The notes under the pieces were generated by a model. The model saw nothing but the letters and a program-made list of their open reading frames with translations, did not search any database and was not told the origin of the DNA. A DNA stretch of 64,000 nt from Microbacterium schleiferi (GTDB lineage: Bacteria; Actinomycetota; Actinomycetes; Actinomycetales; Microbacteriaceae): the NCBI RefSeq assembly GCF_020781975.1, contig NZ_JAJGNI010000001.1, forward strand, positions 1 through 64,000. Reading direction: 5' to 3'. Positions 1-64,000 of the stretch are shown here, piece after piece. Both the position numbers and the translations under genes were made by a program. Every line of letters starts with the position of its first letter. Position 1 is the stretch's first letter.

Positions 1-371
1 GTCCGGTTCGGAGGGCGGCCAGCAGAAACCCACCCGGCGCAAGCCAGACAGGGCGCTGCTGGCCGACCCTACACGGAGCACTGGACGAGCGAAGGCAAGC
101 TCTACTGCTGCGCGATCAAGGACGTGTTCTCCAACCGAATCGTCGGGTACTCGATCTCAGATCGGATGACCGCGAAACTCGCCGTAGACGCCGTCCGAAA
201 TGCTGTCGCGCGCCGCGGTGAGGTCGCCGGCTGCATCCTGCACGCCGACAGGGGCAGCCAGTTCCGCAGCCGCGCGATGGCCCGCGAGTTGCGCCGCCAC
301 GACATGGTCGGATCGATGGGAAGAGTCGGCGCTGCGGGGACAACGCGGCCATGGAGATGCTCCTATCGCTG

Positions 372-1431
372 TCAAGTGGGCGTGGGCGTGCTTTCCAGGA
401 GTCGGAAGATGTGACGGGCGTAGTACCTCTTGAGGCACCGCATCGCTTCTCTCTTCGTCTTACCCTGAGCGATCCGTCGCGCGAGATAGTCGCGCGTCTC
501 AGGGTGCACCTTCACGCGCGCGAGGATCGCGGTGTGAAGCGCTCGGTTGAGCTGACGGTCACCGCCGCGTGAGAGGACGATGCCGCGTCTGGTTCTGACC
601 TGAGGTGGCTTCCAGCGGTGCGACGCCGCCGAGCCGAGCGAAAGCGGCTTCGTTACGGCATCGCCCGGCGTGAGACCAGGAGATGAGGATTTGCGCGGCG
701 ACGAGCGTGCCGATGCCCGGTTCGTTGAGCAAAGCGGGGCAGATCTCGCGGACGATCGGAAGCATCGCGAGCTCGAGTTCGCGGCATTCGGTCGTCAGCT
801 GCTTGATCCGGGTCGCCGTGCTGCGCAGGGACAGTTTGGTGGCGGCGTGCTCGGGCTCGGTCGCCGTGTCTGGACGGAGCCGGATGCACCGGTCGACGAG
901 TTGTCCGAACGTGAGCCCGCGGAGGTCCTCCCGGAGATCGACGGGTGCGGTGACGATGAGCGCCTTGAGCACGTTGATCGCGGCGACCCGGGCGAGCTTC
1001 GCGGAATCCCGGGCCACGATGAGCGTTCGCAAACCCTCGCGAAGTCCTCGAGATCGTGGCGTTGCCCAGGTTTTGCGGCCGAGTGTCTCGCGTGCCGCGC
1101 GCACCGCGTCGAGCGAGTCAGACTTCGCTCCGTCCTTCGATGCGCGGGTGCTCGGGTGGTCGAACTCGATCACGAACTCGCCCTTCTCTGCCAAGGTCGC
1201 GGCGAGGCCGGCGCCGTAGCTGCCGGTCGACTCGATCGCCCAGGCGCGGCGCTCGTCGACGGTAAGGGTCTTCGCCCATCGGAGCGCCTGGCCGTACCCT
1301 CGTCGCGTCGCAGGGAATGTCGCTGCTGCCAGTTCTCCTTGCGTGGTGACGCTCACGACGGCGGCGGTGACGCGATCACGGTCAGGGTCGACGCCGATCA
1401 CGTGGTCTACCAGTTCTGCGAGATCAGTCAT
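372..1431 (-). pseudogene. IS110-family transposase, one-base frameshift
   Basis: This is a DEDD/RuvC-like plus transposase_20 recombinase. The N-terminal part has the DEDD start (VDHVIGVDPDRDRVTAAVV) and the C-terminal part the family motif NEPGIGTLVAAQIL followed by FARLGGVAPLEATSGQ. The open frame stops early at 559 after QTRHRPLTRR. In the next frame the expected continuation is intact (RGGDRQLNRALHTAIL ... KRYYARHIFRLLE) down to a stop at 372. The span of 1060 nt is 3n+1, so one extra base near 583-590 inactivates the gene or is a sequencing error. Confidence -1.
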
Positions 1432-1650
1432 GCCCGTTTCCTCCTTCTTCTTCGATGGAAACCACCGACGGAAGGGATCGAGGCAGGACTGTGATGAGTC
1501 ACCCGAAGGGACATGCTCCTAATCAAGCCATCTGAAGTCGGCGGTGCGGCTGGCGGACATATCTCCAAATGAGGACACCGGAGGGTCGGTCATTCTGCGG
1601 GTCACGTCAGCCGACACCACCTTGCCGCGCAGCATGATCCGAGTGTCACA
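1432..1650 (-). ncRNA. Candidate IS110 non-coding end (possible bridge RNA region)
   Basis: About 220 bp without a supported gene lie between the IS110 transposase start and the resumed IS3 frame. In IS110-group elements the non-coding end upstream of the recombinase encodes a structured bridge (seek) RNA that pairs with target and donor DNA. Position and length fit this. I have not demonstrated a fold or guide loops, so the RNA itself is an inference from family knowledge. Confidence -1.
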
Positions 1651-1914
1651 GTCGTTCTGGTCACTGCTGCAAACGAACGTCCTCAACCAGCAGCGGTGGG
1701 CGACCCGGCAGGAGCTGCGACTCGCCATCGTCGTTTGGATCGAGCGGAAGTATCACCGCCAGCGCGCCCAGGACACCCTCGGCGGCTTGACGCCCATCGA
1801 GTTCGAAGCCAAGCTAGCCGAGCCGCTCACACTCGCGGCCTAAACCGAACCTGTCACCAGTTCGTTCCTCACGCCCGTGGCTCGGAATCGTCGGTAGCCG
1901 CGGCTCTCGTAAAC

Positions 1915-1933
1915 ATCGCTTCTGGCGATTTTT
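1915..1933. terminator. Hairpin next to the tRNA-Lys 3' end
   Basis: Stem ATCGC / GCGAT around a 5-nt loop is followed by a T run on the plus strand. On the minus strand it lies about 20 nt beyond the CCA end of the tRNA-Lys half, so it could have ended that transcript too. The stem is short, so this is a weak terminator call. Confidence -1.
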
Positions 1934-1948
1934 CGAGTAACGCTGACA

Positions 1949-1989
1949 TGGTGGGCCCGGAGGGGCTCGAACCCTCGACCCGCGGATTA
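1949..1989 (-). tRNA. Host tRNA-Lys(TTT), 3' half (split by prophage; attL)
   Basis: On the minus strand this reads from TAATCC (tRNA positions 36-41) through the variable loop, a T arm with GGTTCGAGCCC, acceptor strand CGGGCCC, discriminator A and CCA. The acceptor strand pairs perfectly with GGGCCTG of the 5' half at 39865-39859. The two halves minus the shared core make 76 nt. Sequence to the right (from 1990) cannot complete an anticodon stem, so this half is non-functional on its own. Confidence -1.
1984..1989. other. attL core GGATTA
   Basis: The six bases GGATTA are shared with 39825-39830 and correspond to tRNA positions 36-41 on the minus strand (last anticodon base, 3' side of the loop, start of the 3' stem). 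Left of it is host tRNA, right of it phage DNA. Six base pairs fits the overlap length used by tyrosine recombinases. Identity does not extend beyond the core on either side. Confidence -1.
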
Positions 1990-2059
1990 TCAGGATGACG
2001 TTCTAGGCGAACTGATCCGAGTCGACTTCTCTCGCGAACGCTTCGGAGTGTCAGCATGA
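1990..2059 (+). other. Detached 3' extension of the phage repressor gene (viral-form C terminus)
   Basis: When attR-left and attL-right are joined at GGATTA to rebuild attP, the repressor frame (…RNKD) continues through TAT at 1990 for 23 codons. The tail begins YQDDVLG, ends RFGVSA, and stops at TGA 2057-2059. The stop overlaps the ATG of the next gene as ATGA (2056-2059), the usual tight spacing of a real operon. In the prophage this piece is cut off from its start codon. It probably acts as a destabilising tail, by analogy with integration-dependent immunity phages; the degron function is inferred. Confidence -1.
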
Positions 2060-2301
2060 GCGTGCTCGTCCATCACCCGATTGCAGTGAAGAGCGGCCGC
2101 GGATGGGCTGTGGAATGCACCTGCGGGCGGGATGACCTGAACCTCGCCCGCATCACATCGAAGGCCGTAGCGTCGCGACAGTGCGCCGCGCACACCCGAG
2201 TCGTCCTCGCGACCGGTGGCGCTGTCACCAGTGCGGCAGCGGATGCGGCGCAGATCTATCAGCGCAGGATCACCGACGACGGGTACGCGGTACGCCTATA
2301 G
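2056..2301 (+). CDS. Small phage protein between repressor tail and integrase
   Basis: An 81-aa protein of unknown function (starts MSVLVHHPIAVKSGRGW) with a single CTC motif and no clear domain. Its ATG overlaps the stop of the viral-form repressor, so on the phage genome it would be translated as part of a repressor-orf-integrase operon. In the prophage its upstream part is replaced by host tRNA DNA, so it probably loses its promoter. It could be a small regulator of integration or immunity, but only position supports that. Confidence -1.
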   Translation: MSVLVHHPIAVKSGRGWAVECTCGRDDLNLARITSKAVASRQCAAHTRVVLATGGAVTSAAADAAQIYQRRITDDGYAVRL

Positions 2302-2435
2302 CCGAACCTGTGCACCAGAGCGTGTGAACGACCCGCCCCGTCATTGCCCTCGAATCTCTGGGCGTGGCGACGCTCGCCTCCGGCGGCCGCTGATCTATAG
2401 CGTCTCCTCCACCAGCAAACCTTCAGGAGGATGAA

Positions 2436-3344
2436 ATGTTGACATGGGAACCCGTACTCGCCCACTTCGCCGCATACCAACATGCCGCGGGCCTCGCAGA
2501 GCGCACCATCCACGGCCGTGAAGCCGTGCTGCGGATGCTCGCCGAACACACAGGGCTGCAACCGAGGCAGATCGAACCCGTCGACCTGCTCATGTTCCTC
2601 GGCAGACCCCACGCCCGCACCGGCAAGCCCCTCTCACCCGGGACGAAACAAGTCGAACGGTCCTACCTGCAGACCTGGGGGAAATGGATGGTCGCGGAGG
2701 GCTACCTCGCCCACGACCCCACAGCCCGCCTCCCCAAAGTAAAAGTTCCCCGCCGTCGGGCGCGACCCCTCAAGCTCGAACACATCGAACTCATGCTCGA
2801 CTCCGGCGCATACCGCCGCACCCGCGACATCATCACCATCGCAGCCCTCACCGGGCTCCGCGTCGGCGAGGTCGTGAAGATCCGCGGCGAAGACGTCGAC
2901 TGGGTGACAAACAGCATCCGATCCACCCGCAAGGGCGGCCTCGAGCATGTCGTGTGGATGCCAGAAGACGTACAAACGATCGCGCGGCGGATGCCGAAGG
3001 CCGGGTGGTGGTTCCCGTCCCCATACAAGAACCACCAGTTCCCTGACGGCGGCGGTCACATCCTCATGAAGTCCGCATCCTCACGGATCTCCCGCGTGCT
3101 CCGACGAGCCGGCATCACAGACCCGAACATCACCGGGCACAGCCTCCGACACTTCTACGCCACCGTCCTCCTCCGCGGCGGCGCACGCGTCCGCGTCGTC
3201 CAAGAAATGCTCGGCCACGCTTCCCTCGCCACCACACAGCTCTACATCGAAGTCACCGACGACGAGATGGCCGAAGCAACCGAAGTGCTCCCGAGGATCA
3301 GCCCGCGCGAGCGTTCCGGGCGTGCGTCTAGACTAGCCGCATAG
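2436..3344 (+). CDS. int: Tyrosine-type phage integrase
   Basis: 302 aa, normal for a XerC/D-sized phage integrase. A SAM-like core-binding domain (about 1-95) precedes the catalytic domain with Arg142 (TGLRVGEV), His235 and Arg238 (GHSLRHFY), His261 (LGHASLATTQLY) and nucleophile Tyr270. It would recombine attP with the anticodon loop of tRNA-Lys(TTT). ATG at 2436 has AGGAGG five bases upstream. The C terminus RASRLAA ends in the three residues that ClpXP recognises in ssrA tags. Integrases of integration-dependent immunity phages are also short-lived, so the tail may limit Int levels. Position next to attL and downstream of the repressor in attP supports the role. Confidence -1.
   Translation: MLTWEPVLAHFAAYQHAAGLAERTIHGREAVLRMLAEHTGLQPRQIEPVDLLMFLGRPHARTGKPLSPGTKQVERSYLQTWGKWMVAEGYLAHDPTARLPKVKVPRRRARPLKLEHIELMLDSGAYRRTRDIITIAALTGLRVGEVVKIRGEDVDWVTNSIRSTRKGGLEHVVWMPEDVQTIARRMPKAGWWFPSPYKNHQFPDGGGHILMKSASSRISRVLRRAGITDPNITGHSLRHFYATVLLRGGARVRVVQEMLGHASLATTQLYIEVTDDEMAEATEVLPRISPRERSGRASRLAA
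3329..3334 (+). promoter_or_regulatory. Possible -10 box for the phage tRNA
   Basis: TAGACT lies inside the last integrase codons, about 19 bp before the mature tRNA 5' end. No convincing -35 is seen. It would let the tRNA be made in the lysogen when int is off, but the call is tentative. Confidence -1.
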
Positions 3345-3352
3345 TTCCGACC

Positions 3353-3424
3353 GCCCCCGTAGCTCAGAGGCAGAGCAACCGGCTTTTAACCGGTGGGTCG
3401 AGATATCGTAATTCTCCGGGGGCA
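3353..3424 (+). tRNA. Phage-borne tRNA-Lys(TTT), likely replacement for the split host gene
   Basis: A cloverleaf can be drawn. The acceptor is GCCCCCG/CGGGGGC with 7 of 7 pairs, the D stem GCTC/GAGC with a 7-nt loop containing GG, and the anticodon stem ACCGG/CCGGT is perfect around CTTTTAA (anticodon TTT). The discriminator is A and CCA is not encoded. The T arm is odd: stem GAGAT/TTCTC has a mismatched closing pair and the loop ATCGTAA deviates from the usual TTCRANY. It has the same anticodon as the tRNA broken by the prophage. It lacks the GGATTA core, so its own integrase should not attack it. Confidence -1.
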
Positions 3425-3472
3425 CACCGCGGCGTAGACGCGCACACTGGCTCCCCGGTACGATCCGGTGGC

Positions 3473-3790
3473 ATGAACCGCCGCGCAGCAATCGCTACCG
3501 TCGCCCTGGCTGCGATCACCTTGACCGGATGCGCCACTACCACGCCGGAGGATTTCGCGGATGCGTGGGATACGTGCGTCAGCGCGTACGGAGCGCTGCC
3601 ACGCGAGCTCGACGTGCTGGCAGAACAGAACCCTGGCACGAAGGTGGACCGGGAGACACCGTGTGAGAACTGGGTGGAATCCCAAGGTGAGGACGGTTTC
3701 GTGGACTTCTGGGGAGACCCGGACGAGTACATGGACTTCGTAGTTTCCGCTGCCAAGGTTGATGCCCTCGCATCCCTGCAAGACCAGTAA
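3473..3790 (+). CDS. Small prophage lipoprotein
   Basis: 105 aa with a lipoprotein signal peptide: MNRRAA start, hydrophobic segment and lipobox LTGC with Cys at about residue 19. The rest is acidic, with two more cysteines (WDTCV, TPCENW) and no domain I recognise. It sits alone between integrase/tRNA and the lysis genes and is oriented away from the late genes. Such position and a surface location suit a lysogenic-conversion or superinfection-exclusion gene; this is inference from context only. Confidence -1.
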   Translation: MNRRAAIATVALAAITLTGCATTTPEDFADAWDTCVSAYGALPRELDVLAEQNPGTKVDRETPCENWVESQGEDGFVDFWGDPDEYMDFVVSAAKVDALASLQDQ

Positions 3791-3808
3791 CCCAGGAACG
3801 ACAAAAGA

Positions 3809-3852
3809 CGCCCCCGGACCCCGTCATCGCGTGGATGACAGGCCCGGGGGCG
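3809..3852. terminator. Convergent terminator hairpin
   Basis: Stem CGCCCCCGGACC / GGCCCGGGGGCG is nearly perfect around a loop of about 20 nt, between the ends of the plus-strand lipoprotein and the minus-strand lysin. It can stop transcription from both sides. Confidence -1.
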
Positions 3853-3866
3853 CGAGTGTGTTGGTG

Positions 3867-5642
3867 TTACTGCTTTTCGGTCTTGGGGACGTTCGCGAGC
3901 GCGAGACCACCGAGGAGCGGCAGCAGGTATCCGAGACCCGCCTTCGCCCCGGCCAGTGCGACCTCGATGGGTGGGAGGCCAGCCGCGGCGGCGGTTGTGA
4001 CCGCTTCGACGACTTCGCTGGTCGTCCACACCGCGGCACCGCCGAGCACGATCGACGCGTACAGGATCACCCGCGCGCGGGCGGACTGGATGATCGCCCC
4101 GATTGCTGCGGCCACGTTCGCCGGGTTCACGTTCGCTGGGAGTTCCGGCGGCGTGTACGTCGGCCGTTCCGGCTCGGGTTCGGGCTGTTCGGGCATGGGT
4201 TCCTCCTCCGGTGTCTCCGGGTCAGGTCCGGGCTGGGTGGGTTCCGGGTCGGCCGGATCAGGCACTGGCTGCTCGATGTGCCCGTTGATCCGGTTCGCTT
4301 CGGTCACGATCCGCTCGAGGTCGAGAGTGCCGGGGCATTCGGTCGCTACCCAATGGTTGTGGGGGTACACGTTCACGCCGACCTTGAGCTCGCCGAGCTG
4401 GTGGCGGGCCGCGATGTCGGCGACGAGGCGCGCGGACAGGTCGTAGACGGCATCCGTGATGGGCCGGTCGGGTCCGCCTTCGTGCTCGATCGAGATCCCG
4501 TTCGCGTTGGAGTAGGCGTCGCCGTCGCCGTGGGCGTACTCGGCCTCGGGGACGTACTGGTGGATCTCGGTCTGCCCGATGCCGTACTGGGTGGATGTTC
4601 CGGTGCCGCGGCCGTCCTTGATGGTGCCGGGGTTTTGGAAGTGCGCGTCGGTCCCGGCGAGGGTGCCGTCCATCCAGTGCAGCGTGATGTGCGTCTTCAC
4701 CGCAGCCGGTTCCCGGTATCCGTAGTTCGGGGAACCGACCCACGTAGCAAGCGGCGAATCCGGGGCGCGGTTCTTCCACGGCTGCGCAGGGTCGAGCTGC
4801 GGGGTTGCCGGCGGCGCGGTCGGTGTCGACGGCACCGTGGGGAACGCGCGGCCGTCCGTGATCGGCCCCCACTTCGCATCCTTCTCGAGGCTCTCCGCGA
4901 CCTGGAACCGGTACGTCCCGCACGAGCACTGATTACCCCAGTCGTCATCCGCGGCCCAGTTGTGGAACAAGCCCCGACCCTGAAGGTACTGCTGGATCTC
5001 CCGCGTCGACCGGGATACCTGCTTCTCGCCAGCGATGATGACCCGCGCCACCCGGGACGTATCCGGCCCGAAGATGGAATCCGCGACCAGACCCACCCAC
5101 TCCTGGAACGTCTTCGTGCCGCCTCGAGTCTTCGGGCCGGGGTCGCCGTCGATCTCCCCGTCGTACAGGCCGAGCGACTTGAGGAACCGCTGCGCGTCCG
5201 TGACCGGCATCGCACCGTCCGGCACGGATGCGGTGGTGGCTCCGGTGTGTTCGAGGTGCCACGGCTCGTTGTAGTGGTCGTACCCGGCGGGGTCGAAGTT
5301 GAACCGGTGCGCGTTGTCGCGGATCCACTTCGACCTGGGGTTCCCGTACCGGGTGACCCCGGCGTCGGCCCCGCTGTCGCGGATGTCGATCGCGCGAGGC
5401 CCGACCGGGTTCGTCTCGACGTGGAAAGCTTTCGGGTCGTCGGGGTGCGCGGCACGGACGTTCGTGGTCTTCGCCACAGCGAACGCGTGCCAGAGGTCGT
5501 ACTGTTCCTGCCACGTCCGCACACCCGACGAGATGATCAGGTCGAGGCCGAAGACGCGACGGAACTCCGCCTCGAGACGGGAGTAGTCTCCCGCGACGTT
5601 CGCAGCGACCCGCTGCCCGTCGACGATCACGTAGGTGGTCAC
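3867..5642 (-). CDS. Multidomain endolysin: M15 peptidase + amidase + C-terminal membrane segments
   Basis: 591 aa from the GTG at 5642, chosen because AGGAGGG lies 8 bases upstream. Residues 1-135 look like an M15 D,D-/L,D-carboxypeptidase (SGVRT at 39-43, HVETNP...AIDIRD at 74-89, EPWHLEH at 126-132). Residues 145-265 hold two repeats resembling peptidoglycan-binding modules (FLKSLGLYDGEIDGDPGPKT, IQQYLQGRGLF). Residues 310-455 look like an amidase_2 N-acetylmuramoyl-L-alanine amidase (THITLHW, ISIEHEGG, ATECPG). A Pro/Glu-rich linker (460-500) leads to two hydrophobic segments (about 524-540 and 566-584). It would cleave the peptide stem and the amide bond at lysis. Membrane segments at the end of a lysin are unusual. 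Confidence -1.
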   Translation of the reverse strand: MTTYVIVDGQRVAANVAGDYSRLEAEFRRVFGLDLIISSGVRTWQEQYDLWHAFAVAKTTNVRAAHPDDPKAFHVETNPVGPRAIDIRDSGADAGVTRYGNPRSKWIRDNAHRFNFDPAGYDHYNEPWHLEHTGATTASVPDGAMPVTDAQRFLKSLGLYDGEIDGDPGPKTRGGTKTFQEWVGLVADSIFGPDTSRVARVIIAGEKQVSRSTREIQQYLQGRGLFHNWAADDDWGNQCSCGTYRFQVAESLEKDAKWGPITDGRAFPTVPSTPTAPPATPQLDPAQPWKNRAPDSPLATWVGSPNYGYREPAAVKTHITLHWMDGTLAGTDAHFQNPGTIKDGRGTGTSTQYGIGQTEIHQYVPEAEYAHGDGDAYSNANGISIEHEGGPDRPITDAVYDLSARLVADIAARHQLGELKVGVNVYPHNHWVATECPGTLDLERIVTEANRINGHIEQPVPDPADPEPTQPGPDPETPEEEPMPEQPEPEPERPTYTPPELPANVNPANVAAAIGAIIQSARARVILYASIVLGGAAVWTTSEVVEAVTTAAAAGLPPIEVALAGAKAGLGYLLPLLGGLALANVPKTEKQ

Positions 5643-5666
5643 TGTGCTGTCCCTCCTGGGAACGAC

Positions 5667-5691
5667 GAAGGCCCCCACGAGGGGGGCCTTC
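5667..5691 (-). terminator. Strong hairpin just upstream of the lysin ribosome-binding site
   Basis: GAAGGCCCCC / GGGGGCCTTC is a perfect 10-bp stem around a 5-nt loop, ending 25 nt before the lysin start. No T run follows. It may attenuate read-through into the lysin or delay its translation until late in infection. Confidence -1.
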
Positions 5692-5753
5692 AGAGGATGG
5701 TGTGCTCGGGGAAACCTGAGCTATGGACGGATCCTAGAATGTGAAAGTCGCGC

Positions 5754-5993
5754 TTACGCTTGCGACCGCCACGCCTGAATCGTCGGGGCAGACAGGGCGG
5801 TCAACGCGGCGAGTTCACGGACGGACGCACCATGCGCGGTCGCGGCGAGGACCGCGGCACGGTACTCATCCCGAGCGGTAGACGCCGCATCCTGCGCAGC
5901 GGCATCGGCGGCACGCGCAGCAAGGATGCGTTCACGATCCGCATCAGACACCCACCCGCGAGGCTGAACCACACCACCGAGAGTATCGGTCAC
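5754..5993 (-). CDS. Small helix-turn-helix-like phage protein
   Basis: 79 aa. After an Ala-rich, probably coiled N-terminal helix (RILAARAADAAAQDA) the C-terminal half resembles a helix-turn-helix (GASVRELAALTALSAPTIQAW). Its start overlaps the end of the upstream gene by four bases (ATGA at 5990-5993), so the two are translated together. Likely a small DNA-binding protein; the target is unknown. Confidence -1.
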   Translation of the reverse strand: MTDTLGGVVQPRGWVSDADRERILAARAADAAAQDAASTARDEYRAAVLAATAHGASVRELAALTALSAPTIQAWRSQA

Positions 5994-6418
5994 TGCTCGA
6001 TCGCCTTCATCCAGTTGTCCCGCGACCGCAGGTAGAGCGTCTGCCCGGTATCGGTGACCATGTACGGCATCATCACCTCATCGAGCGTCGCAAGCTGCGC
6101 GTCGATCAGCGCGGACTGCGCCTCAAGCCAGTCCTTCGCGATCCGCCACGCCACCCGAGCCGCCTGCTCCGGTGTGCACTTCGAGCGAGCCACCTGCTTG
6201 TCGGCCCGCATCGCGGCGAGCACACCGTCGGTGCGCACGGGCAGCTCGAAGTCGCGGAAGCCGTAGTCGGTCTTCATCGTGAACGCGAGGCCCGCGGGCA
6301 CGCCATCGTCATCGAACATGGTAGAGATCCTGGTGACGCCGCGGCGAGCGAGCGCACTCTGGATCTCCCCCATCGTCTTGGAGACTTCGATCGACGTCGT
6401 GTAGTTCAGGATCGGCAT
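5990..6418 (-). CDS. Conserved phage protein of unknown function
   Basis: 142 aa (starts MPILNYTTSIEVSKTMGEIQ). The pattern 'alpha/beta N-terminus, FTMKTDYGFRDFELPVR, helical middle with WRIAKDWLEAQ' recurs in phage and plasmid hypotheticals, but I know of no assigned function. It forms a two-gene operon with the small HTH-like protein and lies outside the structural gene block. Confidence -1.
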   Translation of the reverse strand: MPILNYTTSIEVSKTMGEIQSALARRGVTRISTMFDDDGVPAGLAFTMKTDYGFRDFELPVRTDGVLAAMRADKQVARSKCTPEQAARVAWRIAKDWLEAQSALIDAQLATLDEVMMPYMVTDTGQTLYLRSRDNWMKAIEQ

Positions 6419-6540
6419 AACTCAAACGTACTACCTTCCTGCACACCCCGTACAGGCGGCATGCACAGTTGGAGTGTTATGCGCAGCTATTCGAGTTGCA
6501 AGTTCGCTGCCTGAAACACGGCTGGGATACACTGCCGACC

Positions 6541-6696
6541 ATGACTGACCGGGAGCCTCCCATCCATCACATAGGGAAGCGCTACTCGGCATGGCAGAAT
6601 CGCGCAGATCGGTTCACCGTTGGTGACATTGTCCTGATCTCCTCGCCGCTGGTCATCTTGCTAACCGGCCCCGCATGGCTCCCGTGGATCTTCTGA
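6541..6696 (+). CDS. Small membrane-associated protein upstream of the Wzy-like gene
   Basis: 51 aa (MTDREPPIHHIGKRYSAWQN...), with one hydrophobic C-terminal segment (GDIVLISSPLVILLTGPAWL). Its 3' end overlaps the next gene by 22 bp, suggesting translational coupling. A TACACT -10-like box lies about 8-13 bp upstream of the ATG, so the transcript may be nearly leaderless. No function can be assigned. Confidence -1.
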   Translation: MTDREPPIHHIGKRYSAWQNRADRFTVGDIVLISSPLVILLTGPAWLPWIF

Positions 6697-7949
6697 CAGC
6701 AACACCGCGTCGGTTCGAGCAACAACCGTGGTTCCGGAGGATATTCGGCTTGAGTGGTGCCGCGTCCCTTCCAGTCGCGTTCGGTATCCCTTTATCCGCG
6801 CTTATCTCAGCAGCGCTGCTACCAGTTCGCCGGATAGGTCCACGCCCACCGTGGTTCATGGTTATCACGACCATGAGCCTCCTCACAGCGGTTGTCGTCG
6901 CAGCGTCAGCTTTCATACATTCGACGCCACTGGCAACTGCTACAGCTGGACACTCGCTCGTGTTCCTGCTCACGGTTGTCTCGTACAGGATCATCACGAC
7001 GACTGTCGGCGAGGCCTCGCAGATTGGTGTGTGGCTGTTCACAGGGCTGGCCGTGTTCGCGATCTTTTTCGGTCCCGAGTCCGATGGTGCTCGTGGTTTC
7101 GAAGGCCTATGGAAGTTCGGCCTCGGTTACCCGCTGACGTTCATCGCTGTTTACCTGGTTACCTTGAAAACGACGCGCGTCGCGCCGGTTTTCCTGACGC
7201 TGCTCGGACTGGGAGCGTTCGGTACGGTAGTCGGTGCGCGCGCTTACGGTTTGGTCTGTTTCGCGAGCGGCGCAGTGATCCTCGCTCGCGGCCTAGCTGG
7301 TCGACGTCGAGCTGGACTCCAGACGGTCTTCGTCGTCATCGGACTAGGTGTCCTCGCATGGGGTCTCCCACATCTACTTGAGTCTGGATTCTTCGGAGCA
7401 GATGTCGCAGCGAAGACAAGCCAGCAGGTGGAAGCCCGGTCGTCGGCCCTGCTTGGAGGACGGACAGAACCCCCGCTATCGCTAGCCGCGATCAGCGTCA
7501 GCCCTTGGATCGGCTGGGGCAGCGTTCAAGCGATCGACTCCGCGACGATCAGTCTGGGCTCGAAGATCGCGTCAACCCTTGGACTCGAAGACCCATCGAC
7601 TTACATGCCACTCTGGGTGCGGAGCAACGGCGAGATCTCGCTCCACTCCATCCTCTTCACGACATGGGTCGAGGGAGGCGTAGTGGCCGCGCTCTTTCCG
7701 ATCCTTCTGTGCGCACTGCTGATCGTAGGCGGACTGCGCGCGACTGGGCGCTATGCTCCGCTTGTCACCGTTGTTGCGTTCCAAGCTGCCTGGACGATCG
7801 TCTTCTCCCCCTGGACGGGAGGGCGAGGTGTACAACTTGCCCTAGCCGCGATCCTCGCGATGCTTGCGCTTGCTGAAGCGAGAAGCGCCACGCAGGGAGA
7901 GTTTCCCACGAGTCGCTCCTCGCCCGTCAGGAGACGGGTGAGACGGTGA
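6675..7949 (+). CDS. Polytopic membrane protein, O-antigen ligase/polymerase (Wzy/WaaL)-like
   Basis: 424 aa with about ten hydrophobic segments spread over the protein. Near residues 315-345 it has the pattern typical of the Wzy_C domain (ISLHSILFTTWVEGGVVAAL, comparable to the 'HN..L....E.G..G' signature) after a long external loop. Such proteins join or polymerise surface polysaccharide units on the outer face of the membrane. It is transcribed against the surrounding late genes and its 3' end overlaps the tail-spike gene end by 23 bp. This marks it as a moron. Remodelling the polysaccharide that the tail spike binds, and so excluding related phages, is the likeliest role. Confidence -1.
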   Translation: MAPVDLLTATPRRFEQQPWFRRIFGLSGAASLPVAFGIPLSALISAALLPVRRIGPRPPWFMVITTMSLLTAVVVAASAFIHSTPLATATAGHSLVFLLTVVSYRIITTTVGEASQIGVWLFTGLAVFAIFFGPESDGARGFEGLWKFGLGYPLTFIAVYLVTLKTTRVAPVFLTLLGLGAFGTVVGARAYGLVCFASGAVILARGLAGRRRAGLQTVFVVIGLGVLAWGLPHLLESGFFGADVAAKTSQQVEARSSALLGGRTEPPLSLAAISVSPWIGWGSVQAIDSATISLGSKIASTLGLEDPSTYMPLWVRSNGEISLHSILFTTWVEGGVVAALFPILLCALLIVGGLRATGRYAPLVTVVAFQAAWTIVFSPWTGGRGVQLALAAILAMLALAEARSATQGEFPTSRSSPVRRRVRR

Positions 7950-10134
7950 CGGACGAGTAGTTGAGCACTTTGGTATCTGCCACCGCTGCGACGTTCTGCG
8001 CGAACTGGAGGTAGACCGTGCCGCTCGTCGAGCCGACGTCGAGGATCGCCATCACCTTGATCAGCGTGATCGGGTTGTTGCCGGTTCCCAGCGCGGCGGT
8101 AGATGCGAGCGCGAGGCTGATCGGTCTGGCCGATCCGCTACCACCGGTCTGCGCCGTGTCGAGCCCAGCGACGATCCCCCACCGACCCTGCATCGGGGTC
8201 GGGTAGGACAGGCCGAGCTTGATGTCCTCTGTCGTTGCCGACTGCACGTGCAGCGTCCACTCCACAAGGAGCTTCTGATTCGCGGCCACCGCAACGCCGA
8301 GATCGGTGATGTTGGTCAGGACATCACTGTTGTTGATCGTCTGCGCTGCGGACTTCCAGCGCGTCACCGGACCCGACGACACACCAGCGATCAGCGACGG
8401 TGTGGACGTGTTCGGCGGGGTCAACTCGACACGCAGGTTACCCGTCGTCGCGGGCAGACGGTACGTCCCGAGACCGGGGATCTTGATGACCTTGACGCCT
8501 TCGAGGCTCACGTCGCCCACGATGCCGTCTTCGATGTAGAGCGCCCAGCCTCCCTCGCCTTCGCCCAAGTCGCGCCGACCGAGGATGATGTCGTGGAATC
8601 GTGACGATCCGGTCAGGCCGTACGAGCCCGAGGCGTTGTCGAGGTACAGGTCTGCGTACTCGGTGACGCCAGGAACCGATGCGGTGCCGTTGTCCATCGA
8701 GATCCAGTCGCCGCCGACCGCGTTCACGGTGCCCGAGAGCCGGATACCATTCATGCCGTTGCGCGAAGCACGGAGCCCGTTGACGATGTTGCGGGACTGA
8801 TTGCGGACACAGATACCCTCGCCGCCGTTGTCCCACGCCTGAATCGAGTGCGAGACAGATTCGGAGTGATCCCAGAAGACACCACCGTTGTCGCAGTCCC
8901 AGACCTTGACGTCGTTGTAGGTGACGTACCGGTTGCGCAGGTCGCAGCGCACGGCCCATTCGCCTGCGCAGTTCTCGGCATAGACGCGAGTCAGGCTCAC
9001 GCCGTAGGTGTAGCCATCCGACACGCCGTAGTTCGCGAATGCGCCACCTCCGACGTTCTTCACAAAGATGTCGACGTCGGCGTAGGACGCGAATCGGAGG
9101 TAGACGCCGAACGTGTTCGACGCCGGGGTGATGTTGTCCCGGTTGCCGTCGAGCGTGTGGATGTAGATCGTCAGGTTCGGGCACTCGGGCGCGGTCGCCG
9201 AGTCGACGTTCGCGCCGAACGTGTGCGTGCGCGAGTTGCCAGACGCGAACCACGTCGTGCTCGTCACACCGTCGCGGACCTTAATGGTTCCGAACATGCG
9301 GAACACCTGATTGCCGAGCCCACGCGGGCTGAGAGCGTCGCCAGCGGACGTGTAGATGGTCGAGTCGATGAGGTACGTGCGGCCACCGGGGCAGTCGACG
9401 TGCCCGTAGTTGTCAAGGCCCCACTGGATCGCATGACGGTCGATCTCCTCCGTTAGCGCGGTCGCGCGGGGGAAGACGGCCTGAGCCGCCGCGAGCGTAC
9501 CGAAACGCTCGCTCAGCGGGTGAGTCGTACCGTCTGCGATCGCGGCACGCAGGCCGAGCGCATGATCCCCCGTCAGAGGGTTGTACGCGACCTTCGCCTG
9601 CGGAACATAAGCAGCACCTAGTTCAGGTGACGCGGCGAGCGCAGTACGCCCCGCCTCGGTGTTCGGGACAGCGCCAACATCGGCTGCAGACAGGACCACG
9701 ACACCCGTCGACCCGTTCACCGACGTGATTGTCGGCAACGCGACAGATCCCACCGGGCCGACCGTGCCGTTGATCGGCAACGTGTCGAGATCGACCGTTT
9801 CCACATCGGAGGTGACCTGGACACGCTTCGTGTACTTCTTCGAGTCCCGGCCGATACGAGTCGTACCGACGATCGTGTACCACCAGTCGGTGATCGCGTC
9901 CCCCGCCTCGTTCACGAACCCTTCCTGGTCCGTGTGCGGGAGCTCGAACGAACCGATCGTGCCAGCATCCGCTTCCGTCGATACTTCGAACGCGGTGATC
10001 CGGTCGCCTGTAGCCGACCAGATCAGGGTGTGTGACGGGGTGATCTTCAAAGACACCGCCGCGCTCTCACCGAGCACATCGAAATCCTTACCGAACGTGA
10101 ACGTCGCGGTCGTAACACCAGCAGGCAGCGCCAT
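7927..10134 (-). CDS. Tail spike / minor tail protein with right-handed beta-helix
   Basis: 735 aa. The N-terminal about 150 residues form a virion-anchoring head (starts MALPAGVTTATFTFG). A Gly-rich segment follows (NGSTGVVVLSAADVGAVPNT), a common phage-fibre linker. Residues about 230-570 show the short repeats of Asn/Gly/Val that characterise pectate-lyase-like beta helices (NGLRASRNGMNGIRLSGTVN). The C-terminal 150 residues form a separate beta domain. It probably binds or depolymerises a surface polysaccharide of the host. A hairpin-like start motif (10141-10150) precedes the ATG. Confidence -1.
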   Translation of the reverse strand: MALPAGVTTATFTFGKDFDVLGESAAVSLKITPSHTLIWSATGDRITAFEVSTEADAGTIGSFELPHTDQEGFVNEAGDAITDWWYTIVGTTRIGRDSKKYTKRVQVTSDVETVDLDTLPINGTVGPVGSVALPTITSVNGSTGVVVLSAADVGAVPNTEAGRTALAASPELGAAYVPQAKVAYNPLTGDHALGLRAAIADGTTHPLSERFGTLAAAQAVFPRATALTEEIDRHAIQWGLDNYGHVDCPGGRTYLIDSTIYTSAGDALSPRGLGNQVFRMFGTIKVRDGVTSTTWFASGNSRTHTFGANVDSATAPECPNLTIYIHTLDGNRDNITPASNTFGVYLRFASYADVDIFVKNVGGGAFANYGVSDGYTYGVSLTRVYAENCAGEWAVRCDLRNRYVTYNDVKVWDCDNGGVFWDHSESVSHSIQAWDNGGEGICVRNQSRNIVNGLRASRNGMNGIRLSGTVNAVGGDWISMDNGTASVPGVTEYADLYLDNASGSYGLTGSSRFHDIILGRRDLGEGEGGWALYIEDGIVGDVSLEGVKVIKIPGLGTYRLPATTGNLRVELTPPNTSTPSLIAGVSSGPVTRWKSAAQTINNSDVLTNITDLGVAVAANQKLLVEWTLHVQSATTEDIKLGLSYPTPMQGRWGIVAGLDTAQTGGSGSARPISLALASTAALGTGNNPITLIKVMAILDVGSTSGTVYLQFAQNVAAVADTKVLNYSSVTVSPVS

Positions 10135-10173
10135 GAGAAGCCCTTTCGGTTCGAAGTGAAGTGGGGGCGCCGG

Positions 10174-10398
10174 CTACGCGGCGGGACTGTCGGACTTGCC
10201 GCCGCGGAACGCGATCGACGTCAGCACCGACACGAGGCCAGCAAGCCCAGCGACCGACGCGAGCGCCGCGAAATCGACATCGAGGATGCCGGTGACGTTC
10301 GCGGTCAAAGCCGCGATACCGGCCTGCGCGACCGTCGCTACTGCACGGTCAGCGGTGTCCACCCAGAACTGCTTGTCTGCGTACTTCGAAGTTGCCAT
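10174..10398 (-). CDS. Holin (r1t type)
   Basis: 74 aa. The start (KQFWVDTADRAVATVAQAG) and the middle (ILDVDFAALASVAGLAGLVSVLTSIA) match the Phage_r1t_holin family, which has two membrane helices and a charged C-terminus. It would make the membrane lesion that releases or activates the lysin. It lies in the lysis block, upstream of the tail spike rather than directly beside the lysin. Confidence -1.
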   Translation of the reverse strand: MATSKYADKQFWVDTADRAVATVAQAGIAALTANVTGILDVDFAALASVAGLAGLVSVLTSIAFRGGKSDSPAA

Positions 10399-10432
10399 GA
10401 TCTGCTCCTGTTCGTGCCGCTTCTGCGGCGGG

Positions 10433-10648
10433 TCAGTCGAATAGCGGCGCTAGCATCTGCGTGAGCGCCAACGTGATGAGAAGTCCGTATCCGACCCACT
10501 GGATAGCGACCTGGATCTCGAGCTTCCGGATGCGGCCCTCATGGTCTTTGACCAGCTCAGGCACCGGATCGACTTTCTTGTCGACCTCGAGCAGCTTCTC
10601 GTAGATCGACGCGAGAGTGACTTTGACCGTGGGTTGTTCCTCGTTCAC
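10433..10648 (-). CDS. Second holin-like protein (XhlA/DUF2746-like)
   Basis: 71 aa: an amphipathic coiled-coil N-terminus (LASIYEKLLEVDKKVDPVPE, then HEGRIRKLEIQV) followed by one C-terminal membrane segment (YGLLITLALTQMLAPLF). This is the layout of XhlA-like accessory lysis proteins. Its start overlaps the end of the upstream gene (ATGA at 10645-10648). Confidence -1.
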   Translation of the reverse strand: MNEEQPTVKVTLASIYEKLLEVDKKVDPVPELVKDHEGRIRKLEIQVAIQWVGYGLLITLALTQMLAPLFD

Positions 10649-11418
10649 GACGCGATCTTTCGCGCGGCGTCCGTCAGCGCCTGCGTGACCGCGGCTTTCA
10701 CCTCATCCGGGGTGATCGTGCCGATATCGATCTTCGCGAGCGCGTCCGCGAGCTGCTGCCCATCCACCTTGATGTCGTTGATCGCCGTCAGGTAAGCCCC
10801 GACGATCGCGAGTTCGACATCCAGCATCGGGTCGTCGCTGTTGTTCTTCCGGGCACGCTGCAACAGTCGGACGTGGTAGGTGTTCTGGATCCTGATGTGG
10901 TCACCGGTCACAAGGGATAGCACGTCAATGCCCCCGTTGACGACCGGGACGATGCTGTACGACATGAAATACTCCTCTTCCTGCGGGGGTACGAACGGTT
11001 TCGCGGTGAGCGCCGCGACCCCTGGCGGCGGCGGTACGTCCTGCCATGGGATACGCCGGCCGCGCTGGTCGTGGCCCTGGAAGTGCATGTGCGCACCGGT
11101 CGACTTTCCGGCCCCAAACGTTCCCGGGCGCCCGTCAGAGAGCGCCACACGCGCGCCCGCTGGATGATGGGACCCTGCCGGCACACGCCCGTCACGCTGC
11201 ACGTGAATGAGTTGGTGAGCCCAACCGTGCGCGTACGTGAACTGCACAAACGACGCGCCGTCGTCATACATCCCGTAAGACACCGAAGCGTCCCACGGCA
11301 GTAGCACAGGCGACCCCGCGGAATGCCTGCGGTCCTCACCACCACGAGACCCCCGGGCCCGGTGGCAATCCCAGTCACAGGTGAGTGGGCCGGAAAGGAA
11401 CCAATCAAACTCGCTCAT
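10645..11418 (-). CDS. M23-peptidase-like virion/lysis protein
   Basis: 257 aa. Residues about 35-130 resemble an M23 endopeptidase, including the C-terminal metal motif HxH (STGAHMHFQGHD) and a YAHGWAHQLIH segment where the family has a conserved Tyr-x-His. The first metal-binding His/Asp pair is not obvious, so activity is uncertain. Residues 150-257 form a separate domain (starts MSYSIVPVVNGG) with an acidic helical end (TPDEVKAAVTQALTDAARKI). Candidates are a tail-tip hydrolase or a second lysin. The overlap with the holin-like gene points to lysis. Confidence -1.
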   Translation of the reverse strand: MSEFDWFLSGPLTCDWDCHRARGSRGGEDRRHSAGSPVLLPWDASVSYGMYDDGASFVQFTYAHGWAHQLIHVQRDGRVPAGSHHPAGARVALSDGRPGTFGAGKSTGAHMHFQGHDQRGRRIPWQDVPPPPGVAALTAKPFVPPQEEEYFMSYSIVPVVNGGIDVLSLVTGDHIRIQNTYHVRLLQRARKNNSDDPMLDVELAIVGAYLTAINDIKVDGQQLADALAKIDIGTITPDEVKAAVTQALTDAARKIAS

Positions 11419-12467
11419 GACACTTCGGTGATTGTGTACGAAACGAAGTCGTCGGTGAACAACTGGAACTGTGAAGCCCCGCCAGCCTTGAACCGCGGCT
11501 TGATCGTCAACGATCCCGCTGCGACACCCGTTATCTCCGCAACACCCGTGATGTTCTCTCGCGACGTCGCAGCAGGGAACATGCGAAGCGCGACGTCGTA
11601 GTCCGTAGAACCAACCCGGATGCCGATATAAGCGCGCTGAGAAACACCCGACGACAGTTGCGCTGTACCCGTCACCTCAACACGCAACTTCGTGTCAGAC
11701 GACCCTTTCGAGAACGACATCTGCAACGCCGAAGCATCACCAGATACCGGGAAATCTGCGTAGCTCGTCTGGTTCGTGAACGTGTTCGTCGCGCCCATCA
11801 CTCGTCGAATCGTCTTCGAATGCGGAACACACCCCCACCCTGACGAAGACCGCACCAAAGCCACGTCAATGTCCTGCCGGTACGCAGGAGATCCAACAGG
11901 CGGAACCCACGCGGCCTGCTCCGTCTCATTGCGAAGAACAACCACACCACCAGCCATCGCCGTGAACGGCGCGACCTGCGTGATCACCACCGTCTCCGTC
12001 GTCGTGTCAGTCGACGTGACCTCAGCGTGCGCGAGCGCAGTAGCCCCGGTCGGAATCGACGGCACCGAAGGGGAAGCGTCAGCGGTTCCCTGCGTCACCC
12101 CGAACGTTGGGGCGTACAGGCCAGAGTCGCCGTACACGTCAAACTGGCACTTGATCCAGATCACATCGATACGAGAGTTCGCGACCGGCGCTGTCGTCGT
12201 CGCGACCGACGCAACAGCGTCGTTCGCTGACAGCTCGACGCCCCCCGTGGACGAATCCCGCTGAGTCACGAACGTCTCATCGCCCTTGATCAGGTACGCC
12301 ATCGACGTGGTTCCGGTCACCAGCGGTGTCGACGGGTCCGGGTCGATCACACCCAACCGCGGGGTGCCGTCCGCCGCTGTCGCGACCATTCCGCCGAATA
12401 TGCGGCGAGTGTCGTCGATCGGGTTACCGGACGAGTCCTCGCTCGGAAAAGAAGCAGATAGCGTCAT
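11415..12467 (-). CDS. Minor tail / baseplate protein
   Basis: 350 aa, starting MTLSASFPSEDSSGNPIDD. It is rich in Thr/Ser/Val with a beta-structured C-terminal half, and has a recognisable phage-upper-fibre segment (AWVPPVGSPAYRQDIDVALVR). It lies between the tail-tip genes and the M23-like gene and overlaps the latter by four bases. A structural role is inferred from order and composition. Confidence -1.
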   Translation of the reverse strand: MTLSASFPSEDSSGNPIDDTRRIFGGMVATAADGTPRLGVIDPDPSTPLVTGTTSMAYLIKGDETFVTQRDSSTGGVELSANDAVASVATTTAPVANSRIDVIWIKCQFDVYGDSGLYAPTFGVTQGTADASPSVPSIPTGATALAHAEVTSTDTTTETVVITQVAPFTAMAGGVVVLRNETEQAAWVPPVGSPAYRQDIDVALVRSSSGWGCVPHSKTIRRVMGATNTFTNQTSYADFPVSGDASALQMSFSKGSSDTKLRVEVTGTAQLSSGVSQRAYIGIRVGSTDYDVALRMFPAATSRENITGVAEITGVAAGSLTIKPRFKAGGASQFQLFTDDFVSYTITEVS

Positions 12468-12476
12468 CGTGGTCTC

Positions 12477-13079
12477 CTAAATGGTGCGTTGCAGCACGTC
12501 GACGAACAGGGATGCGGCGGCAGAGTTGAAACCCATGACCGTCCCCGACCCGGTTTCTAGTCGGGCAATCTCACGGAACCCGCCCTGGATTGTGTGCGTG
12601 CCGGCGGTCAACGTCACAAGGGCGCGGGCGTTCAGCACACCGAAGTTCTGAGATCCAATGGCGATACCGCCAGACCCGGCCGCGTACGTTCCCAGCCCGC
12701 CCTCAGCGATGTCCGACGTCAACCGCACCCCGTCGACCCAGATCGAAGAGTTCACGGTCACGTTCGCGGTCGACCCGGACGGGGCGTTCGCTGCGCAGCT
12801 AGCCCGAATGTGCGACTCAAGACTGACCACACGATCTACCTCGACGGTCACCTCGACCTCGGGGCCGTACAGCACATCGGTCGTTGTCCCTACCCCGGAC
12901 CACGACCCGGTAGCCGCAGTGTCAAAGTCCGCGTAGGACACACGCCCGAGCAGGTCGTCGACAACGATCACGCGTTGCGTTCCCGTTGCACGCTCAAGCT
13001 CGGCACGCTTCTTCCTATCCGCGACCAACTGATCAGCGATAGCCGCGGCACCACTCCGCGGGGGTGTCGGGTCAGCCAT
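12477..13079 (-). CDS. Minor tail protein
   Basis: 200 aa from ATG 13079 (MADPTPPRSGAAAIAD), chosen because it overlaps the end of the upstream tail gene by eight bases. It has a short helical N-terminus (RKKRAELERATGTQR), then a predicted beta sandwich ending LFVDVLQRTI. Tail-tip or fibre-attachment component by position. Confidence -1.
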   Translation of the reverse strand: MADPTPPRSGAAAIADQLVADRKKRAELERATGTQRVIVVDDLLGRVSYADFDTAATGSWSGVGTTTDVLYGPEVEVTVEVDRVVSLESHIRASCAANAPSGSTANVTVNSSIWVDGVRLTSDIAEGGLGTYAAGSGGIAIGSQNFGVLNARALVTLTAGTHTIQGGFREIARLETGSGTVMGFNSAAASLFVDVLQRTI

Positions 13080-14190
13080 ACACCACCCCACACGTGATCG
13101 TTACCCACTCTTCCGACAGGTCACCCGAGATCCCCACGATCCGCCGCGAATGCACCCCGGGCGGGATGTACCCGCCAGACACGGGCGTCTCCTCCGTCAC
13201 CGTCACAGTGATCAGGTCACCGCAGTTGTACTCGTACGGGAATGGCGATTGATCGGCGCGGACCCGGAACGACCAGAACTCCCACGGCACACCCGCCGTC
13301 CTGAGCGCTTCCGCGTTCCACGAATCCAACGTCGCCGGATCCGACGTCGTAACCGACGCGTCAGACTCAAGCTCGAGCAGCGGGAACCCCTTGTCGATGA
13401 GGGTGGAGTCGTACAAGGAACGGATGAGCACCTGATCCGACGACCTACCACCCTCGCTCCACACGAGCGAACCCATCCGTGACGGGTCCACGGTGACCTT
13501 CAGCCCCGACCCTTGCGCCGGCTCCCACGCATGCACGGCCTCGCCCTGCAACCGCGGCTGCGCCTCCGTCCCGGACTCATAAATCGATTCGAACGAGTCG
13601 GCATCAGCCCACCTGAGTTGCAACCGGATATCGGGGCCGTTCTGCCTCGCGGACAAGTCAGACCACGCGTCGTCAACCTTCTTCCGGTCAACAGCCGGAT
13701 ACGTCTCCGTGCGTGTCCCCGCCCGGGCGGAACCCCACACGATCGGGATGTCATCAAATCCGGGCCACTCGCACGCCTGCACCCCGATAGCCCGACCGAT
13801 CGACCCGAAGTCAAGACCGGTGAGCACCGTGTCCAGCGACGTGTCCGGGGTACCGTCCGCCGCCGTCAGCGACTGAGTGAGCGCATCAACCGGGAGAATC
13901 GATCGGCGACCGAACAACACCCGCAAACCGCGGGCAGTTACCTTCAACCGTGCGGCGTCTTCATCGAAATCGTGGGGCATGATCGGGCCACCGAACAACC
14001 GACCCCGGACATCAACAGCGATCGAGTGCTTCCACGGTGTCAGCAGGTTCCGCAGCCCGCTCGTCCGCGACAACTGGAACGTGGGTGAGATCGTTTCTGC
14101 CGTGTTCGACTGGACCTCCCATGACGCCCCTGACGGTTCGAGCTCGGTGACGACAGCGCCGCCGCGGGTTTCGAACACGTAGCACTTCAC
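13072..14190 (-). CDS. Minor tail protein (tail-tip, gp27/baseplate-hub type)
   Basis: 372 aa from GTG 14190, which overlaps the upstream stop as GTGA; longer readings run into the tail-protein gene. It begins with KCYVFETRGGAVVTELEPSG and carries stretches typical of siphovirus tail-tip proteins of actinophages (TPWKHSIAVDVRGRLFGGPI, VSGGYIPPGVHSRRIVGISG). It follows the Dit-like gene, the usual order for the Tal/hub component. Confidence -1.
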   Translation of the reverse strand: MKCYVFETRGGAVVTELEPSGASWEVQSNTAETISPTFQLSRTSGLRNLLTPWKHSIAVDVRGRLFGGPIMPHDFDEDAARLKVTARGLRVLFGRRSILPVDALTQSLTAADGTPDTSLDTVLTGLDFGSIGRAIGVQACEWPGFDDIPIVWGSARAGTRTETYPAVDRKKVDDAWSDLSARQNGPDIRLQLRWADADSFESIYESGTEAQPRLQGEAVHAWEPAQGSGLKVTVDPSRMGSLVWSEGGRSSDQVLIRSLYDSTLIDKGFPLLELESDASVTTSDPATLDSWNAEALRTAGVPWEFWSFRVRADQSPFPYEYNCGDLITVTVTEETPVSGGYIPPGVHSRRIVGISGDLSEEWVTITCGVVYG

Positions 14191-15002
14191 CACCACGCCG
14201 AATCCACCTTCCCCCGCAGCAACGGCGACCCAGACGGTGACGTGACGGCGAGCTGGTAGCGGCGCGTCGTCCCGGCCGGGACCTCCTGCCATTCCCGATA
14301 GCGGAGCCACCGGGACACGTCATTCCCGCCCTGCGTGGCACGACGGGACGCGACATCGATCTCAACCGTCTGCCCGGAAGCGATAGCCCGGTCGAATCCG
14401 ATCCGCGCCCCCGTGTCGACGCACGTGATGACCGCGGAACCCATGCCACCGACCAACTGGAACACTGGAGAGGAGGGGGCCTTACCCGAGTTCGTCAGCG
14501 ACACCCGGCCGGGGTTGCCGCCGCCAGGCCATACGAGAGGCCACACCAGCGGCCACACCACACCATCACCAGCAGTCGGCGGCGCGGTCTCCTGCCAGCC
14601 GCCCGTCGCGTACCTTCTGGGGTCGATAGCGATGAGATCAACAGTGGCGGTACCCGTGCTGCGGTCGAAATGATCAGCGGCGGCTGCAACCTCGACACTC
14701 ACCCACCGCCACGTCGTATCAGACTGCGTGACCGTCATCAGCACCGACTCGTCAGCCCCTACAGCGGCAAGCTCATCCATTGCTGCTTCAACGTCGGCTG
14801 CCGTGTCGGCCAGATAGGACGCGGTGAACGAGATCGCGCGAGACGTCCGAATGGGGTCGGATGGGAAACCACCCGGCGCTTGCGGGCGTTGGGTGATCGC
14901 AACCTTGTTGCCGACCTGCCCCCGCCAGTCAGTCAGACCGGAGTACACCCACCCGGAGGTTGCGTGCTTCTGGAACGTGATGGTGTCGAGAAGAATGGTC
15001 AT
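14187..15002 (-). CDS. Distal tail (Dit-like) protein
   Basis: 271 aa: N-terminal Dit-like half (TFQKHATSGWVYSGLTDWRG, then SFTASYLADTAADVEAAMDE) and a C-terminal beta domain (YQLAVTSPSGSPLLRG). It lies directly after the tape measure, as Dit proteins do. A short internal repeat encodes WPLVWPLVWP. Confidence -1.
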   Translation of the reverse strand: MTILLDTITFQKHATSGWVYSGLTDWRGQVGNKVAITQRPQAPGGFPSDPIRTSRAISFTASYLADTAADVEAAMDELAAVGADESVLMTVTQSDTTWRWVSVEVAAAADHFDRSTGTATVDLIAIDPRRYATGGWQETAPPTAGDGVVWPLVWPLVWPGGGNPGRVSLTNSGKAPSSPVFQLVGGMGSAVITCVDTGARIGFDRAIASGQTVEIDVASRRATQGGNDVSRWLRYREWQEVPAGTTRRYQLAVTSPSGSPLLRGKVDSAWW

Positions 15003-16477
15003 ACTGCGGCCAGTGCCCTCTCCATCTCGCGGCTCATCTGCCGAACCGCCAACCTGGGGTCATCCGACCGGAGTGTGACGTTCTGAGTCACCGACGCACC
15101 CGACATGCCAGCCATGCCCATCCCGCCAGCGGCGGCTTGAACCATCCGGTAGTTGGAACGCAACCCTTGCGCGTACCCCTCAGCGGAGTACGCGCCCATC
15201 TCCGCGAACACCTTCGACGGCGACTGAATCCCGAGGAGGTCTTTCGCCCAGCCGATCGCGCCGCCCACAACATCCGAGATCGTGTTGTACAGGTCGACGG
15301 AGCCTTGCAGGAAACCGTCGATCAACCCAGCGATCGCGTCAACACCGATGTCCCCGAACGTGTCTACGATCCACTGGTTCGCGCCCGTCAACCAGCTCGA
15401 GATCGTGTCGAACCAGTTGACAAGACCGTTCCAGATCGCCTGGCCGGCTCCGGTGAAGATCCCGACGATGCCGTCCCACGCTTTCCCCAGGTCGAGGGTG
15501 AACACCCCCACAAGGAAATCGAGGAGGCCCTTGAAGAATGTGGCGATGCCGTCGAGGGTAGGTTTCGCTTCCTCCCACCCGGTGACAACACCGGAGATCC
15601 ATTCCTGAACCTCGGGGGAGTTCATCCACTCCGCGAAATCCTCCACTGCGGGGAGAAGATTGTTGAGGAGGTAGTCGGTGACCTGCTGTGCGATCGGCAG
15701 GAACGCCGTCCCGAGCTTTGTGCCGATGTCCTCCCACGACGCGGCGAGGATCGCTTGCTTGCCCGCGAGAGTGTCGGACTCGTCCGCGAACTGACCCTGC
15801 TGGGTGGCGGTCTGTTCGAAGATCGCAGCGTTCGCAGCGAGGATCTTCTGCTGCGACGTCAACGCCCCGTTGCCGTCGTAGATCCCCAGCTCCATCGCTT
15901 TCGCGCGCAGCGTGTTGTCGTCGAGGAGCACACCGTACTTGCGGAGCGGTTCGGACTCACCTCGAAGCCCCGCAGCCAACGCGGTGACCGCTTCTTCGGG
16001 TGACGTGTTGCCGAAAGCGGCAAGATCCGCACCTAGCCCAAGAAGGTCGGTGGAGAACGTCGCCAGGTCGTCACCGGTCAGGCCCGCGGCCTTCCCGAAG
16101 ATCCCGAAGTTCTTCGCCCCGGTGAGCGCCTGGTTCGCTGACAGGCCGAACGTTTTCGCGGAGCTATCGCTGAACTTCAGTACAGCGTCGGTAGCCCCGC
16201 CGAACACGTCTTCGATAGCGCCAACGTTCTGCTGATAGTCCGCGGCGGAACCGATCGCGTCGAGAAGGTAATCCCCCAGCGACAGCGCAGCGATGGCGGC
16301 ACCGATAACACCGGCAGCTTTCGCGAGACCCTTCCCGATCCCGCCAGCCATCGCCGAGCCGCCCGCAACACCGGCCGTGCCGGATGCGGCAGCGACCTGC
16401 CCCGTCAACGCCCCAGTGAACCCGGAAGCTTCGGGGACAACCTCGACGAAAGCCCGGTACATCGGAGAATCGGTCAT
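14999..16477 (-). CDS. Tape measure protein
   Basis: 492 aa, short for the family, predicting a short flexible tail. It is Ala/Gly-rich with hydrophobic helices (GLAKAAGVIGAAIAALSLGD), repeated Trp-containing segments (WNGLVNWFDTISSWL), and ends with the phage minor-tail motif LRSNYRMVQAAAGGM plus MSREMERALAAV. It follows the frameshifted chaperone pair, the standard order. Confidence -1.
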   Translation of the reverse strand: MTDSPMYRAFVEVVPEASGFTGALTGQVAAASGTAGVAGGSAMAGGIGKGLAKAAGVIGAAIAALSLGDYLLDAIGSAADYQQNVGAIEDVFGGATDAVLKFSDSSAKTFGLSANQALTGAKNFGIFGKAAGLTGDDLATFSTDLLGLGADLAAFGNTSPEEAVTALAAGLRGESEPLRKYGVLLDDNTLRAKAMELGIYDGNGALTSQQKILAANAAIFEQTATQQGQFADESDTLAGKQAILAASWEDIGTKLGTAFLPIAQQVTDYLLNNLLPAVEDFAEWMNSPEVQEWISGVVTGWEEAKPTLDGIATFFKGLLDFLVGVFTLDLGKAWDGIVGIFTGAGQAIWNGLVNWFDTISSWLTGANQWIVDTFGDIGVDAIAGLIDGFLQGSVDLYNTISDVVGGAIGWAKDLLGIQSPSKVFAEMGAYSAEGYAQGLRSNYRMVQAAAGGMGMAGMSGASVTQNVTLRSDDPRLAVRQMSREMERALAAV

Positions 16478-16875
16478 CAGTCCTCCAAACGGCGGGCCTC
16501 GAAGAACGCGTCGATCTCAGCGGTTGTGCGGGGTTTCGTGCGACCCCGGCCCCCATACCGTTTGTGCGGGGTGAAAGGCCGCGGGTACGGTTTCGGGTTA
16601 GCCCCCTTGCGGGAGTTCGCCCGGAGGAACACGTCGAACAGGTCAGCGAGCGTCAACTCACCCCTGGACGCGGGGTAGTCCCAGTCGTTGAGTTTCGTGA
16701 ACAGCCACGACGTCGGGTCGCGGTGCAACATCACAACCAGCGGGTACAGTTCCCGCAACGGCACATCCCACAACCCGACCCCGTAGTGGGATCGGAGATC
16801 AGCGATGACCTCTGCCTTGTGGGACTCGATCAGTCGGCAGAGGGCTGCGATTCCCCCACGGTCGCGCCAGCCCAT
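16477..16875 (-). CDS. Tail assembly chaperone, downstream (T) frame
   Basis: 132-codon open frame normally made only as the C-terminal part of a fusion with the upstream chaperone. The true coding part begins at the slip site near 16857 (GIAALCRLIESHKAE). It contains a Trp-rich middle (PTSWLFTKLNDWDYPASRGE) and a basic tail. The apparent ATG at 16875 lies inside the upstream gene, so separate initiation is unlikely. Confidence -1.
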   Translation of the reverse strand: MGWRDRGGIAALCRLIESHKAEVIADLRSHYGVGLWDVPLRELYPLVVMLHRDPTSWLFTKLNDWDYPASRGELTLADLFDVFLRANSRKGANPKPYPRPFTPHKRYGGRGRTKPRTTAEIDAFFEARRLED

Positions 16876-17105
16876 TCGCGGAACAGTGCACCGACCTGCG
16901 GGAACGTGAGCTTGTCGATCGCCGCCATCGTCCGCTTGTCGGCGCGTTTCTCGAACGCGGCCCGGATAACACCGAGCCCCTGCCCGCGCGCTGACTCAAG
17001 CGCTGCCTGCAACTCTTCCGCGTCACCGAATGTCGCCATCGGCAGCATGTACGGTTTCCCGTCCACATGGAACGTGTACTTGCCGCCGGTCTCAAAAGAC
17101 GCCAT
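16830..17105 (-). CDS. Tail assembly chaperone, upstream (G) frame
   Basis: 91 aa: MASFETGGKYTFHVDGKPYM, helical middle, end GATVGESQPSAD. It coats the tape measure during tail assembly. Near the end GTG GGG GAA gives a slippery run (16851-16857 on the plus strand). A -1 shift there continues into the 132-codon frame, making the G-T fusion 16477-17105 typical of siphoviruses. A start-associated CCCGAAGGGG motif lies just upstream of the ATG. Confidence -1.
   Translation of the reverse strand: MASFETGGKYTFHVDGKPYMLPMATFGDAEELQAALESARGQGLGVIRAAFEKRADKRTMAAIDKLTFPQVGALFREWAGATVGESQPSAD
16851..16857 (-). promoter_or_regulatory. Programmed -1 frameshift site
   Basis: Minus-strand GGGGGAA in frame GTG GGG GAA, within the overlap of the two tail-chaperone frames. 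Slipping back one base gives GGG GGA ATC and enters the downstream frame. Position and gene context are standard; the efficiency is unknown. Confidence -1.
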
Positions 17106-17145
17106 TGTGAAACCCCTTCGGGAGCAAACGGGAGCACTGATGTGA

Positions 17146-17179
17146 GGGGGTGACCGTAGCTCCCGATACGGCCACCCCC
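17146..17179 (-). terminator. Hairpin between tail tube and chaperone genes
   Basis: GGGGGTGACCGTA / TACGGCCACCCCC pairs over 13 positions with one mismatch and an 8-nt loop. It lies just downstream of the major tail protein stop. It probably lowers read-through so that the tail tube is made in excess. Confidence -1.
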
Positions 17180-17186
17180 GGCCTGG

Positions 17187-17729
17187 TTACTCAGCGATCT
17201 CCGTGTACCAGTGCTTCACTGCACCGCCGAGAGCCGAGTTGTAGTACGCCATCACCGTGATCTGGAAACCGATCGCCGCACCGTTCTGGTACACGATGTC
17301 GCCGACCTCGGTGATCTGCCCGTCAGGGATGAACTTGCGGACAAGGTTGGTGCCGTCGATCACGTCGAAGCACCACGCCTTGTGTGGGCGCTCCACCTCC
17401 GGGTCGGACACGAACGCGCCAGACGCGATGTCACCACTCCCGAGGCCATACACCTCCGTGAGGATGTCCTCGTTCGTCTGGATCAGGGTGAGCTGGAATG
17501 TGGTCTCACCCTCGGTCACGACGGAACGCACGATCGTGCGGTTCTGCCACGCACGGATCTTCTCCATCGTGGTCGACGTGGTTTCGGTGAGGCCATCCTC
17601 GGACACATACCCGAGGTCGGTTGCTCCCGTCCACGTCGCATCAATCCCGGTAGGCGCGGTCGTCCCGAGCGGCGCGACCTGCACCTTCCCGCTGACGCCC
17701 ACGCGAACTTCGCTGGCAGTCTGAGCCAT
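17187..17729 (-). CDS. Major tail tube protein
   Basis: 180 aa, starting MAQTASEVRVGVSGKVQVAP. It shows the major-tail pattern TGIDATWTGATDLGYVSEDG, the repeated ETTFQLTLIQTN and a C-terminal strand region (IGFQITVMAYYNS). It lies between the connector genes and the tail chaperones and has a good ribosome site (AAGGAG) before the ATG. Confidence -1.
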   Translation of the reverse strand: MAQTASEVRVGVSGKVQVAPLGTTAPTGIDATWTGATDLGYVSEDGLTETTSTTMEKIRAWQNRTIVRSVVTEGETTFQLTLIQTNEDILTEVYGLGSGDIASGAFVSDPEVERPHKAWCFDVIDGTNLVRKFIPDGQITEVGDIVYQNGAAIGFQITVMAYYNSALGGAVKHWYTEIAE

Positions 17730-17800
17730 AGCAGTCTCCTTTGTTGGTAGATGACGCGTGGTGCGTCACATGCCGGCCGGGAGCTGCCGAACGTCTTGTG

Positions 17801-18229
17801 TTACAGGTCAGTGCCGCGCGCTGAAACACGCGCCGTGAAAAAGTAGTGCGCCAGGGTCACCCCGGACACCACGAGAAGGTCAGACTGTGTGTCAACGACC
17901 TCAAAGGGCCCGTTCACTTCGTCAACAAACGTGATCGGGTCACCGTCAGGGAGGGACTGCACCCCAGCCATCACCAGGCGGGCCAGCAGTTCCGTATTCA
18001 CCGACGATTCGGCCCACACGTTGAAACCGACCTGCCGGCGTTCCTGCACCCCCACCTGTGGGCCACCATCGTCACGGACAGTAACCATCCGTGTCGTGCG
18101 TTCCGCAGCGGGCGGCAATACCCGCGATACAGTCACCGAGGACGCATACGCCTCATCCCGGCCGTTCAGGAACCCTTTCAATCCGGCGATGATCGGGCCG
18201 GTGACGATCGGGTACAGGACGTCACGCAC
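17801..18229 (-). CDS. Tail terminator-like / neck protein
   Basis: 142 aa from GTG 18229, which overlaps the upstream stop by eight bases; the longer reading enters the previous gene. Contains IVTGPIIAGLKGFLNGRDE near the start and a beta-rich end. The order after the HK97 gp10-like gene fits a tail terminator. Confidence -1.
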   Translation of the reverse strand: MRDVLYPIVTGPIIAGLKGFLNGRDEAYASSVTVSRVLPPAAERTTRMVTVRDDGGPQVGVQERRQVGFNVWAESSVNTELLARLVMAGVQSLPDGDPITFVDEVNGPFEVVDTQSDLLVVSGVTLAHYFFTARVSARGTDL

Positions 18230-18503
18230 CGGATGCCGCCTTCGCTCGGGCCAGCGGCCCGCGGGCAGCCTCGACACGTTCACCGACACCTGGGGCGGCA
18301 CCGACCTGCCCGACGACACGTTTCACACCGCGGGCGGATGTCGTTTGGAACGTGTGCGCGTCGAGAGATGCCATGAACTCGCCGTTCGGGTCCGAAACCC
18401 GCGACTTGATGTCCTCCGCGATGTCCAGGACGAACGCTTCCATCTCGCTTGATGCGAGGATCACGCCAAGGGATCGGAGTTGCTTCAGTCGGTATCGAGG
18501 CAT
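18222..18503 (-). CDS. HK97 gp10-like neck protein
   Basis: 93 aa (MPRYRLKQLRSLGVILASSE) with the helical N-terminus (FVLDIAEDIKSRV) and basic middle of the gp10-like head-tail joining family. It sits in the usual place between the connector and tail terminator. Confidence -1.
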   Translation of the reverse strand: MPRYRLKQLRSLGVILASSEMEAFVLDIAEDIKSRVSDPNGEFMASLDAHTFQTTSARGVKRVVGQVGAAPGVGERVEAARGPLARAKAASGA

Positions 18504-18833
18504 CTACCCGGCCCTCTCCAACGTCACCGCCGTCCCACCAACGGTGGAACCCAACGGTGAAACCCATCCCTCGACGACGCCGACGACTTTCCACACGCTC
18601 CCGCGGATCGTGATCTGGTCTGTCGCTTTCACCGCGACGGCAGTCTTGTTGTAGATCGTGATGCGTGGCACATCGGCGGTGCCGTACCCGGTTGGGTCTT
18701 CCGCGCCGCCGTTGTTCCCGGCCACATACCATCCGGCAGACGTGACGCTCGTTGACGCACCGCGGACGGGGTTACCCTGCGCGTCAGTCGCACCGGTGAC
18801 AGCTCCCACCGATGTGATCGTCACCGACTCCAT
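18504..18833 (-). CDS. Head-tail connector (stopper-like) protein
   Basis: 109 aa from ATG 18833 (MESVTITSVGAVTGATDAQG), which overlaps the upstream stop as ATGA. It is beta-rich (DQITIRGSVWKVVGVVEGWV) like head completion/stopper proteins. Role from order and fold impression. Confidence -1.
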   Translation of the reverse strand: MESVTITSVGAVTGATDAQGNPVRGASTSVTSAGWYVAGNNGGAEDPTGYGTADVPRITIYNKTAVAVKATDQITIRGSVWKVVGVVEGWVSPLGSTVGGTAVTLERAG

Positions 18834-19402
18834 CACGCCCCCAAAGACACGACGGCACGCCACGGGTTACGGAACGACCGCGCCACCGCGACATCCTCCG
18901 GGGACAGCCGGACACTGCCGCCCACAGCCCACGCCGCGAACGTCGCCTGAGACGAGAACGGACCCACCGTCTCCCCAGCCTGCGTCTTCCCCGCCACAGC
19001 GTCATCGGGTACCCGCAGGGTGCGTGCGACGACCTCAGCAACGGTGTCACGCACCAGGTCCGGCACGTCCCCACCGTGCGTGTACGACACCAGCACCCAC
19101 ACGAGCTCGCCCGGAGATGTGACAGTCACAGCCTGACCAGCGACCGTGTAGGCGAGGTCTTCGCCGTTCTCATCGGTCACAGCGGTAACGGATACCACTG
19201 GGCGCTGAGGGAGGTATACAACCCCGCCGGCACGGACACGCAACCGCGCACCCGTCGTCTCACCGGGGACGAACTCCTGCCCAGCCTCACGCGCGAACAG
19301 TCCCGACGCTTTACTGATCAGGAACTCGACACGGGACTCCTCATCGGAGGTGAGGGAACGACCCAGCACCGCCTCCACATCAAGGGAATCAGCAAGAGCC
19401 AT
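18833..19402 (-). CDS. Head-tail connector (gp6-like adaptor)
   Basis: 189 aa: helical start (LDVEAVLGRSLTSDEESRVE), a beta insertion, then helices with VRDTVAEVVARTLRVPDD. This matches gp6/gp15-like adaptor proteins that attach below the portal. AGAAGGAGG precedes the ATG. Confidence -1.
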   Translation of the reverse strand: MALADSLDVEAVLGRSLTSDEESRVEFLISKASGLFAREAGQEFVPGETTGARLRVRAGGVVYLPQRPVVSVTAVTDENGEDLAYTVAGQAVTVTSPGELVWVLVSYTHGGDVPDLVRDTVAEVVARTLRVPDDAVAGKTQAGETVGPFSSQATFAAWAVGGSVRLSPEDVAVARSFRNPWRAVVSLGA

Positions 19403-19426
19403 CCCCCCACCTCCTTCTGGAGTCGC

Positions 19427-20287
19427 TTACGCGGTCGCGTCGAACTCGGCGACAGCGATAGCGGTCGGGCGAGTCACCGCGGCACCGTAGACGTGCAGAC
19501 CACGAACACCGTAAGCGAACACGTTCTGCAGACGCATCGCCTCCACCGAAACGATCTGCTCCGCGTAGGTCGTCGCAACCATGTGGCCCGCGATCGCGAG
19601 ACCACCGGTCGCGTTCACGTCGGTCACGGCCGGCATGTTGTTGGACTTGTAGATGTCCAGGCCGGCGATGGAACCGATAAACCCGTTCAGGCGGGCCGCA
19701 GGTGCTGCCTGGTCGCCCGGGGTGATGAACGTGTCGAGCTTCAGCAGACGACCGTGCAGCGACGGCGAAACGACAGCGAACCGGCCCTCCTCGGGAACGT
19801 TGTCCACATCGAGGGTGACAGCGAGATCCACGAACGTGTCGTAGAGGTTCTTCGCGGTCGTGTGGATCGGCACCGTTCCGAGGTCGTTCGCCCCGCCCTG
19901 CACGGCGGTGTTCATCGCCGCGAGGAGGAAGGTATCGGCCGCGTCACGCAGCTGATAGGTGGCGTTGTCGATCGCCTGGTTCAGCGCCGCCCCACCGTCG
20001 ACGGCCTGAGCCTTCTCGATGTCATCGAGCTGGATCGCGAAATACTTCGCCTGGTTGATCGTGAGGGTTCGGGTCGAGTCGTCGATCGCTTCCCAGTCGA
20101 TGTCGGTGTGAGCCGTGTACGAACCGATCGTCACATCATCAATGGAAGTGATCTTCACCGAGTCGCCCATGCGGCGGATCTCACCCTCGTAGTTGCGGTT
20201 CACGAGGTTCGCGGCGACCTGCTTCTTGCGGAGCGCGACCTGGATCTGTGCCGACCAGATGTCGGGCACGAAATTGGTGACAGCCAT
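19427..20287 (-). CDS. Major capsid protein
   Basis: 286 aa, starting MAVTNFVPDIWSAQIQVALR. It has phrases typical of actinophage coat proteins of the P22/T7-like HK97-fold group: LVNRNYEGEIRRMGDSVKI, LTINQAKYFAIQLDDIEKAQ, EGRFAVVSPSLHGRLLK. It follows the scaffold gene. A GAAAGGG start motif lies a few bases before the ATG. Confidence -1.
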   Translation of the reverse strand: MAVTNFVPDIWSAQIQVALRKKQVAANLVNRNYEGEIRRMGDSVKITSIDDVTIGSYTAHTDIDWEAIDDSTRTLTINQAKYFAIQLDDIEKAQAVDGGAALNQAIDNATYQLRDAADTFLLAAMNTAVQGGANDLGTVPIHTTAKNLYDTFVDLAVTLDVDNVPEEGRFAVVSPSLHGRLLKLDTFITPGDQAAPAARLNGFIGSIAGLDIYKSNNMPAVTDVNATGGLAIAGHMVATTYAEQIVSVEAMRLQNVFAYGVRGLHVYGAAVTRPTAIAVAEFDATA

Positions 20288-20305
20288 GATTGGCCCTTTC
20301 TGTGG

Positions 20306-20836
20306 TTAGTTGCCGGTCATCAGCGACTCGAGGCGGCCCTCTTCGCGGGCTTTCACGATCGCTTCAGGCGACATGGATTTGAGATCTTCACGGGTGAGCT
20401 GCTTCACACCCTCCGTGACGGGTGACCCCTGCTTTCCCTGCCCTTCCGCGGACGGGGTTGCGGGGGGTGTGCCGCGGAAGCTGAGCAGCTTCTGCGCGGC
20501 GGCGTCGAGGTCGTCAGCCGTGGAACCTGTGAGCAGGTCCTCGGGGACGCCGTAACGTGCCGCTGTCGATGACCGGAGGTGAGCGATCTCGGCGTCCGCC
20601 GCACGCTTCTCCGCAGCATCAGCGCGGTCCAGAGCTTTCTGCAGTTCGCTCTTCTGCGCTTCCTCGATCTCGTCCAGCCGCCCAGCCTTCACCTTCAGAT
20701 CCCGGATCAGCTCCTTTTGAGCTGCCAGGGTCTTCACGAGAGGGTGGTCGTCAGGAAGCTGAGCAGGCCCAGCCGGCACCGGTTCGGTGCTCTGCGGCGC
20801 AGTCTCAACCACTTCAGGTTCGGTTGCTTCAGTCAT
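20306..20836 (-). CDS. Capsid scaffolding protein
   Basis: 176 aa, strongly charged. Acidic/Pro start (MTEATEPEVVETAPQSTEPV), a long central coiled coil (KVKAGRLDEIEEAQKSELQK, then DRADAAEKRAADAEIAHLRS) and a mixed C-terminal helix. Located immediately upstream of the capsid gene. A CCCGAAACGGG motif (20845-20855) precedes its ATG. Confidence -1.
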   Translation of the reverse strand: MTEATEPEVVETAPQSTEPVPAGPAQLPDDHPLVKTLAAQKELIRDLKVKAGRLDEIEEAQKSELQKALDRADAAEKRAADAEIAHLRSSTAARYGVPEDLLTGSTADDLDAAAQKLLSFRGTPPATPSAEGQGKQGSPVTEGVKQLTREDLKSMSPEAIVKAREEGRLESLMTGN

Positions 20837-20911
20837 CAGTGATCCCCGTTTCGGGCAATAGAAAAGCGCCCACCATTTCGGTGAACGCCAACCCCCACGA
20901 TTGGGGGAAGA

Positions 20912-21703
20912 TCAGAAATCGGTTGGGCCGGTGAACTTCTGGGAACGCCACGCCAAAGTCGGGCCGTACTCTCCGTGCTCCCGAGTGATAATCAGATTCC
21001 GGTAGTCCGGGACGCGCCCACCACGGTCAGAAACACCGACGAACGCCTCAACCTCCGCGTGAACCATCTCGAGCGTTGCATCGTCGATGACTTGACCCGG
21101 ATCGCGTTCAGAAAAAACTTCCATCACGCCGCAATCACACCCCGGGTGTATCGGCATCAGGTCGCCGCGGTAATACCGCTGCGTTGACGCGATCGCGCAC
21201 AACGCACAGTTCTCAGCACCGGACAGGGTGCGCCGGAACCACCGCAGACCAGACCTCGCCACTGTGTGCGTCTTCGCGAGCTGCAGATCCGTCTGAGCCA
21301 GAGAAACCGCCCTCGCCAAACCCTCGGCGGCGGCGGCGTCCAGAGACTTTCCCGAAGCCAGCGCGCTATACACGGTCTTCCCGGGTCTGCGGTACACCTC
21401 AGCGGAAGGAACACCGCGAAGGTCGGTCATGTCGCCGACTGGGGCTAGGGCCATCGGTGTTGATTCGACGGTTGCGCGAACCTGAGTCAGATACGCGAGA
21501 GTCAATCCCGAAACCGTTGACTTGCCGGCAGCGATGATGGGCAGTACGGCATCCACGAAAGCCGTAATGTCGGCGTCGCGGTACGCGCGAAGAGAACCCC
21601 AATACTGGGAGACAGCCGACGTCACCCGGTCGCGGATGATGCTGACTTGCCGGTCATACGCCCGCTGTGTTGCCTGTACTCGTTCCAGAGTTGACTGATC
21701 CAC
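20912..21703 (-). CDS. MuF-like minor head protein
   Basis: 263 aa. The C-terminal half carries the phage Mu F-type cysteine/histidine cluster (CALCAIASTQRYYRGDLMPI followed by HPGCDCGV). The N-terminal half is helical. Such proteins sit inside the capsid near the portal and may be injected. It overlaps the portal gene end by 50 bp. Confidence -1.
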   Translation of the reverse strand: MDQSTLERVQATQRAYDRQVSIIRDRVTSAVSQYWGSLRAYRDADITAFVDAVLPIIAAGKSTVSGLTLAYLTQVRATVESTPMALAPVGDMTDLRGVPSAEVYRRPGKTVYSALASGKSLDAAAAEGLARAVSLAQTDLQLAKTHTVARSGLRWFRRTLSGAENCALCAIASTQRYYRGDLMPIHPGCDCGVMEVFSERDPGQVIDDATLEMVHAEVEAFVGVSDRGGRVPDYRNLIITREHGEYGPTLAWRSQKFTGPTDF

Positions 21704-23018
21704 TCAGCCCCCCGATCAGCATCTCCTGCGCCCGCTCCTGCTCCATCCGGTCGATCACATCAGCGGGATACCCGTAGATGTCAGCCATCCGGGACCGCCA
21801 CGGCACCCCAGCGATAGACGCCTGCACAGCCGCAGCCGACTTCTCGGTCTCCGACACGTACGAGGGAGGCGCGAACGACACGTCAACGGTCTCGGAGAAC
21901 TCGGGATCCTCGACACGCAACGCGGCGGTGATGACCTCAGCGAGCCCGACCTTCAACCGTTCGATCCGGTCCTTCGCTTTGAACACGAGCCCCTCACGGG
22001 CGAACGCGGCACCCTCAGCCGACTGATTCGACGCATCAGGCAACAGTGTCGCCAACGGCGTCCGAGTTGCGGCGGCGAAATCGCGGATGTCATCCTTCGA
22101 CGCCTGCAGCATCGCCAGGATCCCCTGAGCGGCGTCCTGCGACTCCCAAATGTCAATCCCGTCAGGGAGATCCCACAACGCACCGGGCGCCGGCTCGAAC
22201 ACCTTCGAGTAGTCCACCTCGTTGCCGTCATCATCGTGGGTGGGGAGCCCGCCCTTGAGTGCACGCTGCTTGAACGCCTGCATCGCGACGGTCACGATCC
22301 GCTGCAGAAGGCCCGTGTTGATCCGGTCCAGCAGATCGGTGTGTGTTTCGAACTCGCCCGTGCCGCCGTGGTTCTCGAAAATGAACACGGGAATCTGCCC
22401 CGAGTAAGTGTCCTCACCGAGCTTTACCCACCCACCGGAAGACGCGCGACGGATCATCACACCGTACTCATCCTTCGCGGAACGCGCGTACCTCGCCCGC
22501 ACCCCAGGAACCCACACGTTCGCGTAATCAAACCCCTCGTCCCGGTCACGCCACACCTTCACCGCAGCCCGGGCACGCCACGGCACCAACGGTTCAGGTG
22601 CCGCATACACGAACTCCGGGGCCTCAGCAGTGATAACCGGACGCCCGAACGAGTCCCGACCAACGATCATGTACCCGATCGACGTGGTGAACATGTCCCT
22701 GGCTAGATCACCGACCTGGATCACCAGACGGTTCTCCCGCACAATCCGACGCACCCGGTCGTCATCCTCGAGCGCGCCACCCACCGACACACCGGAGAAC
22801 ACGCAGCGCTCCGCCAACGCCTCAACAACGAGCTCGCCCCAGTTCGTGCGCGCCTTCGCCTGAAACTTTGACCACGCCTCCCGCGTGTTATGACCCATCT
22901 CCGGGAGTGGTGCGTTCCCGTTCGTGTAATCCCGCTGTGTCTTCACCCGCGGTGCCCGGTCATCAAGCCGTTTCGTCAGAACAGGGAGCCATTCATCAGC
23001 CGTCGTAGGCATCAACAC
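21654..23018 (-). CDS. Portal protein
   Basis: 454 aa (MLMPTTADEWLPVLTKRLDD), with SPP1/HK97-type portal features: DYTNGNAPLPEMG near the N-terminus, WSKFQAKARTNWGELVVEAL, and a C-terminal helix region (YGYPADVIDRMEQERAQEML). It forms the dodecameric DNA gate of the head. The ATG at 23012 is an equally good start. Confidence -1.
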   Translation of the reverse strand: MLMPTTADEWLPVLTKRLDDRAPRVKTQRDYTNGNAPLPEMGHNTREAWSKFQAKARTNWGELVVEALAERCVFSGVSVGGALEDDDRVRRIVRENRLVIQVGDLARDMFTTSIGYMIVGRDSFGRPVITAEAPEFVYAAPEPLVPWRARAAVKVWRDRDEGFDYANVWVPGVRARYARSAKDEYGVMIRRASSGGWVKLGEDTYSGQIPVFIFENHGGTGEFETHTDLLDRINTGLLQRIVTVAMQAFKQRALKGGLPTHDDDGNEVDYSKVFEPAPGALWDLPDGIDIWESQDAAQGILAMLQASKDDIRDFAAATRTPLATLLPDASNQSAEGAAFAREGLVFKAKDRIERLKVGLAEVITAALRVEDPEFSETVDVSFAPPSYVSETEKSAAAVQASIAGVPWRSRMADIYGYPADVIDRMEQERAQEMLIGGLSGSVNSGTSTGNTAGV

Positions 23019-23021
23019 CCC

Positions 23022-24725
23022 CTAGTAGATACGTCGCGGCACCGTCTTACGACTGAGCAGCACACCCTTACCCACAGCCTCAAGACCGGCCGCGAAAGCG
23101 AACATCGAACCCCACACCAGGTCGACCTTGGCGTAGTCCTGATCGTCGTCAGGTTTCTTCACCACATACCCGGCACGGCGAGGATCACGACGCCCGTTCA
23201 GGAAGTGAGCAATCATCCGCTCCGAACCGTCAATCGTCAGGTCGTTCGTGACGATCGCTTGCCGCATCGCCTCGAAACCTTCACAGGCCCGGGAAACTTC
23301 CTTCTGCCGCCACCGGATCGGCTCATCACGCGACGACGCCGACACCTTGTACTGCTTGTGGAAAGCCGCTTCCCATTCCTTGATCTTCGTCGCCCACCCA
23401 GCTGACGGGTCGCCGAAGAAACCGACCACGTTGTACTTCCGGTGCGCCGCGCGAACAGCAGCATCAACCTCATCCTCTGACGGACGCCAGAACGGCCGAT
23501 CCTCGGACGGTTTCCAGTTCGCTGGCTGCTCCCACAACCCGATCTGAAACAAGTGCTTCTGCTGAACCGAATACCCAACCAGCACCGTCGAGTCGGCAAC
23601 ACCCTGCCTGCGCCCCTCAGCCCCATCAAACCCGAGAGTGACCGGTTCCTGACCCGAAACAACCTTGTCCCGGTCAATCACCGCACGCAGTTCGGGAGAC
23701 GACACGTACGAATCGGAAGCGTGGGTGATCTGGTTCAGGAAGTCCGCACGCATCTGCTGCGGGTCATTCGACGTGTCGAAGAAGTCGGCGGCGATACGGC
23801 CGATCGGTGACCACCCCGGATCACACGGCGGGTCATGCAGCACACACCCATCAGCGTGGTCGGACGAATCACCGTACGCGACCCGCAACCCGGAGATCAG
23901 CGAATCCCTATCAGTGATATCGGTCTCTGCCGGTGCTTCACGGTGGTCATACAGCAGCGACCGGACATCCTCGAGCTTCTGATACTTCCCCGACTGGATC
24001 TGGTCCCAGAACTTCGCTGAAGACTCAGCCACCGACCCGTCACCCGGTGTGAACGCGTTCGGGGACTCCAACGTCACCCCACCGACTTTCGTCGCATTGT
24101 TGCGGAGCACCTGAGCGAACTTTGGGCCACCGTTCCCGGGAACCCACTCCTCAGTCTGATCCAATATCGACGCGACCGCCCTGGCCCCCTTCGCCGACCT
24201 AGCCGACGACGTGCGGGGCTCAATCCGACCCTTCGGCAGGTTCACGAACGAATCCATCGGCTCAATGTCGTACTCGTCGACCGCGGAACCCTCACGCAGC
24301 ATCTCCAGCAGCGGAGACCATGTGTTGCGTGTCTGCTCGTCGGTCACAGCCGTCACGAGCACCAGCGGTGTCCGCACCTCAGACCACGGCTTCGCCACCG
24401 GTTGACCTGACGCGTCCCACCCGTCGAACACGACAGGCGCCAACGCCTCCGCACACGCAATCGCAGCCAGGAAAGGAGACTTCCCCCAACCTCGAGGACG
24501 CTGCAACACCGCACGATGCTTCACCCGCCGACCAGACGACGGATCCAGCTCGTACAAGCGCACCAGGAACTCGTACTGCTCCCGAGAAACCATGAACGGC
24601 TCATAATCGGTGCGGTCAGGTGCCGCCAGGAACGTCGCCATCCACTCGGCAACATCCCGCCCCAAAGACGGGAACACCTCACCCGCGCGAGGCTTCCACG
24701 GCATCAGGCCGGTTCCACTCTCCAC
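23022..24725 (-). CDS. Terminase large subunit
   Basis: 567 aa: N-terminal ATPase with Walker-A-like QRPRGWGKSPFLAA and a downstream TPLVLVTAVTDEQTRNTW segment, then a C-terminal nuclease domain with acidic residues (VTLGFDGAEGRRQGVADST; GFFGDPSAGWATKIKEW). It cuts and pumps DNA into the head. The start at 24725 overlaps the small-subunit gene by 22 bp. Confidence -1.
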   Translation of the reverse strand: MESGTGLMPWKPRAGEVFPSLGRDVAEWMATFLAAPDRTDYEPFMVSREQYEFLVRLYELDPSSGRRVKHRAVLQRPRGWGKSPFLAAIACAEALAPVVFDGWDASGQPVAKPWSEVRTPLVLVTAVTDEQTRNTWSPLLEMLREGSAVDEYDIEPMDSFVNLPKGRIEPRTSSARSAKGARAVASILDQTEEWVPGNGGPKFAQVLRNNATKVGGVTLESPNAFTPGDGSVAESSAKFWDQIQSGKYQKLEDVRSLLYDHREAPAETDITDRDSLISGLRVAYGDSSDHADGCVLHDPPCDPGWSPIGRIAADFFDTSNDPQQMRADFLNQITHASDSYVSSPELRAVIDRDKVVSGQEPVTLGFDGAEGRRQGVADSTVLVGYSVQQKHLFQIGLWEQPANWKPSEDRPFWRPSEDEVDAAVRAAHRKYNVVGFFGDPSAGWATKIKEWEAAFHKQYKVSASSRDEPIRWRQKEVSRACEGFEAMRQAIVTNDLTIDGSERMIAHFLNGRRDPRRAGYVVKKPDDDQDYAKVDLVWGSMFAFAAGLEAVGKGVLLSRKTVPRRIY

Positions 24726-25174
24726 GAATCGAACGGCATCGCCGAACGAACCTTCCGGGCCGTGTCAGCCTCAGCACCAGTCGCCTGAGCGAACTGGATC
24801 CGCAACCTCGCGCGATCCTCCGGCGTGAACCCGTACTTCGCTTCCCGGAGCCGAAGCTCCTTACCGGCATCCAGGTTCCCTTTCCAGAACGCCGCATGGA
24901 ACAAAGCCGTGTCAAGCAGGTACGACCAGTCCATATCAGTGAACTCGCCGACAAGCGGATGCATCTCCAGCATCTCCCACCAGTCACGCGTAGCAGCCGG
25001 CCACACGTACGGCACCATGAACGGTTCACCATCCTTCGGGCGAACCTCAACCTCAAACTCGGGAAGGTCCGGCTTCCGCGCAGACTCAACCTCAATCACC
25101 CGCAAGGGCACAACATCAGCATTCCGCCGAGCCCGCTTCGCAGGATCCTTCGGCGCAGGTCCACGACCAGCCAT
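24704..25174 (-). CDS. Terminase small subunit
   Basis: 156 aa from ATG 25174 (MAGRGPAPKDPAKRARRNAD), typical of actinophage small terminases with a basic N-terminus. GGGAGG within a CCCGAAACGGG hairpin (25184-25194) is the ribosome site and fixes the start. It recognises the packaging site, expected close by. Confidence -1.
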   Translation of the reverse strand: MAGRGPAPKDPAKRARRNADVVPLRVIEVESARKPDLPEFEVEVRPKDGEPFMVPYVWPAATRDWWEMLEMHPLVGEFTDMDWSYLLDTALFHAAFWKGNLDAGKELRLREAKYGFTPEDRARLRIQFAQATGAEADTARKVRSAMPFDSWRVEPA

Positions 25175-25183
25175 CACTTGCCT

Positions 25184-25220
25184 CCCGTTTCGGGAATCAA
25201 CCGCACCAACCCGTTTCGGG
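25184..25220 (-). repeat. Two CCCGAAACGGG palindromes upstream of the small terminase
   Basis: Identical 11-bp palindromes at 25184-25194 and 25210-25220, the first overlapping the ribosome site of the late operon. The same motif occurs before the scaffold gene (20845-20855). Possible translation or transcription control element of the late genes. Confidence -1.
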
Positions 25221-25269
25221 TCAACGCAAAACACCGCAAACACGCGGCAAAAACCGTTACAATCGGATC

Positions 25270-25767
25270 ATGAGGACATGCGGAACATGCGGCCGGAACA
25301 TCACCAGCCGCAACAGTCAAGCGCTCTACTGCTCGACCCGATGCCGAGTCGCAGCACACCGCACCGCATACCCGACCGAACTCACACGACGCCAAACCTG
25401 GACACGCGCAGACGGCAAACGTCCCATCACCACAACCGGCGCACCAGCATCCAGCACCAACCCGGACACCTGGACTACCTACCGCGACGTCAAAGCATCA
25501 ACCGCCGGCGATGGCCTCGGAATCATGCTCGGAGACGGCCTAGGCTGCTACGACCTCGACCACATCACCGACACCGAAGCTCGAGAACTCGCCGCGCTCA
25601 TCCCCGAACACATCATCTACGCCGAACGCTCAATCTCAGGAACCGGCGCGCACATCTTCTTCGCAACCACCAGCGACGAACACGGCACCAAATCCTGGCA
25701 AGGCCGACACGAGCGCTACACCCACAGCCGGTTCATCCGAACAACCGGACGCACCATCACCCTGTAA
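25270..25767 (+). CDS. Lone primase-polymerase (Prim-Pol) domain protein
   Basis: 165 aa, opposite in strand to its neighbours. The N-terminus carries a CxxC...CxxxC zinc finger (MRTCGTCGRNITSRNSQALY, then CSTRCR). The rest matches the start of bifunctional DNA primase/polymerase domains: TYRDVKASTAGDGLGIMLGD, CYDLDH with the metal Asp, and SISGTGAHIFF. No helicase part follows. The TACAAT box at 25258-25263 ends 6 bp before the ATG, so the mRNA is probably leaderless. It could prime phage DNA synthesis or be a relic of a larger primase. Confidence -1.
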   Translation: MRTCGTCGRNITSRNSQALYCSTRCRVAAHRTAYPTELTRRQTWTRADGKRPITTTGAPASSTNPDTWTTYRDVKASTAGDGLGIMLGDGLGCYDLDHITDTEARELAALIPEHIIYAERSISGTGAHIFFATTSDEHGTKSWQGRHERYTHSRFIRTTGRTITL

Positions 25768-25961
25768 CGGTTTTCACCGCACACGCCGATCTGACACACC
25801 GGCAGAGCACACCCACCGCCTGCACCAGCTGGCCCGCCGCAACGCCCCTCACACGCACGCTCACAGCGCGCCGTGGGCAAATCTCCCAGACCCGTACGCA
25901 GAAAAAATCACAGCCCCTCCCGTGGGAGAACGTGGCCCGGGGGGTGGGGGGTGGGTGGGGG
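25768..25961. other. Gene-free region with a G-quadruplex motif; likely near the packaging site
   Basis: About 190 bp between the Prim-Pol gene and the HNH gene without a supported ORF. At 25939-25961 four G runs (6, 6, 3 and 5 G) are separated by single T, a strong G-quadruplex motif on the plus strand. A terminase/HNH junction is where cos sites usually lie in HK97-like phages, but no overhang can be identified by eye. Confidence -1.
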
Positions 25962-26276
25962 TCAGGTGAGTCCTGGGTGTTGTTCTTGTGGGTGTGTGCT
26001 GTTGCGTCGTTGCAGTGTCCAGCGTTTGGTGTTGGCGTGGAGTGCTGTCTTGTGTGCGTGGCATGGGGGGCAGGTTGCTTGACCGTTGTTGAGGTCGTGT
26101 TCGAGGTCTGGTCTGTCGGTGACTTCGATGATGTGGTCTGCTTCTGTGGCTGTTCCGGTGCAGCGGTGGGGGTCTCGGATTTCGCATTGCCACCCGGCCC
26201 GGTTGATTACCGCCTCCCGCCATGCTCTGTGCTGGGGGGTGGATGTTCGTGATGGGCCCCCGGACTTCCATGTCAT
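25962..26276 (-). CDS. HNH endonuclease next to terminase
   Basis: 104 aa with an HNH fold: WREAVINRAGWQCEIR, ADHIIEV (first His pair) and NNGQATCPPCHAHKT (final His). HNH proteins beside the terminase assist cos cleavage in many HK97-like phages. Basic C-terminal tail. Confidence -1.
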   Translation of the reverse strand: MTWKSGGPSRTSTPQHRAWREAVINRAGWQCEIRDPHRCTGTATEADHIIEVTDRPDLEHDLNNGQATCPPCHAHKTALHANTKRWTLQRRNSTHPQEQHPGLT

Positions 26277-26293
26277 CGGGGGCGTCCTTCCGG

Positions 26294-26701
26294 TTAGGGG
26301 AGGCAGTTCTGGGATTGGGTGATGATGTCTGCGCCGGTGAGGTCTTCGGGCATCAGGTAGGTCGAGGTGAGGGCTGCGAGTTTTGTTGCTGACGTGTACG
26401 CGTTATCCGTGTGAGCGGTTGGGTCGTGGATGGTCATCCATGTTGCGGTGACGTCAGGGTCGCCGGTGAGGTGTGCTGACACCCACCATGCCTCGTCGTT
26501 GTGGACCGCGGTGATGGCGGTGACCGTGTATCCGTTGATAATGCCGGCCTCGAGCGCGGTTTGCGCTTCCGGGCTGACGGTGAGGCATTCACTGTCGGGC
26601 GCCGTGGTTGCTGCCGGCTCGCTGGTTGTTGTCGCTGCGCAGCCAGTGAGCGCGAGTAGACCGAGCGCGGCGGCGGCACCGATGATCCTCATGCGCGTCA
26701 T
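26294..26701 (-). CDS. Prophage lipoprotein
   Basis: 135 aa with a signal peptide and lipobox LTGC (MRIIGAAAALGLLALTGCAA), Thr/Ala-rich linker, then a small globular domain (TVTAITAVHNDEAWWVSAHL). It lies between the HNH gene and small early genes. Surface location suggests a role in superinfection exclusion or conversion; not shown. Confidence -1.
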   Translation of the reverse strand: MTRMRIIGAAAALGLLALTGCAATTTSEPAATTAPDSECLTVSPEAQTALEAGIINGYTVTAITAVHNDEAWWVSAHLTGDPDVTATWMTIHDPTAHTDNAYTSATKLAALTSTYLMPEDLTGADIITQSQNCLP

Positions 26702-26713
26702 CGTAGTTGGTAG

Positions 26714-26852
26714 TCAGCGGTCGTCGTCAAGTTCGGTGTCGCTGTCGAGGCTGAGCTCGCCGGAGTAGCCGAGGAGTTGCGGTTTGCGTTGCGCCACCAC
26801 TGAATCCGATGGTGAGTGCGAGGCGGTGCAGGTCCGGGTCTGTGGTGTCCAT
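26714..26852 (-). pseudogene. Small phage ORF with probable one-base frameshift
   Basis: ATG 26852 overlaps the upstream stop (ATGA) and reads MDTTDPDLHRLALTIGFS, after which the natural-looking continuation VVAQRKPQLLGYSGELSLDS lies in the next frame and ends at 26714. The span is 3n+1. Either an error/indel, or two separate tiny ORFs. Confidence -1.
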
Positions 26853-27115
26853 CAGTCCCACGACTCGGTGATCTTCGTGTGGCGTCCGAGTGGTCCGCGC
26901 ACGGTGACGTTCTCGGTGAGGATGCTGGCCTCGAGGATGTTGAGGTTGCCGATGTGTCGGATGCCTATCTCTGCGCCCACCCAGTACGGGAACCGTTGGC
27001 CCTCGATGAGGAGGCCCTTCCGGTCGATGGTTATGCTCCGTGCTGCACGCATCGCGCTGCGCTTCGAGATGCGTGCGCGGATCGTGCGGGACACCCGGTG
27101 ACGCGGGGAGGTCAT
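26852..27115 (-). CDS. Phage hypothetical protein
   Basis: 87 aa from ATG 27115 (MTSPRHRVSRTIRARISKRS), chosen for its ATGTAA-type overlap with the upstream gene end. Very basic N-terminus, then a beta-rich part (IGIRHIGNLNILEASILTEN). Function unknown. Confidence -1.
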   Translation of the reverse strand: MTSPRHRVSRTIRARISKRSAMRAARSITIDRKGLLIEGQRFPYWVGAEIGIRHIGNLNILEASILTENVTVRGPLGRHTKITESWD

Positions 27116-27405
27116 GTAAACCACTGGTAGTCCTCCTTGGGCGCGAGGGCCCTCTGCTTCCAGAGAGATGGTGCCTTCGCATTGCACCTGAAGTGCTCGG
27201 GCGCTGGTGGCATGACCTGCTCCGGGTCGATGTGTTCGTCGTAGTGCCCGAGTGCCCACTTGCTTCCGGGATGGATGATCGTCTCTGGCATGACGCACGG
27301 ATGACCGTGCAACTCTGCGGCGCAGTGTACGCCGCCTGCGTCGACCTTGCGTTTCCACTCGGCTCTGAGCTTCTGGTGATCGTGACCGTACTTCGCGTCG
27401 GCCAT
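27112..27405 (-). CDS. HNH-like phage nuclease (C/H motif)
   Basis: 97 aa from ATG 27405 (MADAKYGHDHQKLRAEWKRK). It has Cys residues in VHCAAELHGHPC, then IIHPGSKWALGHYDEH and PEHFRCNAKA. The pattern C..C, 'W.LGH', 'H..CN' is seen in a family of small phage HNH proteins. ATG 27420 is an alternative start. Confidence -1.
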   Translation of the reverse strand: MADAKYGHDHQKLRAEWKRKVDAGGVHCAAELHGHPCVMPETIIHPGSKWALGHYDEHIDPEQVMPPAPEHFRCNAKAPSLWKQRALAPKEDYQWFT

Positions 27406-27408
27406 CAG

Positions 27409-27540
27409 GACTGTTCCCATGCTGGGTCGCAGCACTCGGCTGCCGCGAGACGTGACGTGTACTGGGACTCGCAGACAGGGCATTCGAACATGCGCGGGTC
27501 GGCTTGCTCGGTGACGAGTCGTTCGATGTCGGTCACAGCA
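27409..27540 (-). CDS. Small zinc-ribbon protein
   Basis: 43 aa from GTG at about 27540 (VTDIERLVTEQADPRMFECP), with CPVC and a later Cys pair (AAECCDPAW) that could bind zinc. It stops at 27409. The GTG overlaps a preceding stop as GTGA. Too short for certainty. Confidence -1.
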
Positions 27541-27572
27541 ATGCCAATCTCGCATCGGTGAGGTGTTCGTCG

Positions 27573-28161
27573 TCAGTCTGGCGAATGTGAGAACAGCTTC
27601 TGGCGGAGAGCAACCGCTGCCTCCTTAGCGTCTTCCTTGCGGGGCGTAGGAGCCCCCGAAGTGTGCCTTGCCGTTTAGCCTGACGAACACTTCCCACCGC
27701 TTGTCTCGCGCATGCCAGAAGACGTTGCGAATCCCAGATGATGAATCCCTGCGCACGTTGCGGTTCTGCTGGTTCTCAGCGTGAGTGACCGGGCGAAGAT
27801 GGTCGGGGTTCACGCATCGACGGTTGCGGCACACATGATCGATGTGCATGCCGTCAGGTATCTCGCCTACTTCGAGTCGGTAGGCGATCCGGTGCGCACG
27901 TTGAGGACGCCCGTCGATTCGGATGTGCCCGTAGCCACGTGAGGTTGCACCTTGCCACTCCCAGCAGGCGCCATCGGCGCCTCGCAGGACAAAGCTCCAG
28001 AAGTGTTCGGCCATCGGGGGCGTGGTGCGCGTCTGCCTGGTCCATTCGCTCGGGAGGGTGCGACTGCGCTTCGCGGCCATGTAGTGGGCGCCGCATAAGC
28101 CGCGGGCTCGAAGTTTCCGCTCGCATCCGTTCAAGGTGCAGGTACGCTGGCTGTCAGCCAT
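27573..28161 (-). pseudogene. HNH homing-type endonuclease with a one-base frameshift
   Basis: From ATG 28161: N-terminal zinc segment (CTLNGCERKLRARGLCGAHY), HNH motif (HIDHVCRNRRCVNPDHLRPV) and a DNA-binding end (SSGIRNVFWHARDKRWEVFV). The open frame stops at 27625 after SYAPQGRR. One base out of frame, the expected homologous ending (RKEDAKEAAVALRQKLFSHS) continues to 27573. The extra base is in the GGGG run at 27641-27644. The loss trims only the C-terminal helix, so partial function is possible. Confidence -1.
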
Positions 28162-28237
28162 TGAATCTCCTACGCAACTAGGGGGTTCTGGTTAGGCCCG
28201 GCGAGTGTTGGTAGCACTTGTTCGGGCCGTTCTAATT

Positions 28238-28405
28238 CTACCGCAGCAGCGCTAGGCGCGCTGTGAGAATCCGCGGATCATCTTCGTACTCGGGGTGCTC
28301 GAGGAGGAACCGGCCGATCGCGTCGAGCGCATCTCCCTTGTCTTTCGACTGTGCGCCGATGTGGTCGAGCATCGCGTCTGTGGTCTTCGGGATGTCGCGG
28401 ACCAT
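28238..28405 (-). CDS. Small phage protein
   Basis: 55 aa from ATG 28405 (MVRDIPKTTDAMLDHIGAQS), overlapping the stop of the small membrane protein as TGATG. All-helical, acidic; function unknown. Confidence -1.
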   Translation of the reverse strand: MVRDIPKTTDAMLDHIGAQSKDKGDALDAIGRFLLEHPEYEDDPRILTARLALLR

Positions 28406-28515
28406 CAACGGTGGTTCCTGTTGACATGCCACATGTACATGCGGTGCTGCACCCGGTACGGGGCGAACGCGATCACCAGCAGGGTCACCACGAGTACACC
28501 GAACCTGCGGAACAT
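28405..28515 (-). CDS. Tiny membrane protein
   Basis: 36 aa with a single membrane helix (MFRRFGVLVVTLLVIAFAPY). AGGAGG six bases before ATG 28515 makes the start clear. First gene after a long structured leader. Confidence -1.
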   Translation of the reverse strand: MFRRFGVLVVTLLVIAFAPYRVQHRMYMWHVNRNHR

Positions 28516-28766
28516 GACCGCCTCCTGGGGGTGTGGTGTCCCGCCGCTCATCAACAGCTCAAGCGTGATGTAGGTGTCAGCGTGTGGCGGCGGGACAACC
28601 CGATGACCGCCCCAACCTTGGGACGGATACCCTTCGACCAGCACGGGCCGCGTGTCAGGCGACTAGCCGGGAGGGGGAAGTGTTCCCGGGGTGCGGGGCA
28701 CACGCACACCCGGGAAGAACGGGTGAAGGCCGCAACCCCTGGCGGGCGCGACCTTCGGACAACCCT
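28516..28766 (-). ncRNA. Long structured leader or small RNA downstream of a strong promoter
   Basis: About 250 nt without a supported gene between the promoter and the 36-aa membrane protein. Two strong hairpins: TTCCCGGGGTG paired with CACCCGGGAA (28683-28716, a few mismatches) and TGTCCCGCCGC paired with GCGGCGGGACA (28537-28547 with 28587-28597). It could be an attenuating leader or a separate phage RNA. Confidence -1.
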
Positions 28767-28794
28767 AGACTACCGTGATTTCGCGTTTGTCAAG
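28767..28794 (-). promoter_or_regulatory. Sigma-A-type promoter on the minus strand
   Basis: Perfect -35 TTGACA (28789-28794) and -10 TAGTCT (28767-28772) with a 16-bp spacer. It would drive the block from the structured leader toward the terminase. Confidence -1.
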
Positions 28795-28856
28795 TATCTT
28801 CGCCGCTACGGCGTGTCGCCATGCACCTGTTCACCCGATTCGGGGGTGAGCATAGC

Positions 28857-28887
28857 GATCATCATGTGGATCATCATGTGGATCATC
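28857..28887 (+). repeat. 12-bp direct repeats GATCATCATGTG
   Basis: About 2.6 copies of a 12-bp unit. On the plus strand they encode a very hydrophobic peptide (IIMWIIMWIIV) in a 25-codon frame starting at GTG 28846. Whether it is translated is unknown. Confidence -1.
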
Positions 28888-28917
28888 GTCTCTATGTGGA
28901 GCAAGAACTGCCGCTGC

Positions 28918-29262
28918 TCATGACGGACCTCCCGATTCGAGGTAGTCGACCGGCACGCCGACACGGTGGGCGTGCTCTATTTCGGAACGAGTCGAATCAC
29001 CGATGTAGCCACCGACGTTGAGTACCAGCACGCGATCAGACATGTCGATCTTCCGTTTGTGCAGTTCGTCCAGGGCGACCTTCTCGGCACTGTCGTGCCC
29101 CACTCCCTCGCCGTGACCATGCTCAGCCTTGGCGTGCGGGTAGAACCCGACCGAGAGAACGATCTTGCCTTGCATCGTCAGGTCGTAGTTCGCCTGCTGG
29201 AAAGCGTCGTAGAACCGGGTCGAGCCGCACAGAGTGACCACTTCTGGTCGCGCACCGTTCAT
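28918..29262 (-). CDS. Nucleoside 2-deoxyribosyltransferase-like / DUF4406-type protein
   Basis: 114 aa. VTLCGSTRFYDAFQQANYDL at the start and DRVLVLNVGGYIGDSTRSEI at the end match the nucleoside deoxyribosyltransferase-like fold (nucleotide-binding CGSTRF, acidic DS...E). Usually nucleotide-metabolism or modification genes in phages. Overlaps the upstream gene as ATGA. Confidence -1.
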   Translation of the reverse strand: MNGARPEVVTLCGSTRFYDAFQQANYDLTMQGKIVLSVGFYPHAKAEHGHGEGVGHDSAEKVALDELHKRKIDMSDRVLVLNVGGYIGDSTRSEIEHAHRVGVPVDYLESGGPS

Positions 29263-29504
29263 CTTTCCTGCTCCTGTTCGCCTTGGTTCTCGGTGCCGGA
29301 TGCTCCGGCCTGGTAAGCGGACGATTCCGCGCGATCCGGCAACGGATCACCCGATCCTGGAGCACGCCCGCCTGCCCACTTCGCGCCGCAGTCGTCGCAG
29401 ACATGCAGGCCCCTGTGGAATGCCTTCTCGCCGCACACGCACGGGTTGTCGCCGTCCTGCTCTTCGCCGTGCGGCCAACCACGGCGATAGCACTGGTCCC
29501 TCAT
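29259..29504 (-). CDS. Small zinc-finger phage protein
   Basis: 81 aa with two Cys clusters (NPCVCGEKAFHRG and HVCDDCGAKW) that could form a zinc ribbon, then a disordered polar tail. Overlapping starts and stops on both sides put it in the early operon. Function unknown. Confidence -1.
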   Translation of the reverse strand: MRDQCYRRGWPHGEEQDGDNPCVCGEKAFHRGLHVCDDCGAKWAGGRAPGSGDPLPDRAESSAYQAGASGTENQGEQEQER

Positions 29505-29686
29505 GACGGATCACCCGATCGGTGAGCCAGGTTCGGATGCTGCACCATGTGCAGCCCACAAACCCAGGGCCACGGCGTGCATTCCGGCTCGTCTGAGCGC
29601 TCGATGGAACGCGGGTCCATTCCGAGTCGTCGTCGCTCGGTTTCGGTCGCTTGGCGCAGGAATCGGTCGTCGTTGGTGAAGCTCAT
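29501..29686 (-). CDS. Small phage protein
   Basis: 61 aa (MSFTNDDRFLRQATETERRR), with a Trp/Cys patch TPWPWVCGLHMV. Ends in the same HRSGDPS-like tail as its upstream neighbour (ESGDPS), which suggests local duplication of the gene ends. Function unknown. Confidence -1.
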   Translation of the reverse strand: MSFTNDDRFLRQATETERRRLGMDPRSIERSDEPECTPWPWVCGLHMVQHPNLAHRSGDPS

Positions 29687-29850
29687 GACGGATCACCCGA
29701 TTCGTGAGCAGTACGTTCGACGGCCCAGACGATGCGAGCACGCGCTCTTTGAAGTGCCAGCGACTCCCGCCAAGGCAAGCGCATCTCAGGTGCCCACTGG
29801 CGTAGCGCCCTGAACTCGTCTTCCCTCAGTTCGACCGTGATCGTCTTCAC
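29683..29850 (-). CDS. Small helical (ribbon-helix-helix-like) protein
   Basis: 55 aa from GTG 29850: VKTITVELREDEFRALRQWA, then a basic helix. A leading beta strand followed by helices resembles an RHH DNA-binding protein. The start and stop overlap both neighbours by four bases. Confidence -1.
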   Translation of the reverse strand: MKTITVELREDEFRALRQWAPEMRLPWRESLALQRARARIVWAVERTAHESGDPS

Positions 29851-30071
29851 TCCGAACCTCCCGGTTTTTCATCACGCCAGGTGCGCCATCCGTTGCGCCT
29901 CCAGAATGGATGTTCGGCAAGCTCTCGGATGCGGATGCATAGTTCGCACGATCGCCCCCGAGCACGGTTGTATCGCCACCGCTCGAACCGGTTTCGTGGC
30001 TCGCGGTGGTAGTGGCACGCGGGGTCGGTGCGGCGGTGTCGGCCTCTCTGGTAGTTCCCTGCTGCGCTCAT
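29847..30071 (-). CDS. Small basic phage protein
   Basis: 74 aa from ATG 30071 (MSAAGNYQRGRHRRTDPACH), rich in Arg/Trp with CHYH and CELC, a possible zinc site. Overlaps the upstream gene as ATGA. Function unknown. Confidence -1.
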   Translation of the reverse strand: MSAAGNYQRGRHRRTDPACHYHREPRNRFERWRYNRARGRSCELCIRIRELAEHPFWRRNGWRTWRDEKPGGSE

Positions 30072-30268
30072 GCTCCCTGTCCCTCCGGTTCCGGCATCCG
30101 CTGGATTGCGTGGGCGATCGTGTAACACGCGGCCAACAGTTTGCGGCGCTCGGACGGATAGAGATTCCGCAACTGACGGTCAAGCCCCTCCGCGTCATCA
30201 GCAAGCGTCGCCAGCAACGCCTCCGTCTCGGCGTAGTCCGTGCCGCGGTTCATCACTCGATCGGTCAT
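30068..30268 (-). CDS. Small helical phage protein
   Basis: 66 aa from ATG 30268 (MTDRVMNRGTDYAETEALLA). Acidic helices, no motif recognised. Its ribosome site (AGGAGGAG) lies within the upstream 15-codon ORF. Confidence -1.
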   Translation of the reverse strand: MTDRVMNRGTDYAETEALLATLADDAEGLDRQLRNLYPSERRKLLAACYTIAHAIQRMPEPEGQGA

Positions 30269-30312
30269 TTCTCCTCCTGGGTACGGTCCTGTTGGTTGGT
30301 GTACTTGGTCAT
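30265..30312 (-). CDS. 15-aa linker peptide ORF
   Basis: MTKYTNQQDRTQEEK. ATG 30312 overlaps the stop of the upstream gene (ATGA) and its own stop overlaps the next ATG (ATGA). The codons QEE supply the AGGAG ribosome site of the next gene. It probably works as a coupling element rather than a functional peptide. Confidence -1.
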   Translation of the reverse strand: MTKYTNQQDRTQEEK

Positions 30313-31091
30313 GTCGTTGCTCCGATCCCGTATCTCTTCGCGAGACGTTTCGCGACCCGCGCTGTCTTCGCTTCTTCCCGAGCCACCTGCTCAAACACCC
30401 GGATCAGGTGCTCGTACTCTTCCTCCGGGTACCAGTGCCCCGCGGTGCACACGACACGCCTGTCATCACCCTCAAACGTGGGCGGGTACACGGCGATCCG
30501 GGCGCCGCAATCCTGCCTCGGACACGGCATAGCCGAGAACGATGGTCGTTCGATACGGGGCCAGCGGGCGTTCATCCGCCACACATCCCGCACAGCGTCA
30601 GACATCGCATCCACATCATCCGGCCGGTCAGCGGACAGGATCGCGTCGAGCCGGTCACCCAGCCACCCCGCCAACCCCGACACAAGCCGTTGCCCATCCA
30701 CTGGTGACGTTGATCGGGGCAGGCCGATGATCCGGCCCGTGTCCGACCGCCACGCCCGCCCAGCAACCCCCGGCACCGGTTGACGCAGCGTCCCAGCCCA
30801 CACCGTCACCCAATACACCAGCAACGAATACAACTCGTTCACATCATCAAACGCCGCAGCATTGAACGGGACAGGCGCCTCCGACGACGAATCCACCCGC
30901 TCAGCCTCCGCCGGCCGCATCACAACACCGTGATGCAGAAGGTGACCGGCGAGCTCACCAGATATCAGCAACGCCGTACGGATCCTCCCGTGGCAGCGCG
31001 CACAATACGCCCCGTGACGCGCCACCAGACCAGACCCGTCATCCCGGGTGCAACCACGGACGCAGAACCGTTCCACCTCGAACTCACCCAC
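30309..31091 (-). CDS. Phage zinc-finger domain protein
   Basis: 260 aa. N-terminal Cys pairs (FCVRGC and YCARCH) and a C-terminal cluster (MPCPRQDCGARI with VVCTAGHWY) suggest two zinc sites. The middle is helical (AFDDVNELYSLLVYWVTVWA). The type is common in early regions of actinophages; function unknown. Confidence -1.
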   Translation of the reverse strand: MGEFEVERFCVRGCTRDDGSGLVARHGAYCARCHGRIRTALLISGELAGHLLHHGVVMRPAEAERVDSSSEAPVPFNAAAFDDVNELYSLLVYWVTVWAGTLRQPVPGVAGRAWRSDTGRIIGLPRSTSPVDGQRLVSGLAGWLGDRLDAILSADRPDDVDAMSDAVRDVWRMNARWPRIERPSFSAMPCPRQDCGARIAVYPPTFEGDDRRVVCTAGHWYPEEEYEHLIRVFEQVAREEAKTARVAKRLAKRYGIGATT

Positions 31092-31356
31092 GGCTACCCC
31101 TCACTGCTTTCAACCCGGCGTCACGTCTGACCTGCGCGACGAACCCGACCAGTTCCCCGGTGTGCGCGGCGACCTGAGCGTCCGTGAACCCCGCCCTGAC
31201 AAATGCGAGAATCATCTCCCTACGGCCCTGCGGGCGGATCACATGGTTGATAGCCGCGACGAGGATGTCCTCGACCGTCACACCACGGTTATCTGCCTCC
31301 GACGCGAGCCGCCCCCACACCCCCGCAGGGACCGTGACATTCATCGTTTCCATCAC
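31084..31356 (-). CDS. Small helical protein, possible DNA-binding
   Basis: 90 aa. Start METMNVTVPAGVWGRLASEA followed by GVTVEDILVAAINHVI resembles RHH-type regulators, then a helix-turn-helix-like FTDAQVAAHTGELVGFVAQV. Overlaps both neighbours. Confidence -1.
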   Translation of the reverse strand: MMETMNVTVPAGVWGRLASEADNRGVTVEDILVAAINHVIRPQGRREMILAFVRAGFTDAQVAAHTGELVGFVAQVRRDAGLKAVRGSRG

Positions 31357-31811
31357 GCGACCTCCTTCGTGTATCCCCGGCCGCTACATGTCCGGCAGAA
31401 GTCGGCACCCCTGTAGCAGTGTTCGGCGCGGCACTTTCCGCCAGACCGCCTACCCGTGCCCTTGCACTTCGCACAATCGACACCGCGACCCGTTCCAGCG
31501 CAGGAGACGCACTTCGTCCCGCCAAAGCGAAGGATCTTCATCTCGATGTACGTCAGCGGTGCGCGCCCATCGGTCCGCGAGTCCATCTCCTGCTTGAGAA
31601 TCGCGACGAGCCGATCCCACTCAGGCAGCAGCCGATCCCACTCAGGCGAGCGACCCGCCATCCGACGTTGCAAGGTCTCGGTCGAGATACCCATCCGCTC
31701 GCAGTAGCCAATGCATCGACGGAGATCTGAAGGGTCGTGCGGATGGTCAACCCCGCCTCCTGCGATGGCCTTTGCAGAAAGCCCCATTTCGTAGAGCCCA
31801 TAGGTACTCAT
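31353..31811 (-). CDS. DnaJ-type zinc-finger protein
   Basis: 152 aa from ATG 31811 (MSTYGLYEMGLSAKAIAGGG). The C-terminal third has repeated CxxCxGxG elements (CVSCAGTGRG, CAKCKGTGRR, CRTCSGRGYT), the DnaJ cysteine-rich fold without a J domain. Similar small proteins lie near replication genes in actinophages. Confidence -1.
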   Translation of the reverse strand: MSTYGLYEMGLSAKAIAGGGVDHPHDPSDLRRCIGYCERMGISTETLQRRMAGRSPEWDRLLPEWDRLVAILKQEMDSRTDGRAPLTYIEMKILRFGGTKCVSCAGTGRGVDCAKCKGTGRRSGGKCRAEHCYRGADFCRTCSGRGYTKEVA

Positions 31812-31873
31812 CACGCGACCTCCAGTGCGTTTTCGTGGATGAACTGCTGAACCTCGAAGACGTGGATGGTCAT
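31811..31873 (-). CDS. 20-aa ORF in the early operon
   Basis: MTIHVFEVQQFIHENALEVA. ATG overlaps the upstream stop (ATGA at 31870-31873), and its stop overlaps the next ATG. CTGGAGGTCGCG supplies the downstream ribosome site. Coupling role likely. Confidence -1.
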   Translation of the reverse strand: MTIHVFEVQQFIHENALEVA

Positions 31874-32586
31874 GATGCGATCCCTGACCGTCTCGGGTGC
31901 GGGAGCACCTGTGGATAACGTTCGTTCCGCTCGAGCGCATCTTCGTTAGAAGATGTAGCTGTAGGTGTAGATGTAGCTGTAGCTGTAGTAGGCCCGGTCG
32001 TAGCGCTACCCGACGTTTGGTCTGAGGCTTGGGCGTAGTCCTGCCCGAAACGTCGGGCGTAGTGTTCCCCGAGCGTCATCGTCAGGAACGCCCAATCCAG
32101 GTCCGTGACCGTATCCCGAACATCCGCAGATTCCTGTTTCAGGAGAGTGATCATCTGCGGCTTATCCCACGCCGCGAGACCCGGGTTCTCACGCTTGAAT
32201 CTCTTCACCTCATGCACGACGACGGCGCGGATCTTGTTCGATGCGATCGCCGCGTAAGCCTTCGCCGCCGAGACCGCCAGGCGCGGTTGCAGCAGCACCC
32301 CATCGTGGCGGAGAAACCCGCGGACCATCACCTCATCGGTTGACTGGTCAAACACGCACCACCACTTCTCAGACAGTTCCGACGCTGCGGTCATGATGTC
32401 TTCCGCGGTCGTTTCACGGCTCATTGACGCGAGCCGTCCAGGGTGGAACTCGACCACACCGCAGTAGTCCAGTTTCGGGTGCGACATCAGCTTGAAGTAC
32501 AGGGCCTGCGCCGGGACCGTGAGGTCACGGAAGGCGGAGTCTCCCCAGATGTCGATGTTGATAGAAGCCCTCTCGCGGCCCATCAC
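31870..32586 (-). CDS. Replication initiator/DnaD-like winged-helix protein
   Basis: 238 aa. N-terminus (ASINIDIWGDSAFRDLTVPA) and FHPGRLASMSRETTAEDIM fit the winged-helix start of phage replication initiation proteins. The C-terminal part has a Thr/Ala/Ser repeat (TATATSTPTATS) encoded by hexamer repeats at about 31951-31992. The only replication-initiation candidate in the prophage apart from the Prim-Pol domain. Confidence -1.
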   Translation of the reverse strand: MMGRERASINIDIWGDSAFRDLTVPAQALYFKLMSHPKLDYCGVVEFHPGRLASMSRETTAEDIMTAASELSEKWWCVFDQSTDEVMVRGFLRHDGVLLQPRLAVSAAKAYAAIASNKIRAVVVHEVKRFKRENPGLAAWDKPQMITLLKQESADVRDTVTDLDWAFLTMTLGEHYARRFGQDYAQASDQTSGSATTGPTTATATSTPTATSSNEDALERNERYPQVLPHPRRSGIAS

Positions 32587-33305
32587 GCCCTCCGTTTCCA
32601 GGGGATGTACTGATCCTCAGTCATCACTGCGTAGAGACCGCCACGTTCCCCGTCAATGTGCATCCGCAAGAGGTCGCTGCGGGCCTTCTCGAAACCCTGA
32701 CCGTCGTTGAATCCGGCGTCGTACCCAGCGCCGTAAACGACTTCGTCACCCGCCACGAGCGCCCGTGTACGGTCCTCAGCGTCAGCCATGAGGTTCTTGA
32801 CCACGCCGGCCGCGTAACGCATCTTCGTGCCCCTGGGAGCGCGGCTGCGCTGGGCGACATTCATTGCCTCGGCCGCGATGGCTACGGGGACACCGTTGCG
32901 GAACCACGACGTGGCGACAGATTCGACGTCTCGGTTGTCGCGGGCGTGCTCGGGGAATATGTGGTCCCACTCTTCCCATATCTGGTCGACGTAAGCGTCT
33001 CGAGCCTCGATGTCGGCCTCGAGCGCGTCGAGCGCTAGTTTGCGCGCGGCCTTGTACTGCTCGACATCGATGTTGAGGTCGTCGACTGTCTCGCCGTCGG
33101 GCGCAGTTGATGTCTTGCCCGCATTGCAGTCCCCGCACGCGGCTACGAGGTTCGTGGCCGCGTCACTGCCGCCGAGTGCTACGGGGATGACGTGATCGAT
33201 GGTCAGGCCGTCACCTGTGGTCTCGTTTCCCCGCGCGCCGCAGTAGTAGCAGCGGAACTTGTCGCGTCGCAGAACCTCGAAACGAGTTCTCTTGTTGATA
33301 GCCAT
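32583..33305 (-). CDS. HNH endonuclease with long helical C-terminus
   Basis: 240 aa from ATG 33305 (MAINKRTRFEVLRRDKFRCY). HNH motif with CYYCGARG, LTIDHVIPVALGGSDAATNL and VAACGDCNAGK, followed by about 170 helical residues (IWEEWDHIFPEHARDNRDVE). McrA-like nuclease domain; could act in phage DNA processing. Confidence -1.
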   Translation of the reverse strand: MAINKRTRFEVLRRDKFRCYYCGARGNETTGDGLTIDHVIPVALGGSDAATNLVAACGDCNAGKTSTAPDGETVDDLNIDVEQYKAARKLALDALEADIEARDAYVDQIWEEWDHIFPEHARDNRDVESVATSWFRNGVPVAIAAEAMNVAQRSRAPRGTKMRYAAGVVKNLMADAEDRTRALVAGDEVVYGAGYDAGFNDGQGFEKARSDLLRMHIDGERGGLYAVMTEDQYIPWKRRA

Positions 33306-33709
33306 CAGGCGGTTCCTCCGTTCATGAGTAGGTCGGCGGTCGCCTGGCTGATCTGTTTCCACCAGGCCCCGTCACTGTCTGGGGTGTCGAAGTACAGCAC
33401 CCAGCCGACGTCGTGCCGCCATGCCGGCCACAGCTCAGGGCGAGCCCACGACGGAACCGAGAAACCCTCGAGAACGGCCGCGGCGGGGTTCTCGGTCTTC
33501 CACTTGTGGCACCCGCACCCGAACGGGCCACCAAGGAGTTGCAGGTTGGATGGGACCGTGTTGAACGGGTCACGGTTCTGCCGGTGGTCACGCTCGGTAG
33601 GGCCACGGTGCCCGCAGCGGACGCACGTGCCATTGTCGCGTTCGGTCACGAGCTTGTACGCTTCCCGCTCCTGCGCCGCGGTGAGCTTGCGGATCTTCGG
33701 GCCAATCAT
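33305..33709 (-). CDS. HNH-like nuclease
   Basis: 134 aa: ERDNGTCVRCGHRGPTERDH and NLQLLGGPFGCGCHKW give an HNH-type metal site. Ends MNGGTA. Overlaps neighbours; second nuclease in tandem. Confidence -1.
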   Translation of the reverse strand: MIGPKIRKLTAAQEREAYKLVTERDNGTCVRCGHRGPTERDHRQNRDPFNTVPSNLQLLGGPFGCGCHKWKTENPAAAVLEGFSVPSWARPELWPAWRHDVGWVLYFDTPDSDGAWWKQISQATADLLMNGGTA

Positions 33710-33939
33710 GGCTGCCGCTCCATCCGTGTGATGTCTGCGCGGTACTCGCGGTCTCCGGGTTGCGGGTCAAGGATCAGCCCCGCAGGCCCCACGGACCAGT
33801 CGAAAGCCCGCGCATACATGCCCTCGGCCCGCAGGACCGCAGCGTCCCGCATCGCCCCCTCGGGTGCGGAATCCTCACCGGCCTCAACCCACTTCCCGGA
33901 CTTGAGGACACCTACCCCGTAACGCAACGGGAACCTCAT
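33706..33939 (-). CDS. Phage hypothetical protein
   Basis: 77 aa (MRFPLRYGVGVLKSGKWVEA); beta-rich, no motif recognised. Overlaps both neighbours by four bases. Confidence -1.
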   Translation of the reverse strand: MRFPLRYGVGVLKSGKWVEAGEDSAPEGAMRDAAVLRAEGMYARAFDWSVGPAGLILDPQPGDREYRADITRMERQP

Positions 33940-34346
33940 GACCTCTCCATCCGTTCGATGTCGGCGCGGAGCCGCTCCATGATCCGGTCCAACTCCGCCA
34001 CCCTCGCGACGTTCGTGTCGGACAGGTGCGACCGTTGCGCCCGCACAACCGAGCCGTGCATGGACCCGCCTACCGCGGCACGGTCAGCCACGGGGGAGGC
34101 GGTGCGGTAGGCGTACTCCGCTTCCGCCGCCTCGAGCTGCACCCGCCACGCGGGGAGCTTCCGGGCGTTGCGTTCCCGCCACCGGGCCTCCGCCGCCTCA
34201 TGCTGCGCCTTCTCGCGTGCCAGGCGTTTCTTGGTCCGCTCCAGTTCGATATCGAAGTGCTTGTCGCATAGCCCGAACCTGTCGACCGCAGCACCACATA
34301 CGTGACCCTTCGTGTCCGAACCGATCCAATACCGGCACCCGGTCAT
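33936..34346 (-). CDS. Coiled-coil phage protein with small zinc motif
   Basis: 136 aa from ATG 34346 (MTGCRYWIGSDTKGHVCGAA), a Cys/His motif (HVCGAAVDRFGLCDKH), then a long coiled coil (RTKKRLAREKAQHEAAEARW; RIMERLRADIERMERS). Function unknown. Confidence -1.
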   Translation of the reverse strand: MTGCRYWIGSDTKGHVCGAAVDRFGLCDKHFDIELERTKKRLAREKAQHEAAEARWRERNARKLPAWRVQLEAAEAEYAYRTASPVADRAAVGGSMHGSVVRAQRSHLSDTNVARVAELDRIMERLRADIERMERS

Positions 34347-34576
34347 GCTGCGCCACCGCCAGCCTTGTGCATGACGCTCACGGTCCCGACGTTCTGCGCC
34401 AGCGTGTAAGCTGGAACACCGTCTCCGTCGAAAGCGCGATACCAGGTATCCAGGTACGCCGACTTCTGCCATGCGTCACCGTGTGCGTCGATGATGACGG
34501 CCCGGTCAGGGAGCGCGTCGAGAGACGCCCGGTTGCGGGCGATATCGGGTCGCCAATGGCTGATTCCGCGGCTCAT
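34343..34576 (-). CDS. Phage hypothetical protein
   Basis: 77 aa (MSRGISHWRPDIARNRASLD), with DRAVIIDAHGDAWQKSAYLD. AAGGAGA lies before the ATG inside the upstream 16-codon ORF. Function unknown. Confidence -1.
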   Translation of the reverse strand: MSRGISHWRPDIARNRASLDALPDRAVIIDAHGDAWQKSAYLDTWYRAFDGDGVPAYTLAQNVGTVSVMHKAGGGAA

Positions 34577-34623
34577 GGCCGTCTCCTTGGCTTGCGTCGG
34601 CGTGTGGGCCGCTTAGCATTCAT
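34573..34623 (-). CDS. 16-aa basic peptide ORF after recT
   Basis: MNAKRPTRRRKPRRRP. ATG overlaps the recT stop (ATGA) and its stop overlaps the next ATG. Nine of 16 residues are Arg or Lys. It carries the next ribosome site; a coupling element or a tiny nucleic-acid-binding peptide. Confidence -1.
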   Translation of the reverse strand: MNAKRPTRRRKPRRRP

Positions 34624-35438
34624 CGCTGGTCCTCGGCGATCTCTTCTGCCGTGCGCCCCAGAGCCCCAAAACCGGGCTCCACAGCGTCGGTTGGTTCGTC
34701 ATGCTGAATGTCGAGCTCGGGGAGCCCTTCGACCTTCCGCACGACGGCCTGGTCAGCCTGAGCGGCCAGAGACAGGGCGAGGGATTCCGTCGACTTCGGG
34801 AGGTACTTCTGCAACACCCGCACAGCGGTCTTGCGGAACATCTCGCCCTCACGTGTTGCCCAGGGTGTGCTGCTCCAGTAGTCGGGGCGGTGGTGGTTGC
34901 GGATCGTGTCAGCATCGAGATACACCCAGGAGGACTCGTCGAAGCCCTTCACTTTCGCGTAAGCGACCACACCCTTCAGCGCGCCGCGGTCGCCGTCTGC
35001 GTGTTTGAAGTCGTAGAACTCGCCCCGCTCCGACGAAGCCCCCATAGTGAAGTAGTCGTTCTCATGGACAAGGAACGCGGACACCTTCGAGTACAGGCCC
35101 GTGTTCATCGCGAGCTGGATGTACCCGTTGTATCCCACGATCGGGACGACGGTCACTGCACCCTTGACTTTCCGGGTGGTGAGGTGGAACTGCGCCAACG
35201 GGCCACCTACCGGGAGCCGGAGTTGCGCGGCGAGGAACAACGCCCCGAACAGGGACCGCGGATCGGCTTGCCCGATCTGCGGGTTCTGCTTGATCGCCGT
35301 GAGGGCGTCCTGTGTGAACTTCGCGGCATCCATCGACTGCCCGAGAGCGCGAGCGAACTCGGGTTCGTACCGGAGGAGGTAGTCCTCGACGGTGGGTTGC
35401 TTCTTCGCTTGCGCGGCGGCGACGCTCAGGTCGGTCAC
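34620..35438 (-). CDS. recT: RecT-family single-strand annealing protein
   Basis: 272 aa from GTG 35438 (AAGGAG upstream; GTGA overlap with yqaJ). Typical RecT phrases: LTAIKQNPQIGQADPRSLFG, VTVVPIVGYNGYIQLAMNTG, RKTAVRVLQKYLP. It anneals single strands made by the partner exonuclease for phage recombination. Confidence -1.
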   Translation of the reverse strand: MTDLSVAAAQAKKQPTVEDYLLRYEPEFARALGQSMDAAKFTQDALTAIKQNPQIGQADPRSLFGALFLAAQLRLPVGGPLAQFHLTTRKVKGAVTVVPIVGYNGYIQLAMNTGLYSKVSAFLVHENDYFTMGASSERGEFYDFKHADGDRGALKGVVAYAKVKGFDESSWVYLDADTIRNHHRPDYWSSTPWATREGEMFRKTAVRVLQKYLPKSTESLALSLAAQADQAVVRKVEGLPELDIQHDEPTDAVEPGFGALGRTAEEIAEDQR

Positions 35439-36376
35439 TTCTGCTCCTTGGTCTTTGTGCGGCGCAGCACCCTGAACGGCTGCCCAACCGTCGTGAACTG
35501 TTGCGCGAGGTCCGGGTGCACATCCCGGAACCCCTTGAGGTCGAACCCAGCGCGGCCTTTCTGTTGCTTCCACGTCGCGACCTTCACGCCGTCACGGGTG
35601 AGGGTGTCCGCCGCGCCCACGTACTGCCCGAGCGCTACCTTCAACTGGTCCCGTTCGGCCTCTTGCGCTTGAATGTCCGAGTTCAGGACCGTGATCCGCT
35701 CTAGAGTGTCGAACGCCTGATCGGACAGTTCGATCTCGACCTGCTCCGTGGCGATCGCGTTCACCTCCGCGAGCGTCGACACTGGTGGTTCGACCTTCGC
35801 GCGCACGTTCCCGTCCCAGAACCGCTGGAGGGTGGGGATGAGGTGTTTGCGGATGAAACGGTAGTCGCGGGGTTCCCAGAAGTGCCGGAACTCCCGGCCA
35901 CCGATCCACACGACCACCAGTGCGCGTGGTGTGCCGGCGACAGCCATCTCCGCTTGCACCTGGACGCGGATGTCGGTTGGGATACCCTCATCCCAGTGAT
36001 GCCCCGCATACTGGTGCGCTGTTTTCATCTGTATGGGGAAGAACGGTGCCTCGTTCACCCGATCAAACGACGCATGCAGGTACGGGTGCTCCACCGAGCG
36101 GGCCATGAACCCGGGGCGGATGTTCAAATCCAGGCCCGAGAACTCCCGCAGCCACGCCTCCATGATCGGTTCGGACTGGTGCCCCACCCACGCCAGGATC
36201 GGATCGAAATGCCGATCCACACCGAGCTTGTGTTTGTACACGTCGAGCGGTGTCACCCCGTACGCTGACAGGCCCAACACTGCAGCGGCTTCGGACGCGC
36301 CCACACTGTTGCGGCGCTCCTGCTCCCACGCTGGAGTATCAGGGGTCACGTCAACCCTGACGAACGGGGCGCTCAT
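35435..36376 (-). CDS. YqaJ-type viral recombinase exonuclease
   Basis: 313 aa. N-terminal domain with WEQERRNSVGASEAAAVLGL and nuclease residues (YLHASFDRV, PIQMKTAH, VQAEMAV) of the lambda-exo/YqaJ fold; C-terminal coiled coil. Pairs with RecT, directly downstream with a four-base overlap. Confidence -1.
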   Translation of the reverse strand: MSAPFVRVDVTPDTPAWEQERRNSVGASEAAAVLGLSAYGVTPLDVYKHKLGVDRHFDPILAWVGHQSEPIMEAWLREFSGLDLNIRPGFMARSVEHPYLHASFDRVNEAPFFPIQMKTAHQYAGHHWDEGIPTDIRVQVQAEMAVAGTPRALVVVWIGGREFRHFWEPRDYRFIRKHLIPTLQRFWDGNVRAKVEPPVSTLAEVNAIATEQVEIELSDQAFDTLERITVLNSDIQAQEAERDQLKVALGQYVGAADTLTRDGVKVATWKQQKGRAGFDLKGFRDVHPDLAQQFTTVGQPFRVLRRTKTKEQK

Positions 36377-36684
36377 TGGTTCACCGCCAGGTGTGTGTCG
36401 ATCGCGGCAACAATCCGCTGCGACGCCAACAAATCCCGCCCCAACGCGAGCTGCACGCTCTGCTCCTGGACCCGCACGGACCGCAACTCATCCGACCCGA
36501 GGACCGTGTAGTCCTCGTCCTGGTCGACGGTGTACCGGGCCTGATCGCCTGAACCGACCGTCCACACTGTGAGTAGAAGGCTCCGCTGCCCGAGCGGTTC
36601 CGGTGGTGCCGTGACGACCATGATGCTGCCCGATGCCGGGTGTGTCACCCAGTCACCCGTCTGCAGGTACTTCGCTGCGGTCAT
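36373..36684 (-). CDS. Phage hypothetical protein
   Basis: 103 aa (MTAAKYLQTGDWVTHPASGS); a small beta barrel is likely in the first 60 residues (THPASGSIMVVTAPPE), then a helix. Upstream of the recombination genes; function unknown. Confidence -1.
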   Translation of the reverse strand: MTAAKYLQTGDWVTHPASGSIMVVTAPPEPLGQRSLLLTVWTVGSGDQARYTVDQDEDYTVLGSDELRSVRVQEQSVQLALGRDLLASQRIVAAIDTHLAVNQ

Positions 36685-37274
36685 GACGCACCCCCAGTCG
36701 TGTCAGGCTCAGGAACCTGAACGAGCGGAGTCAGACGGCCCTCTTTCGCCGCGATGCGGGCGACCTGTTCGGCGGTGTGCGTCTCGTGCTGTGGCGCATA
36801 ACCCCGGTAGAGGTGGAGCCACTCGCCCCGTCGCCGCTGCACGAGTCGCTCGTAGGGATGGAAGGTCTTGTTGACCATGTAGATGCCGTCGGGCATATCC
36901 AGCGGCTCCGGGTGAGCATCGAAGTATGCCTCAGCCGCACGAGTGGCCGGCATGATGTCCTTCCCGTCGCGCGAGCGCATGTCGCGCAGTTCGTCCGCCT
37001 CGCCCCGGTACCTGTAGACCGTCTGCCCGGATGACTCGACGAGGACCATCACCTGCCCGTCAGGACGCAGGTAGACGACATAGTCCGGGTTCTCGGGATA
37101 CCTCCACCGTCCGAGGCGTTCATCCTCCTCAGCCCGAAAGAACTCCCGGAGGGCTTTGAGTTCACTTGAATTGGTCCATATCGGAGTGATAGGACGATTG
37201 CCTACAGCGAAGACGATCTGCTCCTCGTCGTTGATCTCCACGCCGATGCCGTTGGATGCGGTGAAGTCGTTCAT
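36681..37274 (-). CDS. Phage hypothetical protein
   Basis: 197 aa from ATG 37274 (MNDFTASNGIGVEINDEEQI). Mixed alpha/beta, with WTNSSELKALREFFRAEEDE and WRYPENPDYVVYLRPDGQVM. Overlaps both neighbours. No family recognised. Confidence -1.
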   Translation of the reverse strand: MNDFTASNGIGVEINDEEQIVFAVGNRPITPIWTNSSELKALREFFRAEEDERLGRWRYPENPDYVVYLRPDGQVMVLVESSGQTVYRYRGEADELRDMRSRDGKDIMPATRAAEAYFDAHPEPLDMPDGIYMVNKTFHPYERLVQRRRGEWLHLYRGYAPQHETHTAEQVARIAAKEGRLTPLVQVPEPDTTGGAS

Positions 37275-37681
37275 GCGGTCACCGCCGCGATGACCAGCCA
37301 CACGAGCACGACACCCACAAGCCCTGTCACAGCGACCGTGGCCCAGAACCGGGAGTCCCGCCGCAACGGCCGCATGTGAACACCACCGACAGCGGCTGAT
37401 GCCGGTACGGGGAGGTACTTCTGTCTGGCCTGGGGGAACTCGCACCAGCAGCACGCGCCACCCATGTCCGCCCGCTGCTCCGTCACACGCCCCTCAGTGA
37501 GGGGAAACCACACGTCCCCGTCCCAGTCGGTATACGACTCCCGGGTAGGGTCCGCGGCGACCAGATCGACAATGCTCGGGGGGACGCACCGGTCACCCCG
37601 TGACGTGAAATGCGTGACCTCCGCAAGCCGGTCACCATCGAACCGGCCCAGGTAGATCCGGGTAGTTGTTTGCTCCGTCAT
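37271..37681 (-). CDS. Phage membrane protein
   Basis: 136 aa; soluble N-terminus with ACCWCEF and a C-terminal membrane helix (FWATVAVTGLVGVVLVWLVI). Function unknown; membrane anchoring is clear. Confidence -1.
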   Translation of the reverse strand: MTEQTTTRIYLGRFDGDRLAEVTHFTSRGDRCVPPSIVDLVAADPTRESYTDWDGDVWFPLTEGRVTEQRADMGGACCWCEFPQARQKYLPVPASAAVGGVHMRPLRRDSRFWATVAVTGLVGVVLVWLVIAAVTA

Positions 37682-37707
37682 GTGTGTGCCCTTCTATACG
37701 GAGAGGT

Positions 37708-37791
37708 TCAGCGGCGATGCCGCGGAGGATCAGATGGGGAAGTGATGACCACCAGCGCGATAAGCGCGGCGACCAGGACGAGAGCGATCAT
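37708..37791 (-). CDS. Tiny membrane peptide
   Basis: 27 aa: MIALVLVAALIALVVITSPS then a basic end. ATG overlaps the upstream stop as ATGA. Small membrane peptides of this kind are common in early phage operons. Confidence -1.
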   Translation of the reverse strand: MIALVLVAALIALVVITSPSDPPRHRR

Positions 37792-38159
37792 GAGGTGGCG
37801 CTATCTGGCGCCGGGTGAAACCCGACCCAATGACACTCGGTGCACTCCGCCCAGTGATGAGGTAAAGACCACTCGCGACCTTCGGGAAGGTTCGGCGGAG
37901 GGCCTGGCTGTTTGACTGAGCCTTGTCCTCCGCACGTCCCGCACGGACGCGCCTCGGGATGATGTTCAGGGCATAGCGTTCTTTGTCCGTCGTAGAACCA
38001 CTGAACCTCGACATCGCCGACACCGTGACTGTGCTTCTCGCGGAGGTACTCCTCCACAAAAGCGAGGGGCCAATGCGATGCCTCGTCTTCCTCGTCGGGA
38101 ATGGTCCGATGGCACTCCTCGCACTCAGCGCGGTAGAACGTCTCGCTCGTGATGCTCAT
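37788..38159 (-). CDS. Zinc-ribbon phage protein
   Basis: 123 aa with several Cys pairs: CEECHRT, CPEHHPEARPCGTCGGQG and CTECHWVGF. Likely two zinc ribbons. Overlaps both neighbours. Confidence -1.
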   Translation of the reverse strand: MSITSETFYRAECEECHRTIPDEEDEASHWPLAFVEEYLREKHSHGVGDVEVQWFYDGQRTLCPEHHPEARPCGTCGGQGSVKQPGPPPNLPEGREWSLPHHWAECTECHWVGFHPAPDSATS

Positions 38160-38389
38160 TTCTTCTCCTTGGTGAAGTTCAAGCGCCCGATCCCGTCGAG
38201 ATGGTCGAGGCTGCTCACCGACTCCGGGTGCCCCGCCGGCAGGTCAGCCACAAGCCGGTGCCACGGGGTGAACGCCACCACGAACATCACGAACAGGAAC
38301 GCGGCGAGGAACCAGTCGCGGACACCCAGGAACGCGGGGATCAGGGCCAGTAAGAACAGTGCACCGGCACACCAACGGATGGTGATCAT
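38156..38389 (-). CDS. Small membrane protein
   Basis: 77 aa from ATG 38389 (MITIRWCAGALFLLALIPAF), two membrane segments (WFLAAFLFVMFVVAF), basic C-terminus. Early lysogenic/immunity-proximal region; could be an exclusion protein, by position only. Confidence -1.
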   Translation of the reverse strand: MITIRWCAGALFLLALIPAFLGVRDWFLAAFLFVMFVVAFTPWHRLVADLPAGHPESVSSLDHLDGIGRLNFTKEKK

Positions 38390-38841
38390 GACGCCCTCCG
38401 AGCCTTGTAGGCGGCGACTCGATCCCGACCGCACTGCGCGCATGTCTTCGTACGGCCGGCCCTGTGAAAGCCGACGATCGCGAGGTCGTGCCCGTTGATG
38501 CAGCGACCGCTAGCGTGAGCTCGGAGATACGCACCGATCGGACTGATACCCCGCTCGGTGTTCGTTCGGCTCGTCGTCACATCGAGGTGAGCGGGATTCA
38601 CACATCGGCGGTTTCGGCACAGATGGTCCACGACCGCATCGACTGGCAGGTCGATGCCAGCGAGGATGAGGGCGACTCGGTGAGCCTGGCGCGAGGATCG
38701 ATTGCGTACCACGACGCCGTAGCCGTCGTGGCGAGTCTTTCCTCTCCAGTTGTGGCATCCGGTCGCCGGGTCCGGCACGACGCGCGTGGCAAACGCTTCG
38801 GCGCTAATAAATCCGATCTCTATGGGCTTGGCTGCGGTCAT
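38386..38841 (-). CDS. HNH endonuclease
   Basis: 151 aa from ATG 38841. AVVDHLCRNRRCVNPAHLDV is the HNH motif. C-terminal zinc finger (CINGHDLAIVGFHRAGRTKT, then CAQCGRD). Closely similar in layout to the frameshifted HNH gene at 27573-28161. Confidence -1.
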   Translation of the reverse strand: MTAAKPIEIGFISAEAFATRVVPDPATGCHNWRGKTRHDGYGVVVRNRSSRQAHRVALILAGIDLPVDAVVDHLCRNRRCVNPAHLDVTTSRTNTERGISPIGAYLRAHASGRCINGHDLAIVGFHRAGRTKTCAQCGRDRVAAYKARRAS

Positions 38842-39170
38842 GCCGACACCGCCGCCCATACCCGGCACCGACGCCCAGCACTAGTGACCCCGACACCGGC
38901 GTCCACGACCATGCCCGCTTCGACGAGTTCGTGGCGGGCGGTACGCAACCTTGCCTCAGACCACACCACGTCGAGAGGGCCAGGGTTCAGGATGTGGGTC
39001 CGGTAGATTTCCCCGTCACCCAACGGGCGCCCCGCCCCCTGGAGGATGCGGAGGACTTCCTGCTGCGAACCCGCAACATCCGTCCTGTCCGCCGCCTCAT
39101 GCGACTCGATCGGGTCCGTGGAACGGACATTCGGGGAACCCGGGTACACCATCGGCGGGACAGTGCTCAT
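38838..39170 (-). CDS. Winged-helix DNA-binding protein
   Basis: 110 aa. The C-terminal 70 residues form a winged helix (QQEVLRILQGAGRPLGDGEI, then LRTARHELVEAGMV). Second gene of the lytic operon after the Cro-like gene; probably a regulator or excision factor. Overlaps both neighbours. Confidence -1.
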   Translation of the reverse strand: MSTVPPMVYPGSPNVRSTDPIESHEAADRTDVAGSQQEVLRILQGAGRPLGDGEIYRTHILNPGPLDVVWSEARLRTARHELVEAGMVVDAGVGVTSAGRRCRVWAAVSA

Positions 39171-39391
39171 GCGACACGCTCCCGCACTGGGAAGAACGCC
39201 CCGACCTCGACGTCGAATGCTCGCGAGAGTCGAAGCAGATCGACGGAGGAGAACGGGACCTTGCCGTTCATGCGGGCGTTCACCGATCCCAGGGAGATGC
39301 CCAGAATCAAAGCGATGCGTTCCTGGCTGACCCGCTTCTCTGCGGCTACACCGCGAACCTTATTCGCGATATCGACTGATTCGTCCTGCAT
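39167..39391 (-). CDS. Cro-like XRE regulator, first gene of the lytic operon
   Basis: 74 aa from ATG 39391 (MQDESVDIANKVRGVAAEKR). Helix-turn-helix VSQERIALILGISLGSVNAR. It is divergent from the repressor, in the position of cro. The -10 box CAGACT ends 7 bp before the ATG, so the transcript is probably leaderless. Confidence -1.
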   Translation of the reverse strand: MQDESVDIANKVRGVAAEKRVSQERIALILGISLGSVNARMNGKVPFSSVDLLRLSRAFDVEVGAFFPVRERVA

Positions 39392-39398
39392 GTGGATC

Positions 39399-39427
39399 AG
39401 TCTGTGCGAGATCCTGCACAGTGTCAA
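39399..39427 (-). promoter_or_regulatory. Lytic promoter (leaderless) of the Cro-like operon
   Basis: -35 TTGACA (39422-39427), 17-bp spacer and -10 CAGACT (39399-39404). Start of transcription is expected at about the ATG (39391). An operator palindrome lies in the spacer. Confidence -1.
39403..39420. promoter_or_regulatory. Operator palindrome in the lytic promoter
   Basis: TGTGCGAGATCCTGCACA; its inner 14 bp pair at 10 of 14 positions. A related palindrome lies in the repressor promoter. Probable repressor/Cro binding site. Confidence -1.
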
Positions 39428-39430
39428 CCC

Positions 39431-39447
39431 CGACACGCCACGTGTCG
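39431..39447. promoter_or_regulatory. Perfect inverted repeat in the switch region
   Basis: CGACAC-gccac-GTGTCG, a perfect 6-bp inverted repeat between the two divergent promoters. Possible additional regulator site. Confidence -1.
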
Positions 39448-39486
39448 CACACAGCGAACGTTAATCTGCGCGTAACCAACGTCGCG

Positions 39487-39516
39487 TTGCGCATATCATG
39501 CAGAATCCTGTACGGT
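39487..39516 (+). promoter_or_regulatory. Repressor promoter with overlapping operator
   Basis: -35 TTGCGC (39487-39492) and -10 TACGGT (39511-39516) with an 18-bp spacer; ATG begins 6 bp later (39523), so the mRNA is probably leaderless. The palindrome TGCAGAATCCTGTA overlaps the -10 and resembles the operator in the lytic promoter, consistent with autoregulation. Confidence -1.
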
Positions 39517-39522
39517 TTAGGC

Positions 39523-39831
39523 ATGAGCGCAAACGTCACCGCACTGCAGTCCGACACCCTCGCGGGTCTCCGAGGCGCGTACATCCGGGACCTCATCAAG
39601 AACTACGGGCTCACCGGGAACACGGTCGCTGACCGTTCCGGCATCTCACGCTCTACCCTCGCCAGCAGGCTCAGGGGAGCAACCGCGTTCCTCGCCGATG
39701 AGATCGAAGCGATCGCCACGCCTTTACGCGTGTCCGCACTCGATCTCTACGCCGCATACCTGTCCGTCACCTTCGACAACCCCGACGGTGACCGATCCCT
39801 GTTCATTCCAGAACAACGCAACAAGGATTAA
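39523..39831 (+). CDS. Phage repressor, prophage (short) form ending in attR
   Basis: 102 aa from ATG 39523. A helix-turn-helix lies at residues about 28-50 (GLTGNTVADRSGISRSTLAS). The protein ends EQRNKD at TAA 39829-39831. The first two bases of the stop are the att core and the third is host tRNA sequence, so integration itself creates the stop. In the reconstructed attP the frame runs 23 codons further (1990-2059), giving a 125-aa viral form. Divergent cro-like gene, adjacent attP and downstream int match the switch of integration-dependent immunity mycobacteriophages. An upstream in-frame ATG (39421) lies outside the promoter and is not preferred. Confidence -1.
   Translation: MSANVTALQSDTLAGLRGAYIRDLIKNYGLTGNTVADRSGISRSTLASRLRGATAFLADEIEAIATPLRVSALDLYAAYLSVTFDNPDGDRSLFIPEQRNKD
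39825..39830. other. attR core GGATTA
   Basis: Same 6 bp as 1984-1989; here the last coding bases of the repressor (GAT TA-) join host tRNA-Lys sequence. Confidence -1.
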
Positions 39832-39865
39832 AAGTCCGATGCTCTACCGACTGAGCTACAGGCCC
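39825..39865 (-). tRNA. Host tRNA-Lys(TTT), 5' half (split by prophage)
   Basis: From G1 at 39865: acceptor GGGCCTG, TA, D arm GCTC/GAGC with loop AGTCGGTA, anticodon stem TCGGA, loop CTTTTAA (anticodon TTT) and TCC. After that the strand runs into the repressor gene, so T arm and acceptor 3' strand are missing. They are at 1949-1989. Non-functional as split. Confidence -1.
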
Positions 39866-39935
39866 CAGGGCTACCAGCCTACTTCGTGCGCGGTATCCGC
39901 TTTGCGACCCTGCAGTAAAGCGTCTCATGCGCGCT

Positions 39936-39970
39936 GCATCAAAGCATCATCGCAAGTGATGATATGATGC
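39936..39970. promoter_or_regulatory. Operator/promoter of the vapBC-like operon
   Basis: Imperfect inverted repeat GCATCAAAGCATCATC ... ATGATATGATGC; -10 TATGAT (39963-39968) ends 6 bp before the antitoxin ATG. Leaderless, probably autorepressed by the toxin-antitoxin complex. Confidence -1.
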
Positions 39971-39974
39971 ACGG

Positions 39975-40226
39975 ATGCGGACCACGATCACGCTGACCTC
40001 AGCTGCCGAGGAAGCCGTGCGCAAGGTCATGCGTGAGCGTGGCCTCTCTTTCAAGGACGCGGTGAACTCGGCGATCCTCGCTGGTCTGGACCCCGATCCC
40101 GTGGACAGCTACGAGACGCCGGTGCACAGGCTCGGCAAGGCAAGCGTCCCGTTGGATCGTGCTCTCGCTATCGCGGCTGAACTGGAAGACGAGGCAATCA
40201 CTCAGAAGCAAGAGCTGGCGAAGTGA
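39975..40226 (+). CDS. VapB-like antitoxin
   Basis: 83 aa. MRTTITLTSAAEEAVRKVMR is a ribbon-helix-helix start (beta strand then helix), the rest an acidic toxin-binding tail (ALAIAAELEDEAITQKQ). It binds its own operator and neutralises the toxin encoded next. Host gene directly beyond attR. Confidence -1.
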   Translation: MRTTITLTSAAEEAVRKVMRERGLSFKDAVNSAILAGLDPDPVDSYETPVHRLGKASVPLDRALAIAAELEDEAITQKQELAK

Positions 40227-40651
40227 AACTCGTTGACGCAAACGTCCTGCTCTACGCCGTAGACGCGGATGCGCGTCATCACGCACGGGCCAAGACGTGG
40301 CTCGATAGCGCACTGAGTTCGAGGGAAACCGTCGCGATTCCGTGGGTCTGCGCATTGGCCTTTGTTCGTCTGGCGACGAGTCGTCGGATCTACGCGAATC
40401 CCTTACCGGTCGATGACGCCTTCGACATCCTCAACGGATGGATGAATCGACCTAGCGTCATCAGCCCCGAGCCCGGCGCCGGACACTCCGATCGGATGCG
40501 CATGCTTCTCGCCGACGTCGGCACCGGTGGGAATCTGGTCATGGATGCTCACCTTGCTGCCCTCGCCATCGAGAATCGCGCACAGATCGTGACCTTCGAC
40601 GGTGACTTCGGGAGGTTTCCGGGAGTCGTCTGGGGGCGGCCCGGGGATTGA
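40223..40651 (+). CDS. VapC-like PIN-domain toxin
   Basis: 142 aa; GTG 40223 overlaps the antitoxin stop (GTGA). PIN-domain acidic residues: Asp in KLVDANVLLYAVDADA, MDAHLAALA and TFDGDFGRF. Likely RNase, perhaps of tRNA as other VapC proteins; the target is unknown. Confidence -1.
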   Translation: MKLVDANVLLYAVDADARHHARAKTWLDSALSSRETVAIPWVCALAFVRLATSRRIYANPLPVDDAFDILNGWMNRPSVISPEPGAGHSDRMRMLLADVGTGGNLVMDAHLAALAIENRAQIVTFDGDFGRFPGVVWGRPGD

Positions 40652-40684
40652 AGCCCGGGGCCGCTTCCGACCACACAGAAACGA

Positions 40685-40719
40685 CGAGGCCGCCGCATCC
40701 GAAGATGACGACGGCCTCG
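40685..40719. terminator. Convergent terminator
   Basis: CGAGGCCG / CGGCCTCG stem (40685-40692 with 40712-40719) between vapC and the fasciclin gene, which converge here. Confidence -1.
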
Positions 40720-40753
40720 CGTCCCTCCACCCTGGGGGATCGTCAACGGGCGC

Positions 40754-41422
40754 TCACATGGGAGGCATGAGCACCGTGTCGACGAGGTACACGACAGCGT
40801 TGGCGGTCTGAACGCCACCGCAGATGACCATGGAGTCGTTGACCATGAGCTCGTCGCCCGAACCGGTCACCTCCACGTCAGCACCCTGCACCGTGGTGTG
40901 GGTGCCGGGAAGGTCCTCAGGCAGGATCTGACCGGGAACGACGTGGTACGTCAGGATCGACGTCAGCAGATCCGAGTCAGTCGACAGCGTGTCGATCGTG
41001 GCCTGGTCGATCTTCGCGAACGCGTCATCGACCGGAGCGAAGACGGTGAACTCGCCACCGTTGAGGGTGTCGACGAGGTTCACGTCGGGGTTCAGTCCGC
41101 CGCTCACGGCTGCGGTGAGCGTCGTCAGCAGCGGGTTGTTGGATGCCGCGGTAGCAACGGGGTCCATGGCCATGCCATCGACGGAGCCGGCGCCAGAAGG
41201 CACGGCCTCGGCGTACTCCATGCAGCCCGGGCCCACGAGGTAGGCGGCGGCATCCATTTCCTCCATGTCGTCCATGGGAGTGGTCTGTTCGGTCATCGGC
41301 GTCTCGGCCATCTCGTCGTCCATGTCCCCCGTGCTGGCGGTGGAGCAGGCAGAAAGGGCAAGTGCGGCGACGAACGCCAGCGAGGCGCCAGCTGCGACGC
41401 GCGACTTCTTGGTGATCAACAT
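40754..41422 (-). CDS. Fasciclin (FAS1) domain lipoprotein
   Basis: 222 aa. Signal peptide and lipobox LSAC ([20 protein letters not shown]), acidic Met-rich linker, then a FAS1 domain: [48 protein letters not shown], and [14 protein letters not shown]. Similar to MPT70/MPT83, which SigK controls in mycobacteria. It is divergent from the sigK-like gene. GGAGGAA precedes the ATG. Confidence -1.
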
Positions 41423-41491
41423 TGTTCCTCCGGTGTTGTCGGAGCCTCGTCAGGGCTCGTGGTCGTCCGCTCGTGGCGGCCTACACAGGGG

Positions 41492-41519
41492 TCTTCGGAA
41501 GCGAGTCGACATCGGATGG
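41492..41519 (-). promoter_or_regulatory. SigK-like promoter for the fasciclin gene
   Basis: Minus-strand CCATCC (41514-41519), 16-bp spacer, CGAAGA (41492-41497). The known mycobacterial SigK consensus is close to CCATCC-N16/17-CGAATA. It points at the fasciclin gene and lies next to the sigK-like gene. Confidence -1.
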
Positions 41520-41526
41520 GAAATTC

Positions 41527-42135
41527 ATGCGGCATGCTGGACGCATGGTGATCGACGGCATGGACGTGCCAGACGACGGGGCGGGCGCCGTCGATCACGT
41601 CGCGGAACTTCTCGAACGAGTCGCGCGCGGCGACCACGAGGCTTTCGCGAGCCTCTACGACATGCTGTCGTCGCGGGTCTTCGGACTCATCCTGCGCGTG
41701 GTGGTGGACCGGTCGCAGAGCGAAGAGGTTCTGCAGGAGGTGTTCCTGGAGGTGTGGCAATCCGCCGCGCGCTTCGCTCCGAACAAAGGCCAGGGCAGAT
41801 CCTGGGTGCTGACGATCGCACACCGCCGAGCCGTCGACCGCGTGCGGGCTTCGCAGGCGAGCATCGATCGCGACATCCGGGTCGGGTTCCGTGACATCGA
41901 CGTCGCTCACGATGGCGTCGCCGAGCAGGCGGAACTGCGGATCGAGAGCCGACGAGTAACAGAGGCGCTCACCGCCCTTCCCGAATCACAGCGCGAGGCC
42001 CTCACCCTCGCGTATTTCGGGGGTTACAGTCAGAGCGAGATTGCGGCGCTGGTGGGGGCGCCGCTGGGAACAGTGAAGACCCGGATGCGCGACGGCTTGT
42101 CGCGCCTGAGAGCAGAAATGGGGGTGGCCTCATGA
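41527..42135 (+). CDS. sigK: ECF RNA polymerase sigma factor, SigK type
   Basis: 202 aa from ATG 41527 (GGGAA upstream); ATG 41545 or 41560 are possible. Region 2: FASLYDMLSSRVFGLILRVV and SEEVLQEVFLEVWQSAARFA. Region 4: LPESQREALTLAYFGGYSQS with EIAALVGAPLGTVKTRMRDG. Overlaps the anti-sigma gene by ATGA. Confidence -1.
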   Translation: MRHAGRMVIDGMDVPDDGAGAVDHVAELLERVARGDHEAFASLYDMLSSRVFGLILRVVVDRSQSEEVLQEVFLEVWQSAARFAPNKGQGRSWVLTIAHRRAVDRVRASQASIDRDIRVGFRDIDVAHDGVAEQAELRIESRRVTEALTALPESQREALTLAYFGGYSQSEIAALVGAPLGTVKTRMRDGLSRLRAEMGVAS

Positions 42136-42887
42136 ACGAGCAGGAGTTCGCCGAGCTGTCGGCGGCGTCCGCCCTCGGCGCTCTCGACGCTGAGCAGCAG
42201 CAGGCCTTCGACCTCGCTCTCACGATGCATCCGGAATGGCGCGGCATCGCTGAACGCGACCTCGAGACCGCGGCTGCGCTCGCCGACTACGCACCCGAGG
42301 TCGACCCGCCCGCAGAGCTTCGCCACCACATCCTCACCCGAATCGCGCTGGCGCCGCAGACGGATGCCGTCCCGATCGGTGCGACACCGGCGCCGAGTAC
42401 TGGCGCCATCCAGACCCAGTCCCGCACGCGCTGGATGCGCAGCATGTTCGCCCTCGCGGCATCCTTCGTTCTTCTTGTCGCGCTGGGCTTCACCGCCGTC
42501 AGCATCAACGACTGGGTCAACCGCCCGCCCGAGGTCGTGGCCCTGCAAGAGGTTCAGTCGGCACCGGATGCGCAGTCCGCGACGGCTCAGATCGAAGGCG
42601 GCGGCGAGTCCACTGTTTACTGGGCCGACTCCGTCGGAAAGGCCGTCATCGTCTCGGACGGACTTCCGCAGATCGCTGACGATCAGAGCTATGAACTGTG
42701 GTTCGTGAGAGGCGATGAGTCTCCGATCCCGGCCGGCGCGTTCGCAGCGAGCGGGCAGCGAACCGAGACGTGGATCCTCGATGGCGAGATGGAGCCGGGT
42801 GACACGATCGCCATCACGATCGAGCCTGCTGGTGGTTCCCCGACGGGCGAGCCCACGTCCGACGCGGTGGTCGCGATCGCGACCTGA
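42132..42887 (+). CDS. rskA: Anti-sigma-K factor (RskA)
   Basis: 251 aa. Cytoplasmic N-terminus with the RskA signature (FAELSAASALGALDAEQQQA), one membrane helix (MFALAASFVLLVALGFTAVS) at about 100-120, and an outer RskA domain (AVIVSDGLPQIADDQSYELW; PAGAFAASGQ). It holds SigK at the membrane until proteolysis. Confidence -1.
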   Translation: MNEQEFAELSAASALGALDAEQQQAFDLALTMHPEWRGIAERDLETAAALADYAPEVDPPAELRHHILTRIALAPQTDAVPIGATPAPSTGAIQTQSRTRWMRSMFALAASFVLLVALGFTAVSINDWVNRPPEVVALQEVQSAPDAQSATAQIEGGGESTVYWADSVGKAVIVSDGLPQIADDQSYELWFVRGDESPIPAGAFAASGQRTETWILDGEMEPGDTIAITIEPAGGSPTGEPTSDAVVAIAT

Positions 42888-42917
42888 GCGGCTCTCGTCG
42901 CGACTACCCTGGAGCGG

Positions 42918-43556
42918 GTGAGTGACGACCCCCGGCCCTACCACAAGCCCGTCCGCAGACCTGCCGAGCTGTTCGACCGGCTGTTTGCTGCCGAGGACCC
43001 CGCCGAGGTCTCCCGTGTCGCGCACTCGACGGCGCAGGCGCTGTTGTCACGCGTTCGGGCCAACCCCGACGAGGCCGTCGTTGACAGGCTTATCGCCTTC
43101 ACCGCCGAGCACGGGATCGACGACATCGCGGAGCTATGGTCGCGCTCACCGGCCAAGACTCTGCCTGGGGCGCTCTGGCGGCTCTACCTCGTGCAGCTGA
43201 TGATCCATGACGACCCGAGCACAGCGGCTTTGACGTACGAGCGGGGGCGCGCAGCTCTCGACACGGCGGATGCCCTGATCGCCGGGGCGCCCGTTCCGGC
43301 AAGCCCCGACGAGCTCGTCACTCTCGTCGACACGATCCTGCGAGGGCTCTTCCGCGGTGACTTTGCGGTAGCTCTCGATCGCGCCGCCGCGTTCTGCCGT
43401 GTGCAGGCGGCTGGTGCCACATACCTGGCTGATGACTACGACGCAACCGAGTCAGACCGCAGCGCCGCCTTCACGACCCGCGCGCTGCGCTTGAGTGACT
43501 ACGCATCCGACCTGAGCGCCTGCGCGGCCCTCTGGCGCCGCGAATCCCTCACCTGA
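42918..43556 (+). CDS. Conserved hypothetical protein
   Basis: 212 aa from GTG 42918 (GGAGCGG upstream). All-helical: RRPAELFDRLFAAEDPAEVS, HGIDDIAELWSRSPAKTLPG, TALTYERGRAALDTADALIA. Resembles actinobacterial hypothetical genes of unknown function; no motif for DNA binding or catalysis seen. Confidence -1.
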   Translation: MSDDPRPYHKPVRRPAELFDRLFAAEDPAEVSRVAHSTAQALLSRVRANPDEAVVDRLIAFTAEHGIDDIAELWSRSPAKTLPGALWRLYLVQLMIHDDPSTAALTYERGRAALDTADALIAGAPVPASPDELVTLVDTILRGLFRGDFAVALDRAAAFCRVQAAGATYLADDYDATESDRSAAFTTRALRLSDYASDLSACAALWRRESLT

Positions 43557-43588
43557 TCAAGGGCCGCAGCGCCCGACCTCGCTCCCCG

Positions 43589-43855
43589 CCTCGGTATCCT
43601 GCCCCGGCATCGTGGCGCGAACCCACATCATCGGTCGCGAGCCCGCAGGTTTCGGGCGTCGGATGCTGTGGGCTGGCGCGGAAAGGTGTGGGTTCAGCGC
43701 CTCGCTCCCGGTCAGCTGGCCGCAGCCGGTCAGCCCCTGACCTCGGCATCCTGCCCTGGCATCGTGGCGCGAACCCACACCATTGGTCGCGAACCCAGAG
43801 GTTTCGGGCGCTGAATGCTGTGGGTTCGCGCGTGAGCGTGTGGGTTCGACACTCG
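43589..43855. repeat. Non-coding tandem repeat of about 152 bp
   Basis: Two diverged copies, 43589-43701 and 43741-43855, each running from CCTCGGTATCCTGCC or CCTCGGCATCCTGCC through CATCGTGGCGCGAACCCACA to GTGTGGGTTC. CGAACCCAC and its complement GTGGGTTCG recur several times. The surrounding 43557-44072 holds no convincing gene. Probably a Microbacteriaceae repeat element able to form hairpins. Confidence -1.
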
Positions 43856-44072
43856 GAGCGTGCGGGTTCAGCGACCTGGGGGTGGGCGCGGGAGGACGGA
43901 GTCGCGGCGGACCTGCAGGCCACCCAGACACGAAAGTGCCGGGCCGCAGAACGCCTCTCGGCGCGAGGCCGCTCGTAGCGGCAGAAGATGGAGCCCGGGG
44001 TTACTGCGGCCCGGCTATGACAGTCTAACCGCGTCACCGGACTGGGTATTCCCGACGCGTAGGCTTCATCGC

Positions 44073-44957
44073 ATGGCCACGACTTTCGCCCTCATGATCC
44101 AGCCTGCTGAGGCGGATGCCGACCGCACCGACTTCGCTGATACGTTCGCCTCGGTGGATCCCGAAGCCCCCGCGCTGAGCGTCGGCGAGCTGAGCACGCA
44201 GCGCGGCGACGGCATCTTCGAGTCGATCGGCGTCGTCGACGGTCACCCTCAAGAAGTCGACGCCCACCTCGACCGGCTCGCCCACTCCGCGCGGATTTGC
44301 GATCTTCCGGCGCCGAACCTGGCGCAGTGGCGTGCTGCGATTGCCGCGGTGGCCGCGCACGCCCCGGCGGGAGAGTCGGTCATCAAGCTCATCCTCAGCC
44401 GCGGTATCGAGCACGGGCCGACCCCAACCGCGTGGGTCACGCTCGCACCCGCGGCTGACTTCACCGCGGTGCGCACGAACGGCATCCGTGTTGTGACGCT
44501 CGACCGCGGCTACGACTCCACGGTCCCGGCGCGCGCGCCCTGGTTGCTTCTGGGGGCCAAGACGCTGTCGTACGCCGTCAATATGGCGGCGCTTCGTGAG
44601 GCTCGCCGTCGCGGGGCGGATGACGCGATCTTCGTCACCACCGACGGCTTCGTGCTCGAGGCTCCCACGGCGTCCCTGGTGCTGCGCCGCGGGGACCGGT
44701 TCATCACTCCGGCGCCGACCGGCGGCATCCTGCACGGCACGACGCAACTGAGCATGTTCGCCTACCTCGAGGAGCGCGGCTACGAGAGCGGGTACGAGCA
44801 GATCACGACCACGTCGCTCGCGACCATCGACGCAGCGTGGCTCGTGTCGAGCGTTCGTCTAGCAGCGCCCATCACCTCGATCGACGGGTCGTCGATCCCG
44901 ACGGATGCCGCTTTCACGGCCGACCTGAACGCCTATCTGCTCAGCGCCCGCGACTGA
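44073..44957 (+). CDS. pabC: Aminodeoxychorismate lyase-like class IV aminotransferase
   Basis: 294 aa from ATG 44073. PLP class IV features: LSTQRGDGIFESIGVVDGHP, LILSRG, the PLP lysine in LLGAKTLSYAVNMAALREAR, EAPTASLVL, and ILHGTTQLSMFAYLEERG. It would release pyruvate from aminodeoxychorismate to give p-aminobenzoate for folate; a D-amino-acid or branched-chain transaminase is the alternative. Confidence -1.
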   Translation: MATTFALMIQPAEADADRTDFADTFASVDPEAPALSVGELSTQRGDGIFESIGVVDGHPQEVDAHLDRLAHSARICDLPAPNLAQWRAAIAAVAAHAPAGESVIKLILSRGIEHGPTPTAWVTLAPAADFTAVRTNGIRVVTLDRGYDSTVPARAPWLLLGAKTLSYAVNMAALREARRRGADDAIFVTTDGFVLEAPTASLVLRRGDRFITPAPTGGILHGTTQLSMFAYLEERGYESGYEQITTTSLATIDAAWLVSSVRLAAPITSIDGSSIPTDAAFTADLNAYLLSARD

Positions 44958-44993
44958 CGCTCAGCGGCGCGAATCGTTGTGACCGAAACCGAA

Positions 44994-45025
44994 GAGGGGG
45001 CGTAGCCGACAGGCCACACCCCCCC
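44994..45025. terminator. Convergent terminator between pabC and pstB
   Basis: GGGGG ... CCCCC stem with inner GCC/GGC pairs; loop about GACA. Imperfect but well placed between converging genes. Confidence -1.
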
Positions 45026-45040
45026 ATCCGTTCCCGGTGC

Positions 45041-45820
45041 TTACCCGAAGCGGCCCGAGACGTAGTCCTCGGTGTCCTTGACCTTCGGGCGGGTGAAGAT
45101 GGTGGTGGTCTCGTCGTACTCGATGAGCTTGCCCGGCTTGCCGGTGCCGGCGATGTTGAAGAACGCGGTCTTGTCGGACACGCGCGAGGCCTGCTGCATG
45201 TTGTGGGTCACGATGACGATCGTGTACTCGCTCTTGAGCTCCTCGATGAGGTCTTCGATCGCGAGGGTGGAGATCGGGTCCAGGGCCGAGCAGGGCTCGT
45301 CCATCAGCAGCACGTCCGGTTCGACAGCGATGGCGCGAGCGATGCACAGGCGCTGCTGCTGACCACCCGACAGACCCGATCCGGGGCGGTCGAGGCGGTC
45401 CTTGACCTCGTTCCACAGGTTCGCGCCCTGCAGCGACTTCTCGACGAGCGCATCCTGGTCGCCCTTGGACATGCGCTGGTTGTTGAGCTTCACGCCGGCG
45501 AGCACGTTCTCGCGGATCGACATCGTCGGGAAGGGGTTGGGGCGCTGGAAGACCATGCCGACCTGGCGACGCACGAGCACGGGGTCGACGCCTGCGCCGT
45601 ACAGGTTGTCGCCGTCGATCAGCACCTCACCCTCGACACGGGCGCCCGGGATCACTTCATGCATCCGGTTGAGGGTGCGAAGGAAGGTGGACTTGCCGCA
45701 GCCCGAGGGGCCGATGAAGGCGGTTACCGAGCGGGGCTCGATCGTGAGCGAGACGCCCTCGACGGCGAGGAAGTTGCCGTAGTAGACGTTGAGGTCGTTG
45801 ACATCGATGCGCTTGGACAC
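45041..45820 (-). CDS. pstB: Phosphate ABC transporter ATP-binding protein
   Basis: 259 aa from GTG 45820 (GAAGGAA upstream), excluding an extension into pstA. Walker [10 protein letters not shown], signature [20 protein letters not shown] and Walker B VLLMDEP, then [18 protein letters not shown]. Powers phosphate import through PstCA. Confidence -1.
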
Positions 45821-45836
45821 GGATATTCCTTCGGGT

Positions 45837-46928
45837 TCAGCGACCGGTCTTGGGCGCGAAGAACTTCGCGACAAAGCGGGCGGCGAGGTTGAGCACCATG
45901 ACGATCAGGATCAGGGTCAGGGCCCCGGCCCACGCGCGCGAAATCGCGGCGTCGGGGTTGGTGCCCTGGTTGGCGTACTGGTTGTAGACGAACACGGGGA
46001 GGGTCATCATGTTTCCATCCCAGATGTTCCAGTTCATGCTCTGCGTGTAGCCGGCGGTGAGCAGCAGCGGAGCGGTCTCTCCGATGACGCGGGCGATCGC
46101 CAGCATGACACCGGTGGTGATACCGGCGATGGATGTCGGCAGCACGACCTTGACGATCGTGAGCCACTTGGGAACACCGAGCGCGAAAGACGCCTCGCGC
46201 AGTTCGTTGGGAACCAGGCGCAGCATCTCTTCGGAGGATCGGACGACGACCGGGATCATGAGCACGCTCAGCGCGATGGCGCCTTCGAAACCTGACGAGT
46301 ATCCGGCTCCGAAGAAGATGACAAACACGGCGTAGGCGAAAAGACCCGCGACGATCGAGGGGATGCCGGTCATCACGTCGACGAAGAACGTGATCGCTCG
46401 AGCGAGCTTGCCGCTGTTGCCGTACTCGACGAGGTAGATCGATGTCATGAGGCCGATCGGCACCGAGATGATCGTCGCGGTGAGCGTGATCATCAGAGTT
46501 CCGGCGATGGCATGCAAGGCGCCGCCGCCGTCGCCGATGACGTTGCGCATCGACTGCGTGAAGAAGTCGAGGTCGAACCGGGCAAGACCGTTGACCAGAA
46601 CCGTGAACAGCAGGGAGATCAGCGGCAGGAGAGCGACGGTGAACGCTGCCGAGACCACCGCGGTGATGAATCGGTCAGTCGCGTTGCGGCGTCCCTCGAC
46701 GATGGATGCCACGACGAAGATCAGGATGGCGTACAACACCGCGCCCAGGAACACAGCGGCGACGATGTTGTAGTTGGCGACGGGCTGGTCGATGTTCAGG
46801 AGGAAGAACACTAGGCCCATGACCAGGAGGGAGCCTGCGAGCAGGAGCCAGCTCGTTCCCCGGGGGAGCCGTCCGTTCGAGAAGTTGTTGACGCCAGAAC
46901 GCGTCGCGGTGGCGGTAGCGGTGGACAT
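45837..46928 (-). CDS. pstA: Phosphate ABC transporter permease PstA
   Basis: 363 aa; Thr/Ala-rich cytoplasmic start then about eight membrane segments, with the BPD permease motif ([20 protein letters not shown]) and [17 protein letters not shown] overlaps the pstC stop. Confidence -1.
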
Positions 46929-47890
46929 CAGTTGGCTCCCGAGAACTCAGCGCGGCGGTTGACGATCCAGCGAGCGATCGCGTTGACGGCGAAGGTGACG
47001 ACGAACAGAACGAGGCCGGTGGCGATCAGCAGGCTCACACCTGTGCCGTATGCCTCGGGGAACTGCAGGGCGATGTTCGCCGGGATGGTGGTCGGGTTGG
47101 TTGGGGTCAGCAACTCGAAGGTCACGACTCCCGATACCGAGAGCACCATCGTGACGGCCATCGTCTCGCCGAGTGCTCGACCGAGTGCGAGCATCGCCGC
47201 CGATACCATGCCACCGCGGGCGAAGGGCAGCACTGCCATCTTGATCATTTCCCAGCGGGTGGCGCCCAGGGCGAGAGCCGCCTCTTCATGAAGCACTGGC
47301 GTTTGCAGGAAGACTTCGCGGCAGATCGCGGTCATGATCGGCAGCACCATGATCGCCAGCACCAGGGCGGCTGTGAGGATCGTGCGGCCGGTGGCTGACA
47401 CCTGGCCGCTGAACAGCGGAATCCATCCGAGGTAAGTGTTCAGCCACACATAGAAGGGCTGCACGAACCCGGCGAGCACCAGGCCGCCCCAGAGGCCGAA
47501 GACCACCGAGGGCACGGCGGCGAGGAGATCGATGATGTACCCAAGGACGGCTGCCGCCCGGCGCGGTGCGTAGTGCGAGATGAACAGCGCGATCCCGATC
47601 GCGAGCGGCGCCGCCATGACGAGGGCCAGGATCGAGGACCAGATCGTGCCGAAGACGAGCGGCCACGTGTACTCGAGAAAGGTCTGACCCTTCAGAAGCG
47701 GGTTCTCGTCCGACGGGGTCGTGAAGGCCGGGATGCTCTCGATGACCAAAAAGACTGTGACAGCGGTCAGGACCGCCAGGATGATGATCCCTGCCCCGAG
47801 CGCCGTTCCCGAGAAGACGAGGTCTCCCGGGCGTTTCTTGGCGTGGATCTTCGCCGGGGCTTCGGGTCCCGCGTCCGTGGTCGTCGCCAT
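46928..47890 (-). CDS. pstC: Phosphate ABC transporter permease PstC
   Basis: 320 aa; six membrane segments, permease signature (EEAALALGATRWEMIKMAVL) and PSVVFGLWGGLVLAGF. Start 47890; lies downstream of pstS after a strong hairpin. Confidence -1.
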   Translation of the reverse strand: MATTTDAGPEAPAKIHAKKRPGDLVFSGTALGAGIIILAVLTAVTVFLVIESIPAFTTPSDENPLLKGQTFLEYTWPLVFGTIWSSILALVMAAPLAIGIALFISHYAPRRAAAVLGYIIDLLAAVPSVVFGLWGGLVLAGFVQPFYVWLNTYLGWIPLFSGQVSATGRTILTAALVLAIMVLPIMTAICREVFLQTPVLHEEAALALGATRWEMIKMAVLPFARGGMVSAAMLALGRALGETMAVTMVLSVSGVVTFELLTPTNPTTIPANIALQFPEAYGTGVSLLIATGLVLFVVTFAVNAIARWIVNRRAEFSGAN

Positions 47891-47965
47891 CCGTGTGTCC
47901 TTCGTGTCGAGTCCGGGTCAGGCTCAGCGAGAGCTCCGGTGAAACCGGCTCTCTCGCTCAGCCCG

Positions 47966-48000
47966 CCCCGTTCAGTACATCGTGAATGTACCGAACGGGG
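47966..48000 (-). terminator. Hairpin between pstS and pstC
   Basis: CCCCGTTCAGTACAT / ATGTACCGAACGGGG, 15-bp stem with one mismatch and a 5-nt loop. Probably stabilises pstS mRNA or reduces read-through so the binding protein is made in excess. Confidence -1.
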
Positions 48001-48019
48001 CGGCCGAGAGGGAGGTTGA

Positions 48020-49126
48020 TCAGCCGATCAGGGCGATTGCGGCGTTGACCTGCTCACGCAGCGAGTCCGAGATCGGAGCCGAGCCGGCGTTGTCAGCGGC
48101 GGCGTCCTGGCCTTCGGGGCTGGCAATGTAGGTGAAGTACGCCGAGACCAGCTCTGCGACGTTGGCGTCCTCGTACTCAACGCAGCCGATCTCGTAGCTC
48201 ACGAGGGCGATCGGGTACACGCCGGCCTCTTCGGTCGCGTAGTCCATGTCGAAGACGATGTCGCCCTCGGTGCGGCCGTCCTGCAGCGGCGAGGAGTCGA
48301 CGATCATCGCGGCAGCCTCAGCCGAGTAGGGGACGAACTCGCCACCGACGCCGACCGAGACCGTGCCCAGGCCGCCGACCTGCGAAGCGTCGGCGTAGAC
48401 GATGGTGCCGCTTCCGTTGCGGGTCGCGTCGACCACACCCGAGGTGCCCTGTGCAGCCTCGCCACCCTCGATCGGCCATTCGCCGTCGGGCTCGTAAGTC
48501 CACACCGAGGGAGCTGCCGCCGATAGGTAGGAGGTGAAGGTCTCCGTCGTGCCCGAGTCGTCCGAGCGGTGAACCGGCGAGATCGCCAGGTCGGGGAGCT
48601 CGACGCCGTCGTTGAGGCTCGCGATGGCCTCGTCGTTCCAGTTGGTGATCTGGCCAGCGAAGATGCCCGCGATGACATCGGCGGTCATGTTCAGCGACTC
48701 GATGCCCTCGAGGTTGAAGGCGACGGCCACGGGCGAGATGTATACCGGGATCTCGACGATGCCGGCCGAACCGCCGTCCGCGCACGCAGCGAAGGTGTTC
48801 TCTTCGATCTCCTCGAGCTTGAACGCGCGGTCCGAGCCGATGAAGTTGCTCGCGCCGGCGATGAAGTTCTCGCGGCCCGTTCCCGAGCCGGTGGGCTCGT
48901 AGTTGACGGTCACGTCAGGGTTGGCGGTCTGGAAGTTGGCTACCCAGGCCTCCTGCGCGGCGGTCTGCGACGAAGCGCCGGTCGCGCCGATGGTGCCCGA
49001 GAGGGTCGACTCCATGGGCTCTTCGGAGGCGGAGCCACCGTTGGACTCGTTCGAGGCGCAGCCAGCCAGCGCGAGGGTGGCGACGGCGGCGACAGCGCCC
49101 AGCTGGGCAAAGCGGGTGATCTTCAC
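48020..49126 (-). CDS. pstS: Phosphate-binding lipoprotein PstS
   Basis: 368 aa from GTG 49126 (VKITRFAQLGAVAAVATLAL), lipobox LAGC. PBP-like domain: IGATGASSQTAAQEAWVANF, the phosphate loop PTGSGTGRENFIAG, and AISPVHRSDDSGTTETFTSY. Captures phosphate outside the membrane for PstCAB. Confidence -1.
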   Translation of the reverse strand: MKITRFAQLGAVAAVATLALAGCASNESNGGSASEEPMESTLSGTIGATGASSQTAAQEAWVANFQTANPDVTVNYEPTGSGTGRENFIAGASNFIGSDRAFKLEEIEENTFAACADGGSAGIVEIPVYISPVAVAFNLEGIESLNMTADVIAGIFAGQITNWNDEAIASLNDGVELPDLAISPVHRSDDSGTTETFTSYLSAAAPSVWTYEPDGEWPIEGGEAAQGTSGVVDATRNGSGTIVYADASQVGGLGTVSVGVGGEFVPYSAEAAAMIVDSSPLQDGRTEGDIVFDMDYATEEAGVYPIALVSYEIGCVEYEDANVAELVSAYFTYIASPEGQDAAADNAGSAPISDSLREQVNAAIALIG

Positions 49127-49218
49127 TGTGAATCCTTCACTGTGTCGGGGTATTTGTGGCGGGCCCGGTGCAGGGCACTGAGGTGACGGTAGACAGCGAC
49201 TCTTAAGGGATCGGTTGG

Positions 49219-49240
49219 TAGAGGTGAACACGAGGTAAAC
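49219..49240 (-). promoter_or_regulatory. PHO box upstream of pstS
   Basis: Two adjacent 11-bp direct repeats on the minus strand, GTTTACCTCGT and GTTCACCTCTA, matching the actinobacterial PHO box unit (GTTCACC...). PhoP-type regulator site; it also lies 60-80 bp from the divergent NRPS-like gene. Confidence -1.
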
Positions 49241-49302
49241 GGGCTCGGGCGGTCTGCAGTGTTTCCCTCACCTCGCGTCATGCTCCCCGGTACCGTCGAA
49301 CG

Positions 49303-52300
49303 GTGACTTTCGACCAGTCGGCCGTTCTCGATCGGGCCGCTCACGCCGCTGCGCCGCGTACGCTCGTCGACATCCTGCAAGAGACGGTGCGTCGCCATCC
49401 CGAGGCTTCCGCGATCGATGACGGCGCGGGGCCGGCGGTGAGCTACCGGGAGCTCGCTGCCCGGGTCGCTCTCACCGCCTCGCGCCTCGTGGCCGCTGGC
49501 GTGCGGCATGGCGATCGCGTCGGCATCCGCATGACGTCGGGCACCAAAGAGCTCTACATCGCCATCCTCGGTGTGATGGCTGCCGGCGCTGCATACGTGC
49601 CGGTCGACGCGGATGACACGGAGGAGCGCGCCGCGCTCGTATTCGGGGAGGCGGGCGTTCGCGGTGTCATCACCGGTCGCGGCCTGTACTCCCCGAGTGC
49701 GCACGCGTCCGGTGAGGATGCCGCGGAACCGTCGGATGTGACGGCCGAGATTCCAACCATCGATGACTCCGTCGACGAGGAAGCCGACGAAGACGAGGAC
49801 CTGTTCGCCGGCGAGGCCCCCGCGGGGCACACGCGAGCGCTCGACGTCCTCGCCCAGCCGTCGCCGGATGACGACGCGTGGATCATCTTCACCTCCGGCT
49901 CCACTGGGGTCCCCAAGGGTGTTGCTGTCACGCACCGGTGTGCGGCGGCGTTCGTGGATGCCGAGAGTCGCCTGTTCCTGCAGGAGGAGCCGCTCGGGAC
50001 CTCCGACCGGGTCCTGGCGGGACTGTCGGTGGCGTTCGATGCGTCCTGCGAGGAGATGTGGCTCGCGTGGGCGCACGGAGCCTGCCTCGTTCCTGCACCG
50101 CGTGCCCTGGTTCGCTCCGGGGTGGATCTTGCGAATTGGCTTGCGCGACAGGGGATCACGGTGATCTCGACGGTTCCAACCCTCGCCGCGATGTGGCCGA
50201 GTTCGACGATCGACAACGTCCGGTTGCTGATCTTCGGCGGCGAAGCTGTGCCGCCCGAACTCGGGACGCGCCTGGCAGCCGAGGGCCGCGAGGTCTGGAA
50301 CACCTATGGTCCTACCGAGGCGACTGTCGTCTCGTGCGCTGCGCCGCTCGTGCCCGACGCCCCGGTCCGCATCGGGCTTCCTCTCGAGGGCTGGTCGCTT
50401 GCGGTGGTGGATGCCGAGGGTGTCCCGGTCTCGGAGGGGGAGAGCGGCGAGCTGATCATCGGCGGCGTCGGGCTCGCTCGCTACCTCGACCCGGCGAAGG
50501 ATGCCGAAAAGTACGCTCCCATGCCGACGCTGGGGTGGGATCGCGCCTACCGCTCGGGCGATCTCGTGCGCTACGAACCCGAGGGGCTCGTCTTTCTGGG
50601 GCGAGCCGACGATCAGGTGAAGATCGGTGGGCGGCGCATCGAACTCGGTGAGGTCGAGGCTGCCCTGCAGGATCTTCCCCGGGTCACCGCCGCGACTGCC
50701 GCGGTTCGCACGTCGGAGGCCGGCAACCCCGTCCTGGTCGGGTACATCGTCGTCGACGATCCCGACCTCTTCGATCGTGCCGCAGCCCGAACGTTCCTCG
50801 CAGACCGCCTGCCCGCCGGCATCATGCCCCTGTTCGCGCTGCTGCCTGACCTTCCGGCGCGCACGTCGGGGAAGGTCGATCGCGCAGCGCTGCCGTGGCC
50901 GGTTCCCGGGGCAGAGCAGCCGGTTGCGGGGCTGTCCGAGAACGAGGCATGGCTGGCTGAGCAGTGGCAGGCTGTGCTCGGTGTTCCCGCTGAGGATCGC
51001 GGGTCGGATTTCTTCGACCTCGGCGGCGGGTCGCTCGCCGCTGCGCAGCTTGCTTCGCGGGTGCGGGTGCGGCTTCCCGAGTTCACGGTCGCCGACATCT
51101 ACGACATGCCCCGCCTCGGGGCCATGGCGTCCCTTCTTCCGAAAACGGATGCCGCCGCCGACGCGTCTGCCGCCGCGTTCCACCGCGCCGTCCCCACCCC
51201 GGCCACCACACGGCTCGCCCAGACCCTGCTCGGGGCGCCGCTGTTCATCCTGTCCGGCATCCGGTGGCTCCTCTACCTCCTTACCGCGAGCGCGCTGTTG
51301 CAGCTCGGCGGTGGCTTTACGTTCCTCCCGGACGTGCCGTGGTGGGTGCTCGTCATCGGCCTCCTCGTCTTCGCGACCCCGTTCGGGCGCATGTCGATCG
51401 CGGTGATCGCGGCCCGAACGCTGCTCGCGGGACTGCAACCCGGTGACTATCCGCGCGGCGGCGGCGTGCACCTGCGACTGTGGCTGGCCGAGCAGATCGC
51501 CGATCAGGTCGACGCCGTCGGGTTCGTCGGAGCGCCGTGGGTCACCTACTACGCGCGGGCGCTGGGGGCCTCGATCGGCCGCGACGTCCACATGCACACG
51601 CTGCCCCCTGTCACCGGGATGCTGGAGGTCGGCGACAACGCGGCGATCGACCCCGAAGTCGATCTCAGCGGCACGTGGGTCGATGGCGACACGGTGCGCG
51701 TGGGCGGCATCCGGATCGATGCGGATGCCGTGATCGGTGCCCGTAGCACGCTGGCTCCCGGCACAAAGATCGGTCAGCGGGCGCGGGTAGCTCCCGGATC
51801 GGCGGTGTTCGGACGGGTCAAGCCCGACCAGGCGTGGGCAGGCTCGCCCGCGGTGCGGGTCGGCGAGCCCGCCGCCGACTGGCCCGCGGAACACGCGCCC
51901 GCTCCCCACCGGTGGCTCTGGGCCTACATCGCCTCCTCGCTTGGCCTTGCCCTGCTGCCGATCGTCGCGTTCGCCGCCGGCGCCGGCGTCATGGCGCTCG
52001 CGATGCGGGACACGCAGACGCTCGCCGAGGCTACGCTTCTCGGCCTCGCGTGGCTCGTGCCCGGCATCCTGATCGCCGGTGTGGTCTTCGCCGGCACCGT
52101 CGTGCTGGCGGTGCGCCTGCTCTCGCTCGGCCTTCGCGAGGGAACCTACCCGGTGCGCAGCCGGCTCGGCTGGCAGGTGTGGACGACCGAGCGCCTGCTC
52201 GATTCGGCACGCACCGTGTTGTTCCCCCTCTATTCGAGTCTGTTCACGCCCATCTGGCTCCGGATGCTGGGCGCGTCAGTCGGACGCAACGTCGAGGCAT

Positions 52301-53322
52301 CCACGGTGCTGCTGATTCCGTCGATGACCACCATCGACGATGGCGCGTTCCTTGCCGATGACACGATGGTCGCCTCCTACGAGCTCGGCGGCGGATGGAT
52401 GCGTGTCGACGGTGTCAGGATCGGCAAGCGTGCCTTTGTCGGCAACTCCGGGATGGTCGCGCCAGGGCACCGCGTGCCGAAGGACGGACTCATCGCGGTG
52501 CTCTCTGCGGCGCCGGCGAAGGCAAAGGCGGGGTCGTCTTGGCTCGGGTCCCCGGCAGTGCGCCTCCGACGGGTCGTGGCCAGTGTCGATGAGTCCCGCA
52601 CCTATGAGCCGCCCGCAGCACTGCGCGTTGCGCGGAGCCTGTGGGAGCTGTCGCGGATCGTTCCCGTGTTCGTGACGGGGCTCATCGGTTTCGGAGTGCT
52701 CATGACCCTGGCCGCCCTGTGGGACAGCATTGGACCGTGGTGGACGGTGCTGCTGTCTGGCATTGTCATGCTCGTCGCTGGCGCGGCGGCGGCTGCTGCC
52801 ACGACAGCCGCCAAGTGGGCACTGGTCGGTCCGATCCGCGCGGGCGAGCATCCGCTGTGGTCGAGTTTCGTGTGGCGCACCGAGGTGGTCGACACCTTCA
52901 CCGAGATGGTTGCGGCGCCGTGGTTCGCGCGTGCGGCATCCGGAACCCCGGCACTTGCGGTGTGGCTGCGGTCCCTGGGTGCACGAGTCGGCCGCGGAGT
53001 ATGGTGCGAGACCTACTGGCTGCCGGAGCCGGATCTCGTGCACCTCGGCGACGGATCCACCGTGAACCGGGGATGCGTTGTGCAGACTCACCTGTTTCAT
53101 GATCGGATCATGAGTATGGATGCCGTCACCCTCGAACCCGGCGCAACGCTCGGCCCGCACTCGGTTATCTTGCCCGCGGCCTCGATCGGCGCTCACGCAA
53201 CCGTGGGGCCCGCCTCGCTGGTCATGCGCGGCGAGAGCGTTCCGGTCGGTTCTCGGTGGAGCGGAAACCCCATCGGCCCGTGGCGCGCGGTGAAGATCCG
53301 CGCGTACCAGGCGGCCCCGTGA
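49303..53322 (+). CDS. Pls/PosA-family single-module NRPS with membrane-bound C-terminal LbH domains
   Basis: 1339 aa from GTG 49303. Adenylation domain (about 20-540): A3 FTSGSTGVPKGVAVTH, A5 NTYGPTEATVV, A7/A8 RSGDLVRYEPEGLVFLGRAD, with an acidic insertion near 155-170. Carrier domain: DFFDLGGGSL with the phosphopantetheine Ser577. From about 640 on come membrane helices alternating with left-handed beta-helix (hexapeptide) domains (VGDNAAIDPEVDLSG; IGARSTLAPGTKIGQ; LGDGSTVNRGCVV). This is the C-terminal region of the epsilon-poly-lysine synthetase (Pls) type. It would load one amino acid and polymerise it at the membrane; the substrate is not deducible by eye. Confidence -1.
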   Translation: MTFDQSAVLDRAAHAAAPRTLVDILQETVRRHPEASAIDDGAGPAVSYRELAARVALTASRLVAAGVRHGDRVGIRMTSGTKELYIAILGVMAAGAAYVPVDADDTEERAALVFGEAGVRGVITGRGLYSPSAHASGEDAAEPSDVTAEIPTIDDSVDEEADEDEDLFAGEAPAGHTRALDVLAQPSPDDDAWIIFTSGSTGVPKGVAVTHRCAAAFVDAESRLFLQEEPLGTSDRVLAGLSVAFDASCEEMWLAWAHGACLVPAPRALVRSGVDLANWLARQGITVISTVPTLAAMWPSSTIDNVRLLIFGGEAVPPELGTRLAAEGREVWNTYGPTEATVVSCAAPLVPDAPVRIGLPLEGWSLAVVDAEGVPVSEGESGELIIGGVGLARYLDPAKDAEKYAPMPTLGWDRAYRSGDLVRYEPEGLVFLGRADDQVKIGGRRIELGEVEAALQDLPRVTAATAAVRTSEAGNPVLVGYIVVDDPDLFDRAAARTFLADRLPAGIMPLFALLPDLPARTSGKVDRAALPWPVPGAEQPVAGLSENEAWLAEQWQAVLGVPAEDRGSDFFDLGGGSLAAAQLASRVRVRLPEFTVADIYDMPRLGAMASLLPKTDAAADASAAAFHRAVPTPATTRLAQTLLGAPLFILSGIRWLLYLLTASALLQLGGGFTFLPDVPWWVLVIGLLVFATPFGRMSIAVIAARTLLAGLQPGDYPRGGGVHLRLWLAEQIADQVDAVGFVGAPWVTYYARALGASIGRDVHMHTLPPVTGMLEVGDNAAIDPEVDLSGTWVDGDTVRVGGIRIDADAVIGARSTLAPGTKIGQRARVAPGSAVFGRVKPDQAWAGSPAVRVGEPAADWPAEHAPAPHRWLWAYIASSLGLALLPIVAFAAGAGVMALAMRDTQTLAEATLLGLAWLVPGILIAGVVFAGTVVLAVRLLSLGLREGTYPVRSRLGWQVWTTERLLDSARTVLFPLYSSLFTPIWLRMLGASVGRNVEASTVLLIPSMTTIDDGAFLADDTMVASYELGGGWMRVDGVRIGKRAFVGNSGMVAPGHRVPKDGLIAVLSAAPAKAKAGSSWLGSPAVRLRRVVASVDESRTYEPPAALRVARSLWELSRIVPVFVTGLIGFGVLMTLAALWDSIGPWWTVLLSGIVMLVAGAAAAAATTAAKWALVGPIRAGEHPLWSSFVWRTEVVDTFTEMVAAPWFARAASGTPALAVWLRSLGARVGRGVWCETYWLPEPDLVHLGDGSTVNRGCVVQTHLFHDRIMSMDAVTLEPGATLGPHSVILPAASIGAHATVGPASLVMRGESVPVGSRWSGNPIGPWRAVKIRAYQAAP

Positions 53323-54689
53323 GTCCGAACAGCACCGAGCAAGCTGGCGCAGAGACCCCCGAGGCGCGCACCCACGACGCCTACACTCCCCAGAGCGGCG
53401 ACACCTCGTTCGACGTCGAGGCCTACGCGCTCGATCTGAGCTACCGCGTCCGCAACAACAGGCTCGAGGGGTGCGCGACCCTCAGCATCCGGATCGTGGT
53501 CGCGACCTCCTCGATCGCGCTCGACCTGATCGGTCTTCGCGTCAGCCGGGTGCGCATCGAGGGACAGCGTCGCACGCCGCACAAGCAGGGCCCGCGCAAG
53601 CTCCGCGTCACCCTGCCGCGCACGATGCAACCGGGGGAGACCCTGACGCTGACGATCGAGTATGCGGGCGCGCCCGCGCCCCGCCGATCCCGCTGGGGGA
53701 CGATCGGCTGGGAGGAACTCACCGAGGGCTCGCTCGTCGCATCGCAGCCGATCGGCGCGCCGACGTGGTTCCCGTGCAACGATCGCCCCGGTAACCGGGC
53801 CACCTACACCATCCGAGTCGCGACGGATGCCGAGTACACCGCTGTCGCCACCGGCGTACTGCAGTCGCGTACGCGCTCGGGCGGCCAGGTCAGCGCCGAG
53901 TACACGATCGGAGTGCCGACGGCGACGTACCTGGTTGCTGTCTACGTGGGACAGTTCGAATCGCACCGGCTCGATGATCGCATCGTCGTTGCCTCACCCC
54001 CGTCCCTTCGCGCCGACGTGAAGCGGGCTCTCGGGCCCCTGCCGCGCATGATGTCGGCGTTCGAGGAGCGGTTCGGGCCGTATCCGCAGGAGAACTGCAC
54101 GATCGTGGTGACAGCGGATCCGCTCGAGATCCCACTGGAGGCGCAGGGCACCGCCGTCTTCGGCGCAAACCACCTCGACCCCGACTCGGAGCGACTCGTT
54201 GCTCATGAGCTGGCCCACCAGTGGTTCGGCAACAGCGTCGGGGTGGCGCGGTGGCGTGACATCTGGCTCAACGAAGGATTCGCCTGTTACGCGGAGTGGC
54301 TCTGGTTCGAGGCGGCCGGCGCGGAGACCGCCGATGGCGCTGCCCGCCGGGCTCACGCGAAGCTCGCGGATCTCGCGCAGGACCTCGTCATCAGTGATCC
54401 CGGCGCCGACCTCATGTTCGATGACCGGCTTTACAAACGCGGGGCACTGACCCTGCACGCCGTGCGTCTGACGATCGGCGACGAGCCGTTCTTCGATCTG
54501 CTGCGCGGGTGGTGCGCGGCGTACGCGAACGCCTGCGTTACTACGGCCGACTTCCGGCGCTTCGTCGCCGAGGCCGGTCACGACCTCGAGGCGCTGCTGG
54601 AGGACTGGTTGGACGACGGTCCGCTTCCCTCTCTCCCACCGGGGCCGGGTGCGTCCAAGAGCTCCGCAAAGAAGAAGTCGTCGCGCTAG
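53319..54689 (+). CDS. M1-family metallopeptidase (short)
   Basis: 456 aa from GTG 53319, overlapping the NRPS stop as GTGA. N-terminal beta domain (YALDLSYRVRNNRLEGCATL), GAMEN-like loop replaced by PLEIPLEAQGTAVFG, zinc motif HELAHQWFGNSVG with Glu in WLNEGFACYAEW. It lacks the large C-terminal helical domain of PepN. Same operon as the NRPS, so it may trim or hydrolyse its product. Confidence -1.
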   Translation: MSPNSTEQAGAETPEARTHDAYTPQSGDTSFDVEAYALDLSYRVRNNRLEGCATLSIRIVVATSSIALDLIGLRVSRVRIEGQRRTPHKQGPRKLRVTLPRTMQPGETLTLTIEYAGAPAPRRSRWGTIGWEELTEGSLVASQPIGAPTWFPCNDRPGNRATYTIRVATDAEYTAVATGVLQSRTRSGGQVSAEYTIGVPTATYLVAVYVGQFESHRLDDRIVVASPPSLRADVKRALGPLPRMMSAFEERFGPYPQENCTIVVTADPLEIPLEAQGTAVFGANHLDPDSERLVAHELAHQWFGNSVGVARWRDIWLNEGFACYAEWLWFEAAGAETADGAARRAHAKLADLAQDLVISDPGADLMFDDRLYKRGALTLHAVRLTIGDEPFFDLLRGWCAAYANACVTTADFRRFVAEAGHDLEALLEDWLDDGPLPSLPPGPGASKSSAKKKSSR

Positions 54690-55243
54690 GCGTCGGCAGA
54701 TTCGATGCGAGCGAGTGCGGCGCTGACCAGAATCCCCGGGGGTCCTGTGAGATCCCAGCCGAGAACCGCATCCGCGCGCCCCGGGACGCGGGCACGCCAC
54801 GACGCGCCTGCACCCTGGTCAGTGCCGGTGCCGCCCAGGATGTGAACCGCTCCGGGTTCGATCCGCAGTCCCCGCCTATCGGCCTTGAGCGCGGCTTCCA
54901 CCCGCACCCAATCGCGCGCGGACGCAGATCCCGCGCCGAGGACACCGTCAAGACCTGCCCGGTCGCGCCGAGTATCGACCTCGGGCTCGGCATCCACCCC
55001 CACGCTCCCGGCCTCCGCGGGTGCCAGTGCCACGACAGCCCACTCGGCTGCGTACGACACGCTCGCGGTAACCGCCGCGCCCTCGAGCTCCACGGGGCCG
55101 TGGTCACCACCGCAGCGCGGGCACCTGTTCGAGAGCCGGATGCCGGACTGGCCGATCAGGTCGCGCAGGAGCCGCCAGGCGGTCTCGCGTCGGGAGTCAC
55201 GATCCGCAGCCACGGCCCAGCCGAGCCGGATCAGTCCGCTCAC
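54686..55243 (-). CDS. 4'-phosphopantetheinyl transferase superfamily protein
   Basis: 185 aa. Key motifs VGVDAEPEV (Mg-binding Asp/Glu) and WVRVEAALKADRRGL (WxxxEAxxKA), with CPRCGGDHGPVEL upstream. Likely activates Ser577 of the NRPS carrier; converges on the M1 gene with a 4-bp overlap. Confidence -1.
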   Translation of the reverse strand: MSGLIRLGWAVAADRDSRRETAWRLLRDLIGQSGIRLSNRCPRCGGDHGPVELEGAAVTASVSYAAEWAVVALAPAEAGSVGVDAEPEVDTRRDRAGLDGVLGAGSASARDWVRVEAALKADRRGLRIEPGAVHILGGTGTDQGAGASWRARVPGRADAVLGWDLTGPPGILVSAALARIESADA

Positions 55244-56211
55244 GCGGGAGGCTGGTGCGTCTCGATCGCGACGATCCCCGAACCCGGATTGTCGGTGGAC
55301 AGGTGCACGACGGAGAAACCTCCGGTTGCCAGCCCTGAGGCGTTACCCAGGTGCGAACCCATGAGCGATCCGGTTGCCATCGCCAGTTCCTGGATGATCT
55401 CGGGAAGCACCGGGCCGTGGCTGCACAACACCGCCGGTTTGCGGGAGCGCACGCGCTGCCCGACGACCGTGCGGGCGTCGGTCGCACCCTCTTCCCACGC
55501 ATCCTGGCTGATCAGCGGCGAATAGTCGACACGGCGCCCCAGAGCGGCAGAGAGCGGCCCGACGGTCTTGGCACACCGAACCGCGGGGCTCGACACGATC
55601 CGGCGCGCGCCGAACGCGAGGAGCGGCCCGACGAGGGCGTTAGCCTGTTTGCGTCCGCGAGGAGCCAGCGGGCGCGAGGCATCCGGCCCGTCCCATTCGT
55701 CGGCGGGCACCGCCTTGGCGTGGCGCAGCGCGATGATCGGGAACGTGCGCAGCACATCCTTGTCGCGGATCTCGAGGAACTTGTCCAGGATCTCGACATC
55801 CACAGGGTAGCTGAGCTTGGCGCGGGCCTTCTTGGCCGAGACCCACTCGAGGGCTGCGATCTCTTTGTTCGGAACGAACGAGGATGCCTTGATCGCGGCA
55901 TCCGTCGCCTCGGCAGCCCAATAGTGCACGATCTTGTCGCGCTTGGAGGGCATGTGGTACGTCGATACGCCGACGGGAACTCCCAGCGAGACGCGAATCC
56001 CGGTCTCTTCGTGGATCTCGCGCACGGCGGTTTCGGCGAGCGTCTCGCCGGGGTCGACCTTGCCCTTGGGAAGGGTCACGTCCCGATACTGGGTGCGGTG
56101 GATCAGCAGGATGCGAAGCTTGCCCTCGACGAGGCGCCACAGCACTCCGCCGGCGGCGTAGACGATGTTCTCGGTCATGGTCGGGTCCGGGACGGTGAGA
56201 GTGTCGGTCAT
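55240..56211 (-). CDS. Nudix hydrolase fused to histidine phosphatase (MutT1-like)
   Basis: 323 aa from ATG 56211. Nudix box [20 protein letters not shown] at about 50-72; second domain with phosphatase RHAKAV and [10 protein letters not shown]. Mycobacterial MutT1 has the same layout and degrades 8-oxo-dGTP or diadenosine polyphosphates. Overlaps ppk and the PPTase gene. Confidence -1.
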
Positions 56212-58373
56212 CGCGTTGCCCGTGCCCGTCGCCGGCTCTGCACATCGGTCATGGTCTGGTCCTGCAGGTCGGCGAGCTGGTTGCCGTGCTCGTCGAGGTG
56301 GTGGCGCACCCACGTCCCCGTGTCATCGAGCCACCAGGAGCTGGTCGTGTCGCTCATTGCCAGATCGAACAGGGCCATCAGCTGCGCCAGGTGAGCGGGG
56401 TCTGTGACCCTCACGAGCGCTTCGACCCGGCGGTCGAGGTTGCGGTGCATCATGTCGGCGCTGCCGATGTAGATCTGCTCGTCGCCGCCGTTGTGGAACG
56501 CGAAGATCCGCGAGTGCTCGAGGTACCTGCCGAGGATGCTGCGCACGGTGATGTTCTCGCTCACCCCCGGGACTCCCGGCCTGATCGAGCAGATGCCCCG
56601 CACCCAGATCTCCACGGGAACGCCAGCCTGGCTCGCGCGGTAGAGCGCATCGATGATCTGCTCGTCGACCATCGAGTTGACTTTGATCCGGATGCGCGCG
56701 GGTCTGCCCTCGAGTGCGTTGCGGCGCTCGGCCTCGATCAGACGCAGCAGCCCCTTACGCAGGTGAAGCGGCGCGACCAGCAGACGCTTGAACTTCTTCT
56801 CGATCGCGTAGCCCGACAGTTCGTTGAACAGCCGGGTGAGGTCGCGCCCGACCTGCTCGTCGGAGGTGAACAGCCCGAAGTCCTCGTACATGCGGCTGGT
56901 CTTCGGGTTGTAGTTGCCGGTACCGATGTGACAGTAGCTGCGTAGCGAACCCTCTTCTTCCCGGATGACGAGGGCGAGCTTGCAGTGGGTCTTGAGCCCG
57001 ACGAGGCCGTACACGACGTGGACGCCGGCCTTCTCCAGCTTGCGCGCCCAGACGATGTTCGCGGCCTCGTCGAAGCGGGCCTTCACCTCCACGAGCGCGA
57101 GCACCTGCTTGCCGGCTTCGGCGGCGTCGATGAGCGATTGGATGATGGGGCTGTCGCCCGAGGTGCGGTACAGCGTCTGTTTGATCGCGAGGACCTGCGG
57201 GTCCTTGGCTGCCTGATCGAGGAAGGCTTGAACGCTCGTTGCGAATGATTCGTACGGATGGTGGACCAGCACATCCCGGGTGCGGATGGCGCTGAAGATG
57301 TCGGAGCGCTCGTTGTTGTCGCCCGGCTGGAACGCGACGGCGGTGGTCGGAAGGTGCGGCTTGTATTTGAGCTCAGGCCGGTTCAGGCGGCTCAGTCCGA
57401 ACAATCCCCGCAGATCCAGCGGACCCGGGATCCGGTAGACCTCCTGCTCGGTGATGTCGAGTTCGCTGATGAGGAGCCGCAGCGTCACCTCATCCATGTC
57501 CTCGGTCACTTCGAGGCGGATCGGAGGACCGAACCTGCGGCGCATGAGTTCTGCTTCAAGCGCCTGGATGAGGTTCTCGGTCTCGTCCTCTTCGATGACC
57601 ATGTCCTCGTTGCGCGTGAGGCGGAACGCGTGGTGATCCAAGACTTCCATCCCCGGGAAGAGGTCGCCGAGGTGGTTGGCGATGAGGTCTTCGAGTGCGA
57701 GGTAGCGCACGCGCTCGCCCTCGCGCGAGATCTCGACGAACCGGGGCAGCATCGGCGGCACCTTCAGGCGCGCGAACTCCTGCCGTCCGGTCCGGGCGTT
57801 GCGGATGCGGATCGCCAGGTTCAGAGACAGGCCTGAGATGTAGGGGAAGGGGTGGGCCGGGTCGACGGCCAGCGGCATGAGGACGGGGAAGACCTTGTCG
57901 TGGAAGTACTCGTGCAGGCGGGCGCGCTCGTCATCGCCGAGCGAGGCGAACGAGACGAACTCGACACCGGCTTCCGCGAGCGCGGGCGCGACAAGCCGAC
58001 TCCAGGCATCCGAGTGGCGCAACTGCAGGCGATGCGCCTCCGCCGAGATATCGGCCAGGGCATCTTCGGGGGAGGTGCCGATGTTGGTGGGAACCGCAAG
58101 TCCCGTCACGATGCGGCGCTTGAGTCCCGCGACCCGGACCATGAAGAACTCGTCGAGGTTGCTCGCGAAAATGGCGAGGAAGTTCGCGCGCTCCAGCGGC
58201 GGGATCCCCGGATCCTCAGCCAATTCGAGCACGCGCTGATTGAAGGCCAGCCAGCTCAACTCGCGGTCGAGAAAGCGATCAATGGGCAGGAGCTCATCGT
58301 CTGCTGCCGCTGAGTCGAAGTCGTCGTCATCTTCGTCGCCGAGCCCGGTGTCGAGAACCTCGTGGTCGATCAT
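56208..58373 (-). CDS. ppk: Polyphosphate kinase 1
   Basis: 721 aa. [40 protein letters not shown], and phospho-histidine in [21 protein letters not shown]-terminal [20 protein letters not shown]. Reversibly makes polyphosphate from ATP. Near pst and a PhoB-like regulator. Confidence -1.
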
Positions 58374-58473
58374 GGGTCCATCCTGTCAGCGCAACGTGAC
58401 TCGCGCGTGAACAGTTTTGCTGAGGCGTGCACGTACCGGAACTCGAGGGTGCGACGCTGTCGCGCCGCGGCCG

Positions 58474-59172
58474 TTATGCGTCAGCGCGTTCGCGCGGGGG
58501 CGGAGGTGCGTCATCCTCGTACACGTTGAAGCGGTAGCCGACGTTGCGCACGGTGCCGATGAGCTGTTCCAGATCGCCGAGTTTGGCGCGCAGCCGTCTG
58601 ACGTGCACGTCGACGGTTCGGGTTCCCCCGAAGTAGTCGTAGCCCCACACCTCGCTGAGCAGTTGTTCCCGGGTGAAGACCCGCGACGGGTGAGTGGCGA
58701 AGAAGTGGAGGAGCTGGAACTCCTTGTAGGTGAGATCAAGTGGGCGCCCGTGCACCTTCGCGGAATACGACGACTCGTCGATCGTGATCCCCGAGGTCTG
58801 GATGCGGGTAGAGACCTGCTCCTTCGCCATTCGTCCGATTGCCAGGCGGACCCGCGCGTCGACTTCGGCAGGGCCCGCGGTCACCAGGATGACGTCATCG
58901 ACGCCCCAGTCCGGCGAGACCGCGGTCAGGCCCCCCTCGGTCACGATGAGGATGAGCGGCACATCCAGCCCCGTCGTGCCCAGGATCTTGCACAGCGATT
59001 TGGCCCCGACGAGGTCGGTGCGGGCATCCACGAAGACGATGTCGGCGCTGGGCGCGTTCACCAGCTGCGCGGGCTCGGCGGGGATCTGGCGAGTGCGGTG
59101 ACTCAGCAGTTCGAGGGCGGGCAGGGCTGGGCCTCCGCCTGGGGCGGAACTCAGAACCAATAGCTGTGCCAC
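58474..59172 (-). CDS. OmpR/PhoB-family winged-helix regulator (GlnR-like)
   Basis: 232 aa from GTG 59172 with GGAGGA seven bases upstream. The receiver domain is degenerate ([20 protein letters not shown]; no clear acidic triad). The C-terminal winged helix is typical: [54 protein letters not shown]. Orphan GlnR-type regulators look like this and sit near pst genes in mycobacteria. Confidence -1.
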
Positions 59173-59251
59173 GCTGACATCCTCCCGGTGCCGGAGGCGC
59201 ACCGCGCCCCTCAGTTTAGGGCGTCACCCCACCATGGGAGACAATAGGGCG

Positions 59252-59542
59252 ATGGACCTGCCACCGCTTGCTCCACGCCGTGCCTTCGGCGGGATCGTCG
59301 CCGTCTGGGTGGCCGCCGCCATCGCCGGCACGATCATCGGTTTTTTTGTTCCTGCCGAATGGCGCATCGCGTGGCTCGGCGTGGCTCTGGGGCTCTGCGT
59401 CGTGCTGGCTTTCGCGGTGCAGCTGGCTCATGGGCGCTCGCAGGCCTTCGTTGAGCGCGTCGCGCTGAGCACCCTGGGCTCGGCCATCGTGCTCGGCGTG
59501 ATCAGTCTCGGCTTCGGGCTCGCCTCGATCGCGCCGCGCTGA
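59252..59542 (+). CDS. DUF2530-like membrane protein
   Basis: 96 aa; three membrane segments (GGIVAVWVAAAIAGTIIGFF, IAWLGVALGLCVVLAFAVQL, ...). ATG 59234 is an alternative. Function unknown. Confidence -1.
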   Translation: MDLPPLAPRRAFGGIVAVWVAAAIAGTIIGFFVPAEWRIAWLGVALGLCVVLAFAVQLAHGRSQAFVERVALSTLGSAIVLGVISLGFGLASIAPR

Positions 59543-59595
59543 CCCCCCGAGCGTGAGCAGTTCAGGCGGGGCGATTCCGGGATAGAGTGGAATCT

Positions 59596-59709
59596 ATGGA
59601 CCTCGTAGCGCTCGAACTCTTCTTCGTGGGCCTGCTTGCGCTCGCGTCGCTGGCGATCGTGTTCGTCTCAGGTGTCGTCGTGAAGAACCTGTACCGCGGC
59701 CAGCGCTGA
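59596..59709 (+). CDS. Small membrane protein
   Basis: 37 aa (MDLVALELFFVGLLALASLA...VVVKNLYRGQR), a single membrane helix with a basic end. Conserved-looking single-pass peptide before the nitrobindin-like gene; function unknown. Confidence -1.
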   Translation: MDLVALELFFVGLLALASLAIVFVSGVVVKNLYRGQR

Positions 59710-59715
59710 CGCGCC

Positions 59716-60327
59716 GTGATCGATCTTCCCACCGACCTCCCCGCCGAACTCGCGCCACTGTCGTGGCTCGTCGGCGTGTGGGAGGGCACCGGTGTCATCG
59801 ACTACGACACTGACGACACGCACTTCACGGGCGAGTTCCATCACCGGGTGAGCTTCAGCCACGATGGCGGCGATCACCTGAACTATTCCGCACAGGCCTG
59901 GCTTCTGGACGCGGATGATCCTGCTGGGCCACGAACAGCATTGGTCAGCGAAACCGGGTACTGGCGGCTGGCGATCCCCGCGACCGACGCCGTGCCTGGT
60001 CCCGGCCTGCTCCCGGCGGCTGCCGCTGCTTCGCCGCTGACGGTCGACGACGTCGAAGCCCTGCGAACTCCCGAGGGCGGGTTCGAGATCGAGGTCTCGC
60101 TCGTGCACTCCGATGGTGTCTGCGAGCTCTACCTCGGGCAGATCCGCGGGCCTCGCATCGATATCGCCACGGATGCCGTCATCCGCACCGCATCGGCGAA
60201 GGTCTACTCCGCAGCGACCCGCATGTACGGGTTGGTCGATGGTCACCTCCTGTGGGCGTGGGATATCGCAGCGCTCGGCGGATCGCTCGCGTCCCACGCC
60301 TCAGCTCGGCTCGCGAAGGCCGACTGA
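59716..60327 (+). CDS. Nitrobindin-like heme-binding beta-barrel protein
   Basis: 203 aa from GTG 59716. LSWLVGVWEGTGVIDYD is the classic GxWxGxG start of the THAP4/FABP-like family; HFTGEFHHRVSFSHDG and LVSETGYWRL follow. Family members bind heme and react with nitric oxide or peroxynitrite. Overlaps ygfZ. Confidence -1.
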   Translation: MIDLPTDLPAELAPLSWLVGVWEGTGVIDYDTDDTHFTGEFHHRVSFSHDGGDHLNYSAQAWLLDADDPAGPRTALVSETGYWRLAIPATDAVPGPGLLPAAAAASPLTVDDVEALRTPEGGFEIEVSLVHSDGVCELYLGQIRGPRIDIATDAVIRTASAKVYSAATRMYGLVDGHLLWAWDIAALGGSLASHASARLAKAD

Positions 60328-61436
60328 TGGCATCCGCATTCGAGCGGGTACCCGGGGCTGTGGCTGAGGGCGGCATCCTCATGCACCTCGGGAACCCCCT
60401 TGCCGAGCAGCGTCGACTTCTGCGCGGCGACGCTGTCGCACCGCTCGAGAACCGTGCAGTGGTCAGCGTCGCCGGTCCCGATCGCCTCGCGTGGCTCGAC
60501 TCGATCACCTCGCAAGCCGTCGCAGGTCTCATGCCGGGAGAAAGCAGCGAGCTGCTGATCCTTGACCCGAACGGTCACATCGAGCACGCCGCCGGGATCG
60601 TCGACGACGGCGAGACCGCCTGGCTCCTGGTCGACGCAGCGGATGCCGAACAGTTGACGGCGTGGCTGACCAAGATGCGGTTCCGCATGCGCGTTGAGAT
60701 CCAGCTCGTCGGTGACGTGGTTGTCATCGGTGCCGTCTCACCCGATGCTGCAGGGCTCACCGCGTTCTCGCCTGCGGGAGTTCCACTCGTCTGGCGCGAT
60801 CCGTGGCCGGGCGTCACGGCCGGAGGGCACGCGTACGCGGTCGGCGAGCATCCGGGGCAGGCACGGGACTGGGTCGAGGTCATCGTCGACGCTTCCGAGC
60901 GCGACCGAATCGCGCAAGCCGCCGCAGCGGGCGAGGTGTCGCTGGCCGGCGCGCTCGCCGTCGACGCCTTGCGTATTGCCGCATGGCGCCCCAGCTGGTC
61001 GCGGGAGGTCGACGAACGATCTCTGCCGCATGAGGTGGACTGGCTCCGAACCGCCGTGCACCTGACCAAGGGGTGCTACCGCGGCCAAGAGACCGTCGCG
61101 AAGGTGCACAATCTGGGGCACCCTCCCCGCCGGCTCATGGCGGTACACCTCGACGGTGCCGACAGCATCCTCCCCCCGCCCGGTTCCAAGGTCCACATCG
61201 CCAGTGGTGAGGTGGGCGTGCTCACCTCCGTCGCCCTGCATGTGGATGACGGACCCATCGGACTTGCGCTCGTTCGACGCACGACCCCTGACGGTGACGC
61301 GACTGTCCAGACGGCCGAGGGTGCTGTAGCCGCGAGGCTCGAGACGATCGTGCCACCCGAGGCCGGCGCCGCGGCATCCGTTCCTCGACTGCCTCGGCTC
61401 TCCCGGCGCGCGGCGGCGTCCCCTCCCTCGCCGTGA
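60327..61436 (+). CDS. ygfZ: Folate-binding YgfZ/GcvT-like protein
   Basis: 369 aa from ATG 60327 (TGATG overlap). Signature KGCYRGQETVAKVHNLGHPP and VSVAGPDRLAWLDSITSQAV. Assists iron-sulfur cluster enzymes with tetrahydrofolate. Confidence -1.
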   Translation: MASAFERVPGAVAEGGILMHLGNPLAEQRRLLRGDAVAPLENRAVVSVAGPDRLAWLDSITSQAVAGLMPGESSELLILDPNGHIEHAAGIVDDGETAWLLVDAADAEQLTAWLTKMRFRMRVEIQLVGDVVVIGAVSPDAAGLTAFSPAGVPLVWRDPWPGVTAGGHAYAVGEHPGQARDWVEVIVDASERDRIAQAAAAGEVSLAGALAVDALRIAAWRPSWSREVDERSLPHEVDWLRTAVHLTKGCYRGQETVAKVHNLGHPPRRLMAVHLDGADSILPPPGSKVHIASGEVGVLTSVALHVDDGPIGLALVRRTTPDGDATVQTAEGAVAARLETIVPPEAGAAASVPRLPRLSRRAAASPPSP

Positions 61437-62578
61437 GCGCAGGGCAGGACCCGCGCTCGCCGCGGCCGGCAGCACCCGACGAGACTGCGCCGCTGACACT
61501 TCCGGTTCGCGTGCGGTGGTGGACGAGGTTCAGCCCGCTTCCCGGATGGACGCGGCTGCGCGCGTCATCCATCGCCATCGTCCAGATCGTGGTCGCCGCG
61601 ACTGGCGCTTACGCCTTCGCCGCGTACGTTCTCGGACACCCGGCGCCGCTGCTTGCCGCGACGGTCACGGTCTCGAGTCTCGGACTTGTGCGCGACGCTC
61701 GGCCGCGCCGCGTACTCGAGACCGTCATCGGCATGATCATCGGCATCCTTGTGGCCGAAGTGCTGCTCCTGGTCGCCGGCAGCGGATGGTGGCAGCTGGG
61801 CCTCGCACTTGCCGCAACCCTCGCCGTCGCACGGTTCCTCTCGCCCCAGCCGGGGTTTGCGATAGCGGCGGCGATTCAGTCGCTCATCGTCATGATCGTC
61901 CCGACCAGTTCTCCGATGCTGCGGCTGATCGACGGAGTCGTCGGTGGAGTCGCGGCGCTGCTGGTGACAGCGCTGATCCCGCGCAGCCCGCAGCGCACGG
62001 AGGTCGCCTCCGGCGAGGTGCTGTTCACCCGCTTCCAGAGCGCCACCGAGACGATCATCCGCGCCCTGCGCCGCGGAGATCGCGTTCGCGCGCAGCGGGG
62101 CCTCGAAAAGGCGCGAGCGCTGCAGGCCGACATCGATGACTGGCGCCTGACACTGGAATCCGGCATGGGGATCGCGCGGATCTCGCCCTTCCTGCGATCG
62201 CAACGGCATGAGATCGCCCGCCACCAGCGCATCTGGCAGTCGATGGACTTCGCGTGCCGAAACCTGCGCGTGATCGCGCGGCGCACGGTGTACCTCGTCG
62301 ATGACCGCGAGCCGCGAGAGGTCGCTGCAGACTTGCTGGCCGACCTCGGTCGCGGGGCTGATCTCATCGCCCAGTCGTTGCGCGACATCTCGCTGGAGCC
62401 TGTCGCCCGTGAAACGCTCCGCGCCGTCGCGGTGCGGCTCGATCCTGCAGTGGTCCTTCCCGATGCGACACTCGGTGATCAGAACCTCATCGCGGCGCTT
62501 CGGCCGCTTGCCGTTGACCTGCTCACCGCCGCCGGCATGTCAGGCGAGGATGCCGCCCATACCGTTCCGCGCATCTGA
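61433..62578 (+). CDS. FUSC-type / aromatic acid exporter-like membrane protein
   Basis: 381 aa from GTG 61433 (GTGA overlap). N-terminal six membrane segments (SSIAIVQIVVAATGAYAFAA, VIGMIIGILVAEVLLLVAGS), cytoplasmic helical half. Resembles FUSC/ArAE efflux proteins; substrate unknown. Confidence -1.
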   Translation: MSAGQDPRSPRPAAPDETAPLTLPVRVRWWTRFSPLPGWTRLRASSIAIVQIVVAATGAYAFAAYVLGHPAPLLAATVTVSSLGLVRDARPRRVLETVIGMIIGILVAEVLLLVAGSGWWQLGLALAATLAVARFLSPQPGFAIAAAIQSLIVMIVPTSSPMLRLIDGVVGGVAALLVTALIPRSPQRTEVASGEVLFTRFQSATETIIRALRRGDRVRAQRGLEKARALQADIDDWRLTLESGMGIARISPFLRSQRHEIARHQRIWQSMDFACRNLRVIARRTVYLVDDREPREVAADLLADLGRGADLIAQSLRDISLEPVARETLRAVAVRLDPAVVLPDATLGDQNLIAALRPLAVDLLTAAGMSGEDAAHTVPRI

Positions 62579-62592
62579 GTACCCGGTGCTGG

Positions 62593-63414
62593 TCAGCGCG
62601 GCGCGACAGACGCCCACGGGACAGTGACCTCACCCAGTCGCCACCGGTGACGTCCGATGAGCGGCCAGCCGGCGTCGTGCATCGCCTGCAGGCTAGCCTT
62701 CCACCGCTGGGCCGGCGAGAACGTCGACAGCGGCGCCGCGCGCTCCCATTCCCGCGTCAGATCCAGGAAGAATGCGTGAATCGGCTCACCGGGAACGTTC
62801 CGGTGGATGAGGGCCTTCGGGAGGCGCTCGGCGGCGATTGCCGGCGACTCGAGTCCAGCCAGGCGCAGCGAGACGGTCAGTGACCGAGGTGCGGCGTCCG
62901 ACCCGACCACGACCCAGGTCATGACCCGCCCGATCTCATCGCACGTTCCTTCGACGAGCAGTCCGTCGGGCGCGAGGCGACCTGCCATGCGCGACCAGGC
63001 TGGTTCGACGTCGACGTCGTCGTACTGGCGCAGCACGTTCAGGGCGCGTATCAGGGTCGGGCGCCGGGGCGCGGGGACCTCGAAGCCGGCCCGAGCGAAC
63101 GAGACCCGGGTGTCAGGGTCGAACGTCGTGAGGCCCGCGCGGACCGCTCGCAACTGCTCGCGTGCTCGCTCGACCCGCTCGGGGTCGATCTCCAGGCCCA
63201 ACACGTCGATGTCGGGCCTCACCGGCGACAGGCGCGCAGCCAACTCGAGGGTCGTGATGCCGGTGGCGCCGTACCCGAGGTCGACAATCAGAGGGTCGGA
63301 TGCGCGACGGAGCACGGGATGCCGCGCTATCCACCGGTCGACGCGGCGCAACCGGTTCGTGCCTGTCGTGCCCCGCGTGGGGCGCCCGGTCGGCGCGGAA
63401 GGAGCAGAGGGCAC
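62593..63414 (-). CDS. SAM-dependent methyltransferase-like protein
   Basis: 273 aa from GTG 63414. Rossmann motif [20 protein letters not shown] and acidic [37 protein letters not shown]. Substrate unknown; upstream readings run past the divergent gpmA start. Confidence -1.
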
Positions 63415-63522
63415 GCCCCCAATGATGCCAGCGGTGCGCGCGCGTCCGAGCCCGTGCGCGCGAGGGCTTTCACGGCCCACCGCGCCATCTGTCGGACACC
63501 TGGCCCGGATATCATGAGGGCC

Positions 63523-64000
63523 ATGACCGAGCCATATACGTTGATCCTTCTCCGACACGGCCAGAGCGAGTGGAACGAGCTGAATCTCTTCACCGGATGG
63601 GTCGATGTGCGGCTCACCGAGCAGGGGCAGGCCGAGGCCCGCCGGGGCGGGGAGTTGATGGCCGCGCAGGGCATCCTTCCCGACGTTCTGCACACGTCGC
63701 TGCTCAGCCGCGCGATCCAGACCGCCAACATCGCGCTGGATGCCGCCGACCGCCTCTGGATCCCGGTCAAGCGCACCTGGCGACTCAACGAACGCCACTA
63801 CGGCGCGCTGCAGGGCAAGGACAAGGCGCAGACCCTCGAGGAGTTCGGCCCCGAGCAGTTCATGCTGTGGCGCCGCTCGTTCGACGTGCCGCCGCCGCCG
63901 CTGGATGATGACAGCGAGTTCAGCCAGGTCCACGATCCTCGCTACGCCGGGATCGACGGCGATGTGCCCCGCACGGAGTCCCTCAAGCTCGTCATCGATC
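63523..64000 (+). CDS. gpmA: 2,3-bisphosphoglycerate-dependent phosphoglycerate mutase (partial)
   Basis: First 159 residues. [20 protein letters not shown] with the catalytic His, [20 protein letters not shown] and [17 protein letters not shown]. Interconverts 3- and 2-phosphoglycerate in glycolysis. The 3' end lies beyond the window. Confidence -1.

Follow-up and report, generated by a model that had tools for sequence, protein, structure and literature searches.

Serotype conversion by phage-encoded polysaccharide polymerases is documented in Gram-negative bacteria, and the locus described here raises the question of whether a prophage of Microbacterium schleiferi carries a polymerase of this kind, and why such a gene would lie beside its tail spike. 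The window, that is the whole stretch of 64,000 nucleotides that was analysed, is the start of a 440-kb contig (NZ_JAJGNI010000001.1) in a genome of 3.02 Mb. A preliminary description of this DNA had recognized a two-gene unit on the opposite strand, directly beside a beta-helix tail spike, and had read it as a moron that includes a polytopic Wzy/WaaL-like protein.

The prophage and the genes around its tail spike

The prophage occupies approximately 2.4-39.8 kb of the window, with its structural genes on the − strand. Its late operon runs from a tape-measure-like ORF through the minor tail proteins to the spike, after which come the candidate polymerase ORF (+), two small − strand ORFs and the endolysin; beyond the latter lie a lipoprotein-like ORF, a tRNA-Lys and an integrase-like ORF. 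The features of this region are the following:

2436..3344, + strand: integrase-like ORF, tyrosine-recombinase-like by eye, matching ORFs in two related loci at 25-29% (blastp)
3353..3425, + strand: tRNA-Lys(ttt), between the endolysin and the integrase-like ORF
3867..5678, − strand: endolysin (PG_binding_1, Amidase_2)
5990..6418, − strand: 142-aa ORF, phrog_17260-like, flanking the moron on the side away from the spike
6528..6533, + strand: TACACT, possible −10 element, chosen by eye only, 7 nt before the ATG at 6541
6541..6696, + strand: 51-aa ORF with one hydrophobic segment, of uncertain gene status, its last 22 nt lying within the polymerase ORF
6675..7949, + strand: predicted Wzy/WaaL-type membrane glycosyltransferase ORF, 424 aa, ~10 TM, from ORF, TM, fold, family and tree analyses
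7927..10134, − strand: tail spike, 735 aa, from matches to phage tail proteins, solved tailspikes and D3 orf27

The polymerase ORF starts with an ATG, has no internal stops and encodes ten hydrophobic segments, with a loop of ~100 residues separating the seventh from the eighth; it runs on the strand opposite to the structural genes, and its 3' end converges with that of the spike ORF, which it overlaps by 23 nt. Regarding composition, its GC is 0.610 and its GC3 0.649, against means of 0.637 (sd 0.021) and 0.772 (sd 0.051) for the 31 other called prophage genes, each longer than 300 nt; none of these 31 lies below it in GC3 and three do so in GC, but the neighbouring ORF 5754-5993, which at 240 nt is under the length limit of the comparison, has a lower GC3 still (0.637). 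A consensus scan, whose reach excludes some actinobacterial promoters, returned no promoter-like site for the gene, and the TACACT at 6528..6533, if taken as a −10 element, would imply a leaderless transcript; the only terminator-like site, at 8304, compares with 1.6 expected, hence none is beyond chance.

As for the spike, its residues 1-150 match Arthrobacter phage tail proteins at 35-41% (among the matches listed), while residues 197-255 and 197-261 match the solved tailspikes 4ru5 (E 1.9e-11) and 4ru4 (E 1.1e-9), the latter of which we take to be the tailspike of LKA1. The LKA1 tailspike, gp49, is described as an O-antigen lyase (PMC5701251, partial text). In addition, residues 198-252 are 59% identical to D3 orf27 over 56 columns (E 6e-14); the stretch at window 9370-9550 (aa ~197-255) is a module common to phages of different bacterial phyla. 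Pfam Beta_helix remains sub-threshold on the spike (16.6 vs 25.9 bits), and a model built without an alignment was unusable (pLDDT 36.7).

The 51-aa ORF upstream of the polymerase may not be a real gene. Its coding score of +3.6 is the best of the three frames (the others being −29 and −19); unannotated ORFs of at least 51 codons that end at most 40 nt from a gene start accompany 13 of 92 genes, and searches gave neither a family match above chance level nor a phage match. It was also considered as the N-terminus of the polymerase, lost by a frameshift: among nine loci compared, the relative L110 has a hydrophobic N-terminal stretch in frame, and small +1-frame ORFs lie upstream of the relatives in G385 and L108, against which 5 and 232 of 1000 shuffles, respectively, score as well as the 51-aa ORF. 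Against this reading, the alignment with close relatives begins near residue 15 of the window polymerase and does not involve the 51-aa part. A further candidate role was suggested by Iap, a 31-aa peptide said to mimic a TM helix of Wzz (PMC12004945, partial text). Compared with D3 Iap, 763 of 1000 shuffles are as good, peptides this small comparing poorly; the top scorers against the 51-aa ORF among 307 called proteins are Wzz/kinase proteins, with an E of ~0.2 by rough estimate, that is chance, and 6/300 and 5/300 shuffles are as good as the comparisons with the host C28 and C22 proteins. The match gives no backing to a Wzz-TM mimic: it falls in the kinase part, in what was taken for the Walker B motif, and in no TM helix.

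At this level the preliminary description holds in part. The polytopic ORF lies where it was placed, on the opposite strand and directly beside the spike, and its moron character is backed by the unusual composition (except for the 240-nt ORF), by its orientation against the operon and by its patchy presence, no such gene having been recognized in eight of ten related prophages. Two points stand in part: the unit has one well-defined gene, the second being doubtful on account of the background rate and of the missing family and phage matches, and the spike matches solved tailspikes, with Pfam Beta_helix under its cut-off.

Three further features of the surroundings should be mentioned. The 5990-6418 ORF has Microbacterium phages as 19 of its 20 matching phage records; it lies here between spike and endolysin, while in several Microbacterium prophages and phages, as far as they were read, its homologues are among early-type genes, and for this reason (as seen among the matches listed) it failed as a marker of related prophages. 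The integrase-like ORF adjoining tRNA-Lys(ttt) recalls Arthrobacter phages such as Popper, where a tRNA-Arg lies beside the integrase. Finally, exact 12- or 14-mers at the two window stretches tried revealed no attL/attR repeat, and the left boundary of the prophage may be concealed by transposase-like ORFs (by eye) at window 1-1850.

Family, predicted fold and conserved residues of the membrane protein

In a scan of its own genome, the membrane protein matched Pfam Wzy_C (PF04932) with 18.2 bits (E 0.0028) over model positions 14-147 of 149, short of the curated cut-off of 31.7 bits; no Pfam (hmmscan), PHROG or NCBIfam family was returned at E <= 1, and 3 of the 15 members of its own family match Wzy_C at E <= 1. 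The similarity to Wzy_C expected by the preliminary description is thus partial, since it spans nearly the full model but stays under the cut-off and goes unlisted by hmmscan.

The AlphaFold2 model, built from six sequences, has a pLDDT of 73.7 and a pTM of 0.76, with residues 1-35 below 50. Foldseek ranks WaaL first (probability 1.00, E 7.6e-3), followed by FtsW and RodA, without matches at E <= 0.001. With VIA-align the best chain is again WaaL (7tpg; Z 12.8 over 312 residues, 12% identity), then FtsW (10.1 and 9.7) and RodA (8.4), the best unrelated chain reaching 6.0; in helical bundles a Z under ~13 can reflect mere arrangement, and the WaaL/SEDS fold is accepted because all seven chains with Z of at least 8 belong to one enzyme class. 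Sequences of solved structures, searched with the family alignment A1, gave chance matches only.

Four codons are relevant to the function of the protein:

7239..7241, + strand: Arg189, identical in 15/15 family rows
7461..7463, + strand: Arg263 (GGRxE motif), 14/15 family rows
7644..7646, + strand: His324 (HS....W...G motif), 14/15 rows; candidate acceptor-activating residue by analogy with WaaL
7794..7796, + strand: Thr374, where the family has Asp (W-D..FSP motif; alignments A1 and A3)

The sole exception for Arg263 and His324 is the distant Elesar row. In WaaL, Arg191 and Arg265 bind the lipid diphosphate and His313 is thought to activate the acceptor (PMC10920833, partial text); the family residues R189/R263/H324 follow in the same order, the equivalence being drawn from order and spacing, without residue-level superposition. 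The two Arg are 74 residues apart in both the window polymerase and WaaL, which is no proof because the other rows vary between 72 and 82, with 94 in Elesar. At position 374, all 13 other A1 rows that have a residue there carry Asp, and the window protein Thr; in A3 the other five rows, one of which repeats a gene already in A1, have Asp in four cases and Asn in one. Thr374 possibly reflects an altered specificity, a weak enzyme or a decoy, and if Asp374 is catalytic, one of the last two may apply.

Overall, the predicted model displays the traits of GT-C1 (GT-CB) lipid-diphosphate glycosyltransferases, namely the WaaL/SEDS fold and a long outer loop in the C-terminal half, and R189, R263 and H324 supply the one or two conserved Arg plus a His, Asp or Glu of this class. 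The Wzy/WaaL reading first proposed for this protein is accordingly strengthened by its predicted fold, by its invariant residues and by the setting of its chromosomal relatives.

Chromosomal relatives and the polysaccharide pathway of the host

Searched alone against genome contigs, the window polymerase found no match, and alignment A2 then gave five. Within the genus, a match at E <= 1e-3 is present in 15 of 366 genomes, and among mixed relatives one at E <= 0.01 in 5 of 98, both figures including the genome of the window itself; the named relatives, with 36-39% identity, are from Pseudarthrobacter polychromogenes, Arthrobacter sp. NtRootA1, A. humicola, Cellulomonas avistercoris and M. ginsengisoli. 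Viral contigs, searched with the window polymerase, alignment A2 and the spike, returned no match.

Sixteen contexts of 16-20 kb around relatives (L020-L035) were judged by eye, the home-made gene caller having missed the relative itself in three. Wzz-like, flippase-like, sugar-nucleotide or glycosyltransferase genes were recognized in most of them, in the company expected for the Wzx/Wzy pathway; often the relative is the lone polymerase candidate, beside one flippase-like protein, and one context (L021) holds a second 10-TM protein. The NtRootA1, M. ginsengisoli and Cellulomonas contexts, three of the five named, resemble polysaccharide loci likewise, with the other two ambiguous, and the chromosomal relatives look as if they sit mostly in such loci.

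The tree was built on 19 family rows; L057 (Elesar) was excluded for its poor alignment in A1, and L109 because it duplicates the gene of L010, the G145 row. The nearest relative of the window polymerase is the protein of G222 (support 99/99, 41% identity), and in the G222 locus some neighbours begin with the same residues as genes of the C22 locus of the host. The three phage-borne rows (window, Faja and G389) need three label changes, forced by well-supported branches, with the caveat that three changes may equal one gain and two losses and that the G389 and Faja branches are long.

As for the host, its capsule-type C22 locus encodes Wzz (44.9 bits), two Bac_transf proteins, a GDP-mannose dehydratase and a UDP-sugar dehydrogenase, together with a polymerase of 493 aa assigned to TIGR04370 (42.0 bits vs a cut-off of 40), which hhalign finds unrelated to the phage polymerase family; the flippase candidate, C22:95229-96317, has no Pfam match. 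On account of the Wzz, Bac_transf, sugar-nucleotide and TIGR04370 Wzy genes, the host seems to make undecaprenyl-linked repeat units and to own a polymerase different from that of the phage, whose family has no second member found in the host genome. On C28 (L128 8477-11263), two Wzy_C proteins lie side by side, near transporter- and glycosyltransferase-like genes.

Recurrence in other actinobacterial phages

Thirteen temperate Arthrobacter phages with an integrase in view were compared: Faja, TripleJ, Kukla, EvePickles, Elesar, Popper, Zaheer, Ryan, Cole, QuinnAvery, Nandita, Gusanita and Maja. In all 13, a glycan- or ester-active gene, named or scored as such, lies among the genes convergent with the last tail gene; the sample is non-random, with twelve phages coming from the best 30 of 87 tail-protein records and Maja from its Wzy similarity, and it leaves out other large phages among the matches and the Hestia/Bauer-type phages. 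Elesar gp31 scores 40.3 bits with Wzy_C, above the cut-off, and Maja gp27 is 83% identical to it; Faja has gp35 (Wzy_C, 27.0 bits, below the cut-off) plus an Acyl_transf_3 protein, Kukla has Acyl_transf_3 and GDSL proteins, and TripleJ a GDSL protein. In EvePickles, the genes are a glycosyltransferase and an acetyltransferase by annotation, the former (gp31) with no Pfam match at E <= 0.1. Popper, Zaheer, Ryan, Cole, QuinnAvery, Nandita and Gusanita have an esterase or lipase by annotation, and the gene lengths suggest near copies; these esterases would presumably act on surface glycans. Five related phages whose displayed stretch lacks an integrase (BruhMoment, MellowYellow, OscarSo, Crewmate and Isperia) have no gene so annotated at this place. 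In Elesar (L057 9467-9607), the last ~47 codons of the Wzy_C gene are antisense to the 3' end of the tail hydrolase gene, and 35 other phage records match the last 52 residues only of the Wzy_C protein.

Closer to the window, the comparison covered ten Microbacterium prophages whose tail protein shares 50-63% identity (seven more distant genomes, L089-L095, were left out), and two of them have a glycan-type gene beyond the tail genes, Pfam and hhalign having been applied to two TM-rich proteins only. G389 (L087 8922-10250, − strand) encodes a 10-TM protein of 442 aa that hhalign places in the family of the window polymerase (99.3%, E 1.7e-20), and G233 an Acyl_transf_3 protein (70.2 bits); both genes are on the tail strand, unlike that of the window. 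The G389 polymerase is a distant family member located after the tail fibre, it has no Pfam match, and phage records searched with it gave none. In the other eight prophages, one of which (L079) was seen over 6.3 kb only, no such gene was recognized by length and TM count. A Wzy-type gene thus occupies the equivalent place in one of ten related Microbacterium prophages and in the Arthrobacter phages Faja, Elesar and Maja.

With the chances slightly against it, these arrangements suggest a broader rule, by which temperate actinophages repeatedly set a capsule polymerase, acyltransferase or esterase gene tail-to-tail with the gene of a receptor-attacking tail enzyme; such a key-and-lock-changer cassette would be the functional counterpart, separately evolved in Gram-positive hosts, of the D3 module, and the gene beside the spike would therefore tell which polymer the spike attacks.

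Proposed role and alternative explanations

The best explanation, to which we assign a rough probability of 0.6, is that the prophage ORF encodes a glycan polymerase of the WaaL/Wzy/SEDS class (GT-C fold) and serves lysogenic conversion, by which the surface polymer of the host is changed and the lysogen masked. Placed in the cell membrane of the lysogen, the polymerase would take undecaprenyl-diphosphate-linked repeat units from the capsule-type locus of the host and would join them by a linkage other than that made by the TIGR04370-type host polymerase, with a change of the surface polymer as the outcome. The adjoining spike probably binds or depolymerizes that polymer, so the lysogen would be masked from the phage's own kind. 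The ORF, its predicted fold, the family residues, the placement, the unusual composition, the genes of a host pathway and the recurrence are observed; the polymerase activity, its substrate, the change of linkage, the expression from the prophage and the block of adsorption are inferred.

Several observations weigh against this explanation. One is the Thr in place of the family's Asp374; others are the sub-threshold Wzy_C score and the structural comparison, with no Foldseek match at E 0.001, a VIA Z under ~13 and a model made from six sequences. The gene has no promoter-like match and no terminator beyond chance, its product has no hhalign relation to D3 Wzy-beta, the host flippase candidate is without a Pfam match, and eight of ten related Microbacterium prophages have no such gene recognized. 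In Kapi1, four candidates selected in part by location, one of them a gene between the tail spike and the integrase, were overexpressed with a negative outcome (PMC8787464, partial text).

The protein might instead be a WaaL-like ligase and no polymerase; its task would then be to transfer the completed chain from undecaprenyl diphosphate onto an acceptor in the envelope. This is unlikely, albeit the least so among the alternatives: many chromosomal loci have a relative as the sole polymerase candidate beside flippase-like and Wzz-like genes, and lipid A-core, the acceptor of WaaL, is absent from Gram-positive cells and so unavailable to the window polymerase. A ligase would agree with WaaL as the best structural match and with a His as the candidate catalytic residue, given that the inverting polymerases of the clan mostly have Asp or Glu (PMC10920833, partial text); D3 Wzy-beta, however, needs a His and yet is a polymerase (PMC4815439, partial text).

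Position 374 leads to a second, rather improbable alternative, by which a weak or dead protein, deprived of Asp374, acts as a decoy: by taking up the site of the polymerase, or its Wzz partner, it would make the host polymer shorter. Thr indeed stands where 13 of 13 other A1 rows have Asp, and D3 too carries an inhibitor of the host polymerase; nevertheless, Arg189, Arg263 and His324 are intact, the Faja and G389 phage copies retain Asp, and the Asn found at this position in A3 belongs to an intact Cellulomonas gene.

Equally improbable is that the surface change serves the lysogen in other respects (predation, drying, other phages) with no special link to the spike, the place being a tolerated insertion site. 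The distal end of late operons does tolerate insertions, and the variable moron by the tailspike gene of P22-like phages holds genes unrelated to surface glycans (PMC2629481, partial text), but 13 of 13 temperate Arthrobacter phages, in a non-random sample and with putative ester targets, have a glycan- or ester-active gene there. Finally, passenger DNA without a function in the phage, in line with the unusual composition and the patchy presence, is very improbable, as the ORF and the family motifs are intact and family members are tail-distal in three phages that do not form one clade on the tree.

With a recurrent version of polymerase-based conversion in Microbacterium and Arthrobacter phages, altering the surface glycans would become a strategy more widely used by temperate phages; it would also offer a gene-based clue to actinophage receptors and account for some of the diversity of actinobacterial surface polysaccharides.

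Comparison with known systems

D3 adds Wzy-beta, a polymerase with essential Arg and His, to a P. aeruginosa host that has Wzy-alpha, and its lysogens switch to beta-linked O antigen and are resistant to superinfecting phages of other kinds (PMC4815439, partial text). In D3 the spike is followed by iap and wzy-beta, both on the opposite strand and separated by an acetylase, and then by an HNH gene, endolysin, attP and integrase; the succession of spike, opposite-strand wzy, endolysin and integrase is also that of the window prophage, the two spikes have the 56-column stretch (59% identical) in common, and each host owns a different polymerase. The window system differs in several respects: the host is an actinobacterium without LPS, the gap contains no O-acetylase (there is no other ORF >217 aa between 6419 and 7926), the 51-aa ORF is unlike Iap by the shuffle comparison given above, and the polymerase has no sequence relation to Wzy-beta (hhalign). 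Conversion by D3 is a phenotype, whereas the window system is known here from genes alone.

WaaL (7TPG; CAZy GT121; GT-C1 clan) resembles the window polymerase in the predicted fold and in the two Arg and the His in like order; it differs in that identity over the structural alignment is 12% and that the window protein is under the Wzy_C cut-off. Faja gp35, Elesar gp31 and Maja gp27 are likewise Wzy-type membrane proteins encoded opposite to and convergent with the last tail enzyme, before the integrase, but this enzyme is annotated as an esterase or hydrolase and is no beta-helix spike; in Faja the two genes are separated by an acyltransferase and a small ORF, and the Wzy_C group of Elesar and Maja is a more distant one.

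The survey of Microbacterium phages (PMC7302621), by a term search, mentions glycosyltransferase genes once, in a lytic cluster, and does not mention O-antigen, acyltransferase, prophage, superinfection or receptor. By title or start of abstract, and among the matches listed, no report of a Wzy-type gene in an actinobacterial phage was found, subscription literature being mostly outside this search. The seroconversion genes of P22, Sf6 and Sf101 are also temperate-phage genes that change the surface, but they act by glucosylation or O-acetylation, involve no polymerase and operate in Gram-negative hosts; in the S. flexneri phages related to Kapi1, seroconversion genes are located near int-att-xis (PMC8787464, partial text). 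In conclusion, the window locus is credible as a lysogenic-conversion polymerase of a known kind, recurrent among phages and, as far as searched, new in its host phylum and enzyme family.
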